NCBI RefSeq assembly: GCF_000092845.1
Contig: NC_014150.1
Location: 2,355,510 to 2,419,509 of the forward strand
Origin: Brachyspira murdochii DSM 12563
GTDB lineage: Bacteria; Spirochaetota; Brachyspiria; Brachyspirales; Brachyspiraceae
Length of the DNA stretch: 64,000 nucleotides
Reading direction: 5' to 3'
Shown: positions 1-64,000 of the stretch, piece after piece
Layout of the letters: every line of letters starts with the position of its first letter
Position numbering within the stretch: position 1 is the first letter of the stretch
Program-made: the position numbers and the translations under genes
Notes under the pieces: model-generated
Databases searched by the model: none
Told to the model about the DNA's origin: nothing
The model's input: only the letters and a program-made list of their open reading frames with translations

Positions 1-1519
1 TTGCCCTCTGAAACTCGCTTGAAAGAGTAATAAAACTAGAATCATTATTTTCTATTAGAGGAAAAACAACATATCCCTGTTCTCCTTTTGATATTCTGTT
101 TTTTAAGAATTTGTAGCAATGATCTCTTTCATAAAGCTCTTTATACTTAGTAAGCACACCTTTTCTTGAACTAGGAAGAGTTTTTATAATAGACAGATCT
201 AATTCTCCAAATAATGTTAATGCAAGTGACTGAGGAATAGGAGTGGCAGTCATAAGAAGATAATCAACATTTTTACCCTTTGATAATAATTTATTTCTTT
301 GGGCAACTCCAAATCTCTGCTGTTCGTCTACTATTGCATAAGAAAGATTTTTAAATATTACTTCATCATATATAATAGAATGCGTTCCTACTAATATATT
401 GCTTTTACCTTCTCTAAGTCTTTTTAATAAATATCCTCTTTCACTTTGACTTACAGAAGATGTTAGTATATCTATTTTAATAGTATCTTCAAGTCCTGCC
501 AATTTAATAAGTTTCTTAAAAGTATTATAATGCTGCAATGCTAATATTTCAGTAGGTGCTAAAAATGCTGTCTGAAATCCAGATTCTGCTGGTATTAATG
601 CAGTTAAAAATGCCACTATAGTTTTGCCAGCTCCAACATCTCCTTGAAGAAGCCTGAACATTTGCTTTTTGGAAAATAAATCGTTTTTTATTTCTTCTAT
701 AGCATTTAATTGATCTTCAGTAAGTTCAAAAGGAAGAGCAGATTTTACTTTTTCAAGCATAGTTGAAGAATTATATCTTTCATCTTTTATTAAAATATTA
801 GGTCTTCTCTCACTTAAATGTATATACTGAAAAGTTAAAAACTCTTCAAAAATTAAACTCTCTCTAGCCTCATCAAGAGCTTCAAATGATGTAGGAAAAT
901 GCATCTCTATAATGGAGGAAACAAAACTTTTAAGCCTGTATTTTTTTTTTATCATGTTTGGAATATCATACTTCATGTTCTTTTCAAATACTTCAAGCTC
1001 ATCTACAATCAAAGTTCTTAATTTTTTTTGCGAAAGCCCTTCAGTAAGAGGGTATATTGGAACTATCTTTCCGTATGATAATGCATTTGAAGAAGGCTTT
1101 TCAAACTCAGTCATTCTGCATTGAAGTTTCCCCCTGTTTCCTCTTACAAACTTTCCAGTTAAATATAATTTAGCACCTTTAGCAACTCCTGCAGGAAGTC
1201 TTCCGCCGTAAATAGGTACTTCGCATATTGCAGCCCCATCGGTAACTATAACTAAAGGCTTATTTTTATACTGAAAATTAAAAGAGGATATATCAAGAAC
1301 TTCTACATATACAACAGAAGTTTTTTCTTTATTTTCTAATGCTTCATGAAGTTTCAGAGTTTTTCTTCTGTCATCATAGTCTCTTGGAAAAAAAGCTATT
1401 AAATCATATAGTGTTATTATTCCTTTTTTTGCCAATATTTCTGCGTATTTAGGACCTACACCTTTTGAAAATTTAATGCTTTTAGTAAAAATTTCTTTGC
1501 TGTAATCGCTTTTTTGCAA
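1..1519 (-). CDS. recG: ATP-dependent DNA helicase RecG (C-terminus beyond window)
   Basis: RecG remodels stalled replication forks and Holliday junctions in the cytoplasm. Translating the minus strand from a TTG at 1519 gives about 506 residues open to the window edge: an N-terminal wedge/OB region, then the helicase Walker A motif GDVGAGKT, the Walker B-like box DEQQRFGV (usual form DEQHRFG, so His is Gln here) and motif III MTATPIP, all typical of RecG. The TTG start is chosen because an in-frame TAG lies just upstream with no ATG between, and an AGGA sits about 10 bases before the TTG. The final helicase motifs lie beyond base 1. The DUF1232 gene ends 22 bases upstream on the same strand, suggesting co-transcription. 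Family assignment is firm. Confidence 0.95.
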   Translation of the reverse strand, partial: MQKSDYSKEIFTKSIKFSKGVGPKYAEILAKKGIITLYDLIAFFPRDYDDRRKTLKLHEALENKEKTSVVYVEVLDISSFNFQYKNKPLVIVTDGAAICEVPIYGGRLPAGVAKGAKLYLTGKFVRGNRGKLQCRMTEFEKPSSNALSYGKIVPIYPLTEGLSQKKLRTLIVDELEVFEKNMKYDIPNMIKKKYRLKSFVSSIIEMHFPTSFEALDEARESLIFEEFLTFQYIHLSERRPNILIKDERYNSSTMLEKVKSALPFELTEDQLNAIEEIKNDLFSKKQMFRLLQGDVGAGKTIVAFLTALIPAESGFQTAFLAPTEILALQHYNTFKKLIKLAGLEDTIKIDILTSSVSQSERGYLLKRLREGKSNILVGTHSIIYDEVIFKNLSYAIVDEQQRFGVAQRNKLLSKGKNVDYLLMTATPIPQSLALTLFGELDLSIIKTLPSSRKGVLTKYKELYERDHCYKFLKNRISKGEQGYVVFPLIENNDSSFITLSSEFQRA

Positions 1520-1541
1520 GACTTCGTTTTCCTATTATATT

Positions 1542-2021
1542 TTATTTATCATTATCATCGATTATTTTATATTCTACTTCAGTAGCCGAATTATTTTCAT
1601 CTGCTTTATTTTCTATAATTTCAGATGTATCAGTATTATCTTCGCCGTATTTCCAAGCTTTGTATTTATTTAAATCTTCAGAGAAATATTTTAAGCATAG
1701 TCCTATTATAAAAGCATCGTCCAGCAATCCAGCTATAGGTATAATATCAGGTATTGCATCTATTGGCATTATAATATATATCAAAGCTCCTGCTATTGAA
1801 GCAATAGTTTTCCAAGGTATATTTTTATAGTTTCCGTTAATGTAATCTCCTATCATATCTATCATTAATTGTATTTTATCTAAAAATTTAGAAAGATGTG
1901 CTGATGATGAGAGATTTAGTATTTCTTTTGATTTAGCAAATATAGATTTAAGTTTATCTAATGTAATGTCTAATGAGAATTTATCCCATAATTCTTTTGC
2001 TTTATTTTTCATATCACTCAT
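1542..2021 (-). CDS. YkvA-family (DUF1232) small membrane protein
   Basis: A 159-residue protein of unknown biochemical role. The centre (about residues 65-110) carries the DUF1232 signature: a hydrophobic helix followed by IMPIDAIPDIIPIAGLLDD, matching the family pattern YLxSPIDxIPDxIPxxGxxDD. The N-terminal 60 residues are charged and probably helical; the C-terminal 35 residues are acidic and Asn-rich. A strong GGGGGA ribosome-binding site precedes the ATG. It lies directly upstream of recG on the same strand. Family membership is clear; function is not known. Confidence 0.85.
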   Translation of the reverse strand: MSDMKNKAKELWDKFSLDITLDKLKSIFAKSKEILNLSSSAHLSKFLDKIQLMIDMIGDYINGNYKNIPWKTIASIAGALIYIIMPIDAIPDIIPIAGLLDDAFIIGLCLKYFSEDLNKYKAWKYGEDNTDTSEIIENKADENNSATEVEYKIIDDNDK

Positions 2022-2104
2022 AAAATCCCCCTGTCAAAATTATACATTTTCCGTATATTATAACATATAAACAAAAATTAGTGTTATATTTTTTGCTGAA
2101 AATA

Positions 2105-2132
2105 TTGCATAAATAATAAATTATGTTATACT
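2105..2132 (+). promoter_or_regulatory. sigma-70-type promoter of the PilZ gene
   Basis: TTGCAT at 2105-2110, a 16-base spacer and TATACT at 2127-2132, placing transcription start near 2139, about 25 bases before the ATG at 2164. Read by eye. Confidence 0.55.
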
Positions 2133-2163
2133 TAAAAGTAAGTATTGACAGGAGTTTAATAAA

Positions 2164-2922
2164 ATGGATAAAGAACAAGCAAAAGGCGTTATAATAGAAA
2201 ATGATCCTTCTATCTTAAATAAATACAAAACAGCTTTTAATGATAAAATTAGTATAAGCAGTTTTACAGATACTAATTCATCTTTAGCATACATTATAGA
2301 AAATAATTTGAATATATACTTTTATATAATTAGATATAATGAATCAGAAAAGGATAGTATTAAATTTTTTACTGATAAAATAAGAAAGATAAATCCGCAA
2401 ATAAGATTAGTACTTACTGATATATCTGATGACTTTAATGCTGAAAACTACCCTAATGCCTTGACTTTCCCTAAAAATACTGATATAAGTACAATAGTAC
2501 ATGCTATTACCACTGAAATATCTAATAATGCAGAAGATACTTCCAAAAGAAGAAGGCAATATTCAAGAGTAAATTGGCCTTTAAATGTTATTATAGCTTA
2601 TAAAGATAAAATTAGAGGTACAATAGATAGAAATATACTTTCTATAAGCGGTAATGGTGCTTATATATCTTCTGATACTAATATACCAGATAAAGGTGAT
2701 ATGCTTGGTCTTACAATATCTTTCAAAGATTTTAAACTCTTTACTGAAGCTAAGGTAGTTTGGATTAATAATGATAATCAAAAACCTGATTTGCCTAAAG
2801 GTTTTGCTGTGCAGTTTATTGATATAGGTATGGCTTCACAAAAAATTATTGACCAAATTATCCGTGATAAACTATTACAGGAAATATTAGTAGAATTTAA
2901 AGATGAGAACTTCTCTTCATAA
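2164..2922 (+). CDS. PilZ-domain protein with receiver-like N-terminus
   Basis: A 252-residue protein, probably a cyclic-di-GMP effector. Residues about 5-115 resemble a response-regulator receiver fold but without a convincing phospho-acceptor Asp pattern. Residues about 125-240 form a PilZ domain: the basic stretch KRRRQYSR supplies the RxxxR motif and ILSISGNGAYIS resembles the (D/N)xSxxG loop, with Ser in place of the usual Asp/Asn. Family knowledge: PilZ domains bind c-di-GMP and often control motility. The next gene (5-formyl-THF cyclo-ligase) overlaps its 3' end by 20 bases, so the two are translated from one message. The cheW gene lies convergently just beyond. Confidence 0.8.
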   Translation: MDKEQAKGVIIENDPSILNKYKTAFNDKISISSFTDTNSSLAYIIENNLNIYFYIIRYNESEKDSIKFFTDKIRKINPQIRLVLTDISDDFNAENYPNALTFPKNTDISTIVHAITTEISNNAEDTSKRRRQYSRVNWPLNVIIAYKDKIRGTIDRNILSISGNGAYISSDTNIPDKGDMLGLTISFKDFKLFTEAKVVWINNDNQKPDLPKGFAVQFIDIGMASQKIIDQIIRDKLLQEILVEFKDENFSS

Positions 2923-3508
2923 TGATTCTGATATAAAAGAAGCTAAACAATTAATAAGAACTTCTTTTAAATTTATTAGAAATAATTTAGATGCCTCTTT
3001 TATAGAAACTAAAAGTAATATTATTTTTAAAAAGTTTAAAAATATAGTTAATATTAGTAAATTTACTTCTATATGTGTATATATTGACTTTAATCATGAA
3101 GTACAAACTCAAAAAATCATTCAGTATGCAATGAATAATAACATCAAAGTATCTGTTCCATTTCTAGTAGATGCTCATAATATGAAATTAAAATATATTA
3201 GTGATTATAATAAAGATATCAATAGAAATACTAGATTTGGTAATGGAGAACCTTTTGAATACTGCCGGGACTGCAGTATTGATGAGGTTTCTATGTTTAT
3301 TATACCCGCACTAGCATTTGATGAGAAATGCAATAGGCTAGGATTTGGAAATGGATATTATGATAATATCTTGAAAATAAATAAAAATGCCCTCAGAATA
3401 GGTCTGGCTTATGATTATCAAATACTGCCATCTATACCAAAAGATGATAATGATGAAATATTGGATATTATTATAAGCGAAAGTAAAGTAATAACAGCTA
3501 TTTTTTAA
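2903..3508 (+). CDS. 5-formyltetrahydrofolate cyclo-ligase
   Basis: Converts 5-formyl-THF to 5,10-methenyl-THF with ATP, returning a storage or inhibitory folate to the one-carbon pool. The 201-residue length is normal for the family. Diagnostic features are the substrate loop LGFGNGYYD (about residues 151-159), the basic N-terminal helix with RTSFKF, and FIIPALAFDEKCNRLG immediately before the loop. The ATG lies inside the PilZ gene (20-base overlap), the earliest start in frame. Together with the fhs gene near 60 kb it belongs to folate one-carbon metabolism. Its coupling to a PilZ gene is unexpected. Confidence 0.9.
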   Translation: MRTSLHNDSDIKEAKQLIRTSFKFIRNNLDASFIETKSNIIFKKFKNIVNISKFTSICVYIDFNHEVQTQKIIQYAMNNNIKVSVPFLVDAHNMKLKYISDYNKDINRNTRFGNGEPFEYCRDCSIDEVSMFIIPALAFDEKCNRLGFGNGYYDNILKINKNALRIGLAYDYQILPSIPKDDNDEILDIIISESKVITAIF

Positions 3509-3523
3509 TTAATTATCTTTTAC

Positions 3524-4036
3524 TTATTTCTCTTCCTCATCAGAATCATCATCTTCATCTGTAGTAAATAGTTTTTCCAAATCAAGAACAACCAACAATT
3601 TGTCTTCTAATTTACCTACACCTTTAATATATTTCTGACCTATACCGGAAAGCATAGGAGGAGGCGGCTGAATATCAGAATTAGAAATAGATACTACTTT
3701 AGAAATGGAGTCTATAATAATACCCATATCAACATCTTCTATTTTTACAATGATAATACCAGTATTTTTATCACCTTCGGTTTCTTCTAAATGAAATCTT
3801 TTCTTTAAATCTATGATAGGTATAATATTTCCGCGTAAATTTATTACACCTTCTACAAAATCTGGGGCATTAGGTATAAGAGTAATCTTTTCCATTTTGA
3901 TTATTTCTTTTGCCTGCATAATATCTATAGCATATTCGCCGCTGCCTAGTCTAAAGGTAACAAGGTTGGTACTATCTTCAACATCAGCTCTGCTTTCTGT
4001 ACTTTCTGCAGGTTGTTGCTCTAGCTGTTCTGCCAT
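3524..4036 (-). CDS. cheW: Chemotaxis coupling protein CheW
   Basis: CheW bridges methyl-accepting chemotaxis receptors to the CheA kinase at the inner membrane. The 170-residue product has an acidic disordered N-terminus (about 20 residues), a single CheW domain with hallmark GVINLRGNIIPIIDL (about residues 62-77) and EYAIDIMQAKEI near the start, and an acidic tail (TTDEDDDSDEEE). GGAGG lies 9-13 bases upstream of the ATG. It is transcribed convergently with the PilZ/cyclo-ligase pair. A chemoreceptor gene lies at 35.6 kb. Assignment is firm. Confidence 0.95.
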   Translation of the reverse strand: MAEQLEQQPAESTESRADVEDSTNLVTFRLGSGEYAIDIMQAKEIIKMEKITLIPNAPDFVEGVINLRGNIIPIIDLKKRFHLEETEGDKNTGIIIVKIEDVDMGIIIDSISKVVSISNSDIQPPPPMLSGIGQKYIKGVGKLEDKLLVVLDLEKLFTTDEDDDSDEEEK

Positions 4037-4543
4037 TTAAAATGCCTCCATTTGTATTTACGAGTTAATTTATTATCGGAAATAATTTTTTAATATTTTA
4101 TAATATAACAAAATATTTGCAATTATAAAAATTAAATATGATATTAATTACCTGTATTATTTTATGTTATTTTTACCTAAAAGTCAATAATTTTTAATGT
4201 TATGATAACATACTTAATTTTATTTTTTATTGTAATGTGTAATTATGAACAATATCTTAAACTTATTTAAGAACTATTTTAATTATTCTTTACAGCAATT
4301 AAAATATGATGATTTATAGTATGTTATTATTGTCTGCTCATTTATTTCCGCCTTGTTAAACGTATAAGTATTTTTATATAGAGCTGATATAAAAATAAGC
4401 AGATTAAAGTAAGATAAAAAAGGAGGTATAAATATTTCTTACAATAAAAAATAAACTGGATTTTAATCACTGAATAATTTGAAATTGATGATTTATTAAA
4501 TTATAGAATACTACGGATTAATTTTATATATGTTAAAAGTTTG

Positions 4544-4567
4544 TACTAAAAATTTTTAAATTTGTCA
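4544..4567 (+). repeat. Dispersed 24-bp repeat, copy 1
   Basis: Core TACTAAAAATTTTTRARTTT followed by GTCA; shared with copies at 4665, 16563, 16929, 32951 and 37738. With copy 2 it forms terminal inverted repeats about 145 bp end to end. Confidence 0.75.
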
Positions 4568-4664
4568 CTGATGCACTTTTATAGAATTATCAATTTTTTT
4601 GATGCAGCTTTACCAAAGTTTATACTGGCACCTGTGTAGTCAGGCTAGTCCCAACAAATAAGTA

Positions 4665-4688
4665 AAATTTAAAAATTTTTAGTATATA
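4665..4688 (-). repeat. Dispersed 24-bp repeat, copy 2 (inverted)
   Basis: Reverse complement of the copy 1 core, followed by a second conserved block (TTAAACAACTATAATTTG, reverse-oriented) that also adjoins the copy near 16.9 kb. Confidence 0.75.
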
Positions 4689-4774
4689 TTTAAACAACTA
4701 TAATTTGCAAAAAGATTATGATTTAAAATTAATCAAAACATAATAACTAATTTTTAAACAAATTTAAAAAATAA

Positions 4775-5959
4775 CTATTCATGCTCTAATAATCTTTTAT
4801 AAAAAAACTCTATTGCAAAAGCTCCGAGAGGGGCAGTTATAAGTATTGCAAGTACAGCTATAGTGAGTATAATTTCGCCAGATGAAAAGCCTAAAGATAA
4901 AGGAATTGAGCCTATCGCAGCCTGTACAGTTGCTTTCGGACAGTAGGCAATCATGCTAAATATTTTTTCTTTTTTATTTAGATTAGTTTTTATTAGAGAA
5001 ATTAAAACTCCAAGCATTCTAAAGATTAATACAGCAAATATGAGTAAAATACCAGTAAATCCAGTATTGAGAGCATATTTTATATTAACAGCAGCACCTA
5101 CAAGTACAAAAAGTATAATTTCGGCAGCTACCCAAAGTTTGGAATATTTTAAAGAAAGCCTCTTTGATAATTCTGGTCTTTTAGTTTTTAAAAATGCTCC
5201 TACACTCATAACAGCAAGAAGACCAGAAAATCCTATAATACCATTAAAAAATTTTGAGTTTTCTATTGTTACAAGTATAAATGATATGGACAATATTATA
5301 ACCACTTTGGCACTGTCTCTTATATGAAAGCGTGAGAAAAGTTTTGTGAGTATTAATGCTATTATAACACCTATTAAAAGCCCCAATATTATAGAAGTAG
5401 GTATTTTCATAAAATTAAGTACCGAAACACTTCCTCCTTTAACTAAAGAAGTAAAAGAAGCAAATAACACTATTACAAATATATCATCAACAGAAGCTCC
5501 AGCCATAAGTAATTGCGGTATACTTTTATTAGTGCCATATCTTTCATCAATAAGTTTAAGCATTTTAGGAACAAGTACAGCTGGTGAAACAGCAGCAACA
5601 ACAGAACCCATTAAAGCTGCTTCAAATAAAGTAATATTAAAAAGTCTCGGAGCTATTAAAACCATTCCTATTATTTCAAAACTTGCAGGGAGAAAACACA
5701 TTAGTATTGCAGGACGTCCTACCTTTTTTAAATCTTCTATATTAAGATTAAGACCAGCACGTGTAAGTATTATAATAAGAGCCAATTCTCTTAAATCGGC
5801 AGATATTGAAAGTATTGAACTATCTAATAAATTCAAACAATATGGACCTAATATAATTCCGGTTATAATAAGTCCTAAAAGAGATGGAAGTTTTAATGAA
5901 GAAAATATTTTTCCTAAAAGCATTCCGCATAAAAATATTAATGCCAAACTAAGAAGCAT
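4775..5959 (-). CDS. Cation:proton antiporter (CPA superfamily)
   Basis: A 394-residue polytopic inner-membrane protein with about 12 hydrophobic segments and no C-terminal RCK or USP domain, so a minimal Na+/H+ or K+/H+ exchanger. VVAAVSPAVLVPKM (about residues 120-133) corresponds to the discontinuous helix of the family, and AGASVDD (D158, D159) supplies the paired acidic ion-binding site typical of CPA-type exchangers. AAGGA lies 8-12 bases before the ATG at 5959. Transcribed alone. The leader DNA holds a long inverted repeat (6012-6136). Cation specificity cannot be read from sequence. Confidence 0.85.
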   Translation of the reverse strand: MLLSLALIFLCGMLLGKIFSSLKLPSLLGLIITGIILGPYCLNLLDSSILSISADLRELALIIILTRAGLNLNIEDLKKVGRPAILMCFLPASFEIIGMVLIAPRLFNITLFEAALMGSVVAAVSPAVLVPKMLKLIDERYGTNKSIPQLLMAGASVDDIFVIVLFASFTSLVKGGSVSVLNFMKIPTSIILGLLIGVIIALILTKLFSRFHIRDSAKVVIILSISFILVTIENSKFFNGIIGFSGLLAVMSVGAFLKTKRPELSKRLSLKYSKLWVAAEIILFVLVGAAVNIKYALNTGFTGILLIFAVLIFRMLGVLISLIKTNLNKKEKIFSMIAYCPKATVQAAIGSIPLSLGFSSGEIILTIAVLAILITAPLGAFAIEFFYKRLLEHE

Positions 5960-6011
5960 AAGATTAATCCTTTTTAATTATATTTGATTTTTTAAGATTT
6001 GATAAAATATA

Positions 6012-6136
6012 AAACCGCTGTCTGCAATTTATAATTTTTTATTAAAGATATACTTATCTTTAATAACTTAAAAAATCATAAAATTTGCAGAAGTCATCAG
6101 CTTTTATATTTTATAGTGAATAATATTAAGCGGTTT
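6012..6136. repeat. Long inverted repeat / structured leader upstream of antiporter
   Basis: AAACCGCT (6012-6019) pairs with AGCGGTTT (6129-6136). Inside it a second arm TCTGCA...(6021-6050) pairs almost continuously with 6055-6091, closed by TTAAAGATA / TATCTTTAA around a 4-base loop. Lies in the shared upstream region of the antiporter (minus) and the lipoprotein gene (plus). No U-tract consistent with a simple terminator for either neighbour. Confidence 0.65.
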
Positions 6137-6392
6137 GATTATTTTTTTATTTAAATCTATTAAAATAAATAAAATAATCTAAGGAGACCTCATTCCTTAT
6201 TTGTATTAATCATTTTATCATAATTATTTTTTATTTCAAATTTTTTGATACTTTACAATTGATTTTTATATTTTATTATGATATTATTTTTTGTAAATGG
6301 TGTTTTTTATATAAAAGTATTAAATATATTGTTTGCTATTTGTGTTTTTATAATATTTTTTGTGTCATAAAAATATAAATAGGAGTTTTTTT

Positions 6393-7614
6393 ATGAGAAA
6401 AACCAAATTTACTTACTTACTTAATGATATTTTTAGTATTATTTAATTTTTACGCCTGTACAAAGCAGTCAGCTGTAAATCCTATTAATACACCAAATGT
6501 TATACCGCAAAGAACTTTAGAAATAGCATTTGCTTATGATAATAATAATATCGTTAAAAATAAAACTACTAATGTATTAATGCAGTTAGAAGATGATGAC
6601 AGCGGATTTTATATGTTTTCTACAAAAAAAGATGATAAAGATTATGCAGCATATTTAATTGATGCTAAAAATAATTCTTCTATATCAATGTATTATGAAA
6701 ATGGTTCTTTGTTTCCATATAAAATAATGCTGGTTCAAGATAATGAATCTTTAGTTGGATATACTTCAAAGCACCGTAAAGACAGTCAAAACTTCGATAT
6801 TATTTGGTATTCAGAAGGCGGATATGGTGAAACTGTAAAAAATATACCTTTAAAAAACTCTATATATGATCATAGTTCGAGTATAGGAGTTGATTCAGAT
6901 ACTGATTATCAAATAAAAACTATAAAAATCAGTCTTCGAATATCAGAAGCTATTAATAATTATGTTGATAATAATGATACAGTTAAGCCTATGGCTAGGT
7001 CGTTATTTAACTCTTTTTCTAATTTTTGGAAAAAAGTATTTTCTGCTATAGTAATAGTAGTTGCTGTAGTAATTGCTGTTTTTGTACCTCCGCTAGCTCC
7101 TGCTATGGTAGAAGTTATAACTAATACTATAGAGTATATGCAAGTTATTGATATAAAAGCAGCAGAAGAAGATAAAAATGCAGCAGCTTCTGGGCTGAAA
7201 AAACTATTTATATCAAAAGCGGTCAATAATATTTCAGAAGTTAATTTATATCAAAATAATGATGAAATACGTCTTGATAAATTAGGAGACATTTTTTATA
7301 TATTTTTTGATGTTACAGAAGCTGAGCTTGATAAATTTAAAATTAAAGCTACAATGGAAAATGAAGCTAATGGATGTAATCTTATAAATACTTATTATAA
7401 AATATGGTATAATGGTGAAACTATAAAAGTTAATGAGAAAAATATTTTGTTTGATGAACAAAAATTAAATAATAATCAGGATTTTTCTCTAAAAATAGAA
7501 AAAATGTATAATGACAGCGGAAATAATAACATATATATAGATATTGAGGTTGGTGCTAATACTATGATCAATAGTGAAGCATTATCTTCATTTAGATTAA
7601 TATTAAAACCTTAA
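6393..7614 (+). pseudogene. Lipoprotein gene frameshifted at a TTAC repeat (possibly phase-variable)
   Basis: The only start with a good ribosome-binding site (AGGAG, 7-base spacing) is ATG 6393, but its frame stops at 6444 after 17 codons. The long open frame (6424-7614, 396 codons) has no ribosome-binding site at its first ATG. Between them lies TTAC repeated 3.75 times (6409-6423). Removing one 4-base unit would join the frames and give a lipoprotein signal peptide: MRKTKF, a hydrophobic stretch, then FYAC with Cys at residue 21. The mature protein is unrecognised; a hydrophobic segment (about residues 205-225 of the long frame) interrupts an otherwise polar, Asn-rich sequence. It is either a slipped-strand phase-variable gene in the OFF state, a decayed gene or a sequence error. 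Confidence 0.6.
6409..6423 (+). repeat. TTAC tetranucleotide repeat (3.75 units)
   Basis: Three full TTAC units plus TTA at the junction between the start codon frame and the long lipoprotein frame. Net loss of one unit or gain of two would restore the reading frame. Confidence 0.8.
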
Positions 7615-7634
7615 TATGTAAAAAAGGATAATTT

Positions 7635-8357
7635 ATGAAAAATATACTAATAATGTTATTGATATTTTCAAATATAGCATTAGCCTCTTCCTTTGAATTT
7701 GATTTTTCTGTTTCTTCAGGAGCTACATTTGATTTCAGCTATAATAAAGGATATCTTTTCAAAAAAAGTTTAGATGGTTTCAGATTAGGTTCAGGGTTTT
7801 CATTAAGCATATTGCTGTCATTGGGCAGAAATGATGAAATTAATAATAATATTTTAACCAGTATAAGCAGTATGATTGAAACAGGGTATAATTATTATAT
7901 GAGGGAGAGAATGGGTAGTAAAGATTATTATACTGATGACGGATATTATATATATGATTATCATAGTATTATTTTAGGATATTTGCTTAGACTAAATTTT
8001 CACAATAAAGTTTCTTTAGGTATAGGAGGAGGAATTTTTATTCCTTTATACAGTACAGCTAATAAACAAGATTATTCGTTTGGACTTGGCGATTATAGAG
8101 ATATGACAGAGTTTAATCAAAAAAATATTGCTTTTATGTATAAACTTCCTTTTATGCCTTATGTAAAATTAAATGTTGTAAGATATTTCTATTTTTCAGA
8201 CAGATGGTCTTTTAAGATAGGAGGAAATTTAATATACAATTTTGGTATGGAGCTTGATAATTATAGATTAGGTTTTTATAATGTATATAGTAAATATAAT
8301 TTTTCTTCTTTTGCTGCGGAGCTTTATTTGGGTATTTCTTTCGGAAGGGCTAAGTAA
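7635..8357 (+). CDS. Putative outer-membrane beta-barrel protein
   Basis: A 240-residue exported protein, family not recognised. The N-terminus (MKNILIMLLIFSNIALAS) is a signal peptide with probable cleavage after Ala-17 or so. The remainder alternates aromatic and Gly-rich amphipathic strands (for example LRLNFHNKVSLGIGGGIFIPLY and the terminal ELYLGISFGRAK), as in small outer-membrane barrels. AAGGA lies 7-11 bases before the ATG. It follows the frameshifted lipoprotein by 20 bases, suggesting one transcript. A hairpin at 8382-8431 follows. Function unknown. Confidence 0.65.
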   Translation: MKNILIMLLIFSNIALASSFEFDFSVSSGATFDFSYNKGYLFKKSLDGFRLGSGFSLSILLSLGRNDEINNNILTSISSMIETGYNYYMRERMGSKDYYTDDGYYIYDYHSIILGYLLRLNFHNKVSLGIGGGIFIPLYSTANKQDYSFGLGDYRDMTEFNQKNIAFMYKLPFMPYVKLNVVRYFYFSDRWSFKIGGNLIYNFGMELDNYRLGFYNVYSKYNFSSFAAELYLGISFGRAK

Positions 8358-8381
8358 TAATTAATCAGTAATGTTTATAAT

Positions 8382-8431
8382 GATATCAAGTGCATTAAAA
8401 TTTTCTGTATAATTTTTTTATTGTACTTGAT
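8382..8431 (+). terminator. Terminator-like hairpin after barrel gene
   Basis: ATATCAAGTGCA pairs with TGTACTTGATAT (one wobble) around a T-rich loop; only a weak T tract follows, so termination is uncertain. Confidence 0.45.
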
Positions 8432-8489
8432 ATTTATTTATTATCTAATATACTTATTACTGATAATTTATAAAATTGGAGTATCAGAA

Positions 8490-10496
8490 GTGAAACGTAT
8501 TAAATTTTTAGCTATATTCTTAACTTTTAGTTATTCTATATTCGCATTAACAACAAATGAAACTAGCTTGTTTAATGCTATTAATGAAAAAAACGCAGAT
8601 AATGTATCGAATATATTATCTAATTCTATGGATATAGATATAAATGTGTTGGACGGGGAAGGGTATACTCCTTTACATAGAGCAATTTATAATAGAGATT
8701 TAAACACTGTAAATACTTTGCTTCAAGATGAAAATATAAATGTTAATTCCAAACTAGATATGAAGGTAAGCATAGACGGCTGGTATTTGGGCGGTGCAAG
8801 TCCTTTGATTTTAGCTTCATATATAGGCGATGCAAATATAGTTAAGGCTTTGCTTGATAATAATGCTAATATTAAAGCTAAAGATGATGTTGATGGAAGT
8901 ATGGCTATACATATGGCATCAGCTAATGGGAATAATGAAGTAATAGCAATACTTTTGGAGAAAGATCCTACTACAATAAATGATACAGATAATAGAGGAA
9001 ATACTCCTTTGCATTGGGCTTCTATGAAAGATAAGCCAGACACAGTTAAATTATTAATGGAAAATGGTGCGGATATAGAAGCAAAAGATGCAGACGGCTG
9101 GACGGCTCTTCATTATGCAGCTGCTTTCTCTTCACTTCAGACCGTTCAGGCTCTTGTTGATTTGGGTGCTGATAAAGAGAGTTTAACTAAAGACGGAAAT
9201 ACTCCTCTATATTATGCAAGACGTGATGATGTGAAAAATTATTTAACTGGTAATATAGCAAGAGAGGACGCTGATGATGAAACTGCTGCTGCTGATAATA
9301 ATACAGAAGAAAATGCAGCAGAAGAAACTCAAGATGAAGTGGTTCAGGCAGATGCGGGAGAAACTATAGATGAAAATATGCAAGGCGAAATAGCTGAAGA
9401 GTCCGTTCCAGAACAGAATGCTGCTGCTGTATATGATACTGAAAATAATAATGAACAAAAACCTCTTGATGTTAAACAGCTTGAACTTTTAGTTGCTGTA
9501 AAAGATTATGATATAATAGCTATAAATACTTTAATAAAAGAAGGAGTTAATCCTAACTTCGTAGATGAAAACGGATATTCTCCTTTGCATTTAGCTGTTA
9601 TCAATAATAGCCTAGATTCTGTAGAGGCTTTGCTTTCTTATAAAGACATAAATAAAGAGGTAAAACTACCTTATGAAGCTACTTTGGATAATTGGTATTT
9701 GGGCGGAGCTACTCCTTTAATAACTGCTTCATACATAGGAAATGCTGATATAATGTATACTCTTATAGAGGCTGGATGTGATATAAGAGCAAGAGATGAT
9801 ATAGACGGAGCTATGCCTGTACATGTGGCTTCTGCTAATGGGAATGATGACGCTTTAATATTATTATTAGAAAAAGATAAAACATTGGTTAATGAAACAG
9901 ACAATAATGGAAATGACACTCCTTTGCATTGGGCTTCTATGAAAGATAATCCTTCTACAGTTCTTGTACTTTTAAAATATGGTGCTGATACAAAAATACA
10001 AAACTCTGATGGTAATACGGCACTTCATTATGCAGCAATGTATGCTTCTTCTGATGTTATAAAAAATATAGTTTCTTCTGATAAATCAAGTGTTAATATA
10101 GCTAACAATGAAGGTATGTACCCTATACATTATGCTGCTTTGGAAGATAATTCTGATGCTTTAGTATCTTTAGTTCAGGACGGAGGAGCTGATGTTAATA
10201 TAAAAGACTCTACTGGAGATACAGCTTTACATTATTCAGCTGCTTACGGAAATATGGATAGCGTTATGGCATTGGTAGAAAAATGTAATGCTGATAAAAA
10301 TATAAAAGATGGAGACGGTTATACAGCTGCTGATTTGGCTTATGATAATGGATATGAAAATATAGCTTCTTATTTGAGAGGTGATTCTAAGTATATACCT
10401 GAAAATAATAACAATACTACTACTAATGATGATAAAAAAGAATTAGTTCTTCCAGAATATATAAGAAAACCAGATTTAAATAAAAAATGGTGGTAA
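8490..10496 (+). CDS. Exported ankyrin-repeat protein with internal duplication
   Basis: The start is taken as GTG 8490: TTGGAG lies 8 bases upstream and the following residues form a signal peptide (KRIKFLAIFLTFSYSIFA), whereas the 23 codons upstream have no ribosome-binding site. The 668-residue product has two ankyrin blocks separated by an acidic Ala/Glu/Asn-rich linker (about residues 255-325). Both blocks contain the same unusual insert, WYLGGAxPLI.ASYIG, then HxASANGN and TPLHWASMKD, so the second block is a duplicated copy of the first, extended by extra repeats at the C-terminus. Ankyrin repeats bind proteins; location is probably periplasmic or surface. No partner can be named. A terminator follows at 10523. 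Confidence 0.85.
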   Translation: MKRIKFLAIFLTFSYSIFALTTNETSLFNAINEKNADNVSNILSNSMDIDINVLDGEGYTPLHRAIYNRDLNTVNTLLQDENINVNSKLDMKVSIDGWYLGGASPLILASYIGDANIVKALLDNNANIKAKDDVDGSMAIHMASANGNNEVIAILLEKDPTTINDTDNRGNTPLHWASMKDKPDTVKLLMENGADIEAKDADGWTALHYAAAFSSLQTVQALVDLGADKESLTKDGNTPLYYARRDDVKNYLTGNIAREDADDETAAADNNTEENAAEETQDEVVQADAGETIDENMQGEIAEESVPEQNAAAVYDTENNNEQKPLDVKQLELLVAVKDYDIIAINTLIKEGVNPNFVDENGYSPLHLAVINNSLDSVEALLSYKDINKEVKLPYEATLDNWYLGGATPLITASYIGNADIMYTLIEAGCDIRARDDIDGAMPVHVASANGNDDALILLLEKDKTLVNETDNNGNDTPLHWASMKDNPSTVLVLLKYGADTKIQNSDGNTALHYAAMYASSDVIKNIVSSDKSSVNIANNEGMYPIHYAALEDNSDALVSLVQDGGADVNIKDSTGDTALHYSAAYGNMDSVMALVEKCNADKNIKDGDGYTAADLAYDNGYENIASYLRGDSKYIPENNNNTTTNDDKKELVLPEYIRKPDLNKKWW

Positions 10497-10522
10497 TTAT
10501 CATTATATTATAATTGTGTACT

Positions 10523-10567
10523 AAATAGGCTTGAGATTATTATAAATTTCATGCCTATTTTTTTGTT
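10523..10567 (+). terminator. Rho-independent terminator
   Basis: AAATAGGC (10523-10530) pairs with GCCTATTT (10553-10560), followed by a T tract; ends the ankyrin gene transcript. Confidence 0.7.
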
Positions 10568-10678
10568 TTAATAAAAACTGTTCATTTTATATATCTTATA
10601 AAATACAGCTATTGACAAATTTATACATTTACTTTACTTTTATTTATAATTATTAATTGAATGAGGATTTAGAACATA

Positions 10679-11008
10679 ATGTATATAGAAAGCGATATCA
10701 TACGAGGTCATATAGATGCTGTAGTTTTGCATTTTTTAAAAGATAATGATTCCTATGGTTATGAACTTTCTAAATTGATAACTGATAAGACAAATGGAGA
10801 ATATGAGATTAATGGACAGACTTTATATAGTGCTATAAGAAGGCTTGAAGGTAAAAAGTTAATAGAGAGTTATTGGGGTAATGAAAGTCAGGGCGGAAGA
10901 AGAAAATATTATAAAATTACTGAAGAAGGTAAAAGTTTTTTGAAAGAAGAAACAGAGATATGGATTTTTACTAAAAAAATAATAGATAAACTTCTTGATA
11001 TTAAATAG
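10679..11008 (+). CDS. PadR-family transcriptional regulator
   Basis: A 109-residue winged-helix DNA-binding protein. The PadR signature is clear: [21 protein letters not shown] (helix 1-2), then [21 protein letters not shown] (recognition helix) and [17 protein letters not shown] (wing). Short PadR proteins act as dimeric repressors, often autoregulatory and usually placed before the membrane genes they control. Two HAAS-domain membrane proteins follow 23 and then 3 bases apart, the arrangement expected of a PadR operon. GAGGA lies about 11 bases before the ATG. The inducing signal is unknown. Confidence 0.92.
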
Positions 11009-11031
11009 GTATTGAATAAAAGAGAAATATT

Positions 11032-11676
11032 ATGATTGATGATTTTTGTAATGAATTAAAAAATAAATACCCTAATACTCAAAAAGTTAGGGATCAGATT
11101 GAAGAGCTTAGAAATTATTTATACATGAAAACTGAAGAATATATTAATAATGGAAAAGATGAAAAAGAAGCTTTTTACAACGCAATTAAATCTTTTGGAG
11201 ATATTGATACTCTTATTGAAGAGATATCTAAGGATGCAAAAATTGTTAATAAATACAGATTATATTTATTTTCTGCTATTATTGATATTTTTGTTGTAGT
11301 TTTTTTAAGTTTGTTATTATGTTTTATTTCTTTGAAAAATAATAATATATCATTTTTTTCTTATATAAATAACTCTTTAATTGCCGGTATGTTTTTTATT
11401 ATTTCTGGGATAATTGCTATTTTTTTAAGTACAGTAATACCTTTTATTAATATGCGTAATATATACGAAACAGTAGAATATACTTATAGTGATTATAAAA
11501 TAAACTTAAAATATTCTATAATAGGTTTTATTATTATATCTATGGCAGTATTTATATTTAATATTATTTTCAGCCCGCATCATATTTGGTTTCTATTTGT
11601 TATTATATATGCTTCTTCTTGGCCTTTAACTGTATTTTTCTTTTATAAATTTTTTAAATGTTCAAAAAGGAACTGA
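11032..11676 (+). CDS. HAAS-domain (DUF1700-like) membrane protein, first of pair
   Basis: A 214-residue inner-membrane protein. Residues 1-70 form a soluble helical domain with ALKN/YPNT-type start, EEYINNGKDEKEAFYNAIKSFGDIDTLIEEI, the HAAS/permease-prefix pattern ending in (L/F)GD. Four hydrophobic segments follow (about 78-100, 112-135, 160-180, 188-208). HAAS proteins typically sit next to PadR genes and are thought to regulate membrane partners; mechanism is not established. Paralogous to the next gene (shared YPNT and ISKDAKIV motifs). Confidence 0.75.
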   Translation: MIDDFCNELKNKYPNTQKVRDQIEELRNYLYMKTEEYINNGKDEKEAFYNAIKSFGDIDTLIEEISKDAKIVNKYRLYLFSAIIDIFVVVFLSLLLCFISLKNNNISFFSYINNSLIAGMFFIISGIIAIFLSTVIPFINMRNIYETVEYTYSDYKINLKYSIIGFIIISMAVFIFNIIFSPHHIWFLFVIIYASSWPLTVFFFYKFFKCSKRN

Positions 11677-11679
11677 TTT

Positions 11680-12336
11680 ATGAATATTAATGATTTTTAT
11701 AAAAATATAAAAAAGAAATACCCTAATACTAAAGAAGTTCTTGAGCAGTTAGATGAAATAAAAGATATGCTTAATTCTAAAGTTAAAGAATATGTAAAAG
11801 ATGGTTTGAAATATGAAGAAGCATGCACTAAAGCTATAGAAGAGCTTGGAAATATTGATGAAGTTTTTGAAGATATAAGTAAAGATGCTAAAATTGTTTA
11901 TAATGTTTATATAAAAATATTAACAGCTTTAATATCTTCTTTTTCTACAGCTTTTTTGGTTTTTATTTTGGGTTTGATTATAGAGAATGTAAGTATTTTT
12001 AATGAAACTACTAAAATCGGATATAAACTTACTATGCCTTATTTTTATTTGATGTTATTTGTTTATATAGTTGTTTATTCACTTTGGAATTTCTCTGATA
12101 ATATCAAACCTAAAATAAGAAAATATGGCCATGATATTTATAAAATTAATTTAAAAAACTCAATTATTGCAGTTATATTATATTCTGTAATAATGTTTAT
12201 CATCAATATACTTACTATTAAGTATAATGATTATTTATGGTTTATTTGGGCTTTTATCGGAATATTAAATTGGACTATTTCTATAATTGCTGATTACTAT
12301 TTATTTAGGAGTAAAATATTTGAATATAAAAAATAA
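11680..12336 (+). CDS. HAAS-domain (DUF1700-like) membrane protein, second of pair
   Basis: A 218-residue paralogue of the preceding gene with 3 bases between them. It has the same N-terminal helical domain (KKYPNTKEVLEQLDEIKDML...EEACTKAIEELGNIDEVFEDISKDAKIVY) and four predicted membrane segments. Part of the PadR operon. No enzymatic motif is visible. A strong promoter for the next gene begins 27 bases downstream, so the operon probably ends here. Confidence 0.75.
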   Translation: MNINDFYKNIKKKYPNTKEVLEQLDEIKDMLNSKVKEYVKDGLKYEEACTKAIEELGNIDEVFEDISKDAKIVYNVYIKILTALISSFSTAFLVFILGLIIENVSIFNETTKIGYKLTMPYFYLMLFVYIVVYSLWNFSDNIKPKIRKYGHDIYKINLKNSIIAVILYSVIMFIINILTIKYNDYLWFIWAFIGILNWTISIIADYYLFRSKIFEYKK

Positions 12337-12362
12337 ATTTATAATATTTTACACAAAGTATA

Positions 12363-12390
12363 TTGACAGACATAATACTTATGCTATAAT
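12363..12390 (+). promoter_or_regulatory. Consensus sigma-70 promoter
   Basis: TTGACA at 12363-12368, 16-base spacer, TATAAT at 12385-12390: perfect hexamers. Start near 12397, about 26 bases upstream of the TTG start codon at 12423. Confidence 0.8.
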
Positions 12391-12422
12391 AGTAATATAA
12401 GATAAATAGTAGGTGTGCTGCT

Positions 12423-13427
12423 TTGAAGAAAATATTATTAGTATTTATTATATTGTCAAGTTTTCTTTTTGCTCAGAATGATTTTGTAAAATCTGGTTTT
12501 CATTATAGTTATAACTATTTTGGATTTCCATTTTCTGTTGATTTAGGATATGCATATAAAAAGAATTCACATTTTGTATATGTACCTCGTGTAGGAATAA
12601 GTTTTGATTACGGCTCTGAGTCATCATTTGGAATATTTGCTAATATTGGAATGGAGTATAGATACAGAAGATTTTTTATAGATTTAAATTACAAACAAGG
12701 AATAACGCCTCCTTTTTCTACATTTAATTATAAAGATTTGGAATATTACGGACAATTAAAATTAGGATATTCTTTCGATAATGTAATGATTTCTTATGGA
12801 ATGAATATAGGTAAAATACTTTCTTCTGAGAGGGAAGTTTACAGATTAAGTTCTATTTTTAAGATTAATCAAAGTGTCGGTTTAAGTTCTACATTTGTTG
12901 ATGACGGTATTAATAAATTAAAATTCAATGCTGGAGTGGGGGCAAGCATTATACCTAATGAAAATCAGTATTCATATAATGTTTCAGCTAGTACGCCTTA
13001 TTCATTCTTTCATTATTGGGGCGAGCTTGGTATTATGCCTTATATAGGATACAGTGCTTATTTTGATAAAAGCGAGAAAAAATATTCTATAGGGTTTAAA
13101 TATTTATACTCTCTTATGATGATGCCTTTAACCAATTTAGAAGCTCATCTTAAAAATATGGATTTTCTTACATTTGTTCATTTTGAATATAAATTTTTTA
13201 TGAGATTTCTTCCATCTGGTTTTAATGATATATACTTAGTTGCTTTTGGAAATGTGGGATACGGAAAATATTTTGAAACTAGTATTGATAAAGGAAATTT
13301 ATTGTACGTAGTAGGCGGAGGAATAGGATATAACCTTTACGGTACAACACCTTTGCAATTAACTTTTGGTGTTGATAATAATAAAAGTTTGGTTATGAAT
13401 TTGATAATAAGCACTATAGTGTTTTAA
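12423..13427 (+). CDS. Putative outer-membrane protein
   Basis: A 334-residue exported protein beginning with TTG at 12423 (AGGTG about 8 bases upstream; no better start in frame). KKILLVFIILSSFLFAQ is a signal peptide. The mature part consists of alternating, aromatic-rich strands (RVGISFDYGSESSFGIFANIGMEYRYRRF and similar) characteristic of an outer-membrane beta-barrel; it ends in ...MNLIISTIVF with a C-terminal Phe, as barrel proteins often do. Family not recognised. The consensus promoter directly upstream suggests high expression. Confidence 0.65.
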   Translation: MKKILLVFIILSSFLFAQNDFVKSGFHYSYNYFGFPFSVDLGYAYKKNSHFVYVPRVGISFDYGSESSFGIFANIGMEYRYRRFFIDLNYKQGITPPFSTFNYKDLEYYGQLKLGYSFDNVMISYGMNIGKILSSEREVYRLSSIFKINQSVGLSSTFVDDGINKLKFNAGVGASIIPNENQYSYNVSASTPYSFFHYWGELGIMPYIGYSAYFDKSEKKYSIGFKYLYSLMMMPLTNLEAHLKNMDFLTFVHFEYKFFMRFLPSGFNDIYLVAFGNVGYGKYFETSIDKGNLLYVVGGGIGYNLYGTTPLQLTFGVDNNKSLVMNLIISTIVF

Positions 13428-13447
13428 TATTTTGGAGTTTATTATTT

Positions 13448-14107
13448 ATGGTAAATGTTAAAAATAAAATTATATTTTCTTTTTTATGCTTAATCTTTTA
13501 TACAGCATTGAGTTTATCATTTTATTTAATACCTTTTAATTCAGAAGTATTGAGTATAATTGCTATATTTTGTACTACTATATTTAGTGTATTTTTTATA
13601 CTTCCTGCTTTTTTGTATTCTCCTATTTATTCAATAGTTATTGGTATTTTATATTATATATTTTTTAGATTGTTTGAAATTATAAAAGTGTTTACCACTT
13701 TGGATTCTACATCTGTAACTTTGATTTATATGATATTTCAAAGTGTTTTTGGTATTATTATTAATATATCTGGTATTATATTAACTTGCTTGACTATTTA
13801 TTTTATCAAAAATTATATTAAAAATAAAGGTATTGATTTTAATATTAGTATGGCTTTAATAACTGCTTTGATAATTGCATTTATAAGATTTGTTATAAAC
13901 GGATTAACTTTTTCATCATTCTTTTTTAGCTTTATTAAAAATAATATAACTATTAATAATGATATAATAATTCAGCAGATTATTTCTTATGTTATTTCTG
14001 TTGTATGTACTTTTATGGCTGTGATTATTTCTTATTTTATTTATATGAAGGTAAAAGACAAACCTTTTTTTGCTAATAATTTGAATAATGATGTTAATAA
14101 TGAGTAG
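13448..14107 (+). CDS. Polytopic membrane protein, family unknown
   Basis: A 219-residue protein of about six hydrophobic helices (about residues 8-30, 35-58, 60-80, 92-118, 130-150, 178-200), with a short charged tail. Overall shape resembles small integral membrane modules such as ECF S-components, but no diagnostic motif is present, so that is only a possibility. It lies 20 bases downstream of the barrel gene and 34 bases before the TPR gene. Confidence 0.55.
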   Translation: MVNVKNKIIFSFLCLIFYTALSLSFYLIPFNSEVLSIIAIFCTTIFSVFFILPAFLYSPIYSIVIGILYYIFFRLFEIIKVFTTLDSTSVTLIYMIFQSVFGIIINISGIILTCLTIYFIKNYIKNKGIDFNISMALITALIIAFIRFVINGLTFSSFFFSFIKNNITINNDIIIQQIISYVISVVCTFMAVIISYFIYMKVKDKPFFANNLNNDVNNE

Positions 14108-14141
14108 TTTTTATTGTATCTTGTTTTAAGGAGTATTTAAT

Positions 14142-14864
14142 ATGATAAAAAAATTTTTAACAATTTTATTTTTATCTTTTGTTTTGACTATTTCAGCTTT
14201 TTCATATAGTAAGGATTTTAATGAGCTTTATAATCTTTACTATATGATTAATACAAATAAAGAAGGGGATTTAAATGCTGTTATAGAAAAAATAAAAAAT
14301 GCTAATTATGGAAATATAGAAAAACAAACTTATGAGAATCTTATTTTACTTATGGATATATATATGAATCCTAAAAGTAAAAGAGAAGCTTATAAATTAT
14401 TAAATGATAATATAAATAAGAATACCCCGTTACTTTCAGAAAAAGATGCTGATTATATGTCTTCTGTTGCTGATGTGATGAGCGGTGCTATTAATTATTC
14501 TTCATTTAATGATGTTATAAAACTTTCAGCAAAAGCTGGGGAGATATATGATAATGCTTTAAAAATCAATGCAAGTCATTTTCCTTCACTCTTGGGTAAG
14601 GCAATACTCACAGCATACAGTCCAGAGTTTGTGGGAGGCGGAATAGATAAAGCACTTCCAATATTTAAAAAGGCTGAAAGCAATGCTAAAGAGAAATGGG
14701 AAAAACATATAGTTTATTTATGGACTTCTCAGGCTTATTTTAAAAATAATGATAAAGCCAATTATGATAAGTACATGAAAATGGCAAAAGATATATTTCC
14801 AGAGGGGGCTTTTATAAAAAATGTTATTGATATGAATGCTAAAGGAAAAGGAATGTTTAATTAA
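14142..14864 (+). CDS. Exported TPR-like protein
   Basis: A 240-residue protein with a signal peptide (MIKKFLTILFLSFVLTISAFS). The rest is helical; the C-terminal half contains TPR-like units, including ALKINASHFPSLLGKAILTAY, a GGG-containing turn and IDKALPIFKKAES, then VYLWTSQAYFKNNDKANYDKYMKMAKD. Likely a periplasmic adaptor. It opens the run of envelope-export genes (TPR, TPR, ATPase, permease, LolA-like, barrel) to 20.06 kb. AGGAG lies 9-13 bases before the ATG. Partner unknown. Confidence 0.65.
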   Translation: MIKKFLTILFLSFVLTISAFSYSKDFNELYNLYYMINTNKEGDLNAVIEKIKNANYGNIEKQTYENLILLMDIYMNPKSKREAYKLLNDNINKNTPLLSEKDADYMSSVADVMSGAINYSSFNDVIKLSAKAGEIYDNALKINASHFPSLLGKAILTAYSPEFVGGGIDKALPIFKKAESNAKEKWEKHIVYLWTSQAYFKNNDKANYDKYMKMAKDIFPEGAFIKNVIDMNAKGKGMFN

Positions 14865-14929
14865 TATATTATTTAAGAATTATTAAATATAGTGATATGT
14901 ATTGCAATTATATAAAGCTATGATTTGCA

Positions 14930-15075
14930 CTTTCGCCTCAGGCGTACTTCGTATGGTTATTTTATATTACGCCATACCTAACGGTACTTCCTTCGGTCGC
15001 AGGCGGACAGACGTCATAAAAGAACTAGGGTGCTGCATAGCACACAGCGTGGTGGGCAAAGCCCTGCAAATGTTA
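14930..15075. repeat. GC-rich intergenic repeat island 1
   Basis: A block much richer in G+C than its surroundings. It contains GCAGGCGGACAG (also near 16.64 and 16.83 kb), ACTTCCTTCGGTCGCAGG, and GGGCAAAGCCCTGC (also near 16.87 kb). It separates the two TPR genes. The apparent N-terminal extension of the next gene is encoded by this repeat and is not real. Confidence 0.7.
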
Positions 15076-15113
15076 GAATAAAAAATTGTAATTACTATAA
15101 TAAGGATATTAAA

Positions 15114-15890
15114 ATGTTTAAAGTGATTGTTTTGATTTTTATTAGTTCTTTCTTAGGATTATACGCTGAAATTTCAAGCGAGGCTAATGCTGTATTAAAA
15201 GAAATAGATAATAAAAATAATGAATATCATTCAGGTGAGAGACTTGTAAGAACGAGTGAGGCTAAAGATATTTTAAATAGAATAAAAAACAGCAATTTAA
15301 GCGAAGAAGAGAAAATGTATTTAAGTATAGAATGCTATACTCTATGGGCTAATGTATCTATAGCAAGCGGAACTTTTGAAGAGGATTATAAAATATTAGG
15401 TGATATATATAAAAATCTTAAAAAGGATAAAGTTTTTAAAAAAGGCTCTTCTGATATTTACGGAGCTTATGCTAATTTTGCTAATTCTTTTACTTCTCTT
15501 GCTTTTTTCAATAAAAAATATCCTTACAGTGTGATTGTTGATATGTATACTTATTCCCGTTTGGCTTTATTAAAGAACAAAAATAATATAAGAGCAAAGC
15601 AGGTTTATGGAATGTGGCAGATAGCTACTTTGAGTTTTTATAATAATGCGGCATACTATTCTGTGATGACATCATTAAATGATACAAGCAGTTTACCAGA
15701 TTATATGATTTACAGAGCTTATATTTACAGATCTATGGCATATATGAAAGTAAATGAAACAGATAAGGCATTTGAAGAATTGGATAATGCTTTGAAAATG
15801 TATCCTAAAGGTTTTTATGGGTATTTATTAAAAAGCTCTTATGATAAAGGTAATGACGGATTTTTAAGTGCGGAGGGGGGTGACTTTTAA
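15114..15890 (+). CDS. Exported TPR-like protein
   Basis: The start is placed at ATG 15114 (AAGGATA upstream) because it yields a signal peptide (MFKVIVLIFISSFLGLYA); the frame is open 28 codons further upstream, but those codons lie in the GC-rich repeat island. The 258-residue product is helical with TPR-like units near the C-terminus (IYRSMAYMKVNETDKAFEELDNALKMYPKGFYGY). It ends 2 bases before the ABC ATPase start, so the two are co-translated. Probably a periplasmic partner of the exporter. Confidence 0.65.
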   Translation: MFKVIVLIFISSFLGLYAEISSEANAVLKEIDNKNNEYHSGERLVRTSEAKDILNRIKNSNLSEEEKMYLSIECYTLWANVSIASGTFEEDYKILGDIYKNLKKDKVFKKGSSDIYGAYANFANSFTSLAFFNKKYPYSVIVDMYTYSRLALLKNKNNIRAKQVYGMWQIATLSFYNNAAYYSVMTSLNDTSSLPDYMIYRAYIYRSMAYMKVNETDKAFEELDNALKMYPKGFYGYLLKSSYDKGNDGFLSAEGGDF

Positions 15891-15892
15891 TT

Positions 15893-16567
15893 ATGATAAG
15901 ATGCAAAAATATATCAAAAATATATAAGACTAAAGATTATAATATAGCAGCAAATAAAAATATTAGTTTAGAGATAAAAGACGGCGAAATTGTTTGGGTG
16001 GCTGGAGTTTCTGGTGCGGGTAAAAGTACGCTTCTTCACATACTCTCAAGTATAGATATTCCTACAGAGGGAGCAGTTTATTGGAATGATAAAGAGGTTT
16101 CAAGATTGAGTGATAGAGAAAGAAGCAGTTTCAGACTTTTAAACATCGGGCTTATTTTACAGTCGCTTGAATTATTAAAAACTCAGAGCGTATTTGATAA
16201 TGTGTCACTTCCTCTTAAATTTTTAAATGAAAGTTCTTCTAATATAAATAAAAAAGTTAATGAAATATTAGAAAACTTAAAAATAGATAATTTGAAAAAG
16301 AAAAAACCAGAACAGCTTTCAGGAGGACAGAAACAGAGAGTAGCTATAGCTAGAGCATTAGTAAGCGAAGCTCCTTATATATTCGGCGATGAGATAAGTG
16401 CTAATTTAGATACTGACACGAGCAAATTTATTTATGAATATATAAGAAACACTATAAAGAGAAGAAACGGCATAGGCTTTTTTATTTCGCATGATGAATT
16501 GATAGAGAATTATGCTGATACAAAATACATTATGAGGGATGGAGAAGTAACACTTAATATATGCTAA
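15893..16567 (+). CDS. ABC transporter ATP-binding protein (LolD/MacB type)
   Basis: A 224-residue ATPase energising envelope export. Walker A GVSGAGKST (residues 38-46), Q-loop LILQSLELL, signature LSGGQKQRVAIARAL, Walker B YIFGDEIS (Gly-Asp-Glu where LADEP is usual) and switch His in FISHDE. The gap to the permease at 17100 holds GC-rich repeats, but gene order (ATPase, FtsX-type permease, LolA-like protein) supports a LolDE-like role. The dispersed repeat at 16563 supplies the stop codon. Lipoprotein release, drug or lipid export remain alternatives. Confidence 0.85.
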   Translation: MIRCKNISKIYKTKDYNIAANKNISLEIKDGEIVWVAGVSGAGKSTLLHILSSIDIPTEGAVYWNDKEVSRLSDRERSSFRLLNIGLILQSLELLKTQSVFDNVSLPLKFLNESSSNINKKVNEILENLKIDNLKKKKPEQLSGGQKQRVAIARALVSEAPYIFGDEISANLDTDTSKFIYEYIRNTIKRRNGIGFFISHDELIENYADTKYIMRDGEVTLNIC

Positions 16568-16584
16568 AAATTTTTAAGTTTGTC
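16563..16584 (+). repeat. Dispersed 24-bp repeat, copy 3
   Basis: CTAAAAATTTTTAAGTTTGT begins at the stop codon of the ABC ATPase and marks the left edge of the GC-rich island. Confidence 0.7.
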
Positions 16585-17099
16585 AATTTTTTTATTGTTC
16601 TTTTTCCCGCCGCACACCATACTTAACAGTACTTCCTTCTGTCGCAGGCGGACAGCGTCAAAGAACCTTATATTCTCGACAAGCTCGGATACGCTTCGCG
16701 AAAGTGCAAGTGTAAAAATAATCCTAAATTGTAATAACTATGTTTTATATATAGGATAAATTATTAAATTTAGACTAAAATATAGCCTTTCGCGACTGCG
16801 GGCTGTGCCTGCTTCTTTGTGTCACGCCACAGGCGGACAGCGTCCAAAAGAAGTGGGGTGCGGGGCAAAGCCCTGCTAGATTTTAAATTTAAAAAAATAA
16901 TTTTTTAACAAACTATATTTGTTTAGGTATATACTAAAAATTTTTGAGTTTGTCATTTTTTATTCAACTTTTTCCCGCCTAGCACACAGAGTGGCGGGCT
17001 TCGCCAAAAGTTGTAAAAAGTGCAAGTATAAAATTAATAATAAAATAATAAATTAAAAACTTAAATTGATATTGTTAACAACTATAACGGAATAGAAAA
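16568..17099. other. Intergenic GC-rich repeat island 2 inside an operon
   Basis: No gene. About 530 bases holding several GC-rich repeat blocks (16605-16710, 16785-16885, 16975-17030) separated by AT-rich DNA. Shared words with island 1 include GCAGGCGGACAGCGTC and GGGGCAAAGCCCTGC; AAAGTGCAAGTGTAAAA near 16.70 kb recurs as AAAGTGCAAGTATAAAA near 17.02 kb. It is bounded on the left and crossed by copies of the 24-bp dispersed repeat. Confidence 0.7.
16929..16955 (+). repeat. Dispersed 24-bp repeat, copy 4, with extended left block
   Basis: The core is preceded by AACTATATTTGTTTAGGTAT; the whole 49-base unit begins ACAAACT and ends AGTTTGT, so it is itself an inverted repeat. Confidence 0.7.
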
Positions 17100-18317
17100 A
17101 TGAATATAATAAAATTAGCTTTTGATAATCTCTGGTATAATAAAACCAGAACAATTTTAAATATGATACTTATTATAGTATCTTTCGTATCTCTTATGAT
17201 GATAAGCGGATATAATAATTTTACTAAAGAAGGAATTATTACAAGTATAAATACAAGCGGAGGCTCTCTTGTAATAGCTGATAAATCATATTGGGATAAA
17301 AAAAGCGAAAAAATCAATATGCTTAAAGATAATGATTTTGAAATTATTTATAAAAAACTTGAAACTATAAATGAAGTTAATGATTATCAGAAAAAATTAG
17401 ATATAAGCGGACTTATAGGCAATGAAAGTAAAAGTAAATTCTTTTCAGGATATGCTTATGAAAAACCTTCAAAAATCATGTCGTCAGTATCGTTAAAATC
17501 TGGCACACCTATATTTGATGATGATATTAATACTATGGTACTAGGTAAAGATTTGGGAGAGTTTTTTAATCTCAATTATGATGAAGAGCATTACTTAAAT
17601 TTGATGACTGATTTCGGAGAGGGTATAAGTTTAGGTTCTTTAATGGCTGTTGGTTTGATATCATTAAATAATAGTGCTTCAGATGCTATTACTATTTATT
17701 GTCCTCTTAATGCTGTATATGAAGTATTTGGTCTTGAATATGGCGATGCTCATAATTTACTCATATATTTAAAAGATTATAAAAAGGCAGAAGAAATAAA
17801 AAATAACCTTAACAAATATTTTAATGAAAACAATTTAAATTATGAGGCTAAAGACTGGAAGGATTTGAATGCATTTTTACTTTCTGTAATTGATATGAAT
17901 ACTAATAATTATTTAATAGCTTTGGGAGTATTGAGCATATTAGTATTTGTTTCAGTTATGCAGATGCTTACTACAAATTTTTTGGAGAGGTTAAATGAGT
18001 TTGGTACTATGCGGGCATTAGGAATAAATATAAAAAATGTAACTTTACTTTTGTTTTTGGAAATTATCATAATGGCAGTATTAAGTTCAGTTATTTCGAT
18101 AATTATTTCTTACAGTGCTTCTGGAATACTTAATGTTTCAAACTTTATAATGAAATTTCCGGGGGCTACTGACGGTTATCCTTTAAGTTTATTACTAACA
18201 TTTAAAGACACTGTTTTAATATTTACTTGGGTATTATTAGTATCTATACTTGCTGGTATTTATCCAATAATAAAGGTTATAAAAATGCCTATAATAGAGG
18301 TTATAAAATATGTTTAG
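17100..18317 (+). CDS. ABC transporter permease (FtsX/MacB type)
   Basis: A 405-residue inner-membrane permease. Layout is that of the MacB/LolCE family: one membrane helix near the N-terminus (about 18-38, after FDNLWYNKTRTILNM), a large periplasmic domain (about 40-270), then three helices (about 275-300, 320-345, 370-395) with the family phrase NEFGTMRALGI before helix 3. It partners the ATPase at 15893 and overlaps the LolA-like gene by 8 bases. Assignment as FtsX-type permease is firm; substrate is inferred. Confidence 0.85.
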   Translation: MNIIKLAFDNLWYNKTRTILNMILIIVSFVSLMMISGYNNFTKEGIITSINTSGGSLVIADKSYWDKKSEKINMLKDNDFEIIYKKLETINEVNDYQKKLDISGLIGNESKSKFFSGYAYEKPSKIMSSVSLKSGTPIFDDDINTMVLGKDLGEFFNLNYDEEHYLNLMTDFGEGISLGSLMAVGLISLNNSASDAITIYCPLNAVYEVFGLEYGDAHNLLIYLKDYKKAEEIKNNLNKYFNENNLNYEAKDWKDLNAFLLSVIDMNTNNYLIALGVLSILVFVSVMQMLTTNFLERLNEFGTMRALGINIKNVTLLLFLEIIIMAVLSSVISIIISYSASGILNVSNFIMKFPGATDGYPLSLLLTFKDTVLIFTWVLLVSILAGIYPIIKVIKMPIIEVIKYV

Positions 18318-18993
18318 AAGATTTTTAAAAGTTTTATTTATTGTAAGTATTTTATCTTTTAATTTATACAGTCAGAATATATTTGATGATTTTGTTAATA
18401 TTTACAATAGAGGCGGCAAAAATTATAAACTATCAGGCACATTTACTGATATAAAGGACGGCAGAAAAACTATTAATAATTTTGACATGATAGTTGGAAA
18501 AGATTATAAATTGATGTATTTAAAAGATAATAAAACTTTATTTTTAGCTAATAATCAGGGTTTTTTTGTTCAGGGAGAGAAGCAGGTTTCGCCTTTAAAA
18601 ATATCTGGAAGTTATGTTGTAACGGGTGCTGCCAATATGAATGATTTGATGTCCATAAACTTTACTGATGATTATAAAATTGAAAAAGAGATAAGTTCAG
18701 AAGAGGTAAATTTAATAAAGAAAAATAGAAGCGTTCCTTATGCTAAGGCGGTATTAAAAAAAACTTCTAATGGCTATAGTATAGATTTTTTTGATAACAG
18801 TGGTAAAGCATTAAAAAGAGGAATATATAAAATTAGTAATAATACTTTTAATGATATGGAGTTTTATAATTTGATTATTAATACAAATTTAAGTACAGTA
18901 TGCCGTATAGAAAGTACAGAACCTTCAAATTATTCAAGCTCATATTTTAGAAGTGAAAACATGAAAATGCTTTTTAGTTTATTTAAAGATTAA
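18310..18993 (+). CDS. LolA-like periplasmic carrier
   Basis: A 227-residue exported protein (signal peptide MFRRFLKVLFIVSILSFNLYSQ). The mature part alternates beta strands in the manner of outer-membrane lipoprotein-sorting proteins: YKLSGTFTDIKDGRKTINNFDMIVGKDYKLMYL..., then FVQGEKQVSPLKISGSY. Its start overlaps the permease stop by 8 bases, so it is translationally coupled to the exporter. LolA-type proteins carry lipoproteins or lipids across the periplasm. Family placement is by fold-like pattern and context, hence moderate. Confidence 0.65.
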   Translation: MFRRFLKVLFIVSILSFNLYSQNIFDDFVNIYNRGGKNYKLSGTFTDIKDGRKTINNFDMIVGKDYKLMYLKDNKTLFLANNQGFFVQGEKQVSPLKISGSYVVTGAANMNDLMSINFTDDYKIEKEISSEEVNLIKKNRSVPYAKAVLKKTSNGYSIDFFDNSGKALKRGIYKISNNTFNDMEFYNLIINTNLSTVCRIESTEPSNYSSSYFRSENMKMLFSLFKD

Positions 18994-19000
18994 TTAAAGA

Positions 19001-20059
19001 ATGAAAAATATAAAAATATACTTTATTTTTTTTATTGTATCGTCTATAGCATTTGCTGATATAACTCCTAAGTTTGGAATAAAAAATAGTTTTAGTTATA
19101 TAGATATGAAAGAGGATGCATTTATACCAAATTCTGTTTTAAGTAATGATACTTATTTTTATTTGGGGTTTGAATATCTTAATAATAATTTTTATTTTTC
19201 ATTTAAGCCCGCATTAAGAATATACACTAAAGATAACAGAGATATTATTTATAATAACGGAAGTTTTATAAAACAGACAGACAATAAAGCATATGCTTCT
19301 TTTACTTTTGATGAACTTCAGTTTACATATATAAATGATATTTTAGGATTTTATATAGGTAAAAGAAAATTCCATTTCGGGGAAGGTTTTAATAGGCAGT
19401 ATATGTTTGTAGGCGACAGTGTATTATATAATGATTTTGATGCTTTATATAATAGTGAGCTTAATTTTTATCAAAATAATATAACGCATTCTATAGGATT
19501 TATTACAGATACAAAATCAATAGATTTATTGGAAGAGCCAAAGTATTACAGAGCTTGGTATTATTTAAAATATTCTTCTTCTCATCTAGGTTTAATGGCT
19601 ATTGCAAAATATACTTATGACTTAAAACTTAAAAATAGTTTAATGCTTGGTTTTGAGGCTTCATATATATTTGATATAGGGCTTAAACTTTATGGAAATG
19701 TTACTTATAATATTTTAAGCGGCAATAATCTAGGAAAAAGTCTTAATGATATAAAAAGTTTATTAGGTATTAATTATACTTTTATTTATAATTATGATTT
19801 TATATTAAGTCCTTATATAGAATATTTTTATGAGGATAGCCATTCATTTTATTCTATAGGGCTTTATTTATCTTTTCTTAACAACTTGTTTAATATAATA
19901 ACTTATTTTTCTCATTCGCCTAATTATAAAATGGATTTAAATACTAAACTTCTTATTAATTATAATAATTTTAATTTTACTTTTAATTATTATACTCCAT
20001 TTAAATATAATGAAGTTTTAGAGCATGTATTTGAAATATGTCTGGAATATAACTATTAA
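19001..20059 (+). CDS. Putative outer-membrane beta-barrel of the export operon
   Basis: A 352-residue protein with signal peptide (MKNIKIYFIFFIVSSIAFA) and repeated aromatic-rich amphipathic strands (FYFSFKPALRIYT, DELQFTYINDILGFYIGKRKFHFGEG, LLINYNNFNFTFNYY). The GKRKFHFGEGFNRQ turn resembles porin-like or alginate-export-type barrels, but no family is certain. It starts 7 bases after the LolA-like gene with no clear ribosome-binding site, consistent with coupling. It would be the outer-membrane end of the exporter. Confidence 0.65.
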   Translation: MKNIKIYFIFFIVSSIAFADITPKFGIKNSFSYIDMKEDAFIPNSVLSNDTYFYLGFEYLNNNFYFSFKPALRIYTKDNRDIIYNNGSFIKQTDNKAYASFTFDELQFTYINDILGFYIGKRKFHFGEGFNRQYMFVGDSVLYNDFDALYNSELNFYQNNITHSIGFITDTKSIDLLEEPKYYRAWYYLKYSSSHLGLMAIAKYTYDLKLKNSLMLGFEASYIFDIGLKLYGNVTYNILSGNNLGKSLNDIKSLLGINYTFIYNYDFILSPYIEYFYEDSHSFYSIGLYLSFLNNLFNIITYFSHSPNYKMDLNTKLLINYNNFNFTFNYYTPFKYNEVLEHVFEICLEYNY

Positions 20060-20361
20060 CAATATAGAAAATAGTGTATAATTATATTTTTTAATTATGT
20101 TTATTTTTTTGTACTATCCGTACTTAAAAATAGCCGGCATGTACTTGTATATATTAAAAAGAAAATATAACTTTATTTTGATAAATTATAGTTGTTTAGA
20201 TATATACTAATGTTACAAAGATTAATAAAATTATGAAGCAATAAAAAATTAGTAGAATTACTTGTACTAATTTTTAATAAGTTAAAAACAAAAAGAGATG
20301 CTTAAAAAACATCTCTTTTTTAGTATTTTTCATAAACCGCTATTATTTCATAAACCTTGCT
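20060..20361. other. Intergenic region between convergent genes
   Basis: Holds a bidirectional terminator (20290-20322) and a partial dispersed-repeat segment (TATAGTTGTTTAGATATATA near 20187). Otherwise AT-rich with nothing recognised. Confidence 0.5.
20290..20322 (-). terminator. Rho-independent terminator
   Basis: AAAAAGAGATG pairs with CATCTCTTTTT around a 9-base loop, flanked by A and T tracts; serves the PepSY-like gene and possibly the export operon in the other direction. Confidence 0.75.
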
Positions 20362-20793
20362 TTAATCGTCCCATTTTTGTCCCATTAACTGTCCATTAGC
20401 TGATACGAATAATTCCATCATATTATTAAGTTTTATTTTATAATTACCCCATTCTTTTTCTACATCTATCATTCTAGCCTGAGGATAAGTTCTTCTTACT
20501 GTATTAGCAACTGCCTGAGGCAATACGCTCATAGGTACTCCGTTATATTCTCCGTCTATATTAAGCCAAGTTCCGTTAGCTGAAAAGTCTATAGAAGCTC
20601 CGTTTGATAATTTAACTTCAAATTTTCCGTCATCTCTCTCTACTTTCCATATTTGTGCCTGAGGATAAACTCTTTGTATAAATGTTCTTGCTCTTTGAGG
20701 AAGTGCTGAAGCAGGTACTACCCAATCGGCAAATAGGCTTGAAGTTGAAACTATTGTTAATGTTATTAATAAAGCAAATAATTTTTTAGTCAT
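20362..20793 (-). CDS. Exported PepSY-like (BLIP-fold) protein, paralogue 1
   Basis: A 143-residue secreted protein: signal peptide MTKKLFALLITLTIVSTSSLFA, then two tandem PepSY-like units (ALPQRARTFIQRVYPQAQIWKVERDDGKFEVKLSNGASIDF and ALPQA..NTVRRTYPQARMIDVEKEWGNYKIKLNN). Such proteins are small periplasmic domains of unknown function. GGAGA precedes the ATG. A near-identical paralogue lies at 58863-59282, and the two share promoter and operator sequences. Confidence 0.8.
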   Translation of the reverse strand: MTKKLFALLITLTIVSTSSLFADWVVPASALPQRARTFIQRVYPQAQIWKVERDDGKFEVKLSNGASIDFSANGTWLNIDGEYNGVPMSVLPQAVANTVRRTYPQARMIDVEKEWGNYKIKLNNMMELFVSANGQLMGQKWDD

Positions 20794-20823
20794 ATTTAGT
20801 CTCCTTAATTTCTATTAATACCC

Positions 20824-20840
20824 TGTAAATTATCTTTACA
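20824..20840 (-). promoter_or_regulatory. Palindromic operator, copy 1
   Basis: TGTAAA-GATAA-TTTACA on the minus strand at the expected transcription start; same sequence and same distance from the -10 box as the copy at 58811-58829. Confidence 0.65.
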
Positions 20841-20846
20841 ATTATA

Positions 20847-20874
20847 AGTATAGCAGAAAAGAGATTAATGTCAA
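20847..20874 (-). promoter_or_regulatory. Promoter of PepSY-like paralogue 1
   Basis: On the minus strand TTGACA (20874-20869), 16-base spacer, TATACT (20852-20847). Confidence 0.75.
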
Positions 20875-21111
20875 TAGAATTTACTTTATTTTTACAATTT
20901 TTTTACAGAATAATTGTTTTTTTATCTATATATACTACATATTAAACATTGTATAAAAACATATATTAAACTTTTATATATACTAGTAAATATTCTTTAC
21001 TTTAACATATTTTTTTATAATATATAATAAATAATTAGGTTAAAAATATCATTTTTACAATCATTTTTAATAAATGTTTTATTAAGTAATAAAAAACGTA
21101 CGGATTTATTT

Positions 21112-22113
21112 ATGAAAAAAAAGATTTATTTTGCCATACCTATAATAGCATTAGCATTAATAATAGCAATTTCTTTTTACAGAAGCAGAGATAAATATGT
21201 AAGAACAACTATAATAATAAGCGATACAATACTCAATATAACAGCACAAACTTCAGATAAAACTATGAATAAATTAACACAGGATATCACAAATGAGATT
21301 AACAGAATAGATAATATATTAAATCCTTATAATGAGAATTCAGAAATAGCTAAAATAAATAAAGAAAGTTTAAGCGGTAAAACTAATATAGCAGTATCTG
21401 ATGAGCTTTCTCATATATTTGAAACAGGTTTAAGATATTCTAAATTAAGCCCTTCATTTGATATAAGTATAAGACCTTTAATAGAACTTTGGGGATTTGG
21501 AGTTAAAGAAAATCAGACAGTTCCATTAAAAGAAGATGTATATAAAGCTTTATCATATATAGATTATTCAGCTTTGAGTATAATAACAAATGATGACGGT
21601 AAAAAGATATTAAAATTATCAAAGCCATTAACGTTTGATTTCGGTTCATATGGAAAAGGTTATATAATAGAAAAATTAAAAGAAGTATTTGCTGAAAATA
21701 ATATAAAAAATTATCTGATAGATTATGGCGGAGATACATATGCAAATGGAGTAAACAGCAAAGGCAACCCTTGGGTTATAGCAATAAGAAATCCTAGAAA
21801 TGATGCTGATGGTTATTTAGGCTTGCTTGAAGCTACAAATTGTACTATAGTTACAAGCGGAGATTATGAAAGATATTTTACTCAGGACGGTACTAATTAT
21901 CATCATATAATAGATGCTGAAATAGGATATCCTACCTACAATAGTATATCTGCTACAATAGTACATACTAATGCTGAAGAAGCTGATGCATTATCTACTA
22001 CGGCATTCTTAATGGGTACTAACTTCTTTACAAATGAAGCTTTTAAATATAAAGAGGCATATATAGTAACTCCAGAAGGCGAGCTTTATATTGTAACTAA
22101 TGAAAGTTTTTAA
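21112..22113 (+). CDS. apbE: FAD:protein FMN transferase (ApbE family)
   Basis: ApbE covalently attaches FMN to threonine of exported flavoproteins such as RnfG/NqrC, using FAD and Mg2+ on the periplasmic side. The 333-residue product has an N-terminal membrane anchor (about residues 5-23), then family motifs: NRIDNILNPYNENSEIAKIN, SPSFDISIRPLIELWGFG, DFGSYGKGYIIEKL, IDYGGDTYANG, and the metal-binding HHIIDAEIGYPTYN...HTNAEEADALSTTAFLMG region. No lipobox Cys is seen, so it is anchored by the helix. It abuts rsmD convergently with no spacer. Confidence 0.93.
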   Translation: MKKKIYFAIPIIALALIIAISFYRSRDKYVRTTIIISDTILNITAQTSDKTMNKLTQDITNEINRIDNILNPYNENSEIAKINKESLSGKTNIAVSDELSHIFETGLRYSKLSPSFDISIRPLIELWGFGVKENQTVPLKEDVYKALSYIDYSALSIITNDDGKKILKLSKPLTFDFGSYGKGYIIEKLKEVFAENNIKNYLIDYGGDTYANGVNSKGNPWVIAIRNPRNDADGYLGLLEATNCTIVTSGDYERYFTQDGTNYHHIIDAEIGYPTYNSISATIVHTNAEEADALSTTAFLMGTNFFTNEAFKYKEAYIVTPEGELYIVTNESF

Positions 22114-22683
22114 TTAATTTTTTATATATTTAAGTATTACTAAAATACTTTCACCATAGCTTTTTACATCATAATGCATTATATCTTTTATAAGGTTTTT
22201 AAAATTTTCTTTTTCTAAAAAAGCTTTATAATAGTCATCACCAAACTCTGCTGCTAAAACTCCATCATCATTTAATAGTTTTCTCTCTATTACAGCATTC
22301 AAGCAGTCAAAGTATATATTTGAATGATAAGGCGGGTCAAAGTATATTATATCAAATTTATCATTAGTTCTTTTTACATAATCTAAAGCTGATATTCTTT
22401 TTACTTTATAAAGAGAATTATCATTGTCAAATATAGCTTTTGCATTTATAAATATAGTTTTTACAGCCTCTCTGTCTATTTCTACAAGTGTAGCATGTTT
22501 AGCATTTCTGCTTAAAGCCTCAAAAGCAATAGCTCCGCTTCCAGAACATAAATCAAGCAAATTTTTACCTTCAGCATTGACTATATTAAAAAAAGCCTCT
22601 CTTACCTTTGACTGAGTAGGTCTGAAATCTCTCTTCGGAGTTAGTACTTTTCTTCCCTTTTTATTTCCAGATATAATATACAT
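22114..22683 (-). CDS. rsmD: 16S rRNA (guanine966-N2)-methyltransferase RsmD
   Basis: Methylates G966 of 16S rRNA using SAM. From ATG 22683 (GGA 5 bases upstream) the product is 189 residues, normal for RsmD. Family motifs: ISGNKKGRKVL and RPTQSKVREAFFNI at the N-terminus, SAM-binding LDLCSGSGAIAFEAL (residues 43-57) and catalytic DPPY (116-119). An open extension of 19 codons upstream overlaps the LiaF-like gene and is not used. Confidence 0.95.
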   Translation of the reverse strand: MYIISGNKKGRKVLTPKRDFRPTQSKVREAFFNIVNAEGKNLLDLCSGSGAIAFEALSRNAKHATLVEIDREAVKTIFINAKAIFDNDNSLYKVKRISALDYVKRTNDKFDIIYFDPPYHSNIYFDCLNAVIERKLLNDDGVLAAEFGDDYYKAFLEKENFKNLIKDIMHYDVKSYGESILVILKYIKN

Positions 22684-22702
22684 ATTTTGTCCAAATAAAA
22701 AA

Positions 22703-23377
22703 TTATTTATATAAAACTCTAATCTGAGCAAAAGCAGCATTCACATTTAAATAAAGTATATTATCCTCTGTTCCCATAACAAAGTTTGTCTCCCCAAAAC
22801 TTATGCTGTCTCCTGTGGGAAGAGATACACTTCCAAAGGCACTTGAAGCCTTTATATGAACCTGCACTTTATCGCTTATAAAAACAACAGTGTCAGAAAA
22901 TACTGTGTTTATATCTATAATTCTGTTTCTGTCTATTTCTAAATCGGATAAGTCTATAGTTTTAGTTTTAAAATATACATTATATTTAGTTCTTTTATTT
23001 TTAGGCACACTGTCGCTTACATAATGCATTCCTACTAATATATATACTCCTAAAAAAATTATAATCATTCCTATAATCACTCTAAATATAGGAGTATATA
23101 GTATAAAAGGCATGTTAATATTAAAGCAGTATCTTATTAATATATATATACCGCCTCCTATGACAAATAACCCCAAAAGAAGTTTAGAAGCATAAAATCC
23201 TCTTCCAAAAATTAAAGCTATTCCCCAAGCAATTATTAAAAAAGAAACAATTATAGTAAATACAGGCGTATATGCTAATGCAGGAATATAAATATGAAAA
23301 ACATACTGAAGCAGTATATAAGCACCTATTATTATTACAATACTTCCTATTAAAAACCTTGAAAATATAAATTTCAT
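22703..23377 (-). CDS. LiaF-like membrane protein (DUF2154 type)
   Basis: A 224-residue protein: four hydrophobic helices in two pairs (about 5-25, 33-55, 65-83, 92-115), then a soluble C-terminal beta domain (about 130-224) with DINTVFSDTVVFISDKVQVHIKASSAFGSVSLPTGDSISFGE, the pattern of LiaF/VraT and related cell-envelope stress proteins. LiaF restrains the LiaRS system in Firmicutes; no such kinase is visible nearby, so the role here is unknown. It lies 19 bases upstream of rsmD on the same strand. Confidence 0.7.
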   Translation of the reverse strand: MKFIFSRFLIGSIVIIIGAYILLQYVFHIYIPALAYTPVFTIIVSFLIIAWGIALIFGRGFYASKLLLGLFVIGGGIYILIRYCFNINMPFILYTPIFRVIIGMIIIFLGVYILVGMHYVSDSVPKNKRTKYNVYFKTKTIDLSDLEIDRNRIIDINTVFSDTVVFISDKVQVHIKASSAFGSVSLPTGDSISFGETNFVMGTEDNILYLNVNAAFAQIRVLYK

Positions 23378-23469
23378 ATCTCTAAATACCTTAAAAATTA
23401 TATATATGTTTTTTATATACTAAACAATATTATCAAAAAAACAAGTGCTTTATAAAAAATATATAGGCT

Positions 23470-24630
23470 TTAAATATTTAAAAATTTCTTTATACATTTA
23501 GTTTGTTCTGGATTTTTTATTAAAAAAGCATCATGTCCGTAATTGGATTCTATTTCATAAAACTCTGTGCTTATATTAGCATGCTGATATGCCGAAACTA
23601 TTTCAGCCGACTGTGTGCTAGGATAAAGCCAATCGGATATAAATGATATAACAAGTACTTTATTAAGAGATACATTTTTCTTGTTTTTAATTTTTTTTAT
23701 ATCATCTTTAGCATCAAAAAAATCCATAGCTTTAGTAAGATATAAGAAGCTGTTTGCATCAAATCTCGATGTAAATTTTTCTCCATTATAATGAAGATAA
23801 TTTTCTACTTCAAAAGAAGGAGTAAAGTATTTTAAAGCCTTTTTTCTTCTTCTTCCGAATTTTTTTCTCATATATTCTTCGCTCATATATGTAATATGTC
23901 CGAGCATTCTAGCCAAAGCAAGACCTTTATCTGGAGAAGACATTCCATAATATTTTCCTCCATACCATTCATTGTCTTCTGTTATAGCCTCTCTTGCTAT
24001 TTCATTAAAAGCTATCTGCATAGGAGAATGAGTCATAGTGCTTGCTATTATAATTGCTTTTTCCATCATTTGAGGATAAGAAGCTGTCCATTGTAAAGCC
24101 TGCATTCCTCCCATAGAGCCTCCTATTACACAGTAAAGTTTTTTTATTCCTAATGCATCTATTAATATTTTTTGTACCTTTACTATATCTTTAATCGTAA
24201 ATGTAGGAAAATCTGTTCCGTAGCATAGATTACTATTTGGTTTTTTTGAGGAAGGTCCAGTGGTGCCGCTGCAGCCTCCTAAAACATTTGAGCATATGAC
24301 AAAATATTTATTAGTATCTATTGCTTTGCCTTTGCCTACAAAATTACTCCACCAAGAAAGTACATCTGCATCTCCTGTAAAAGCATGGCATATTAAAATG
24401 GCATTATCTCTATTGATATTTAAATGTCCTGAGGCAGTGTATGCTATAGTTAATTCTTGTATAGAAGCCCCGTTTTCAAATTTAAATGCCTTATCATAAT
24501 GAAAGAATTTAAGGCTGCTTTTTTCATCTGTTATAATCTCTTCTATAATTTCTTCTATTTTATTGATTTGTTCTTTAATTTTACTTTTTTTATTTTTTTT
24601 ATCTTTTATTATATTTTTTATATTCTTCAT
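23470..24630 (-). CDS. metX: Homoserine O-acetyltransferase
   Basis: Transfers acetyl from acetyl-CoA to homoserine, the first committed step to methionine. From ATG 24630 (AGGGG upstream) the product is 386 residues: a Lys/Glu-rich N-terminal extension (about 40 residues, unusual), then an alpha/beta-hydrolase with nucleophile Ser172 in GGSMGGMQAL, HAFTGDADV oxyanion region, GGCSGTTGPSS, catalytic Asp in SDWLYPS and His in NYGHDAFL near the end. metY lies just upstream on the same strand and uses its product, but an intrinsic terminator lies between them. Confidence 0.93.
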   Translation of the reverse strand: MKNIKNIIKDKKNKKSKIKEQINKIEEIIEEIITDEKSSLKFFHYDKAFKFENGASIQELTIAYTASGHLNINRDNAILICHAFTGDADVLSWWSNFVGKGKAIDTNKYFVICSNVLGGCSGTTGPSSKKPNSNLCYGTDFPTFTIKDIVKVQKILIDALGIKKLYCVIGGSMGGMQALQWTASYPQMMEKAIIIASTMTHSPMQIAFNEIAREAITEDNEWYGGKYYGMSSPDKGLALARMLGHITYMSEEYMRKKFGRRRKKALKYFTPSFEVENYLHYNGEKFTSRFDANSFLYLTKAMDFFDAKDDIKKIKNKKNVSLNKVLVISFISDWLYPSTQSAEIVSAYQHANISTEFYEIESNYGHDAFLIKNPEQTKCIKKFLNI

Positions 24631-24655
24631 AAATAAACCCCTAATAAATATTATT

Positions 24656-24698
24656 AAAAACAAGAGTGAATTATATTATTATCACCCTTGTTTTTTAT
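24656..24698 (-). terminator. Terminator between metY and metX
   Basis: On the minus strand AACAAGGGTGA pairs with TCACTCTTGTT, followed by a T tract; ends about 26 bases before the metX start, so metX depends on read-through or its own promoter. Confidence 0.7.
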
Positions 24699-24708
24699 GC
24701 TTATATAA

Positions 24709-26004
24709 TTATTTGCTTGCTATAGCTAAAGCTTCGTCCAAATAATAAAGTATATCATCAATATGTTCTATTCCTATAGAAAGTCTTATAAAGTTTTTGC
24801 TTATTCCACCTTTTATTAATTCTTCTTCTGATAATTGAGAGTGCGTAGTAGAAGCAGGGTGAGCAACCAAACTTTTTACGTCTCCTACATTAACTAAATG
24901 AGAGAATAGTTTTATATTGTCTATAAACTTAACAGCAGCCTCATATCCGCCTTTAATTCCAAATACAACCATTCCGCCGAATTTATCTTTTAAATATTTA
25001 CTTGCCAAAGGATATGAAGGATCATTTTTTAGTCCCGGATATCTTACCCATTCAACTCTATTATCTTTTTCTAAAAACTCAGCAACTTTTAAAGCATTAT
25101 AAGAATGTCTTTCCATTCTTAAAGGCAAAGATTCTATTCCTTGTATAAAAGACCAAGAATTATCAGGTGAAAGACAAGCCCCCAAATTTCTAAGCGGTAC
25201 TGTTCTTACTCTTAAAGCAAAAGCAGCATTTTTAAGTTCATCAGGCAAATCATAAGCCCAGCGAAGTCCATGATAATTTGAGTCTGGTTTTGAAAATAAA
25301 GGAAACTTATCACTTTGCCAATTAAAATTACCGCTGTCAGTAATAATACCTCCTATAGCACTTCCATGTCCGCCTATCCATTTTGTAAGAGAGTTTATTA
25401 CAATATCTGCACCATGTTTAATAGTCTGCAAAAGATAAGGTGTTGTAAAAGTTGCGTCTATTACAAGAGGTATTCCGGCATTATGTGCTATTTCAGCTGC
25501 TTTTTCAATATCTGTAAAATCAAGCGAAGGATTTGATATTGTTTCTATAAATATTAATTTTGTTTTATCAGTAATTGCCTTAGCAAAGTTTTCTGGATTT
25601 TTAGCATCAACAAATTTTGTATTAATACCGAACTTTGGAAGTATTGCCCCAAACTGAGAATATGTTCCGCCGTAAACATTAAATGCAGAAACTATTTCAT
25701 CTCCAGCCTCGCATATTGTAATTATAGTATAAAATATAGCATTAGTACCAGATGATACAGCAATAGAAGCAAGTCCTCCTTCCATAGCAGTAATTCTTTT
25801 TTCTAGTACATCAGTTGTTGGGTCTCCCATTCTTGAATATATATATCCAAGTTCTTTTAAATCAAATAAATCTGCTGCATGTTTAGAATCTCTAAATAAA
25901 TACGAAGTCGTTCTATATATCGGTACTCCTCTGCTTCCAAACTTATCATCAAAATCCTGACCTGCATGTGCTGCTATTGTTTCAAACTTTAATTCTCTTG
26001 ACAT
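24709..26004 (-). CDS. metY: O-acetylhomoserine sulfhydrylase (aminocarboxypropyltransferase)
   Basis: PLP enzyme that makes homocysteine directly from O-acetylhomoserine and sulfide. From ATG 26004 (AAAGGAGA upstream; the 18 extra codons are not used) the product is 431 residues, typical of MetY rather than the shorter MetB/MetC. Motifs: YSRMGDPTTDVLEKR, the PLP lysine K208 in SLTKWIGGHGSAIGG, and the MetY-specific LRAMERHS-like segment PLRMERHSYNAL. Its leader carries a Met-rich peptide and an attenuator. It supplies homocysteine for methionine synthase. Confidence 0.95.
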   Translation of the reverse strand: MSRELKFETIAAHAGQDFDDKFGSRGVPIYRTTSYLFRDSKHAADLFDLKELGYIYSRMGDPTTDVLEKRITAMEGGLASIAVSSGTNAIFYTIITICEAGDEIVSAFNVYGGTYSQFGAILPKFGINTKFVDAKNPENFAKAITDKTKLIFIETISNPSLDFTDIEKAAEIAHNAGIPLVIDATFTTPYLLQTIKHGADIVINSLTKWIGGHGSAIGGIITDSGNFNWQSDKFPLFSKPDSNYHGLRWAYDLPDELKNAAFALRVRTVPLRNLGACLSPDNSWSFIQGIESLPLRMERHSYNALKVAEFLEKDNRVEWVRYPGLKNDPSYPLASKYLKDKFGGMVVFGIKGGYEAAVKFIDNIKLFSHLVNVGDVKSLVAHPASTTHSQLSEEELIKGGISKNFIRLSIGIEHIDDILYYLDEALAIASK

Positions 26005-26044
26005 ATATTCTCCTTTTATATTTTTGTACAAAAAATTTAAAAAT

Positions 26045-26117
26045 AAAAAAGCCGCCAAAAATTAATTTGACGGCTGAAATTACAAAATAAAAAATATATT
26101 ATATTATACAGCCATCA
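26045..26117 (-). promoter_or_regulatory. Terminator/antiterminator attenuator of metY
   Basis: Terminator: GCCGTCAAA (26074-26066) pairs with TTTGGCGGC (26059-26051), then six T residues. Antiterminator: TGATGGCTG (26117-26109, inside the leader peptide codons) pairs over 9 bases with CAGCCGTCA (26076-26068), which includes the 5' arm of the terminator. The two folds cannot coexist. Confidence 0.8.
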
Positions 26118-26179
26118 TTATTAAACATACGCATTTGCATGAGGCAAAGCATCTGATTCATAACGATGATTGATTTCAT
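26099..26179 (-). CDS. Methionine-rich leader peptide of the metY attenuator
   Basis: A 26-codon ORF with a good ribosome-binding site (AGGAA, 26193-26189) 30 bases after the predicted transcription start. Six of its 26 residues are Met (1, 7, 10, 14, 16, 18) and two are Cys (12, 24). Codons 20-24 encode the 5' arm of the antiterminator. By analogy with trp/his leaders, ribosomes stalled at Met codons would leave that arm free and permit read-through into metY; ribosomes reaching the stop would cover it and allow termination. Sequence features are seen directly; the mechanism is inferred. Confidence 0.8.
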   Translation of the reverse strand: MKSIIVMNQMLCLMQMRMFNNDGCII

Positions 26180-26215
26180 TTTTTATAATTCCTACAATTA
26201 AATCTTAGTTTTTAT

Positions 26216-26244
26216 AGTATATAACAATATATAATTATTTTCAA
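26216..26244 (-). promoter_or_regulatory. Promoter of the metY leader
   Basis: On the minus strand TTGAAA (26244-26239), 17-base spacer, TATACT (26221-26216); start near 26208. Confidence 0.65.
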
Positions 26245-26496
26245 TAGTAATTTAATCATTTTTTATATATTTGTTTTTAAGATGCTTTTATATTATCTAA
26301 AACTATAGAATCAGCATTAAATAATAAAATTTTATCTAAAAATGGTATATCTAATTTTAAAAATACACTATAATGCCAGCTATGCCATATATGTTTGTAT
26401 TTTATTATATTATTTATATTTTTGTATTTTTCTATGTTCGTTGATTAATAAAAACTTATTTCACAATTTTTTATTAATAATAAATAATAGAATAGA

Positions 26497-26556
26497 TTAA
26501 AAAATCGGGCGTCTAGCAATTTTTATTGCTAGACGCCTTAAAGCGAGATTTTTTAA
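26497..26556. repeat. Structured repeat element, unit 1
   Basis: Outer 10-bp stem TTAAAAAATC / GATTTTTTAA encloses a perfect 12-bp stem GGCGTCTAGCAA / TTGCTAGACGCC and an unpaired TTAAAGCGA. Confidence 0.75.
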
Positions 26557-26591
26557 TTTTTTAATTAGGCAATTTTTATTAATAACAATAT

Positions 26592-26650
26592 AATAAATTG
26601 TGAGCGTCTGGCAAGTTTACTTGACAGACTCAATTAGCGAACAATTTTTA
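26592..26650. repeat. Structured repeat element, unit 2
   Basis: Same plan as unit 1 with a different outer stem (AAATTGT / ACAATTT), an inner stem GTCTGGCAAG / CTTGACAGAC, and AATTAGCGA in the corresponding single strand. Confidence 0.7.
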
Positions 26651-26726
26651 TTAGCAACAGTAGAAAATAATTTGTTTTTATTGTATTATATTTTGTAAAT
26701 TATCAATGTACTATATGGCGGTATTT

Positions 26727-27461
26727 ATGAAAAATATATTATTAATTTTTTTGCTATTAATTATTTTTATTATTTCATGTAAAAAGAAAGAAGAAGCAAG
26801 TGTAGGTATAGGAGGAAATACTTCATATGTGAGTTCTCCAGAAAATATATATCATGCGGTATATACAAATGTTGTAAAGATTCATGGTAAATTTCTTAAT
26901 ATGAACTCTGCTTTCTCTTACGTAAACAGAGAGGAAGGAGAATACAGTGAAGATTATGATATATTTGAAGCTATAGAAAATCATAGTTTAAAAAGAGTTC
27001 GGGAATTAATAGCAGAAGGCAATGATATAGGTCAGACTTACAGAGGCGGCAGAAAATATAGTGAGGTTCTTAATTATGATTATTATCTTGATGGAGCTAC
27101 TCCTTTAATGTTTGCGGTATTTTATAGGGATTTAGGTATAATGAAATATTTGCTTGATAATGGTGCTGATCCTAATATTATTCAAGATGAACATGGACGG
27201 AATGTATTTTTACTTGCTTGCGGTTTCGGAAATGTTGATATAATAAAGATGATTGTAGATTTTGACTCTGATTTAGTTGATTCTATATCTAGCCTTAATG
27301 AGAATGGACTTGATATAGCTTATTTGTATGGGAATATAGAAGTATTCGAATATTTAGTTAATACATTGGGTTTAACTACTGATCTTTTGGATTATGTCGA
27401 TGAAGAAGATCCGTACGAAAATACTGAGGACATAAAAAAATTAAGAGAACTTCTGAATTAA
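26727..27461 (+). CDS. Ankyrin-repeat lipoprotein
   Basis: From ATG 26727 the 244-residue product has a lipoprotein signal peptide (MKNILLIFLLLIIFIISC, lipobox Cys18). Residues about 75-215 hold ankyrin repeats: IFEAIENHSLKRVRELIAEG, YYLDGATPLMFAVFYRDLGIMKYLLDNGADPN, GRNVFLLACGFGNVDIIKMIVDF, NENGLDIAYLYGNIEVFEYL. The YYLDGATPLM phrase parallels WYLGGATPLI in the large ankyrin protein at 8490, so they are related. Likely anchored in the outer or inner membrane facing the periplasm. Function unknown. Confidence 0.8.
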   Translation: MKNILLIFLLLIIFIISCKKKEEASVGIGGNTSYVSSPENIYHAVYTNVVKIHGKFLNMNSAFSYVNREEGEYSEDYDIFEAIENHSLKRVRELIAEGNDIGQTYRGGRKYSEVLNYDYYLDGATPLMFAVFYRDLGIMKYLLDNGADPNIIQDEHGRNVFLLACGFGNVDIIKMIVDFDSDLVDSISSLNENGLDIAYLYGNIEVFEYLVNTLGLTTDLLDYVDEEDPYENTEDIKKLRELLN

Positions 27462-27876
27462 ATTATTTTTATATAATATTTTTTATCTTAATAATTAATA
27501 AAAAATTATAAATAACGCACGGTGAATGAGCTTTTATCTATCAATTCATTATATTTTTTATTTTGTATATTTTATAAATAAAATTCTTCGTGCGTTGTGT
27601 AAGCAATAAATTTAAATAAATCTAGGGTGGGCCGTATAAATAACAGTGTAAACTTAAAAATAAAAATGAGACAAAATAGCAGATTAAAATTATAAGCCTA
27701 AAGGGCGGGGAGTTAAAATAAGTTTTAAAACTTGATTCACATACCATGCAATTTATTCCATAGCACTTTATTAAAAAATTCAACTTTAATTATCTTTATA
27801 ACATACTTATAAATTTTAATCCCTGCTCAAGCTTATATTTAACTAAATTGTAATAAAAAATTATATATTAATATTT
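27462..27876. other. Intergenic region between convergent genes
   Basis: Contains an inverted repeat AACGCACG (27514-27521) / CGTGCGTT (27589-27596) with a nested AATGA/TCATT pair, possibly the end of the ankyrin transcript. The rest holds no gene or clear signal. Confidence 0.45.
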
Positions 27877-29142
27877 TTATGAAGCAGCTTTTATATTTAA
27901 TACAGGCTTTAATCTGTCTATTATATCTGCTGTAGGCATTATTAATTTTTCTATTTCCATTGAATCTTTATATGCCTGAGGTGCTTCATCTAAAGTATTT
28001 TTTGATATACTGCTTGAATAAATACCTTTCATAGATTCTATAAAATCTTTCATATCTATTTGTTTTCTTGCCTGCATTCTTGAAAGCACTCTTCCTGCTC
28101 CATGAGGTGCAGAATAATTCCAATCTTCATTGCTTTTTCCTTCGCATATTAATATACCGTCACGCATGTTAAAAGGAATTATCATTTTTTCTCCCTTATA
28201 ACTTCTTATAGCACCTTTCCTTATTATAAAATCTTCAAAATCTATAAAATTATGTATAGATGAAAAAGTATCTTCTAATTTTATATTAAGAGAATCTTTT
28301 ATAATGTTAAGCATAGCCTCTCGGTTGATTTTGGCATAATACTGAGCTATTACCATATCGATGCAGTATTCAAACATAGATTTTCCGTATATATAATCTC
28401 CGCTTCTTACTATTTCAGTATACTCATTATATTCTTTTGTTGTTTTATCGCCGGAATCATTTACACTGTTTAAAAAATCTTTTGCTTCTTCTATTCTTTT
28501 TTTATTCTTTCTTACATGATATTCGCATACCATAGTTCCGAAATTTCTTGAGCCTGAATGTATAGTAAGAAAGTAATCATTATTTATGGCGCTTCCTATC
28601 TCTATAAAATGATTTCCTCCTCCTAATGTTCCGATAGAGTTGTGAAACTTTTCTAAATCCATTTCTATTCTTTGGCATAATTTTTCTATATAATTATTAT
28701 CTATTTCAAATGGGGTAAAGTTTGTATTATATCTTTTGTTATAAGCAATTATAAAGTTTCTCATAAGTTCATTTAATTCTTTGAAATTAAAAAATGAATA
28801 ATTACTTTTTTTATGAGTTTTAACACCCATAGGAATATTTTGTTTTATAGTTTTGTCAATTTTTTCAAGCTCAATATTTTTTATATTATCATTTAATTTT
28901 GAAGTAAGCATTCCGCAGCCTATATCAACTCCTATATGAAAAGGATTTACTCTGTCAGTTAAAGGCATTGTAAAACCTATTACTATACCCTTTCCAATAT
29001 GAGTGTCCGGCATTATTCTAACTTTCACATTTTCGCTTGCTTTTTCATTTAAAATATTATAAATCAAAGAATAAGATTCTTCATCAATATTGTCAGTAAA
29101 TATTTTGCAGTCTTTATTGTATTTTCCTTTTAACTCTATCAT
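27877..29142 (-). CDS. RtcB-family RNA ligase
   Basis: RtcB joins 2',3'-cyclic phosphate or 3'-phosphate RNA ends to 5'-OH ends using GTP and Mn2+. The 421-residue product carries the family motifs: MPDTHIGKG (about 44-52), GVDIGCGM (71-78, metal-binding Cys), GGGNHFIEIG, HSGSRNFG and SAPHGAGRVLSR (guanylylation region). The length matches the shorter bacterial RtcB type. No rtcA or archease gene is next to it. Bacterial roles include RNA repair after ribotoxin damage; the substrate here is unknown. Confidence 0.92.
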   Translation of the reverse strand: MIELKGKYNKDCKIFTDNIDEESYSLIYNILNEKASENVKVRIMPDTHIGKGIVIGFTMPLTDRVNPFHIGVDIGCGMLTSKLNDNIKNIELEKIDKTIKQNIPMGVKTHKKSNYSFFNFKELNELMRNFIIAYNKRYNTNFTPFEIDNNYIEKLCQRIEMDLEKFHNSIGTLGGGNHFIEIGSAINNDYFLTIHSGSRNFGTMVCEYHVRKNKKRIEEAKDFLNSVNDSGDKTTKEYNEYTEIVRSGDYIYGKSMFEYCIDMVIAQYYAKINREAMLNIIKDSLNIKLEDTFSSIHNFIDFEDFIIRKGAIRSYKGEKMIIPFNMRDGILICEGKSNEDWNYSAPHGAGRVLSRMQARKQIDMKDFIESMKGIYSSSISKNTLDEAPQAYKDSMEIEKLIMPTADIIDRLKPVLNIKAAS

Positions 29143-29305
29143 GGAAGTATACTCCTTTCTTTAATTATTAATAATATTATAAATCATATAAATGTCAAAA
29201 ATTGTCATTTATATTATACAGTAAAAAAATTTTAAGTTTTTTGATTATATAATTAAGAATTGAGCATTAAATTAAGTTTATTAATCATTTTCAATATTAT
29301 TAAGA

Positions 29306-30265
29306 TTATTCTAAAAATGAATTTCTAAAATTTTCTCTCATATTTTTGAAAGGTATAAACCAAGAAATTTTATTTATAAGTTTATCTATTTTGTTATTCA
29401 AATAATCATTACTATGTATTCCAAGTCCTTTTATTTTTTGATCCATAATAATTTGAATATATTTCATAGGATTTTGATGATAGTATGGTGTATAATAAAA
29501 ATAATTCCAGAATAATTCTACAGCTTCATTTGAAGGTCAGTTTTTATTCCAAGATTTTATTTTTCCTACATAATGCATTATTGCCGACTTATCTATATTC
29601 TTAGAAGAAAAGTCATTCCATTTATTATCAATAAATTTTATTTTATCTCTAAATAAATAATTTAATATATCCTGATCGACACATTCTATCACATTATAGT
29701 ATTTATTAAAATAATTTTCAGATTCTAAGTTTAGATTTTTTTCCATGTAGAGTTTATTATTTAATAATAAAACACCAGAATTAAAATATTTATGTTTGTC
29801 TTCAATTCCTATTTTTGTCTTATACTTTTTTAAGAAATTTAAATCTCCTGTATCTTCCACAGCAAGAGCAAAATATTCTGATATATCTATATTAAATAAT
29901 TCTGATAAGCTTGAATTAACTATGATATCGCAGTCTAAATATAATACTTTATCAATATTTATAATTAAATTAGGTATATCTAAACGAAAAAAAATCGAAG
30001 GGGCATAATGTCTTTGATAGTTAATTTTTTCGAACCATTTATTATATTTATCTATATTAGGAGTATAGTATTTTATTTTAAATGTTTTTATCTCTTTTAG
30101 TCTCTCTATCATCATTTTATTCTCATCTGATATATCATTAGTTATGACATGAAAACTAAAAGATTCATCATCTTTTGAATTTTTTAATATTGATACTATT
30201 GTAGCTGACATAAAAGGAGCATATTTATCATTAGCAGTAAAGCATATATTCATTGTTTCTTGCAT
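29306..30265 (-). pseudogene. Family-8-type glycosyltransferase interrupted by an in-frame TGA
   Basis: ATG 30265 (GGAG 9 bases upstream) opens a 242-codon frame: N-terminal MNICFTANDKYAPFMSATIVSIL and the metal-binding DCD (residues 111-113) typical of LgtC-like galactosyl/glucosyltransferases. It stops at TGA 29539-29537, but the same frame continues without another stop to TAA at 29306, giving 76 more codons (FWNYFYYTPYY, then WFIPFKNMRENFR) that match the C-terminus of the second glycosyltransferase (FWEYFSLTPFF, WFVPFRGMRDRIR). The gene therefore lost about a quarter of its length through one nonsense codon. A truncated but active enzyme cannot be excluded. Confidence 0.8.
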
Positions 30266-30306
30266 TTAATTACACTCCATAATCAAATACAAAAATAAAA
30301 TATTGC

Positions 30307-30372
<66 letters not shown>

Positions 30373-30408
30373 AAGATAATCCAAGAAGTTTTTTTAATAT
30401 ACATCATT

Positions 30409-30437
30409 TTAATAAATAAAGCAATACATATTGACAA
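30409..30437 (-). promoter_or_regulatory. Promoter of glycosyltransferase 1 and its leader
   Basis: Minus strand TTGTCA (30437-30432), 17-base spacer, TATTAA (30414-30409). Its -35 box overlaps that of the divergent promoter. Confidence 0.55.
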
Positions 30438-30458
30438 AATATTAATATACAGTATTAT
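30431..30458 (+). promoter_or_regulatory. Promoter of the radical SAM gene
   Basis: TTGACA (30431-30436), 16-base spacer, TATTAT (30453-30458); start near 30465, downstream of the GCAA repeat and 37 bases before ATG 30502. Confidence 0.65.
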
Positions 30459-30501
30459 ATATAAATATAATATTTTAATATATTTTAAAGAGATAAATTA
30501 T

Positions 30502-31410
30502 ATGATTAAATACAGAGAGATTAACTGCAAATCGGCTTTAAATAAAATAGACAATGAATATGGATTTTGCTATGATTTAAATATTTACAGAGGCTGTCTT
30601 CATAAATGTTATTACTGTTTTGCTGTGTATTCTCATAAATATATTAATTCAAAAGATTTTTTCGGCGAAATATTTGTAAAAAAGAATATTGCAGAAGTTT
30701 TAGAAAAAGAATTATCATCGAGAAATTGGAATAGAGATATTATTAATCTAGGAAGTGTAACAGACAATTATCAGGATGCAGAAAAAGATTATAAACTTAT
30801 GAGAGATGTTTTAAAACTTTTAATAAGATATAAAACCCCGATGTGTATATCCACAAAAAGCGATTTGATATTAAGAGATTTTGATTTGATAGATGAGCTT
30901 TCAAGTATAGTACCTGTAAGAATAGCGACAACTATAACAGCATTAGATGAGAAATTGTCATCATTAATAGAGCCTAATGTAATAAGCCCGGAGAGAAGAT
31001 TAAATATATTAAAAGAGTTTAAAAATACAAAAGCTATAACGGCGGTTCATACTATGCCAGTAATGCCTTTTATAACAGAAAATGAAATTGAAAATATTTT
31101 TAAAAAAGTAAAAGAGTATAATATAGACTACTGTGCCGCAGATGTACTAAAATTAAGAGGCGAATGCAGAAAGATATATCTTGATTTTGTTAGGCGTACA
31201 TTTCCAGAGCATTATAAAAAATATTTGTATATTTACGGAAGCGACGGACTTTTAAAAGATGAATATAAAGAAAAACTATACTCAAAAATAGAGGCATTAG
31301 AAGAAAAATATAATATCAAATACAAAACTAAAGAAGAACTCAATACAGAAGACAGTGTTTATAACAGATATAAAAACAAGGTTATGGAAGAAGAGCCTAG
31401 TTTGTTTTAG
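30502..31410 (+). CDS. Radical SAM protein (SplB-like / Rv2578c type)
   Basis: A 303-residue iron-sulfur enzyme. The radical SAM cluster motif is CLHKCYYC (C32, C36, C39), preceded by LNIYRGC; further family features are LGSVTDNYQDAEKDYKLMRDVLKLL and PVRIATTITALDE. This matches the SplB-related group of radical SAM proteins of unknown substrate. The frame is open another 63 codons upstream, through the tetranucleotide repeat, but the promoter at 30431 and the lack of a ribosome-binding site there favour ATG 30502. Its last 116 bases are duplicated at 32669-32784. Confidence 0.85.
   Translation: MIKYREINCKSALNKIDNEYGFCYDLNIYRGCLHKCYYCFAVYSHKYINSKDFFGEIFVKKNIAEVLEKELSSRNWNRDIINLGSVTDNYQDAEKDYKLMRDVLKLLIRYKTPMCISTKSDLILRDFDLIDELSSIVPVRIATTITALDEKLSSLIEPNVISPERRLNILKEFKNTKAITAVHTMPVMPFITENEIENIFKKVKEYNIDYCAADVLKLRGECRKIYLDFVRRTFPEHYKKYLYIYGSDGLLKDEYKEKLYSKIEALEEKYNIKYKTKEELNTEDSVYNRYKNKVMEEEPSLF
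31294..31409 (+). repeat. 116-bp direct repeat, left copy
   Basis: The 3' end of the radical SAM gene; identical base for base to 32669-32784, with weaker similarity for about 17 bases further left. Confidence 0.92.
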
Positions 31411-31416
31411 GATTTA

Positions 31417-31445
31417 TTGTATTTTTTATATATTCTTGTTATAAT
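31417..31445 (+). promoter_or_regulatory. Promoter of glycosyltransferase 2 leader
   Basis: TTGTAT (31417-31422), 17-base spacer, TATAAT (31440-31445); start near 31452, just before the leader ORF. Confidence 0.65.
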
Positions 31446-31472
31446 AGGTATATATTTTTTTTAGGAATTATT

Positions 31473-31605
<133 letters not shown>

Positions 31606-31613
<8 letters not shown>

Positions 31614-32607
31614 GGTAATGAATATATGTTTAATTTCAGATGATAAATTTGTAGAATATATTGCTACATTAATAGTATCAATATTAAAAAACTCTTCTGA
31701 AAATGATAATTTTTGTTTTCATATTATTGAAGATGGTATTAGAGAAGAAAATAAGAATAAATTATTAATGCTTAAAGAGATTAAGGATTTTGAAATAAAG
31801 TTTTATAAACCCAATTATAATAATATAGAAAAATATAAAAAATGGCAGGAAATATTCAAAAAAAATAGTTATCCAGTATGGCATTACAGTGTTTTTATTA
31901 AACTAGATATTCCGATTATATTAAAAGATTTGGATAATGTATTATTTATAGATGCAGATTCTATAGTATTAGGAGATATTGATTTTATATATGATGTAGA
32001 TATATCAAATTATTTTTTTGTTTCTCAATTTTTTTATTATAAAAGTCTAAAAAATCTTTATCCGAATTTATATAAATACATATTAGATATAGGCTATAAA
32101 AATCCAGAGTATAATTATGTTTCTAGTCAGGTACTAATATTTAATATAAAAAAAATAAAAGAAATATTTAAAAAAGAAGAATATTATTATAATAAAATTG
32201 ATGAATGTATAGATAAATACATTAATTCAATCTTTACAGAAGAGCATATATTTTTATATGTGTTTAGAGATAGTATTGCTTTCTTAGATTTAAAAGTTGA
32301 TTGTAATGAAAATACAGAGAAAATTATAATTTCAGATTATTTTGCTTCTTCTGGTAAGCCACTAAAATATGGATTTGATAAACCAATAAATGAATATTAT
32401 TATAAGTTTTGGGAATATTTTTCTTTAACTCCATTCTTCAAAGAAAATTATTTTAAATATATGGAAATATTTTCTATTAACAGAACTAGAAAAGCTTTAT
32501 ATAAATTAACTGATAAAATAGTATGGTTTGTTCCTTTTAGGGGTATGAGAGATAGAATAAGAAAAAATATTATTAAAGATATAGATGAAATTATGAAATA
32601 TAACTAA
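31606..32607 (+). CDS. Family-8-type glycosyltransferase (intact)
   Basis: A 333-residue cytoplasmic or membrane-associated glycosyltransferase, probably adding a hexose to a surface glycolipid or lipooligosaccharide. Features: MNICLISDDKFVEYIATLIVSILKNS at the N-terminus, metal/nucleotide-sugar motif DAD (D116, D118) in VLFIDADSIVLGDID, and the C-terminal FWEYFSLTPFF and basic amphipathic tail (WFVPFRGMRDRIRKNIIKD). AAGGA lies 8-12 bases before the ATG. The expression leader contains a tetranucleotide repeat and a terminator; the gene lies between 116-bp direct repeats. The sugar donor and acceptor are unknown. Confidence 0.88.
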
Positions 32608-32668
32608 TTTTAAAATTTATATAATTATACTTTTTTTATTATTTATAAGTATACTCAAAAATATAGAA

Positions 32669-32784
32669 GCATTAGAAGAAAAATATAATATCAAATACAA
32701 AACTAAAGAAGAACTCAATACAGAAGACAGTGTTTATAACAGATATAAAAACAAGGTTATGGAAGAAGAGCCTAGTTTGTTTTA
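32669..32784 (+). repeat. 116-bp direct repeat, right copy
   Basis: Identical to the 3' end of the radical SAM gene (31294-31409), lacking the rest of that gene; a fragment duplication on the far side of glycosyltransferase 2. Confidence 0.92.
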
Positions 32785-32950
32785 AATATTGTTTAATATA
32801 GTTAAACAATTTTATTATCATTTTTAAATGCAATTTTAGTTAACAATAAGTAATAAACTCTGCTGCTCATTCACTTTTTCTATTGTGCTTACAATATAGT
32901 AATAGTTTGTAAATCTAAGTTTTAGAAAAGATCAATTCAGCACCTACAGT

Positions 32951-32978
32951 TGACAAATTTAAAAATTTTTAGTATATA
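32951..32978 (-). repeat. Dispersed 24-bp repeat, copy 5
   Basis: Reverse complement of the core, TGACAAATTTAAAAATTTTT followed by AGTATATA. Confidence 0.75.
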
Positions 32979-33224
32979 GTATATCTGTAAATTATATTAA
33001 GTATTAAATTTCTATAATAAAATTTATTTTGTAATCAAATAAATATATATATATTATTAATTTCAAAAATTATTGACAAAAATATATACAATTACAAAAA
33101 AATTTATTATACTTATAGTAAGAATTGATGTTTATATGTGATGTTGGTATACATAATACTTTATTTTATCATATCGCTCATCTTCTTATCAAAAAATATA
33201 TTTTAATAATCTGGAGTTCTTTAT

Positions 33225-35399
33225 ATGAAGGATAAAATTTTCGGTGTACTGCAAAGGGTTGGAAGATCATTCATGCTTCCTATAGCTGTGCTTCCTGTAG
33301 CAGGTTTGTTTTTAGGTATAGGAAGTTCATTAACTAATACTACAATGCTTGAAACCTATAATTTAATGGGTATCTTGGGTCCGGGTACTATTGCCTATGA
33401 TATATTATCAGTATTAAGTGAGGCTGGTAATATAATATTTGGGAACCTGCCTATTATATTTGCTATGAGTGTAGCTATAGGTATGGCAAAAAAAGAGAAA
33501 GAGGTAGCTGCTTTATCTGGAGCTATAGCATTTTTTGTAATGCATGCTTCTATAGGTAAGATGATACAGGTTATGGGCGGAGCTGATAAACTTTTGGCTG
33601 GTTCTACTACTAATGTTGTAGGTATATTATCACTTCAAATGGGTGTATTCGGCGGTATTATAGTAGGTCTTGGAGTAGCTGCTTTGCATAATAAATATTA
33701 TAATATAGAGCTTCCTCAAGTATTGTCATTTTTCGGCGGTACAAGATTTGTTCCTATAATATCTTCTATAGTATTTTTGGTAGTAGGTATATTAATGTAT
33801 TATGTATGGCCTCCAGTACAGGTTGTTATGAATAAATTAGGCGACTTAATAGCTGGTTCTGGTTATATAGGTACTTTATTCTACGGTATAATAGAAAGAG
33901 CATTAATACCTTTCGGACTTCACCATGTATTCTATACGCCTTTATGGCAGACTTCACTTGGTGGTACTATGATGATAGACGGCAATTTGGTAGAAGGTGC
34001 TCAAAATATATTCTTTGCTCAGTTAGGCTCTCCTACAACAACTGCTTTCAGTGTTGAAGCTACTCGTTTTATGACTGGTAAATTCCCATTTATGATATTC
34101 GGTTTACCTGGTGCTGCTTTGGCTATGTATAAAACTTCAAGACCAGAAAAAAGACAGGTAGTAGGTGCTTTGCTTTTCTCTGCTGCTCTAACTGCTATGC
34201 TTACTGGTATTACTGAACCTATAGAGTTTACATTTATATTTGTAGCTCCTATATTCTATGCTATTCACTGTGTACTTGCTGGTATATCTTTCATGCTTAT
34301 GCATATACTTCATGTTACAGTAGGTATGACATTCTCTGGCGGTTTTATAGACTTATTATTATTCGGTATAATACAAGGTAATGCTAAAACTAATTGGATA
34401 TGGATAGTAATAGTAGGTGTTGTTTATTTCTTTGTTTACTATTTCTTATTCTCTGCTTTAATTAAAAAATTTGACTGGAAAACTCCAGGAAGAGAACCAG
34501 ATACAGAAGAGCCTAAACTATATAGAAGATCTGATGTTGAAGCTGCTAAAAATGCTGGAAAAGAAGGCGAAGTATCTCCAGCCTCTAAATATGAAGAAGC
34601 TCCATTAATAACAGCAGGACTTGGCGGAAAGAAAAATATAAGCGATGTAGACTGCTGTGCTACAAGACTTCGTATAACAGTATTTGATGCTTCTAAAGTA
34701 GATGATTCTCTATTAAAACAAAGCGGTGCTGCTGGTATCATCAAAAAAGGTAATGGAATACAGGTAATATACGGACCTAAAGTTACTGTAATAAAATCAA
34801 GACTTGAAGATTATTTGCATGATCCTATAAGCGATGAAGAAGTATCTGTTAATACTGCAAATACCGCAGCAGAACCAGTAAAACAGGAAGAAAAGAAAGA
34901 AGAACCTGCAGCAGATAAAAAATCTGAAAATAAGGCAGCAGCTTTGGTAGATAAAGTATATGCTCCTATACAAGGTAATATAGTAAAATTAGAAAGTGTT
35001 AAAGATGAGGCATTTTCAAGTGGTGCTATGGGTAAAGGCATAGCTATTGAACCTAAAGAAGGCAAAGTATATGCTCCTTTTGACGGTATAATAGAAACAG
35101 CTTTCCCAACAAAACATGCTATAGGATTAACTTCTGATAAAGGAGTTGAACTTCTTATACATGTTGGTATGGATACCGTGAAATTGGGCGGTGCTCACTT
35201 TATTTCACATATAGAAGAAGGTCAAAAGATTAAGAAAGGTGATTTATTATTGGAATTTAATATAGAAAAGATAAGAGGAGCAGGATATCCTACACTTACT
35301 CCTGTTATAGTAACAAATTCTGATGATTATTCAGAAGTTGGTATTACAAGTGCTTCTTCTGTAAATGCAGGCGATGATTTGCTTGATGTTAAAAAATAA
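33225..35399 (+). CDS. PTS transporter subunit IICBA, glucose/N-acetylglucosamine family
   Basis: Imports and phosphorylates a hexose or amino sugar. Three fused domains in 724 residues: IIC (about 1-400, some ten membrane helices, with ALIPFGLHHVFYTPLW and ITEPIEFTF typical of the PtsG/NagE family), IIB (about 465-540, phospho-acceptor Cys in VDCCATRLRI, where C477 and C478 are adjacent; only one is the normal acceptor), an acidic Lys/Glu/Ala linker, and IIA (about 580-720, H631 and phospho-acceptor H646 in LLIHVGMDTV). A terminator follows. The sugar cannot be decided from sequence; NagE-like and PtsG-like proteins share this layout. Confidence 0.93.
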   Translation: MKDKIFGVLQRVGRSFMLPIAVLPVAGLFLGIGSSLTNTTMLETYNLMGILGPGTIAYDILSVLSEAGNIIFGNLPIIFAMSVAIGMAKKEKEVAALSGAIAFFVMHASIGKMIQVMGGADKLLAGSTTNVVGILSLQMGVFGGIIVGLGVAALHNKYYNIELPQVLSFFGGTRFVPIISSIVFLVVGILMYYVWPPVQVVMNKLGDLIAGSGYIGTLFYGIIERALIPFGLHHVFYTPLWQTSLGGTMMIDGNLVEGAQNIFFAQLGSPTTTAFSVEATRFMTGKFPFMIFGLPGAALAMYKTSRPEKRQVVGALLFSAALTAMLTGITEPIEFTFIFVAPIFYAIHCVLAGISFMLMHILHVTVGMTFSGGFIDLLLFGIIQGNAKTNWIWIVIVGVVYFFVYYFLFSALIKKFDWKTPGREPDTEEPKLYRRSDVEAAKNAGKEGEVSPASKYEEAPLITAGLGGKKNISDVDCCATRLRITVFDASKVDDSLLKQSGAAGIIKKGNGIQVIYGPKVTVIKSRLEDYLHDPISDEEVSVNTANTAAEPVKQEEKKEEPAADKKSENKAAALVDKVYAPIQGNIVKLESVKDEAFSSGAMGKGIAIEPKEGKVYAPFDGIIETAFPTKHAIGLTSDKGVELLIHVGMDTVKLGGAHFISHIEEGQKIKKGDLLLEFNIEKIRGAGYPTLTPVIVTNSDDYSEVGITSASSVNAGDDLLDVKK

Positions 35400-35423
35400 A
35401 AAATAAATAATCAATAATATAAT

Positions 35424-35461
35424 AATAGGGGAGTTATTAATTTAGCTCTCCTATTTTTTTA
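35424..35461 (+). terminator. Terminator of the PTS gene
   Basis: AATAGGGGAG pairs with CTCTCCTATT (one wobble) and is followed by a T tract. Confidence 0.85.
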
Positions 35462-35620
35462 TTTAATTTTTTTATTGCATTTTTTTTATTTTATTATATT
35501 ATATTAATTAATAATATTTGATAGTGTTTCCGAGAAATGTTAATTTATTATAATTGAAGATAAAAATATATATTATATAGTAATTTATACCTTATAATTA
35601 AAATATTTGGAGAATTATTT

Positions 35621-37426
35621 ATGAATGATAAGAAAAAGAAGTATGTATTAATGCTTAAATTTTTACTTCCGTTTGCTGCGTTTATAATAGTTATGGTTGT
35701 AGCATTGATGTTATATTTTATACCTATGTACGAAATAGAATTTGCCTTAGAGATAGAATCTAATATGTATAAGAATGAAACATCAGTTACTACTTGGCTT
35801 AATTATTATTATTCACAAATAGAAGTTTTAGCATCGTATTGTAAATATGAAACAGATTATACTCAAATGCTTGATTCTTTTAAAGAATTAGAAAGTATAA
35901 AAGAAGAGATTAAAAATATACATTTCAGCGGAACAGTATCATATAAAGACGGAGGATTATTGGTAATAGTATACGGAGATAATATAGAAGGATTTGACCA
36001 AACTACTAGAGAGTGGTATATAGAAGCTAAAAAAGATACTTCTAAAATATTTATTAGCTCCCCGTATATAGACGCTGAAAGTAAAGAAACAGTTATAACT
36101 GTATCAAAAGGTGTAACATTAAACGGAACTTTTATAGGAGTAATTGGCATAGATATATCTTTCAAGAAAATATCAGAGCTTTTACTTAGTAATAGTGACA
36201 GCAAATATTATATATCATTAGAAGATGGTCAATTTATTACATATTCGGACAATAGTTTGCTTTTTAATAAACAAAGAACTATATATACAGAGCTTAATGC
36301 CCCTAGACTTAATGGTTCTAACTATGCTTTTTCTATTGGCAAATCCAAATGGACAGCTGTATATGATATACCAAATACTCCTTGGCTTTTAGTAGGAAAT
36401 GGAAGTTCATCTTATCTTAATAATAAAATAACTACACTTTCTATTATAATGGTTGTAGTTGCTATAGGATTTTTATTGATTCAGTTTATACTTGTCATGC
36501 TGAATGTTACTCCATTATCTCAGACTTTAGATAGAGCTATAGATGTTATTAAAAATATGACAGATAAGCATTTCAATGCTGTATTTGAAGATAAGTTATT
36601 AAACAAATCAGACCAAACTGGGATTTTAGTTAATTCTATACAGGATATGCAGAAATCTCTTGGTAACTCTATACATTCTTTGCAGGATTCTCTGAATTTT
36701 ATTAATAATGAAATAGATACTGTTGCTGACGGAAGTACAAATTTATCCGACAGAACTAACACTCAGGCTTCTTCTCTTGAGGAATTATCCAGTTTGATAG
36801 AATCTCTATCATCATCTCTTGATGAAACAAATATTCAGTCTAATGACGCTAAGGATATGAGTGTAAAAGTGGCAGATGCTACAAAAGTAGGGGTAGAATC
36901 ATCTTCAGAAATTATAAATAGTATGAATGAAATATCTGAATCTAGTAAAAAGATATCAGAGATGACAAAACTTATACAATCTATTGCTTTTCAGACAAAT
37001 ATATTAGCATTAAACGCAGCAGTTGAAGCAGCAAGAGCCGGTGATCAAGGTAAAGGTTTTGCTGTAGTGGCAAGTGAGATACGCTCTTTAGCTCAGAATG
37101 TTGATGAAACGGCTAAAAATATTACTAATACTATTAATGATGCTTTAGCTAAAGTAGAGGCCGGAAATAAAGCTGTTGAAAATTCTTCAAAAATACTTAA
37201 CGATATAGAATCTTTAGCACAGGATATGCTTACTAAATTAAGTTCTATATCTGAAAGAGCAGTTATAGAAGCTGATAGTATAAATCAAATTAATGTTTCT
37301 GTAAGACAGCTTAATTCTATTACAGGAGAAAATAGTAATTTAGCAGAGGCAAATGCTAGTTCTACAAAAGAAGTAAGAACAAAAATAGAAGATATGGTTG
37401 AACAAATTAATAGTTTTAAATTTTAA
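35621..37426 (+). CDS. Methyl-accepting chemotaxis protein with Cache sensor
   Basis: A 601-residue inner-membrane receptor: first helix about 10-33, periplasmic dCache-type sensor about 35-275 ([38 protein letters not shown] is the Cache core), second helix about 275-297, a HAMP-like linker, then the cytoplasmic coiled coil with the highly conserved tip [36 protein letters not shown]. It signals through CheW to CheA. There is no C-terminal tethering pentapeptide. GGAG lies before the ATG. The ligand is unknown; Cache sensors often bind amino acids or organic acids. Confidence 0.95.
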
Positions 37427-37902
37427 TTACAAATTATAAAAGAAATGGCTTTTATATATTGTCATTTCTTTTATAATATATTTTCTGCCAAGAATATATA
37501 CCCAAACAAATATAGTTTGTCAATTTTGAGTTATTGATAAATGTAATTATAAGTTATAAAGTATTATTAGTTGTTAATAAAATAAGTTTTAAATGTAGAA
37601 TAAATAATTTTTTTACATAATAAGTAATCATCCGCATACCATCACTACAGACAGACTTTGTCTCGGGTACTTCCTCACTTTGTTCAGTCGTGTTGACATT
37701 CTATAATGGCAGATAATACTCTGTAGGAATGTGTAGCGACAAATTTAAAAATTTTTAGTATACACAGATTTTATAAATTTTATATACTACAATATACTTA
37801 AATTTAATTTTGCAAAAACTTGAATTTTTTAAACTCTTCTTATATAATTAATACTTTATAATAGTTTTTAATTAAAATAAAAAAGATTAAGGATAAAAGA
37901 TA
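37427..37902. other. Intergenic region with hairpin and repeat blocks
   Basis: A hairpin (37434-37477, ATAAAAGAAATG / CATTTCTTTTAT) probably ends the chemoreceptor transcript. Further on are AACAAATATAGTTTGTCA near 37505, a GC-richer block (37630-37690) containing GGGTACTTCCTCACTTTG that resembles the islands at 15 and 16.6 kb, and dispersed repeat copy 6. Confidence 0.55.
37738..37763 (-). repeat. Dispersed 24-bp repeat, copy 6
   Basis: GACAAATTTAAAAATTTTTA followed by GTATAC; sits at the right edge of a GC-richer block, as copies 3 and 4 do. Confidence 0.75.
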
Positions 37903-39357
37903 ATGTCATCTAGCAAGAAATTTGTACCAAAAAAGAAAAGCCCAGTAGTAAAAACTTTGCAATGGCTTGGAGTATCAGCTGTTTCAATACTTTTGATAGT
38001 GTATTTTTTAGTTGTAGATACTAGAGGAAGCCAGAAAACTCCTACTATAGGATCAGTTAATGGAACACCTATATATTACACAAGTACAAGTCCATATGGC
38101 AGAGCTTTTAAGCAGATAGAGGCTTATTATCAGAGTTTAGGAATACAGATTAATAATGAAATGTATCAATATATAGAAGATTTAGCATTCAGACGTGCTG
38201 TTTCTACTATACTTTTAAATGATGTTGCTAGAAAAAATATTAATGTGAGCGATAATTTTATAGTGGAAGCTATGAAAAGTGAGTTTATAGATACAAATGG
38301 AGTCTATAATGAAATGGCTTATGAATCATTTATTAAAAACTCTACTCAGGCAGAAAAATTGAGAATAGAAAAAGATTTGAGAGAGAGTATATTATCACAA
38401 ACAATTTCTTCTGAGCTTTTTACAAGTATTAAAATAAACTCTCTTGATATTCAAAAAGAATATAAAAGAGAGTTCACTAAAAGAGATATAGAGATGGTTT
38501 ATATAGATGCTGCTGCAATAGTGCAGTCAAATGAAATAGCAGTTAATGATTTGGAGAAGTATTTTACAGACAATAAAACTAATTTTGTTCAGGCTGATAT
38601 ATCTTGGATAATGCTTGAAAGCGGCGGAGTGGCTGATAACTTATACAAAACTTTAAAAGATGATATAACTTTATTTGAAAAAAGTGCTTTAGAAAAAGGA
38701 CTTAATACTAATAATTATAAATTAGGCTATATTACAAAAATGCAGATGCCTTCAGATGATTTTGCAAATAAAATATTTTCCGATAATAAAGGACAAAAAT
38801 TACTTGAGCCTATATATGCAAATGGGTACTATTACATAGTTCTTGTTAATGATATAAGAATACCTGAAAAATATACTGATGTTAATCAAAATGTATTAAA
38901 AAATGAGTATTTAAATGCTAATATTAACACTCTTTTAGAAGCTGAAAAAACTAAACAGGCAGAAGTATTAAAGGCAGCAGCTGCTAATATTAATAATCTT
39001 CAAAGATTAAATGGAAACGGATATATAAGATATTACAGACCTTCTCAGCCTTTTTCTTATAATCAGGGAAGACTTAGTACAGTTGACGGAACTATTATAC
39101 CTGATTCTTCTACAGAAGCTTTTTATAATCATGTATTTTCTCTTCAAACTAATACTGTAAGCGATGTTATAAAACTTGATAACGGAGTTGCTGTAATAAA
39201 ATTAATATCTGAAGAAAAACCTAATATGACTGCTTCATATACTTTAAATTCTGACAATATGAATGCTATTAAAAGACAGAGAATTAATAATATTCAAATA
39301 GAGTGGGAAAATGAGAATATAGCAAAAGCTAGAGTAAAAAAACATAATATAAGATAA
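37903..39357 (+). CDS. Membrane-anchored PpiD/SurA-like peptidyl-prolyl isomerase homologue
   Basis: A 484-residue periplasmic foldase candidate: basic N-terminus (SSSKKFVPKKKSPVVK), one membrane helix (about 19-40), then a SurA_N-type chaperone region (about 50-200, with VNGTPIYYTSTSPYGRAFKQIEAYY and NNEMYQYIEDLAFRRAVSTILLNDVARK), followed by parvulin-like segments (about 205-450). The parvulin catalytic residues are not obvious, so it may be a chaperone without isomerase activity. Such proteins assist outer-membrane protein folding. Terminator follows. Confidence 0.75.
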   Translation: MSSSKKFVPKKKSPVVKTLQWLGVSAVSILLIVYFLVVDTRGSQKTPTIGSVNGTPIYYTSTSPYGRAFKQIEAYYQSLGIQINNEMYQYIEDLAFRRAVSTILLNDVARKNINVSDNFIVEAMKSEFIDTNGVYNEMAYESFIKNSTQAEKLRIEKDLRESILSQTISSELFTSIKINSLDIQKEYKREFTKRDIEMVYIDAAAIVQSNEIAVNDLEKYFTDNKTNFVQADISWIMLESGGVADNLYKTLKDDITLFEKSALEKGLNTNNYKLGYITKMQMPSDDFANKIFSDNKGQKLLEPIYANGYYYIVLVNDIRIPEKYTDVNQNVLKNEYLNANINTLLEAEKTKQAEVLKAAAANINNLQRLNGNGYIRYYRPSQPFSYNQGRLSTVDGTIIPDSSTEAFYNHVFSLQTNTVSDVIKLDNGVAVIKLISEEKPNMTASYTLNSDNMNAIKRQRINNIQIEWENENIAKARVKKHNIR

Positions 39358-39380
39358 AATTTTATTTTTTAATTATAATA

Positions 39381-39412
39381 AAAAAGAGGGCTTAAAAAAG
39401 TCCTCTTTTATT
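39381..39412. terminator. Bidirectional terminator
   Basis: AAAAGAGG / CCTCTTTT stem with flanking A and T tracts between the convergent foldase and DUF486 genes. Confidence 0.8.
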
Positions 39413-39435
39413 TTGTAAAAAATTATTTTTTTTAA

Positions 39436-39804
39436 CTACTTTTTAAATATAAAAAATACGGCTAATATCAAACACAAAAAACCTATAAAATGATTTAATC
39501 TTAAAGTTTCTGTTTTAAAAAATACAACGGTAAATATTGTGAATATTGTTAAAGTTATAACTTCCTGCATTACTTTTAACTGCATAAGTGAGAAAGGTCC
39601 GCCGTTTCCAGAAAATCCTATTCTATTTGCAGGAACCTGAAAACAGTATTCAAATAATGCTATTCCCCAGCTTATTAATATTATGATAGGCAGTGATAGT
39701 TTTTCAAATCCTTTTATTTGACTGAATTTTAAATGTCCGTACCAAGCAAATGTCATGAATGTATTTGACATAATAAGAAGTAATATAGTAATTAGGGCTT
39801 TCAT
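39436..39804 (-). CDS. DMT-superfamily small membrane protein (DUF486)
   Basis: A 122-residue protein with four membrane helices. The family signature is strong: NTFMTFAWYGHLK, SWGIALFEYCFQVPANRIG, QLKVMQEVITL and LRLNHFIGFLCL. DUF486 proteins are single-domain relatives of drug/metabolite transporters; substrate unknown. The gene stands alone, convergent with the foldase gene. Confidence 0.9.
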   Translation of the reverse strand: MKALITILLLIMSNTFMTFAWYGHLKFSQIKGFEKLSLPIIILISWGIALFEYCFQVPANRIGFSGNGGPFSLMQLKVMQEVITLTIFTIFTVVFFKTETLRLNHFIGFLCLILAVFFIFKK

Positions 39805-40369
39805 AATGATTTTTTGTCCTCCGTTTACATTATGTAAAATAGTTTTATTGATAAAATATTATAAATAAAAAAAAATTATTTTCTAGTTTAATTTTTTATA
39901 TTTTAAAAAAAATTATGAATTATTAGAGTATTTGAAAACAAGAAAATTATATTATATTTTCTACATTTTTGTATATACTGAAAATTTTTGTTTAATATCC
40001 ATAGATAATGTATAGTTTTTAGTTTAAAAAAATAAGTCATTTTTTATAATTTAAATTATCACAAATTAAATTATAAGAAATACCTATGCAGCGATGTGAT
40101 ACAAATCAGAAAGATAGAAATAAAAAAGTCTTTGAAATTTAATATTAGTATACAAACTTATTATTGGAAGAAGAAATTCAAATAAACATCTTATATAGAA
40201 AATAATGGCAGTAAAATAAAAAATACTACTAATAAAGTTAAAAAGAAAAAGATTATTAATATGGTAAACTAAAAATTAAAAAATTCTTAGAATAAATAAA
40301 ATATCACAATATGTACTAATTCTATTGAAACAATATTAAAAAAACATTACTTATACCAAAAAAATAACA

Positions 40370-41046
40370 AAAAACATAGAGGTAAGCATACTTTTTATAT
40401 AAAAGAAGCTAGAGATAAAGTTCAAATTTATACTTCATCACACTCTTTTTTATGTTAAATACTATATTATTTGTTAGCGGCAGTTTGTGTAGCTGCAAGA
40501 ATATTGTTTATATATTTATATTCTGAAAAAACACTAGAAAGTACTATTGATTTTATTAAACATATGCTTGAAGATTTTCCTTTTTATATTCATTGTATTC
40601 AAACATGCGATGGGCTAGAGAATTTACTTACAAAAAACTTTTATTTGATAGATAATATATGTTATATAGTTTTGTAAGAAGAAGCATATTAAAAGAGTTT
40701 ATATTCCTACTATGAAGTACCAACATTGGTTTAATAGAGTAACATCATTGAGACTTAAAAGAATTTCATGACTTTTGTAATCAAGAATTAACTTTAGAAA
40801 AAGCTAATAAAAAATTAAGAAAACATAATAATTTTTGGAATTACAAACGCATACACTATGCTTTAAATTATTACATACATATGCCATACTTGAAAAAATT
40901 AAAGAATACTTAAATGCAATATCTATATCTGCAATGAAAAAATTTTTAAATTTACCAAAGATATATTTTTTAATTATGGTTATTTTTTTGTCAATTAAAA
41001 TAATTATTTCTTTTATGCCAATCACATATTTAAATAACTTGGAATA
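40370..41046 (+). pseudogene. Decayed integrase-core transposase (IS481/IS3-like)
   Basis: Fragments in different frames line up with the order of an integrase-core transposase: a His/Lys-rich stretch with TFYIKEARDKVQIY, then FPFYIHCIQTCDGLENLLTKNF (compare the usual FPF.I..IQTDNG.EF catalytic region; the catalytic Asp is Cys here), then LEKANKKLRKHN followed by YKRIHYALNYYTPYAKLEKIKEYLN (compare the usual C-terminal YNYKRPH.AL..KTP). Several stops and frame changes separate them. No terminal inverted repeats were recognised. The family assignment rests on these short resemblances. Confidence 0.55.
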
Positions 41047-41173
41047 AATCCGTAATTATTAAAATTATCAATATTATTTTAAATTATTATATAAATAATA
41101 TCACTATGTAGTTATACTATATTACATCATCTATAATATATAACTTTTTATATTTTTTTAATTTAAAACTTTT

Positions 41174-41203
41174 TTTACATTTTATCGTCTAATATGATAT
41201 AAT
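41174..41203 (+). promoter_or_regulatory. Promoter of the RND gene
   Basis: TTTACA (41174-41179), 18-base spacer, TATAAT (41198-41203), 35 bases before the start codon. Confidence 0.6.
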
Positions 41204-41238
41204 AAATAATATATGATAAAAATTAAAAAATTTGGTTT

Positions 41239-44200
41239 ATGAGTAAATTAATAGAAATAGTTGTAAAAAGACCAGTAACCATACTTATGGTAATAGTTTC
41301 AATACTTATATTAGGGCTTATTAGTTTATCTAGGCTTTCTATAGACTTTATGCCAAATATGCAGATTCCTTACATAAGCATATATACAAGATATAAAAAT
41401 TCAGGACCTGAGGAAATAGAAAAATCCGTTACTAAGATAGTTGAAGGAGCTGTTGCCACAGTTAATAATATAAAAAATATAACCTCTACTTCAATGGAAG
41501 ATTTTTCAAATGTACTAGTAGAGTTTAATTGGGGTACTGATTTAACTGAGGCTACAGAGGATATAAGAGAGGCTTTAGAACAGGTTACAGATTTGCTTCC
41601 AGATAATGCAGATAAACCCGTGATAAGAAAATTTGATATGGACGATACTTCATTAATGGAAGTTGCTGTTTACGGTATTGACGACCAGTCTACATTGTAT
41701 AATATAGCAGATAATCAGATAGCTCCGCAGATAAAACAGGCTAAAGGTGTGGCACAGGCTAAAGTTATGGGAGGATTAAAAAGTCAGATAAAGATTGATG
41801 TTAATCTAAACAGATTAAAAGCATATAATATCAATATTAATGAAATAGCTTCTGCATTATCACGCGATAATAATAATCTTGTAGGTGGTCAGGCAGATCA
41901 GGGATTTTATAAATACACTATAAGAACTATGGGTGAAATAACTAGTATTGATGATATAAAAAATACTACTATTACTTTAATAAAAGACGGAGAAAATAGT
42001 TCTGTAATAAAGGTTCAGGATTTGGCTGAGGTGTATGAGGGTTATGATGATAATGTTAATATTATAAGAGTTAATGGAGAGAACTCAATATCAATAGCAG
42101 TAAGTAAAGAGTCTGGAGCCAATACTGTAGAAGTATCAAAAAATGTAATAAAGCAGCTTGAAGAGTATAATTTCCCAGACGGTGTAAAATATCAGATAAT
42201 GTTTAATACAGCAGACAGCATTAATGAATCTATAAGCGGAGTACTTGATGCCGCTTGGCAGGGAGGACTTTTTGCTGTTATAGTGCTTATGCTTTATATG
42301 TGGAATATAAGAACTGTATCTATAATAGCAATATCAATACCGCTTTCTATAATAGTAACTTTTACACTCATGTATTTTATGAAAGTTACTTTAAATGTTA
42401 TATCGCTTTCCGGTCTTGTTCTTGGAATAGGTATGATGGTAGATAATTCTATAGTTGTGCTTGAAAATATATTTTATTATAGGAATAACGGATTTGGAAA
42501 ATATTCTTCTGCTATAAACGGTACTTCAAAGGTGTCTCTTGCAATTTCAGCTTCCACTTTTACAACTATTGCTGTATTTTTGCCTTTTATTTATCTTGAA
42601 GGTATGGTTAGCCAAATGTTTAGAGATTTATGTATAACAGTTACAATATCAATGATAGCTTCTTTATTAGTTGCTCTTTTGATAGTACCTATGTTTGGGG
42701 CGAGACTTGTTACAAATAAGAGATTAAAATTATTAGGCAAATTAGAAATTCTGACTAATAAATACATACACAGCAATATAAACAATATCTATAATAAAAT
42801 ACTTTCTTTTTCTATTAAAAGAAAATTAGTAGTACTTCTTCCTTCTATGATATTAGTATTTTCTGTTATAATATTCGGTTTAAAATTCATAGGTAAGGAA
42901 GGCTTTCCAAGAACAGATGAAGGTCAGTTTATGGTTCTGGTAACTATGCCTATAGGTACTAAGTATGAGCAGACACAGTCTTTCGTGGCATTAATGGAAA
43001 ATGATATAAGAGAAATTATTAAAGATGATTTAACTAGAATTCAGTCAAGAATAAGAAAAGGAAGCGAAGCAAACAGTGCTAATATAAGAATACAATTAAA
43101 AGCAAAGAATGCTGGAAGAGTTGGTGATATCAATGAATATGCCGAGAGAACAAGAGAAAAACTTCAATTATACCCTGCTAGGATAAATGTAATATTGTTA
43201 GGATCAATGTCTAGTTCTTCAGGCGGAGAGGCTATAAGAATAGAGATGCTTGGAGATGATACAGTTCAGGCTAAAGAGCTTGGAGACAGAATAGTTAGTG
43301 CAATATCCAATATAGAAGGTATAAGAGGAGCCATGGTTGATATTGACGAATCAAACAGAGAACTTCAGGTATATGTTAATAGAGATATTGCTGCCAAAAT
43401 GGGACTTAAAGTTAATGATGTAGCAAGAATAATAAATACCAGTTTTGCAGGAAGAACTGCAACTACAATTACACCTGAAAATTCTGATTATACTGATATA
43501 GATGTTAATGTTCAGCTTGAAAATATTGACAGAGTTACTATAGAAGATGTAGAAAAAATAAGCATACCAGTTAAAGGAGTATTAATACCTTTATCTTCAA
43601 TAGCTGATATAGTAAAAAGTTACGGACCAAATAGAATAGAGCGAAAAGACAGAAAAAGATTTACCGTTGTAATAGCAAATACTTACGGAAGACCTTTGAA
43701 TGAAATAATAGATGAAGTAAAAGAGGTAATAAAAAAAGATGTATTTGTACCAAGCGGAATATCTATAAATTACGGAGGTGATTTTGAAGATATGAATGAG
43801 GCATTTGCTCAGCTTTTACAAACTTTAATATTGGCATTGGTATTAGTGTATGCAATAATGGCTAGTCAGTTTGAATCTTTGATAGCTCCTTTTGTAATAG
43901 CATTTGCAATTCCTTTCGGTTTTGCAGGATCACTCGCTGCCCTTATAATAACAAATACTACTTTAAGTGCATACAGTGCTATAGGCTGTATAGTACTTAT
44001 AGGAATAGTTGTTAATAATGGAATAGTTTTAATTGATTATATGAATCAGCTTATGCATGAAAAGCATATTAAAGGTGATGAGGCTGCTTTGATTGCAGGG
44101 CAAAGAAGATTAAGACCTGTACTTATGACTACTTTAACTACTATACTTGGTATACTTCCTATGGCTTTAGGAATCGGAAGCGGTAATGAAATGTACAAGC

Positions 44201-44373
44201 CTCTTGCTACTGCACTTCTTGGCGGGCTTAGCGTTTCTACATTATTTACTTTAATAATAGTGCCTACAATATATGCTGCTATAAGAAATAAAATACCTCT
44301 TAAAGATTATGACCAAAAAGACAGAGACAGTGCTAATGATTTTGCTTTAAATGATGCTGTTAATAATATGTAA
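41239..44373 (+). CDS. RND-family efflux pump permease (HAE1-like)
   Basis: A 1044-residue inner-membrane pump with the standard RND plan: helix 1 (about 12-32), periplasmic porter domain, six helices (about 335-530, including GLVLGIGMMVDNSIVVLENIF, whose acidic residues belong to the proton path), a second periplasmic domain, and six further helices (about 860-1020, GCIVLIGIVVNNGIVLIDYMNQL). It exports hydrophobic compounds by proton antiport. No membrane-fusion or TolC-type gene lies next to it, so partners must be elsewhere. Only a weak ribosome-binding site (TTTGG) precedes ATG 41239. Confidence 0.93.
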   Translation: MSKLIEIVVKRPVTILMVIVSILILGLISLSRLSIDFMPNMQIPYISIYTRYKNSGPEEIEKSVTKIVEGAVATVNNIKNITSTSMEDFSNVLVEFNWGTDLTEATEDIREALEQVTDLLPDNADKPVIRKFDMDDTSLMEVAVYGIDDQSTLYNIADNQIAPQIKQAKGVAQAKVMGGLKSQIKIDVNLNRLKAYNININEIASALSRDNNNLVGGQADQGFYKYTIRTMGEITSIDDIKNTTITLIKDGENSSVIKVQDLAEVYEGYDDNVNIIRVNGENSISIAVSKESGANTVEVSKNVIKQLEEYNFPDGVKYQIMFNTADSINESISGVLDAAWQGGLFAVIVLMLYMWNIRTVSIIAISIPLSIIVTFTLMYFMKVTLNVISLSGLVLGIGMMVDNSIVVLENIFYYRNNGFGKYSSAINGTSKVSLAISASTFTTIAVFLPFIYLEGMVSQMFRDLCITVTISMIASLLVALLIVPMFGARLVTNKRLKLLGKLEILTNKYIHSNINNIYNKILSFSIKRKLVVLLPSMILVFSVIIFGLKFIGKEGFPRTDEGQFMVLVTMPIGTKYEQTQSFVALMENDIREIIKDDLTRIQSRIRKGSEANSANIRIQLKAKNAGRVGDINEYAERTREKLQLYPARINVILLGSMSSSSGGEAIRIEMLGDDTVQAKELGDRIVSAISNIEGIRGAMVDIDESNRELQVYVNRDIAAKMGLKVNDVARIINTSFAGRTATTITPENSDYTDIDVNVQLENIDRVTIEDVEKISIPVKGVLIPLSSIADIVKSYGPNRIERKDRKRFTVVIANTYGRPLNEIIDEVKEVIKKDVFVPSGISINYGGDFEDMNEAFAQLLQTLILALVLVYAIMASQFESLIAPFVIAFAIPFGFAGSLAALIITNTTLSAYSAIGCIVLIGIVVNNGIVLIDYMNQLMHEKHIKGDEAALIAGQRRLRPVLMTTLTTILGILPMALGIGSGNEMYKPLATALLGGLSVSTLFTLIIVPTIYAAIRNKIPLKDYDQKDRDSANDFALNDAVNNM

Positions 44374-44487
44374 AATATTTAAAATTATTTATTAACATTC
44401 TAACTAACATTATAATAAATCATTGACGAATATTATAATTATAATATAATCTTATTCATACAAATTTATTTCGGGAGAAAAGAAAGT

Positions 44488-45462
44488 ATGAAAAAGTTTT
44501 TATTTTTATTAATTCTAATATTGTCTGTATTAGCTTCCTGTTCTAAAACAGAAACTAATTCAAATACTAATCAGTCATCAGTAAATGCTTCCCCTGTTGA
44601 AAAGACAAGAGTATATGTAAATGCTGATTGGGTGAAAAGCGTTATAGACGGCAATCAGCCTCAGTCATCTAATTATGTTATTTTAGAAGCTTCTTGGGGA
44701 GATGCAAGTGCTGATTATAAAAAAGCCCATATACCGGGTGCATTGCATATAAATACCGATTTGATAGAAGAGCCTGAGTATTGGAATGTAAGAACACCTA
44801 AAGAAATAGAACAGGTTATGAAAGATTTTGGCATATCAAAAGATACTGCCGTTATAGTATATGGAGAGCCTTCTCCTGCAGCAAGAGTTGCAACAACTCT
44901 TCTTTGGGCTGGTGTTGATGAAGTGCATGTATTAGATGGTAATTTGAAAGCATGGACTGATATGGGTTATGCTGCTTCAAGCAATACTGAAAAAGCTAAG
45001 CCTATAGATGATGTTGGAGTTATAGTTCCAGCTCACCCAGAATATATTATATCATTGCCAGAGCAGATAATAGAAAAACAAAAAGATCCTAATTTCAAAC
45101 TTGTAAGTATAAGAAGTTGGGACGAGTTTACTGGAAAGGTAAGCGGATATAGTTATATAGAAAGAGTAGGGGAGCCTAAAGGAGCTGTTTGGGGAAGAGA
45201 TGAATTTGATTATGTTGATGATAATGGTAAAATCATAAGTATAGATGAAGCTCAAAAAATATGGAATGAATGGGGCGTAACTAAAGATAATGAAATATCA
45301 TTCTACTGCGGCACTGGCTGGAGAGCTGCTATACCATTTTTAATAGCTTATCAGGAAGGCTGGACTAATGTAACTTTATTTGACGGCGGCTGGTATGTAT
45401 GGCAGATGAATCCTGAACTTCCTGTTCAGTTAGGAGACCCTAGAGAAAATACTAATAATTAA
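44488..45462 (+). CDS. Rhodanese-like sulfurtransferase lipoprotein
   Basis: A 324-residue exported lipoprotein (signal peptide ending LSVLASC, Cys18) with tandem rhodanese domains. The first (about 45-165) has YKKAHIPGALHINTD but no Cys in its active loop (VIVYGEPSPAARV). The second (about 185-315) carries the catalytic loop CGTGWRA with Cys274. This is the usual arrangement for thiosulfate/3-mercaptopyruvate sulfurtransferases. The gene is monocistronic, with GGGAG upstream and a terminator after. The physiological sulfur donor and acceptor outside the cytoplasm are unknown. Confidence 0.88.
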   Translation: MKKFLFLLILILSVLASCSKTETNSNTNQSSVNASPVEKTRVYVNADWVKSVIDGNQPQSSNYVILEASWGDASADYKKAHIPGALHINTDLIEEPEYWNVRTPKEIEQVMKDFGISKDTAVIVYGEPSPAARVATTLLWAGVDEVHVLDGNLKAWTDMGYAASSNTEKAKPIDDVGVIVPAHPEYIISLPEQIIEKQKDPNFKLVSIRSWDEFTGKVSGYSYIERVGEPKGAVWGRDEFDYVDDNGKIISIDEAQKIWNEWGVTKDNEISFYCGTGWRAAIPFLIAYQEGWTNVTLFDGGWYVWQMNPELPVQLGDPRENTNN

Positions 45463-45483
45463 TTTATAGTATAGATTCTAATT

Positions 45484-45518
45484 AAAGCGGACATTATTTT
45501 TTATATGCCCGCTTTTTA
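45484..45518. terminator. Bidirectional terminator
   Basis: AAAGCGG (45484-45490) pairs with CCGCTTT (45509-45515), with T and A tracts; between convergent genes. Confidence 0.75.
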
Positions 45519-45965
45519 TTTTTTAATATTTTTTGATTTTTTTATAAATAAATAGTACAAAGAAGTTTTTATAAACTCTGATATATAAACTATAAAAAAT
45601 ATTAAAGTCATGTAATAATATGCTAATAAACTTTCTCTTGAAAACATTCTTAAAAAAATAATAAAAAGTATTCCTAAAATAATTAGAGAAATATTGAAGA
45701 GCATCATATATTTATTACTATATATTTTTGATTTAAAAAAATAAAAAAATACAATAGCAGCAATTATAATTATAATTAATATTAAAAATGAGGCAGCATT
45801 TATTAAAAAAGGAATGTTATAAATAGTTTCAAATTTTTTGTTGTAATAAACAAAATGCCTCATAACCCCCATTTTCTTTTTTGATAAAAATTGTAATGCA
45901 AATGCTGATATTACAAATAATACTTGTATTACTGTTACAGAAATGAAAGATATTTTTTTAATCAT
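45516..45965 (-). CDS. Four-helix membrane protein, unknown
   Basis: A 149-residue hydrophobic protein with four predicted helices (about 8-28, 48-72, 82-105, 115-138) and a Lys-rich C-terminus. No family motif recognised. It lies downstream of the LacI-type gene's 3' end on the same strand, separated by 75 bases. Orphan. Confidence 0.55.
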   Translation of the reverse strand: MIKKISFISVTVIQVLFVISAFALQFLSKKKMGVMRHFVYYNKKFETIYNIPFLINAASFLILIIIIIAAIVFFYFFKSKIYSNKYMMLFNISLIILGILFIIFLRMFSRESLLAYYYMTLIFFIVYISEFIKTSLYYLFIKKSKNIKK

Positions 45966-46040
45966 ATAAACTCTTTAAAAAATAGTATTAATTTTGAATA
46001 AAATTATCGTAAAACTATTAATCTTTATTATTGATATTTT

Positions 46041-47036
46041 TTATATTTTTTTGCATGAGTTTCTGATTACTATATTAGGCTGTAATATTATGTTGACATT
46101 ATCGTTTATTCTTTCGCTTATAATATTAAGTATTGAAAGTACAGCATTTTTACCCATTTCATATGCCTGAGACGATACGGTTGTTAATCCTATTATTGAA
46201 GAAAAAGGTATATTGTCATAACCTATTAATGATATGTCATTTGGTATTGATATATTAAATTCTTCAGCAGCTTTTTTTATACCAAAGCACATAACATCGC
46301 ATGCTGAAAATATTGCCGTATATTGTAATTTAGATTTTAATATCTCTTTCATCTGCATATAGCTTTCATCAAAATTAAAATTAGCTATTTTTTTATATTT
46401 ACAGCAGTCAAAATCTATATTATTATCATTTAATGCCTTCATAAATCCGTTAAATCTCTCTTTTTCTGTGCTTATATCTTCAGGCCCTGCCATATATATA
46501 ATATTTTTATGCCCCAAATCTATTAAATATTTAGCAGCATTATAAGCCCCAATTTCATTATCAGATCCTACATAGTTTATATTTTCAATATCAACTTTTC
46601 TATCTAAAAATACTATAGGTGCATTTGATTTTTTCAGTATGTCATTAAAATATTCTGTGCTTCCTATGGAAGGTACTATTATGTATCCGGATACTCCAAT
46701 ATTTGTTATATCTTTAAAATATTTATTTAATATATCTTTATTTTCTTTAAATTGAGAGAGTATTATATGATATCCGTAAAGATTTGCAGTATTTTCTATT
46801 CCTTCAATGATATTTGCAAAAAAAGGATTTGTAATATCTGGTATAATTACTGATATTATTTGTTTTGCTTTAGAAGTTTTTTTTAGATTATAGCCGTCAG
46901 TTTTGATAATTTTTTTTATTTTGTTTTGAATTTTTTCATCTACGCTGCTGTTTCCGTTTAATACTCTTGAAACAGTTGCAACAGAAACATTTGCTTTTTT
47001 AGCTATATAGTTTAAAGTGATTTTTTTGTCGTTCAT
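46041..47036 (-). CDS. LacI-family transcriptional regulator
   Basis: A 331-residue repressor from ATG 47036 (an ATG five codons earlier has no better ribosome-binding site). The HTH is LNYIAKKANVSVATVSRVLNG, followed by the hinge region and a periplasmic-binding-protein-like ligand domain (IISVIIPDITNPFFANIIEGIE..., YVGSDNEIGAYNAAKYLIDLGHKNI). It is divergent from the nucleoside uptake operon, with 188 bases between the starts, so it most likely regulates that operon in response to a nucleoside or ribose. This is inferred from position; the effector is not shown. Confidence 0.92.
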   Translation of the reverse strand: MNDKKITLNYIAKKANVSVATVSRVLNGNSSVDEKIQNKIKKIIKTDGYNLKKTSKAKQIISVIIPDITNPFFANIIEGIENTANLYGYHIILSQFKENKDILNKYFKDITNIGVSGYIIVPSIGSTEYFNDILKKSNAPIVFLDRKVDIENINYVGSDNEIGAYNAAKYLIDLGHKNIIYMAGPEDISTEKERFNGFMKALNDNNIDFDCCKYKKIANFNFDESYMQMKEILKSKLQYTAIFSACDVMCFGIKKAAEEFNISIPNDISLIGYDNIPFSSIIGLTTVSSQAYEMGKNAVLSILNIISERINDNVNIILQPNIVIRNSCKKI

Positions 47037-47119
47037 AATTTTTAATCTCATAATTTCTATATTTAAAAATATAATATATCAGGTATTATTTGTCAATATT
47101 GTATTATTAAAATAATTTA

Positions 47120-47152
47120 TTTCTGAAAAATTTCTGAAAAATTTCTGAAAAA
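47120..47152 (+). repeat. Three phased 11-bp repeats upstream of the nucleoside operon
   Basis: TTTCTGAAAAA three times without a gap (47120-47130, 47131-47141, 47142-47152), one helical turn apart and ending 3 bases before the -35 box. Confidence 0.9.
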
Positions 47153-47155
47153 AAA

Positions 47156-47183
47156 TTGACAAGTATTATATTATTTCTATACT
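47156..47183 (+). promoter_or_regulatory. Promoter of the nucleoside uptake operon
   Basis: TTGACA (47156-47161), 16-base spacer, TATACT (47178-47183). Confidence 0.8.
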
Positions 47184-47224
47184 AAACTATATAAAACATA
47201 TTTATTTAAAAATAGGAGATTAAG

Positions 47225-48289
47225 ATGCTAAAAAAATTAAATGTATTGTTTCTTATTTCAGTTATGACATTATTGTCATGTTCTAATTCTAACAGCGGCG
47301 ACAAAGCTGCTTCAGGAGATGGTAAAAAAATAAGAGTTGCTTTGGTGTTAGCTGGTTTTTTGGGCGATAAATCATTTAATGACTCTTCATATATAGGAGC
47401 TCAGCAGGCACAAAAAGATTTTGGTGTAGAAGTAAAAGTTATGGAATCAAAAGTTCCAGCAGAATGGGAATCAAATTTGCTTGCAATGGCTTCTGATAAT
47501 TATGATTTGGTATTAGGCGTTTCTACACAATTACAGGATATTATAAATAAACATGCTTCATCTTTTCCAAATATTAAATTTGCTTTAATAGACGGCGTTG
47601 CTGATGAAGGTCTTACTAATGTTATCTCTTCAATATTTGCTCAAAATGAAGGTTCTTTTTTAGCTGGTGCTGTAGCTGCTATGTTTACTACTAATACTTC
47701 TATCCCTAATGTTAATGCTGAAAAAATAGTAGGCTGGGTAGGAGGAATGGATATACCTGTATTAGCTGATTTTTATACTGGATTTAAACAAGGTGTTGAA
47801 TATATAGATCCTCAAACTAAAATTTTACAGTCTTTTGCAGGTACATTTAATGATCCGCTTAAAGGTAAAGAATTAACTATAGCTCAGTACAGTCAGGGTG
47901 CTGATATAGTAATGAATGTTGCTTCAGGTACTGGAAACGGAGTTTTAGAAGCATCTAAAGAACAAAACAGATATGCTATAGGTGTAGACTTGGATCAGGA
48001 TTCTACATATCCCGGACATATAGTTACTTCAATGCTTAAAAGAGTTGACAGAGCTACATATCTTGCTATAGAATCAGTTGTAAATAATACTTTTAACGGC
48101 GGAGAAGTAATATATCTTGATATTGCTAACGGAGGAGTAGGTTTAACAGATATGAGCGTATTAAAAGAATCTTTAGCAGATAAATTCCCATCATATATAC
48201 TAGACGAAGTTAAAAACTTAGAAGAAAAAGTAAAAAACGGCGAAATAGTTGTTAATTATTATCAAGGTTTCGGTAATCCAAAAAAATAA
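47225..48289 (+). CDS. BMP-family nucleoside-binding lipoprotein
   Basis: Substrate-binding component of an ABC importer; BMP/PnrA-type proteins (spirochaetal TmpC/PnrA, Bacillus NupN-type) bind purine or other nucleosides. The 354-residue product has a lipoprotein signal (LISVMTLLSC, Cys19) and the family features GFLGDKSFNDSSYIGAQQAQ, PNIKFALIDGVADE, IFAQNEGSFLAGAVAAMFT, GWVGGMDIPVLADFYTGFKQGVEYI and AIGVDLDQD. It is first in the operon, with AGGAGA upstream; a hairpin after the stop may raise its level relative to downstream genes. Confidence 0.94.
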   Translation: MLKKLNVLFLISVMTLLSCSNSNSGDKAASGDGKKIRVALVLAGFLGDKSFNDSSYIGAQQAQKDFGVEVKVMESKVPAEWESNLLAMASDNYDLVLGVSTQLQDIINKHASSFPNIKFALIDGVADEGLTNVISSIFAQNEGSFLAGAVAAMFTTNTSIPNVNAEKIVGWVGGMDIPVLADFYTGFKQGVEYIDPQTKILQSFAGTFNDPLKGKELTIAQYSQGADIVMNVASGTGNGVLEASKEQNRYAIGVDLDQDSTYPGHIVTSMLKRVDRATYLAIESVVNNTFNGGEVIYLDIANGGVGLTDMSVLKESLADKFPSYILDEVKNLEEKVKNGEIVVNYYQGFGNPKK

Positions 48290-48303
48290 AATACAGTTTT
48301 TAG

Positions 48304-48342
48304 GCATAACCTTAAATTATATACTTTATTTTAAGGTTATGC
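48304..48342 (+). promoter_or_regulatory. Intercistronic hairpin
   Basis: GCATAACCTTAA (48304-48315) pairs perfectly with TTAAGGTTATGC (48331-48342); no long T tract follows. Likely an mRNA-stabilising or partially terminating structure between the binding protein and the ATPase. Confidence 0.7.
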
Positions 48343-48396
48343 TTCCTACCTATTTAAATAAAATTAATAATTCAGTTCATATAATGGAGGTTAAAT

Positions 48397-49917
48397 ATGT
48401 CCAATAGTTATTGTTTGGAAATGAGCAATATTAAAAAAAGTTTTGGAAATATTAAAGCCATACAAAATGGTAATTTCAATCTAAAAAAAGGTGAAATACA
48501 TTCACTTATAGGGGAAAATGGTGCTGGTAAATCTACTATGATGAAAATAGCTTATGGACTATATGCTCCAGATGAAGGGGATATTCTTATAAAAGGAGAA
48601 AAATATGAATCATTAAATCCTAAAAAAGCTATTGATATAGGTATAGGAATGGTGCATCAGGAGTTTATGTTAGTAAAAGAATTAACAGTTCTTGAGAATA
48701 TTATATTAGGATTTGAAAAAAGAAAGGGTATAGCTATAGATTTTGAATCTTCTAAAAAAGAAATTAACAGATATATTGATACTTATAAAATGGATATTCA
48801 GATAAATAAAAGAATTGATCAAATATCTGTAGGAGAGGCACAAAGAGTAGAAATAATAAAAACTTTATACAGAGGTGCTGAGATATTAATATTTGATGAG
48901 CCTACAGCGGTACTTACACCTCAGGAAACTAAGGAATTTTTTAAGATTTTAAATATTTTAAGAGAAAGCGGAGAGTCTATAGTATTTATATCTCATAAAC
49001 TTAATGAGGTTATGGAGATATCAGATAGAATTACAATAATGAGACAGGGACAGTATATAGACACTGTTAATAAAACTGAAACAAATGTAAAAGAATTAGC
49101 TAAAATGATGGTTGGAAGGGATATTTTCTTAAATGTAGAGAAGAAAAAATCAAATGTATATGATGTTGTTTTGAAAGTTGATGATTTATGGACAAGCGGT
49201 GAAAAAGAGCTTTCAAAAATAAGAGGAATAAGTTTTGATGTTAAAGCTGGAGAAATAGTAGGAATTGCTGGAATAGATGGTAACGGACAAAGTGAATTAA
49301 TCGAAGCTATATGCGGACTTAGAAAAGTAGAAAAGGGAGATGTGTATTTAGATAATGTTAATATTACAAACAAATCTCCATTAAAAATAAGAAATTCAGG
49401 ATTAGCACATATACCTGAAGATAGAAATTTAAGAGGACTTAATAGAAGTTTGAATATAGCAGAAAATATTATAGCATTAAAGTTTAATAAAAAACCATAT
49501 GCCAATAATATGATTATGAATGATAAAGAAATTATAGATAAAACAAATGAATTAATATCCAAATTTGATATAAGACCTGCTGAGGCTTTAGTTGCTGCTA
49601 CGCATCTATCAGGAGGTAATGCTCAGAAAGTAGTAGTTGCAAGAGAAGTAGATGCTAATGCTAAATTGTTAATAGCTTCTCAGCCTTCTAGGGGTGTTGA
49701 TATAGGAGCAATAGAGTCTATAAGAAAAATATTAAATGAAGAAAAAGAAAAAGGAAAGGCTATATTATTAGTTTCTGCCGATTTGGAAGAGATATTATCT
49801 TTATCTGACAGAATAATAGTAATGTATGAAGGTTCAATAACTGGAATGCTTAGTCCAGAAGAGGCTAATGATGAGAATTTGTCTCTTCTTATGGTTGGTG
49901 AAAATCCTCATCAATAA
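48397..49917 (+). CDS. Nucleoside ABC transporter ATP-binding protein
   Basis: A 506-residue double ATPase of the sugar/nucleoside type (NupO/YufO-like). First half: Walker A GENGAGKST (about 38-46), signature ISVGEAQRVEI, Walker B ILIFDEPTAVLTP. Second half: degenerate P-loop GIDGNGQSEL, signature LSGGNAQKVVVAREV and a Walker B-like LLIASQPSRGVDIGA, where the second site lacks the normal Glu. Asymmetric ATPase halves are normal in this family. It energises the two permeases that follow. Confidence 0.94.
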   Translation: MSNSYCLEMSNIKKSFGNIKAIQNGNFNLKKGEIHSLIGENGAGKSTMMKIAYGLYAPDEGDILIKGEKYESLNPKKAIDIGIGMVHQEFMLVKELTVLENIILGFEKRKGIAIDFESSKKEINRYIDTYKMDIQINKRIDQISVGEAQRVEIIKTLYRGAEILIFDEPTAVLTPQETKEFFKILNILRESGESIVFISHKLNEVMEISDRITIMRQGQYIDTVNKTETNVKELAKMMVGRDIFLNVEKKKSNVYDVVLKVDDLWTSGEKELSKIRGISFDVKAGEIVGIAGIDGNGQSELIEAICGLRKVEKGDVYLDNVNITNKSPLKIRNSGLAHIPEDRNLRGLNRSLNIAENIIALKFNKKPYANNMIMNDKEIIDKTNELISKFDIRPAEALVAATHLSGGNAQKVVVAREVDANAKLLIASQPSRGVDIGAIESIRKILNEEKEKGKAILLVSADLEEILSLSDRIIVMYEGSITGMLSPEEANDENLSLLMVGENPHQ

Positions 49918-49955
49918 GTTTTTTATAAATATCATTGTATTATTGGAGTGAACAT

Positions 49956-51017
49956 ATGAATAACAAATATATTAAGCTGCTTTCTAATAAGTATATAAAT
50001 GTATTATTTACTATAATCATATCTATGTTTATAGGTGCTGTTATAATTCTTATGATGGGACATAATCCTATAAACGCATATATACAGTTATTTAGGGCAT
50101 CATTTATAGGTAAATTAAATTTGGGAACAACATTAGAAAAATTTGTACCACTATTTTTAACTGCATTAGCTTTTGCTGTATCATCTAAAGTGGGTATATT
50201 CAATGTAGGAGTTGAAGGTGAACTTTATTTGGGAGCTATAGTAACAGCTTGGGCTGGTGTTTATTTTTCTTTTTTACCTTTTCCTTTGCATTTTTTAGTA
50301 TGTGTTATATTAGCTGTAATAGTTGGCAGTGCTTGGGCTTCTATACCTGCTATATTAAAAGCATATTGGAAGGTTAATGAGATATGTGTTACTATTTTGA
50401 TGAATTATGTTGCTATATATATCACTTCATATTTGGTTAATGGTCCGCTTAGTGCTAAAACAGGTGTTGCAAGAACTCTTGATGTTGCTAAAGATATTAC
50501 ACTATTTCAGTTTATGAGACCAAGCCGTGCTAATTTAGGTATTATAATAGCTATATTAATAGCAATTTTAATATTCTTTATACTTAATAAAACTACATTA
50601 GGATACAGAATAAAAACTGTAGGATTAAATGAAATGCATGCTGACTATGTAGGCATAGATTCAAAAAAGACTATAGTATTCACTATGATGTTCAGCGGTG
50701 CTATAGGAGGTATAGCTGGTTTGATTGAAGTATTAGGTGTATACGGATATTTTTTGGATAATTTTTCTGCTAGTTTGGCATTTGACGGAATGCTTGCTGC
50801 TCTTATAGTAAAGAATGATTTGAAAATGCTTCCTTTTATATCTATATTTCTTGCTGCTTTGAAATCAGGGGCTTTGGGTATGGAAAGATATACTGGTATT
50901 CCTAAATCATTAGTAGATACAATAATAGCCGTTTTTATAATATTTGCTACTATGGAAATACTTGTATCATTTGCTGATAAAATAAAAAATAAAAAAGCAA
51001 AAAAATTAGAAGCTTAA
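49956..51017 (+). CDS. Nucleoside ABC transporter permease 1
   Basis: A 353-residue inner-membrane permease (NupP/YufP-like, BPD_transp_2 type). Start at ATG 49956, with GGAGTG 8 bases upstream; the 7 extra codons are not used. Around eight or nine helices, with FNVGVEGELYLGAIVTAW and YRIKTVGLNEMHADYVGIDSKKT (cytoplasmic coupling loop). It pairs with the next gene, 22 bases downstream, as a heterodimeric channel. Confidence 0.93.
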   Translation: MNNKYIKLLSNKYINVLFTIIISMFIGAVIILMMGHNPINAYIQLFRASFIGKLNLGTTLEKFVPLFLTALAFAVSSKVGIFNVGVEGELYLGAIVTAWAGVYFSFLPFPLHFLVCVILAVIVGSAWASIPAILKAYWKVNEICVTILMNYVAIYITSYLVNGPLSAKTGVARTLDVAKDITLFQFMRPSRANLGIIIAILIAILIFFILNKTTLGYRIKTVGLNEMHADYVGIDSKKTIVFTMMFSGAIGGIAGLIEVLGVYGYFLDNFSASLAFDGMLAALIVKNDLKMLPFISIFLAALKSGALGMERYTGIPKSLVDTIIAVFIIFATMEILVSFADKIKNKKAKKLEA

Positions 51018-51039
51018 AAATTAGAGAGGTAATAAGATT

Positions 51040-51978
51040 ATGGATTTAATGAATATTTTTGATTATACACTTGTACATGCCACTATAAGAGCTACTACAC
51101 CTATACTTTTTGCCGCTCTTGCTGCTGTAATTACTCAGCAGGCTGATATAATAAATATAGGTACTGAAGGTATAATGCTTATGGGAGCATTTGTAGCAGT
51201 ATGCGTGAGTTTCTTTACTGGAAGTTGGCTTGTAGCTATATTTGCCGCTATGATTGCTGGAGTTGTATTTTCTTTAATAATGGCTGTAGCACATATCAAA
51301 TATAATGCTGATATTTGTGCTATTGGTACTGCTATTAATTTATTGGCTGTAGCTTTAACTAGATTTTTATTAAAACAATTTTTAGGTGCCTCTGGTACAT
51401 TTCATGATCCTAAAATTGTAGGAATACCTAAAGTTCATTTTGATTTTTTGACTTCTAATAAATATTTAAACAGTTTGTTTAATGATTATTCTATATTAGA
51501 AATATTTGGTATAATAGCTGTTATAATATTTGCTTTTCTTCTTTACAGAACTGTATGGGGACTTAGATTAAGAGCTACTGGTAAATTTTCTTTAGCTACA
51601 GAAACAGCTGGAATAAATATTGTTGCTATGAAGTATCAGGTTATGATAATATCAGGAGTTTTAGGCGGACTTGCAGGTGCTCATTTATCTATAGGTTATT
51701 CTCAGCTTTTTACTGAAAATATGACTAATGGAAGAGGATTTATGGGAGTAGCTGCTATGTTCTTTGGAAATGCAAATCCTATATTCTCTTGGATAGGCTG
51801 CACTTTATTCGGACTTATAGATTCTATAGGTGCAAGACTTCAGTCATACGGCTGGCCTTCTCAGTTTGTTCTTATGCTTCCATACGTTATAACAATATTA
51901 GTACTTACTATATCTATGATTCATAAGAAAAGAAGAGAAATAAAAATAAAAAGCTCATTAAATAAAACTAAAGAATAA
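51040..51978 (+). CDS. Nucleoside ABC transporter permease 2
   Basis: A 312-residue permease (NupQ/YufQ-like), with NIGTEGIMLMGAFVAV, LRLRATGKFSLATETAGINIVAMKYQVMIISGVLGGLAGAHLS and LQSYGWPSQFVLMLPYVITI, all family patterns. GAGAGG lies upstream of the ATG. Completes the importer. Confidence 0.93.
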   Translation: MDLMNIFDYTLVHATIRATTPILFAALAAVITQQADIINIGTEGIMLMGAFVAVCVSFFTGSWLVAIFAAMIAGVVFSLIMAVAHIKYNADICAIGTAINLLAVALTRFLLKQFLGASGTFHDPKIVGIPKVHFDFLTSNKYLNSLFNDYSILEIFGIIAVIIFAFLLYRTVWGLRLRATGKFSLATETAGINIVAMKYQVMIISGVLGGLAGAHLSIGYSQLFTENMTNGRGFMGVAAMFFGNANPIFSWIGCTLFGLIDSIGARLQSYGWPSQFVLMLPYVITILVLTISMIHKKRREIKIKSSLNKTKE

Positions 51979-52033
51979 ACTAAATTATATATAAATAAAA
52001 ATTATAAAATAAATTTTTTAAGGAGAAAAAACA

Positions 52034-52966
52034 ATGGAAAAGATAATACTTGACTGCGATCCCGGACACGATGATGCTGTTGCTATTTTGATGGCTGGAA
52101 TACACCCTAGCATAGAACTGCTTGGTATAACAACTGTTGCTGGAAATCAGACTTTGAATAAAACTACAATAAATGCTCTTAATGTATGTCAGTATTTAAA
52201 TATAGATGTTCCAGTATGTTCTGGTATGAGCCTTCCTATGGTGAGAAAGGTTCAGACTATTGCTGATGATATTCATGGCGAAAGCGGTTTGGACGGTCCT
52301 GTTTTTGATAAACTTACTAAAGAGCTAGATAAAAGACATGCTGTGAATTTTATAATAGAGACTTTAAAAAATAGCAATGAAAAAATTACACTTGTTATTA
52401 CAGGACCTATGACAAATGTTGCTATGGCTTTCAGAATGGATCCTTCTATAATTGAAAAAGTTAAAAGGATAATATTGATGGGAGGAAGCTATCAGCTTGG
52501 AAATGTAACTCCTGCTGCTGAGTTTAATATATTTGCTGATGCTGAGGCTGCTTATGTTGTATTTAATTCTGGAGTACCTCTTGTAATGATGGGACTTGAT
52601 CTTACAAGACAGGCTTTATGCTATCCTAGTATTGTAGAGAGAATGGGTAAAATAGGCGGAAATGCTTCAAAACTTTTTGTTGATCTTATGGGATTTTTCT
52701 GTAAAACTCAAAAACAAGTATTCGGTTGGGAGGGAGGTCCTTTGCATGATCCTACCTGCATAGCTTATCTTATAGATGAAAGCTGCATAGAGACTAAAGA
52801 TATGTACAGCGAAGTTGAAATAAGAAGTGAAAAATGCTATGGAAGAACTTTATGCGATTATTTTGGCGTTACTAAAAATAAACCTAATTCCAAAGTTTCA
52901 ATTAAATTGGATATAGAAAAGTTCTGGAATATAGTAGAAGAATGTATAAAACTATATAATAAATAA
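52034..52966 (+). CDS. Inosine/uridine-preferring nucleoside hydrolase
   Basis: Splits imported ribonucleosides into base and ribose in the cytoplasm. The 310-residue length is typical. The Ca2+-binding motif DCDPGHDDAVA is at residues 7-17; GVTTVAGNQ-like ITTVAGNQTLNKT, LVITGPMTNVAMAFR, ILMGGSYQLGNVTPAAEFNIFADAEAA and the C-terminal HDPTCIAYL complete the site. Strong AAGGAG ribosome-binding site. The product ribose is the substrate of the ribokinase at the end of the operon. Confidence 0.95.
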   Translation: MEKIILDCDPGHDDAVAILMAGIHPSIELLGITTVAGNQTLNKTTINALNVCQYLNIDVPVCSGMSLPMVRKVQTIADDIHGESGLDGPVFDKLTKELDKRHAVNFIIETLKNSNEKITLVITGPMTNVAMAFRMDPSIIEKVKRIILMGGSYQLGNVTPAAEFNIFADAEAAYVVFNSGVPLVMMGLDLTRQALCYPSIVERMGKIGGNASKLFVDLMGFFCKTQKQVFGWEGGPLHDPTCIAYLIDESCIETKDMYSEVEIRSEKCYGRTLCDYFGVTKNKPNSKVSIKLDIEKFWNIVEECIKLYNK

Positions 52967-52982
52967 TTAGGAAATAATAATT

Positions 52983-54251
52983 ATGCTTGAAACATTAAAA
53001 AATACTTTAAATAAAAATAAAGATATTTATATAAAAAAATTAACAGATTTTGTTAAAATAGATACTCATGTATTAGGTCATGGAATAGACGGCGGTCTTG
53101 AAGATGCAGGGCAGAAATATTTAATGGATTTATTCAAAGATATGAATGCTGACAGTATAGAAAAAGAAGATATGAATGAAAGTATAATTGAAAAATCTAT
53201 TAAAGAACATAATGAAGGAAACCCAAATCATAATTATGATAATAGATATAATGTGTATGCATCTTTTAAGGGAAAATCAAATAAATCTATAATGTTTAAC
53301 GGTCATGTTGATACTATGCCTTCAGGAGATGCTTCTTTATGGGAGAGCGATCCTCATAGTGCTGATATCAGAGATGGAAAGATATACGGATTAGGTGCAT
53401 GCGACATGAAAGGCGGCTTAATGGCTGGAATTATGTCAGTTCAATTATTAAAAGATTCAGGCATAGAGCTTCCTATAGATGTTATCATTACCGCTGTAGC
53501 TGATGAAGAAGGCGGAGGAAATGGTTCTATAATGGCTGCTATGGGCGGTAAAAAAGCTGATGCCGTTATAGTGTGCGAGCCTAGCGATAGAGAGATAATA
53601 GCCGCTCATATGGGATTTATATTTTTTAGAGTTGAAGTAAAAGGTGTTTCTGTGCATTCCGGATCAAAATGGAATGGAGTAAGTGCAATAGATAAAACTA
53701 TAAAGATTATAAATGCTATTAATGAATTAGAGCATAATTGGCTTATGAAATATAAACACCCTCTTCTTCCTTCTCCGAATTTAAATGTAGGAGTTATAAG
53801 CGGAGGTAAAGCAGGTTCTACAGTTCCAGACTATTGTAAGATTGAAACTTGCGTGCATTATCTTCCTAATATGATGACTCATGAGCAGGTTGTAAAAGAG
53901 TTTACTGAAACAGTGAATATGTGTGCTATGGGAGATTCTTGGCTTAGAGATAATATGCCTAAAATAAGCATATATCAGTCTGGAGGCGGATTTGAAATGG
54001 ATTTAAATGATCCTTTTGTAGATGTATTTAAAAAATCTTATAAAGATGTATATAAAAAAGATGCCGAAATAGTTGGCTCTCCTGCAGGATGCGATGCTAG
54101 AACTTGGAGAAATATAGCTAAATGCCCTACGCTGCAGTATGGTCCGGGTTCAATTAAACAATGTCATACTGTTAATGAATATTTGAATATTGATGAATAT
54201 TTGGAATCAATACTTTTATATTCTAATATAATATTAAATTTTGCAAAATGA
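52983..54251 (+). CDS. M20-family metallopeptidase/deacylase
   Basis: A 422-residue zinc hydrolase of the ArgE/DapE/acetylornithine-deacetylase group. Metal and catalytic motifs: NGHVDTMPSGD, LGACDMKGGLMAG, VADEEGGGNGS (Glu pair) and VCEPSDREI; a dimerisation domain with VHSGSKWNGVSA follows and a late HTVNEY supplies the final ligand His. Its role in a nucleoside operon is not obvious; it could hydrolyse an N-acyl, carbamoyl or ureido compound derived from base breakdown, or a dipeptide. This is a guess from context. Confidence 0.85.
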   Translation: MLETLKNTLNKNKDIYIKKLTDFVKIDTHVLGHGIDGGLEDAGQKYLMDLFKDMNADSIEKEDMNESIIEKSIKEHNEGNPNHNYDNRYNVYASFKGKSNKSIMFNGHVDTMPSGDASLWESDPHSADIRDGKIYGLGACDMKGGLMAGIMSVQLLKDSGIELPIDVIITAVADEEGGGNGSIMAAMGGKKADAVIVCEPSDREIIAAHMGFIFFRVEVKGVSVHSGSKWNGVSAIDKTIKIINAINELEHNWLMKYKHPLLPSPNLNVGVISGGKAGSTVPDYCKIETCVHYLPNMMTHEQVVKEFTETVNMCAMGDSWLRDNMPKISIYQSGGGFEMDLNDPFVDVFKKSYKDVYKKDAEIVGSPAGCDARTWRNIAKCPTLQYGPGSIKQCHTVNEYLNIDEYLESILLYSNIILNFAK

Positions 54252-54282
54252 TAAAACATAATAAAATATAAGGAGTAATAAA

Positions 54283-55035
54283 ATGTCTAAAGATAAAATA
54301 TTATTTATGGGAGAATCTTGGGTTATATATATGACACATCAGAAGGGATTTGATATGTTTACAAATTCTGTTTATGAAGAAGGTGCTGATATTCTTTTAA
54401 ATGTTTTAAGAAAGAATTTTGATGTTGATTATATAACAGGTCATGAAGTTCCTACAAAAGCTCCAAATACAATGGAAAAATTAAATGAATACAAAGCTAT
54501 TATTATAAGCGATATAGGTGCTAATAGTTTTTATCTGCATCCTGATACCTTCTCAAAAGGATTAAGAACTCCAAACCGTATAAAACTTATGGAAGAGTAT
54601 GTTAAAAACGGAGGCGGTTTATGTATGGTTGGAGGGTATTTAACTTTTCAAGGAATAGACGGAAAAGGTCATTGGAAAAATACTGCTGTAGAAAAGCTGC
54701 TTCCTATAGATTTTGAAGTATTTGATGATAGAGAGGAATGTCCTGAGGGTGTTAATCCTGTGGCAGTGGATTCAAATCACCCAATATTAAAAGGAATAGA
54801 TACTGATTTCCCTTATTTTTTAGGCTATAACAGAAGCATATTAAAAAACGGAGCAAGTCTAGTTGCAAAAGTTAATGAGCATCCTTTTATAGCTGCTTGG
54901 GATTATCATAAAGGAAGATCTGCTGTATTTGCTTCTGACTGTGCACCTCATTGGGGCTCTCATGAGTTTATGCAATGGAAACATTATGAAACTCTTTGGA
55001 CTAATATTGTAAAATGGATAAGTAAAAATATATAA
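54283..55035 (+). CDS. Glutamine-amidotransferase-like protein (GATase1_like)
   Basis: A 250-residue cytoplasmic protein with the class-I amidotransferase-like flavodoxin fold: ILFMGESWVIYMTHQKG at the start, YKAIIISDIGANSFYLHPDTF, VKNGGGLCMVGGYLTFQGIDGKGHW, where the Cys lies at the nucleophile-elbow position, and GRSAVFASDCAPHWGSHEFMQW at the end. It resembles the putative glutamine amidotransferases of Pfam type GATase1_like. Activity unknown; it is linked to the M20 and ribokinase genes in the operon. Confidence 0.8.
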   Translation: MSKDKILFMGESWVIYMTHQKGFDMFTNSVYEEGADILLNVLRKNFDVDYITGHEVPTKAPNTMEKLNEYKAIIISDIGANSFYLHPDTFSKGLRTPNRIKLMEEYVKNGGGLCMVGGYLTFQGIDGKGHWKNTAVEKLLPIDFEVFDDREECPEGVNPVAVDSNHPILKGIDTDFPYFLGYNRSILKNGASLVAKVNEHPFIAAWDYHKGRSAVFASDCAPHWGSHEFMQWKHYETLWTNIVKWISKNI

Positions 55036-55048
55036 TCAGGGGTAGAAT

Positions 55049-55921
55049 GTGAGTAAAAGTATTTTGGTGATAGGAAGTATAAATAAAGATTTGGTTGTTA
55101 ATACACCTCGTTTCCCTAAAGAGGGAGAAACTATACTTGGAAATAGTTTTACTACAAGCAATGGAGGAAAAGGTGCCAATCAGGCATGTGCTATAGGAAA
55201 ATTGGGCGGTAATGTAAGCATGCTTGGAGCAGTGGGAAATGACAGCTTCGGAAAGGATTTATCAAATGCTTTATCTTCAAATAATGTCAATATAGATAAT
55301 CTGATAATTAAAGATAATGTAGCCACTGGAATAGCTATAATTACAGTTACTCAAAGCGGTGCTAATAATATAGTTGTGGCACAGGGAGCTAATGCCTTAA
55401 TAACAAAAGATGATATTAAAGAAGAACTTATATCTATGTATGATATAATAGTTATGCAGCTTGAGATACCTTTAGATATAGCAAAATATGCAGCATGTAT
55501 GGCTAAGAAGCTGGGTAAAACAGTTGTTTTAAATCCATCTCCTGCAGTTAAACTTGATAGAGAGTTTTTAAGCTGTATTGATATAGTAATACCGAATGAA
55601 ACTGAAATAGATATTGTAGGCGGTGTAGATTATATACTTGAATGCGGAGTTAAAAATATTATATTAACTTTAGGAGCTGAAGGCTGCGATTTAATAACTA
55701 AAGAAAAAAGAAAACATTTTGATGCATATAATGTTCAGGTTGTTGATACCACTGCGGCAGGAGATAGTTTTTTGGGAGGAGTTATAAGAATGCTTGCTGA
55801 TGATAAAACTATGGAAGAGGCTATCATTTTTGCTGTGAAGGTATCGAATATTACTGTTACTAGGAAAGGAGCTATAGATTCTATACCAAATTATAATGAA
55901 GTTATTAATAGAAAATGGTGA
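55049..55921 (+). CDS. rbsK: Ribokinase
   Basis: Phosphorylates ribose at C5 using ATP, feeding nucleoside-derived ribose into the pentose phosphate pathway. The 290-residue PfkB-family protein has GSINKDLVVNTPRFPKEGETILG, the substrate motif NGGKGANQA, and the ATP/catalytic motif DTTAAGDSFLGG with catalytic Asp. GTG start at 55049 with GGGG upstream; no ATG lies in the correct place. Last gene of the operon; a terminator follows. Confidence 0.93.
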   Translation: MSKSILVIGSINKDLVVNTPRFPKEGETILGNSFTTSNGGKGANQACAIGKLGGNVSMLGAVGNDSFGKDLSNALSSNNVNIDNLIIKDNVATGIAIITVTQSGANNIVVAQGANALITKDDIKEELISMYDIIVMQLEIPLDIAKYAACMAKKLGKTVVLNPSPAVKLDREFLSCIDIVIPNETEIDIVGGVDYILECGVKNIILTLGAEGCDLITKEKRKHFDAYNVQVVDTTAAGDSFLGGVIRMLADDKTMEEAIIFAVKVSNITVTRKGAIDSIPNYNEVINRKW

Positions 55922-55942
55922 TTAATTAATATTCCTAAAAAA

Positions 55943-55986
55943 TAAAGTCAGATTATTTATTATAAAAAATAGTCTGGCTTTTATTT
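55943..55986 (+). terminator. Terminator of the nucleoside operon
   Basis: AAGTCAGATTATTT pairs with AAATAGTCTGGCTT (two wobbles) and is followed by T-rich sequence. Confidence 0.75.
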
Positions 55987-56039
55987 AATATTCTAATTTA
56001 ATTGTTTTACTTTATCATTATTATGAAATTATAAAAAAT

Positions 56040-57237
56040 AATATTTTAGTTTTATATGTGTTTTTTAGTTTTATAATATATTTTTATTAAAAGCAAGCAA
56101 TAGTATATTTATCATATTTATCGTTCTTACGTTCTATATTCTATAATAGTGGCAGCTTCATATCGTTTAAAAACATTTATTGGGGTATTAGATGAAATAC
56201 CGCTGTGAGTTTAATCCATAAGACTATTTATAGAAGATAATTTTAAAATTTTAGATAAAAGAGACCTTTAGGTATATCAGGGCATTTAAGAGTGAAATAT
56301 CAAGCTATGAGTGATGATTATTGTATCGATGCTTTAGATGAATAAATCAACTGATAATAAAAAATATCTGAATAAAATAAGACTTTATTTTTATGCCCTA
56401 ATATTGTAAATTACAACAAAGATGAATATAAAATTAAATATTCTGAACTTCATTATTTCTATTATTATAGTAATTTTGGTTATTTGAAAATAAAATATAA
56501 AAATAGATGACGATCAAATTTATTTCAAAGAAAAATTATTTGAAATAAGAGAGGCTTTGATTTCAGATATAGAATTATCTGATATATTAAAAAGATATTA
56601 ATAATTTCAAAAATATCATTGTATATACCTATAAAAAATTAAGAAATAATTTTAGAACATATTTTATTAAAAAAGTATTTAATAAAAAATAAGATTATCA
56701 TTATGACGGCATATAAAATATTTTAAGTTTTAGAGATTTCATTATTTATAATAGATATTTACATAAAGATAATTGTTCTTTTGAACTAGGAGGAATTAAT
56801 ATTATATTAAATAATAATCAATTATTATTTAATACTGACATCATATTTAATGGATATGTAGGATATCATTTCATTTTTATTGCAAAATCAATAAATAAAT
56901 ATTATCTTCTTCCTAATGGATTGGAAAGTATAAATACACCAGATAATAAATGTATGCTCGGGTTTCTTTGGGTGCATCTTGGGGAGTTAAAAAGAAAAAG
57001 AGTATTACAAAATAACGATAATATTAAAGTATCAGATGTAAGCAGACTAAAATGGGAAAATATACTAAATTTACCAAAGAAGAAGATTTTTTTATGTACA
57101 ATACGCATATAGATTTTGGAAAAAAGTATTTTGATAATGACAAAAAATATATAGATAATGAGTTTTATGATAGATTTTTAAAGAAGCCTTTAGAATATGC
57201 TATTGAACACTATGAAGATAAAATAGAAAGATTATTA
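56040..57237. pseudogene. Decayed coding region of unknown origin
   Basis: About 1.2 kb with protein-like stretches in shifting plus-strand frames interrupted by stops: RLKTFIGVLDEIPL near 56165, GHLRVKYQAMSDDYCIDALDE near 56280-56345, FELGGINIILNNNQLLFNTDIIFNG near 56773-56850 continuing to YYLLPNGLESINTP, and a last open frame to 57279 (FLKKPLEYAIEHYEDKIERLL). The composition is that of coding DNA rather than spacer, but no family was recognised. Probably one or two dead genes. Confidence 0.45.
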
Positions 57238-58221
57238 TTATCTATATTTTATAATACGCTCTATTATTACACCTATTAAAATAGTGGATATTCCTAACAT
57301 TATAAAAAATATCCAAGTGTTCATCTTTAAATAAAAATATTCAAAGTATCTTATATACATATTGAGTATAATAAAGAATATTGAAAATTTTACTATAGAA
57401 TAGATTTTTAGTTTGTATCCTATTATAAGACTTATAATATCTGAAATTAAAAATAAAATACTATATATTAATAGCTCCCCTGATGAAGATTGAAATATTA
57501 TAGGCTCACTTGATTTACCGAATACTGACATTATAGAAAGTATGATATTTAAATATAATAATCCTATTGTATAATAAATAGGTGAAAATTTTAAATATTT
57601 ATCTCCAAGTTTTTTATTTATATCTGTTATACCTATTAAAAATATCAATATACTTGTTGTTATAAACCTTATATAATTATTAAGCATTAAATCTATTGAA
57701 GATATATCAAAACCTTCAAGTCCATACCAAGTTATTAATCCTATTACTGCTATTGAAAGTACTGCATAGTTTTTCTTTATATATGCTATTATAAAAAATA
57801 TTATAATACTTATGAGAGACAGAAGAATAAAATTATCTTTATTATTAGTTATTATATACGATACTGTAAAAATAAATGCTGATAAAAATATTGAAGATAC
57901 TGCTATTATAGCAGAAGAAGTTTTTGGTAAATATATTTCTTTTCTTTTAAGAATCTCATCAGCTATAAATCCGGATAAAAAAAGCAGAGCGAATAAAATT
58001 GCTATAAAGTAAATGGAAAATATATAAAAACTTATAAAAGATATAAATCCTATAGAAACCATTATAATACCTGTTATCATTATGGCTCTTATTATAGGCT
58101 GAAAATCTATATAATCATTATCATATTTATTTGATAATATTTTAAATTGCTCATCTGTTATTATATTATCTTTATTCCATTTTTTTAATTCTCTTAATAT
58201 AAATCTTTTTTTACTGCTCAT
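57238..58221 (-). CDS. DUF2157-type membrane protein
   Basis: A 327-residue protein: soluble helical N-terminus (residues 1-45, LRELKKWNKDNIITDEQFKILSNKY, the DUF2157 pattern), then about nine hydrophobic helices. Function unknown. The short gene upstream ends 11 bases before its start and is probably co-transcribed. Its 3' end overlaps the decayed region. Confidence 0.7.
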   Translation of the reverse strand: MSSKKRFILRELKKWNKDNIITDEQFKILSNKYDNDYIDFQPIIRAIMITGIIMVSIGFISFISFYIFSIYFIAILFALLFLSGFIADEILKRKEIYLPKTSSAIIAVSSIFLSAFIFTVSYIITNNKDNFILLSLISIIIFFIIAYIKKNYAVLSIAVIGLITWYGLEGFDISSIDLMLNNYIRFITTSILIFLIGITDINKKLGDKYLKFSPIYYTIGLLYLNIILSIMSVFGKSSEPIIFQSSSGELLIYSILFLISDIISLIIGYKLKIYSIVKFSIFFIILNMYIRYFEYFYLKMNTWIFFIMLGISTILIGVIIERIIKYR

Positions 58222-58232
58222 AATATATTTAA

Positions 58233-58553
58233 TTAATAATCTTTAAATATTTCTTTTCTTATATATTTTATATTATCTAAAGTATATTGTGTATAGTCAT
58301 TATCATCAGATTTCATTGCTCTTAATACACTTAAATATTTTATAAAGTTTTTAAAACTTTCAATTAAATTTTCAGGAACAATTATTTTTATATCTCCTTT
58401 TATATCGTCATTAAAATCTTTGCTGTTTTCATTCATTATCATAGAGCAAAACTCATTTTTATTTTTAAAAAATTCGTCTAAGTTATTATTTTCTAAATAC
58501 TTAATAAGCTCATCTAATTTATCAGTTATTAATTTTATATTTTTATTATTCAT
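58233..58553 (-). CDS. Small hypothetical protein paired with the DUF2157 gene
   Basis: A 106-residue soluble, highly charged, Asn/Lys/Asp-rich, probably helical protein with no signal peptide or recognised motif. It is followed 11 bases later by the DUF2157 gene. Kept as a gene because of its length, coding-like composition and tight spacing. Confidence 0.55.
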   Translation of the reverse strand: MNNKNIKLITDKLDELIKYLENNNLDEFFKNKNEFCSMIMNENSKDFNDDIKGDIKIIVPENLIESFKNFIKYLSVLRAMKSDDNDYTQYTLDNIKYIRKEIFKDY

Positions 58554-58777
58554 AGATTATCCAGTTATATAGATTTTCTTTTAATACTTTAATATTATAA
58601 TAAAATAATTGCAATAGAATTAGCGTTTGTAATTTAAATATTTTACTAAATTAACTTATTTAAAGTAAAAAATATTTACATTTTATATTTGTTTTAGCTA
58701 ATAAAATTTTTTATGTATTAAATGTATTGTTTTATTATAAAATTATGATATTTTAAGTAAATTTTTTGTAAAATATA

Positions 58778-58805
58778 TTGACAAAATATGCTTTTAGGCT
58801 ATATT
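58778..58805 (+). promoter_or_regulatory. Promoter of PepSY-like paralogue 2
   Basis: TTGACA (58778-58783), 16-base spacer, TATATT (58800-58805), followed by TATAAT as in the other paralogue. Confidence 0.75.
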
Positions 58806-58810
58806 TATAA

Positions 58811-58829
58811 TTGTAAAGATAATTTACAA
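58811..58829 (+). promoter_or_regulatory. Palindromic operator, copy 2
   Basis: TTGTAAAGATAATTTACAA, a perfect dyad of 7-base arms around GATAA, at the expected transcription start. Confidence 0.7.
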
Positions 58830-58862
58830 TAACATATGAGAAAAATTAAAAGGAGATTTACT

Positions 58863-59282
58863 ATGACTAAAAAATTATTTGCTTTATTAATCACTTTGAC
58901 TATTATTTCTACTTCAAGTGCTTTTGCTGATTGTTCTTCACTTCCACAGAATGCTAGAAACTTTATACAGAAAGTTTATCCTAATGTTAAGATATGGAAG
59001 GCAGAGAGAGATGACGGAAAATTTGAAGTAAAATTATCAAACGGTTCTAAAATAGACTTTTTGTATAACGGAGAGTGGAACAGTATAGACGGTGAGTACA
59101 ACACAGTTCCTTTCAGTGCTTTACCTCAGTCTCTAGCAAACACTATAAAAAATACTTATTCTAATGCTGTAATAATAGAAATAGAAAAAGAATGGGGCAA
59201 TTACAAAGTTAAACTAAATAACTTTATGGAATTATTTATAACCCCTGACGGACAGCTAATGGGACAGAAATTTGATGATTAA
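58863..59282 (+). CDS. Exported PepSY-like (BLIP-fold) protein, paralogue 2
   Basis: From ATG 58863 (AGGAGA upstream; the 9-codon upstream extension runs through the ribosome-binding site and is not used) the product is 139 residues: signal peptide MTKKLFALLITLTIISTSSAFA, then two PepSY-like units (NFIQKVYPNVKIWKAERDDGKFEVKLSNGSKIDF and NTIKNTYSNAVIIEIEKEWGNYKVKLNN). It differs from paralogue 1 mainly at its N-terminal mature end (DCSS instead of DWVVPAS). Probably periplasmic; function unknown. Confidence 0.82.
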   Translation: MTKKLFALLITLTIISTSSAFADCSSLPQNARNFIQKVYPNVKIWKAERDDGKFEVKLSNGSKIDFLYNGEWNSIDGEYNTVPFSALPQSLANTIKNTYSNAVIIEIEKEWGNYKVKLNNFMELFITPDGQLMGQKFDD

Positions 59283-59552
59283 TGATATATTACTTATAAC
59301 AACACTTTAACGGAAGAGCTTGCTCTCTCTTTTTTATCAAAAAGTAATATTTATTTTTTATATAAAAAAATAAAAAGAATAATAAAAAGTAAATCAGAAA
59401 CAAGAGATAAAATAAATAAAATATAAGAGCAATAAAGCACATAAAATAACATATAGTATAATACTTGAACAATTTTATTTTTTACAAATTATAATTGTTT
59501 AGTTAGATTTAAATAATATATTTTTATTCAGATTTATAAAAAATTAATGTTT

Positions 59553-59609
59553 AAATAAAAAATAGCTGTCTTCAATTTTTAATTTTTATATATTGAAAAC
59601 AGCTATTTT
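59553..59609 (-). terminator. Terminator of fhs
   Basis: On the minus strand AAAATAGCTGT pairs with ACAGCTATTTT around a partly paired loop, followed by T residues. Confidence 0.75.
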
Positions 59610-59621
59610 CTTCAATATCTA

Positions 59622-61283
59622 TTAGAATAATCCGCTTATTTTTCCATTTTCATCTATATCTATATTGCATGCAGCGGGTATTTTAGGTAGTCCCGGCATA
59701 TCTATTATACCGCCAGCCATAGCAATAATAAATCCTGCACCTGAAGCAAGTTTTACTTCATCGATATTTAGAGTATATCCTTTAGGGGCATTAAGAAGTG
59801 CCGGATTATCGGATATTGATTTTTGAGTTTTTGACATACATATAGGCAGATTTCCAAATCCTATAGTCTCTATTTTTTTTATCATTTTATTTGCTTTAGC
59901 TGAGAATTTAATGTCGCCTGCACCGTATATTTCTTTGCATATAAGTTCTATTTTTTCTTTGATGCTTTTTTCTAAATCATATAAAGGTTTATAATTAGAT
60001 TCTTCAGAAGCGGCTTTTACAACTTTTTGAGCCAAATCTTTTCCGCCTTCTCCTCCTTTTTCCCATACCTCGCATAATGATATATCTGCTCCAATATCTT
60101 GGCAGTGTTTTGTTATGCATTCTATTTCTTTTTGAGTATCAGAAGAGAATTTATTAATAGCAACAACAACTGGAACATTGTACTTTCTCATGTTTTCTAT
60201 ATGCTTATCCAAATTCTCAAAACCTTTATTTAAAGCATTCAAATCTTCTTTATTAAGCTCCAAAGCTCCTCCATGATGCTTTAATGCCCTTATAGTGGCA
60301 ACCAAAACTATGCAGTTTGGCTTTAAATCAGCAGCACGGCATTTAATATCAAGAAACTTTTCAGCTCCCAAATCGGCAGCAAATCCAGCCTCTGTGATAG
60401 TATAATCAGAAAGTTTTAAAGCTAATTTTGTAGCAAGTATAGAATTACAGCCATGTGCAATATTGGCAAAAGGTCCTCCATGAACTATAGCAGGAGTATT
60501 TTCTAATGTCTGTACCAAATTAGGTTTTATTGCATCTTTAAGCAAAGCACAGGCAGCACCTTCAACTTTTAAATCTTTTACTTTTAAAGGATTATCATTA
60601 ACATCATAAGCAAATACAATATTTCCTATTCTCTCTTTCAAATCCATTAAAGAGTTTGAAAGACAAAGTATAGCCATAATCTCAGAAGCAACAGTTATTT
60701 GAAATGATGACTGTCTAGTAACACCATTTTCACTTCCTCCTAAACCTATAACTATATCACGTAATGCCCTGTCATTCATATCGACAACTCTTTTGAATAC
60801 TATTTTATTTGTATCTATTTTTAATTCATTTCCCTGTTTTATATGATTATCAATACAGGCTGATATTAGATTATGAGCAGAACCTATAGCATGAAAATCT
60901 CCGTTGAAGTGTAAATTAATATCTTCCATAGGAACTATTTGAGCATATCCGCCTCCGCATGCCCCGCCTTTTATTCCAAATACAGGACCTAAAGACGGTT
61001 CTCTCAAAGCTGCTACTGCATTTTTACCTATTTTATTTAATCCCTGTGTTAATCCTATTGTAACAGTGGATTTTCCTTCTCCTGCAGGTGTTGGAGTGAT
61101 AGCAGTTACCAAAACCAATTTTCCGTTTTTTTTGTCTTTTAAGTTATTTAGTAATGATAATTCTATTTTAGCCTTATATTTGCCATATGCTTCATAATCA
61201 TCATCTGTAAGATTAAGCATTTCAGCTATTTCATTTATTCTTTTTAATTTGCATTCTTGTGCTATTTCTATATCTGTTTTCAT
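59622..61283 (-). CDS. fhs: Formate-tetrahydrofolate ligase
   Basis: ATP-dependent synthesis of 10-formyl-THF from formate and THF; central to one-carbon metabolism in anaerobes. From ATG 61283 (GGAGA upstream; the 24 upstream codons lack a ribosome-binding site) the product is 553 residues, the usual length. Motifs: the P-loop PAGEGKST (66-73), [38 protein letters not shown], and a late [12 protein letters not shown]. Links with the 5-formyl-THF cyclo-ligase at 2.9 kb. Confidence 0.96.
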
Positions 61284-61520
61284 AATGTCTCCAATAGATA
61301 TTTGTAATATTTTATGATTTTTATTATTGATTTTAATAATAGAAATATACAGCATTTTTTAATTATTTGATAGTATTTTTTTCATTAATTACTTAAATTA
61401 CTTTAAAAAATACTATTGAATTTTGTATAATTATTATTATAATTTTGTAAAAGAGGTTTAAGTATATTTATTTTTTATTATAGAAAATTACTTCTTAATT
61501 TTTAATAAAGGATTTGTTTA

Positions 61521-62483
61521 ATGGATAAAGTTAATATTAGTCTCATAGGTGTAGGAAGAATGGGGCAGTTTCATTTAAATGTTATAAGCCAAATAAATCA
61601 TATAAATTTATCTGGAATATATGATGCCGATGAAAATCATCTTAATGAAATATCTCAAAAGTATAATATAAAAAAATTTAATAGTATCGATGAAGCTATA
61701 GATAATGCAGATGCTGTAATAATAGCAAGCCCTACAACTTTTCATTTTGAAATAGCTAAAAAAGCCGTAGAAAAAGGAAAACATGTTTTGGTAGAAAAAC
61801 CTATGACAGAAACTTATGCTCAGGCTTTAGAATTGGAAGAGATTGTAAAACAAAAAAATGTTATACTTCAGGTAGGACATGTAGAGAGATTTAATGGTGC
61901 TGTTCAAGAACTTCATCATATAATAGAAAATCCTTATTTAATAGAGGCTAGAAGATTGGCTCCTTTTACTCCTCGTATTACAGATGTAGGTGTTGTATTT
62001 GATATTATGATACATGATTTGGATATTGTAACTTCATTAGTAAAAAAGCCGGTTATAAAATTTTCTGCAAGCGGAAAGAGAATAAGAACAAAAAATGAAG
62101 ATATAGCCAGTGCATTATTAGAGTTTGAAGATGAAACTATAGCTACAGTAAGTGCAAGCAGGGTTACTCAGGAAAAAATCAGAACATTGGCTATAAGTAC
62201 AGAAGAAGCATACTTTTTATTAGACTATGCTACTCAGGATATAACTATACATAGACAGGCAGCAAGTCAGAGCAATATAAAAACTTCTATAGGTATAAAC
62301 TATAAACAGGAATCTATTATAGAAAGAGTATTTATTCACAGAGATAATCCTTTAAAATTAGAAGACGAGCATTTTGCTAATTGTATATTAGGTAAGGATA
62401 AAAGATTTGTTTCTATAGAAGATGATGTTAATACTATCAAATTAACAGAAGCTATATTAAAAGAGATAAAAAAGACTTGGTAA
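61521..62483 (+). CDS. Gfo/Idh/MocA-family oxidoreductase
   Basis: A 320-residue NAD(P)-dependent sugar or inositol dehydrogenase-type enzyme. The N-terminal Rossmann fold begins ISLIGVGRMGQFHLNVI (nucleotide-binding GxGxxG), then SPTTFHFEIAKKAVEKGKHVLVEKPMTET, where the Lys of EKP is catalytic; the C-terminal alpha/beta domain includes DIMIHDLDIVTSL, with the catalytic His. The substrate cannot be told; inositol dehydrogenases and UDP-sugar dehydrogenases have this form. The gene stands alone with its own start region. Confidence 0.88.
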   Translation: MDKVNISLIGVGRMGQFHLNVISQINHINLSGIYDADENHLNEISQKYNIKKFNSIDEAIDNADAVIIASPTTFHFEIAKKAVEKGKHVLVEKPMTETYAQALELEEIVKQKNVILQVGHVERFNGAVQELHHIIENPYLIEARRLAPFTPRITDVGVVFDIMIHDLDIVTSLVKKPVIKFSASGKRIRTKNEDIASALLEFEDETIATVSASRVTQEKIRTLAISTEEAYFLLDYATQDITIHRQAASQSNIKTSIGINYKQESIIERVFIHRDNPLKLEDEHFANCILGKDKRFVSIEDDVNTIKLTEAILKEIKKTW

Positions 62484-62501
62484 ATAGTTTATAATAAAAT
62501 A

Positions 62502-62573
62502 TCTGATTTTTTTATATTATTAATAATAAATTAAATATTAACAAAATTATTAATATATATAAAAAAATCATGA
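62502..62573. terminator. Bidirectional AT-rich hairpin between convergent genes
   Basis: TGATTTTTTTATAT pairs with ATATAAAAAAATCA across an AT-rich loop; probable terminator for both the dehydrogenase and trpA. Confidence 0.55.
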
Positions 62574-62602
62574 TAATTTATTTTTAATTATTAATATTTA
62601 AT

Positions 62603-63376
62603 TTATTCATTCATAGCATTTTTCATATCTCTCACATACTCTCCTATATATTTTGGCGAATTATTTTCATATTTATCGCAAAGTTTTATTATTGCACTTC
62701 CAACTATGACACCATCAGAATACTTACTTATATTTTTAGCCTGTTCTGTTGTTGATATACCAAATCCAACTGCCGCAGGTATATTTGTATTTTTCTTTAT
62801 TAAGTCTACAATTTTAGCAATATCTGTTTCTATTTTTTGACGAACTCCTGTAACTCCAAGCGATGATACGCAGTACACAAAACCTGATGCCTCTTTTGAA
62901 ATTTTATGTATTCTGTTTTCTGAAGTAGGAGCTATTAAAGAAATTAAATCAATATCATATTTTTTGCAAAATGGCTCAAATATATTTTTCTCTTCGAATG
63001 GTACGTCTGGAAGTATTAATCCGTCAATATTTATTTCTTTTGATATGGATAAAAAATTTTCTATATCATAAGAATAAACAACATTAGCATAAGTCATAAA
63101 AACTAAAGGTATATCGCTGTTTTTTCTTATTCTTCTAACCATATCAAAAATTTTCTCTCTGGTTACATGATTTTTTAAAGCTTTTTCATTGGCATTTTGT
63201 ATAACAAGACCCTCTGCAGTAGGATCCGAAAAAGGTATTCCAAGCTCTATCAAATCAGCCCCATTTTCAATCATAGAATATATAATATCCTCTGTTAATT
63301 CTAAAGAAGGATATCCGCAGGTTATAAAAGGTATAAATGCTTTTTTATTTTCAAATGCTTTGTATATATTACTCAT
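62603..63376 (-). CDS. trpA: Tryptophan synthase alpha subunit
   Basis: Cleaves indole-3-glycerol phosphate to indole, passed by channel to TrpB. The 257-residue TIM barrel has the catalytic Glu in [11 protein letters not shown] (E44) and, at the position of the second catalytic Asp, Glu55 (TAEG where LADG is common). Phosphate-binding VGFGIST and GVIVGSAI are present. Its start overlaps the trpB stop by 8 bases (ATGAGTAA), so the subunits are translationally coupled. Confidence 0.96.
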
Positions 63377-64000
63377 AAATATTTTCTCCTCTGTATTTAG
63401 CTACTGATGAACAATCCTTATCCCCCCTTCCAGAAAGATTAATAACTATAATATCATCTTTATTCATAGAAGGAGCTTTTTTCATGGCATAATAAACTGC
63501 ATGGGCACTTTCTATAGCAGGTATTATACCCTCTATACGAGATAAATATTCAAATGCTTCTATAGCTTCATCATCTGTAACAGCAACATATTCAGCTCTT
63601 TTAGTATCATGCAAAAAACTATGCTCAGGACCTACACCGGGGTAATCAAGCCCAGCAGATATCGAATAAACAGGAGCTATCTGTCCTTGACTGTCCTGAC
63701 AAAAATATGAACGCATGCCATGAAATATACCTATTTTACCTGTAGAAATAGTAGCAGCTGTTTCCAATGTGTCAATTCCTCTTCCTGCAGCCTCACAGCC
63801 TATAAGTTTAACATCTTTATCTTCAATAAAATTATAAAAAGCCCCCATAGCATTAGAGCCTCCTCCTACGCAGGCTATTATCATACTAGGTAATTTATTT
63901 TCATACTCATAAATCTGTTCTTTTATCTCCTTTGAAATAACAGCTTGAAAATCTCTTACAATAGTAGGAAAAGGATGAGGTCCCATAACAGAACCTAATA
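63369..64000 (-). CDS. trpB: Tryptophan synthase beta subunit (N-terminus beyond window)
   Basis: PLP enzyme joining indole and serine to tryptophan. Only the C-terminal half (about 210 residues) lies in the window; the frame is open to base 64000 ([18 protein letters not shown]). Visible family motifs: [16 protein letters not shown] (PLP phosphate loop), [24 protein letters not shown] and the C-terminal SGRGDKD (pyridine-nitrogen Ser region). Overlaps trpA by 8 bases. Confidence 0.96.

Follow-up and report, generated by a model that had tools for sequence, protein, structure and literature searches.

A putative methionine-sensing transcription attenuator in the metY-metX leader of Brachyspira

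Textbooks describe transcription attenuators that read Trp, His, Phe, Thr, Leu or Ile/Val. The metY-metX locus of Brachyspira murdochii DSM 12563 raises the question whether methionine can be read in the same manner. We analyzed a stretch of 64,000 nucleotides of this genome (positions 2,355,510 to 2,419,509 of NC_014150.1, hereafter the window), in which a short methionine-rich ORF precedes metY on the minus strand. The elements of an attenuator, their conservation, the logic of the reading frame and the mutually exclusive pairings are all present in the sequences, and we consider it very likely that this leader is a Met-sensing, ribosome-mediated transcription attenuator that acts through charged elongator tRNA-Met.

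The gene behind the leader (24709–26004, minus strand) was identified as metY, encoding O-acetylhomoserine sulfhydrylase (TIGR01326, 603 bits against a cut-off of 495); the closest named relatives of its product are found in B. innocens and Brachyspira sp. G79 (97%). The next gene on the same strand is metX (23470–24663), encoding homoserine O-acetyltransferase (NF001209, 446 bits against a cut-off of 331), which, judging from the spacing, is probably cotranscribed with metY. A domain of B12-dependent methionine synthase was found in 24 of the 26 genomes of the genus, so that homocysteine from MetX and MetY can feed methionine in most of them, and MetE was found in one of the 26. Upstream of metE in genome G001, the 5' region (L085) resembles a cobalamin riboswitch by eye, with no Rfam match at gathering level.

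On the minus strand the elements are ordered promoter, Shine-Dalgarno-like sequence, 26-codon ORF, intrinsic terminator, metY and metX. The first-pass annotation had listed a promoter, a ribosome-binding site, a 26-codon ORF with six Met codons and a terminator before metY, and all were recovered where it had placed them. The promoter (TTGAAA-17-TATACT, 26216–26244, minus strand) matches the consensus at 10 of 12 positions. By itself this is a weak call, as the promoter scan returned 10 promoter-like sites where 8.6 are expected; it gains weight because an equivalent site, TTGA[AC]A with a -10-like hexamer, is present in all 22 homologous upstream regions. The Shine-Dalgarno-like AGGAA (26189–26193, minus strand) was read from the sequence, and AGGA, GGAG or GGAA precedes the ORF in 21 of the 22 homologues. 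The remaining leader (L027, genome G010) has no recognizable Shine-Dalgarno sequence upstream of its ATG, while the remainder of this leader is conserved. A strong terminator of 13 pairs (26508–26537, minus strand) lies just upstream of the leader promoter and likely isolates the metY unit from upstream transcription.

The leader ORF (26099–26179, minus strand) encodes MKSIIVMNQMLCLMQMRMFNNDGCII, followed by a stop codon, with Met at codons 1, 7, 10, 14, 16 and 18. The number of Met codons alone is not remarkable, since 2 of the 314 small ATG-started ORFs within the window have six. It is conservation that lifts the leader above chance: a homologous ORF is present in all 22 aligned leaders, and we reject a chance ORF on this ground. 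The core of the peptide, C-L-M-Q-M (26132–26146, minus strand), contains the putative control codons Met14 and Met16 and reads CLMQM in 21 leaders and CLMQK in one.

Downstream of the ORF, a hairpin of 10 pairs followed by a U-run forms the intrinsic terminator (3:4; 26050–26075, minus strand). The terminator scan returned two terminators where 0.1 are expected, and a hairpin with T-run is present in 22 of the 22 homologues. The 5' arm of the hairpin belongs to segment 3, CAGCCGUCA (26068–26076, minus strand), identified in the alignment. The earlier annotation had proposed that a 9-base segment within the leader codons pairs with this region to the exclusion of the terminator. Both parts of this proposal held: segment 2, UGAUGGCUG (26109–26117, minus strand), forms nine pairs with segment 3, one of them G-U, in an antiterminator helix (2:3), and segment 3 belongs to both structures. 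When the leader was shuffled with its dinucleotides preserved, 6 of 2000 sequences gave a helix with this arm that was as strong. We identified in addition a 10-bp protector stem that had gone unnoticed. Its 5' side is segment 1 (26160–26169, minus strand) and its 3' side (26112–26121, minus strand) overlaps segment 2, as seen in the fold of the leader and in the alignment; 53 of 2000 shuffles were as good. As the protector competes for segment 2, the leader holds the full trp-type set of 1:2, 2:3 and 3:4 pairings. An apical stem-loop within the 1:2 hairpin, UUUGC-CUCAU-GCAAA (26134–26148, minus strand), lies over the core codons and is paired in 96.7% of the aligned cells. The fold of the 165-nt leader is more stable than that of shuffled sequences (z = -4.83), none of 200 shuffles being equally stable.

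Across the alignment, the proportion of cells with standard pairs is 94.3% in 1:2 (including the apical stem), 92.4% in 2:3 and 99.5% in 3:4, against maxima of 62.7%, 60.5% and 57.5%, respectively, when the partners are slid relative to each other. Double-sided changes were found for one pair in 1:2 and for none in 2:3 or 3:4. Covariation in the leader stems is thus thin; it is limited by the fact that segment 2 pairs with both 1 and 3, and segment 3 with both 2 and 4. The protector is evident in the window as in most leaders, but weaker or rebuilt in L025–L029; in the B. pilosicoli-like group the 1:2 hairpin is largely rebuilt and the protector weaker.

Of the 26 genomes of the genus that were screened, 24 gave a metY match, and the leader precedes 22 of these genes. 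The two metY genes that lack it (G001 and G003) encode a non-orthologous MetY (43–44% identity) and are preceded by a different leader. The start codon is aligned in all 22 leaders. The total number of Met codons is six in 14 leaders, five in five, four in one and three in two (L025 and L028, which retain just two internal Met codons). Met14 and Met16 occur together in 21 of the 22 leaders and Met14 alone in one, but the eight leaders with a shifted frame lack Met18, and Met7 and Met10 vary, which essentially leaves Met14 and Met16 as the control codons. Cys12, Leu13 and Gln15 are conserved as strongly as the core Mets, CLMQ being present in 22 of 22. The first-pass annotation had proposed to align the metY upstream regions for conserved Met codons with covarying stems. 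This check came out in part: Met14 and Met16 are conserved together with the stems, but the other internal Mets are not and the covariation is scarce. The opposite pattern, Met codons and stems conserved separately, was named there as evidence against attenuation and was not observed, as core Mets and stems are kept together in the 22 leaders. A search for the core pattern located it in the metY leader of 21 of the 26 genomes and, besides, at one site each in G002 (L049) and G005 (L071). A wider regulon was considered and rejected: neither of the extra sites has a metY nearby, and both are taken as chance.

We regard the behavior of the reading frame as the strongest evidence for the attenuator. 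Start codon and core are separated by 33 nt in 18 leaders, by 30 nt in three and by 36 nt in one, which means that indels in this interval preserve the frame in multiples of three. Beyond the core the frame is not kept: the phase between core and segment 2 is 0 in 14 leaders and shifted in eight, through the loss of 1 nt (L015, L019 and L020), the loss of 4 nt (L026–L029), or the loss of 4 nt plus 6 nt (L025). The C-terminal peptides consequently differ (NNDGC.., IMMAV or TAA), while GGCTG of segment 2 is retained. In-frame indels before the core, together with shifted frames in which segment 2 is kept, indicate that what counts is translation as far as the Met codons and RNA thereafter, and selection seems to act accordingly on the frame and on the RNA. 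The stop codon follows segment 2 by 2 nt in eight leaders, 4 nt in nine and 7 nt in five, and thus seems placed such that a terminating ribosome would cover segment 2. Variant cells in codons 2–16 number 42, 16 and 60 at codon positions 1, 2 and 3 (19 distinct rows), a coding-like pattern. The frame evidence amounts to few independent events, because the sample is a single genus with related sequences.

We modeled the effect of ribosome position by masking the RNA to 15 nt past the first base of the P-site codon and folding the transcript as it is before segment 4 is made. The readout was the fraction of the terminator 5' arm taken by upstream RNA. In all 22 leaders the arm is predicted to be sequestered with the ribosome at the core Mets (0.75–1.00) and to a lesser extent with the ribosome at the stop codon (0.00–0.44). 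The same test gave 0.62 versus 0.01 for E. coli trpL and 0.90 versus 0.00 for thrL, so that the modeled ribosome dependence of these leaders is the same as that of Brachyspira. It does not separate the states of the known attenuator hisL (0.74 versus 0.74). Five of the 22 leaders were compared with 400 shuffles each, and the observed difference between stall and stop was reached by 2 (L008), 35 (L011), 24 (L019), 15 (L027) and 21 (L024); the selectivity of the model appears convincing for the window leader and moderate elsewhere. The partial transcript was used because a thermodynamic test on the full-length RNA separated the states poorly. At equilibrium the terminator prevails in the full-length RNA of most leaders even with the ribosome stalled at a core Met, likewise in trpL, thrL and hisL, and antitermination must therefore be kinetic. 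Without a ribosome, sequestration of the arm ranges from 0.02 to 0.98 across the leaders, which means that not every species has a strong protector; the window leader without a ribosome is predicted to terminate (0.98).

The conserved elements, the frame logic and the folding by ribosome position together support the trp/his-type logic with Met as the sensed amino acid that the first reading of this DNA had put forward. We infer the stalling of the ribosome and the direction of the response as follows. When methionine is plentiful, the leading ribosome would reach the leader stop codon and sit on segment 2; with segment 2 covered, the 3:4 terminator would form and transcription would stop. When elongator Met-tRNA is scarce, the ribosome would stall at Met14 and Met16 of the core, disrupting the 1:2 protector and leaving segment 2 free, so that 2:3 could form ahead of the synthesis of segment 4 and the polymerase would read into metY. 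Because methionine also starts translation, a starvation severe enough to empty the initiator tRNA pool as well would be expected to return the leader to its no-ribosome state. As this state terminates in the window leader, a non-monotonic response is predicted. A return to the terminated state on loss of initiation has been described for trp as "super attenuation" (PMC1183508). A bolder reading, which we hold to be possible but less likely than not, is that the leader is a band-pass attenuator, in which a moderate loss of elongator Met-tRNA would turn metY on and a loss of initiator fMet-tRNA would turn it off, with the CLMQM peptide possibly aiding the stall.

The invariance of the entire core, and not of Met alone, is also what would be expected of nascent-peptide arrest, in which CLMQM stalls the ribosome on a small molecule (methionine, SAM or another), in the manner of TnaC and tryptophan, and operates the same RNA switch with codon charge secondary. 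CLMQ is present in 22 of 22 leaders and Mets outside the core vary, as such a mechanism would have it. However, the core overlaps the UUUGC-CUCAU-GCAAA hairpin and a nucleotide constraint can explain the residues, and synonymous change in the core is limited to the Cys and Leu codons, too little to prove selection on the peptide; we consider arrest improbable. Cysteine, in place of methionine, might be the amino acid sensed, as Cys12 is found in 22 of 22 leaders, the segment-2 codons also hold Cys in 14 of them, and MetY is able to function in the synthesis of cysteine as well (TIGR01326 includes cysteine synthase activity). Against this single conserved Cys codon stand two conserved, and up to five internal, Met codons, and the adjoining gene is metX, of methionine synthesis, which makes cysteine sensing extremely unlikely.

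A ligand-binding RNA would dispense with the peptide altogether: the 1:2 hairpin would be the aptamer of a SAM or methionine riboswitch not yet described, and the ORF incidental. The long conserved hairpin with its terminator and the conserved CUCAU loop would suit this explanation. Translation is nevertheless indicated by the start codon, the Shine-Dalgarno sequence in 21 of 22 leaders, the frame-preserving indels upstream of the core and the distribution of variants over codon positions, and the extensive rebuilding of the hairpin in the B. pilosicoli-like group argues against an aptamer. A known RNA family was likewise rejected for the leader, as no Rfam family matched the window at gathering level and the weak matches to the leader had E values of 1.1 or worse. 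By covariance model, SAM-I (RF00162) was found in none of the 26 genus genomes (3 of 14 control genomes positive) and the T-box (RF00230) also in none of the 26 (5 of 14 controls positive). We regard a riboswitch as very unlikely.

The proposed Met attenuator shares with those of trp, thr, his and leu a short ORF whose codons include those of the amino acid that the pathway makes, and a putative protector, an antiterminator and a terminator with shared segments. It differs from them in that the control amino acid, methionine, is also the initiating one, in that the ORF runs through segment 2 with its stop codon 2–7 nt after it, and in its spirochaete host. Leaders that read another sulfur amino acid have been reported: uORFC-8-2, with cysteine codons, precedes cysS in Rhodobacterales (PMC8632094), and Cys leaders occur in Actinobacteria, those of the mycobacterial cys genes being without conserved terminators (PMC1262725). 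They resemble the Brachyspira leader in sensing a sulfur amino acid through leader codons, and differ in amino acid, gene and phylum. In Staphylococcus aureus, metICFE is controlled by a Met-specific T-box for which the initiator tRNA is relevant; as in our proposal, termination in a methionine operon depends on the charge of tRNA-Met, but the T-box binds uncharged tRNA directly, without leader translation (PMC3771891). The metXZ element of beta-proteobacteria also combines a conserved leader with a terminator, before metX or metZ; its conserved regions are described as pseudoknot-like, and the part of the source cited here makes no mention of a leader peptide (PMC4239095).

We found no earlier description of a methionine leader attenuator in the open-licence literature, subscription journals being mostly outside the scope of the search. 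Methionine is a special case, since a ribosome that senses it also depends on it for initiation, and this raises the question of how elongator and initiator tRNA-Met compete for charging during starvation. The proposed attenuator would bring the mechanism to spirochaetes, and is likely a regulator of methionine synthesis for a genus with no SAM-I or T-box match in its 26 genomes.

The non-orthologous metY genes of G001 and G003 (L031 and L030) are preceded, approximately 200–216 nt upstream, by MIKNLFNLSNIASCKFYFSFAFSMMMRVVAR and MSSFISLNLLNNASCVFSFSLSMMMRVCAR, each followed by a stop codon. This second leader has three consecutive ATG codons (SMMMRV[VC]AR) beside a GCGCG hairpin and a strong Shine-Dalgarno sequence, and no U-run terminator was seen at either leader. 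Folding for translational attenuation gave no clear switch in L030 or L031: the unpaired fraction of the Shine-Dalgarno sequence in L030 was 0.00 without a ribosome, 0.08–0.14 with the ribosome at the Mets and 0.55 at the stop codon, and in L031 it was 0.03–0.09 throughout. Among 392 Spirochaetota genomes, the three-ATG pattern was found in G001, G003 and two others. If the second leader is functional, Met leaders would have arisen twice in one genus. At related metY loci, genes that by eye resemble cysK and Rrf2 lie upstream in L072, and L073 has no Met-rich leader. An ORF starting with MMM in L045 (Goldiibacteriota) lies, by eye, inside the upstream cysK-like gene, and no such ORF is present upstream of metY in L046 (Verrucomicrobia).

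Beyond the genus, metY matches were obtained in 170 of 294 Spirochaetota genomes. We inspected 80 non-Brachyspira upstream stretches, chosen by hand among the matches listed and spread over families, and found a Met-rich ORF in four, versus two of 80 on the opposite strand as a control. None of these 80 stretches has a comparable leader with terminator or a Met-rich ORF close to a strong terminator; in L165 both are present, with the terminator 55 nt from metY and the ORF as far as 598 nt upstream. In this locus and in L159 and L164, all from one spirochaete family (f49), GC-rich hairpins with U-runs and no Rfam match precede metY, and these are possibly attenuators of an undescribed type.
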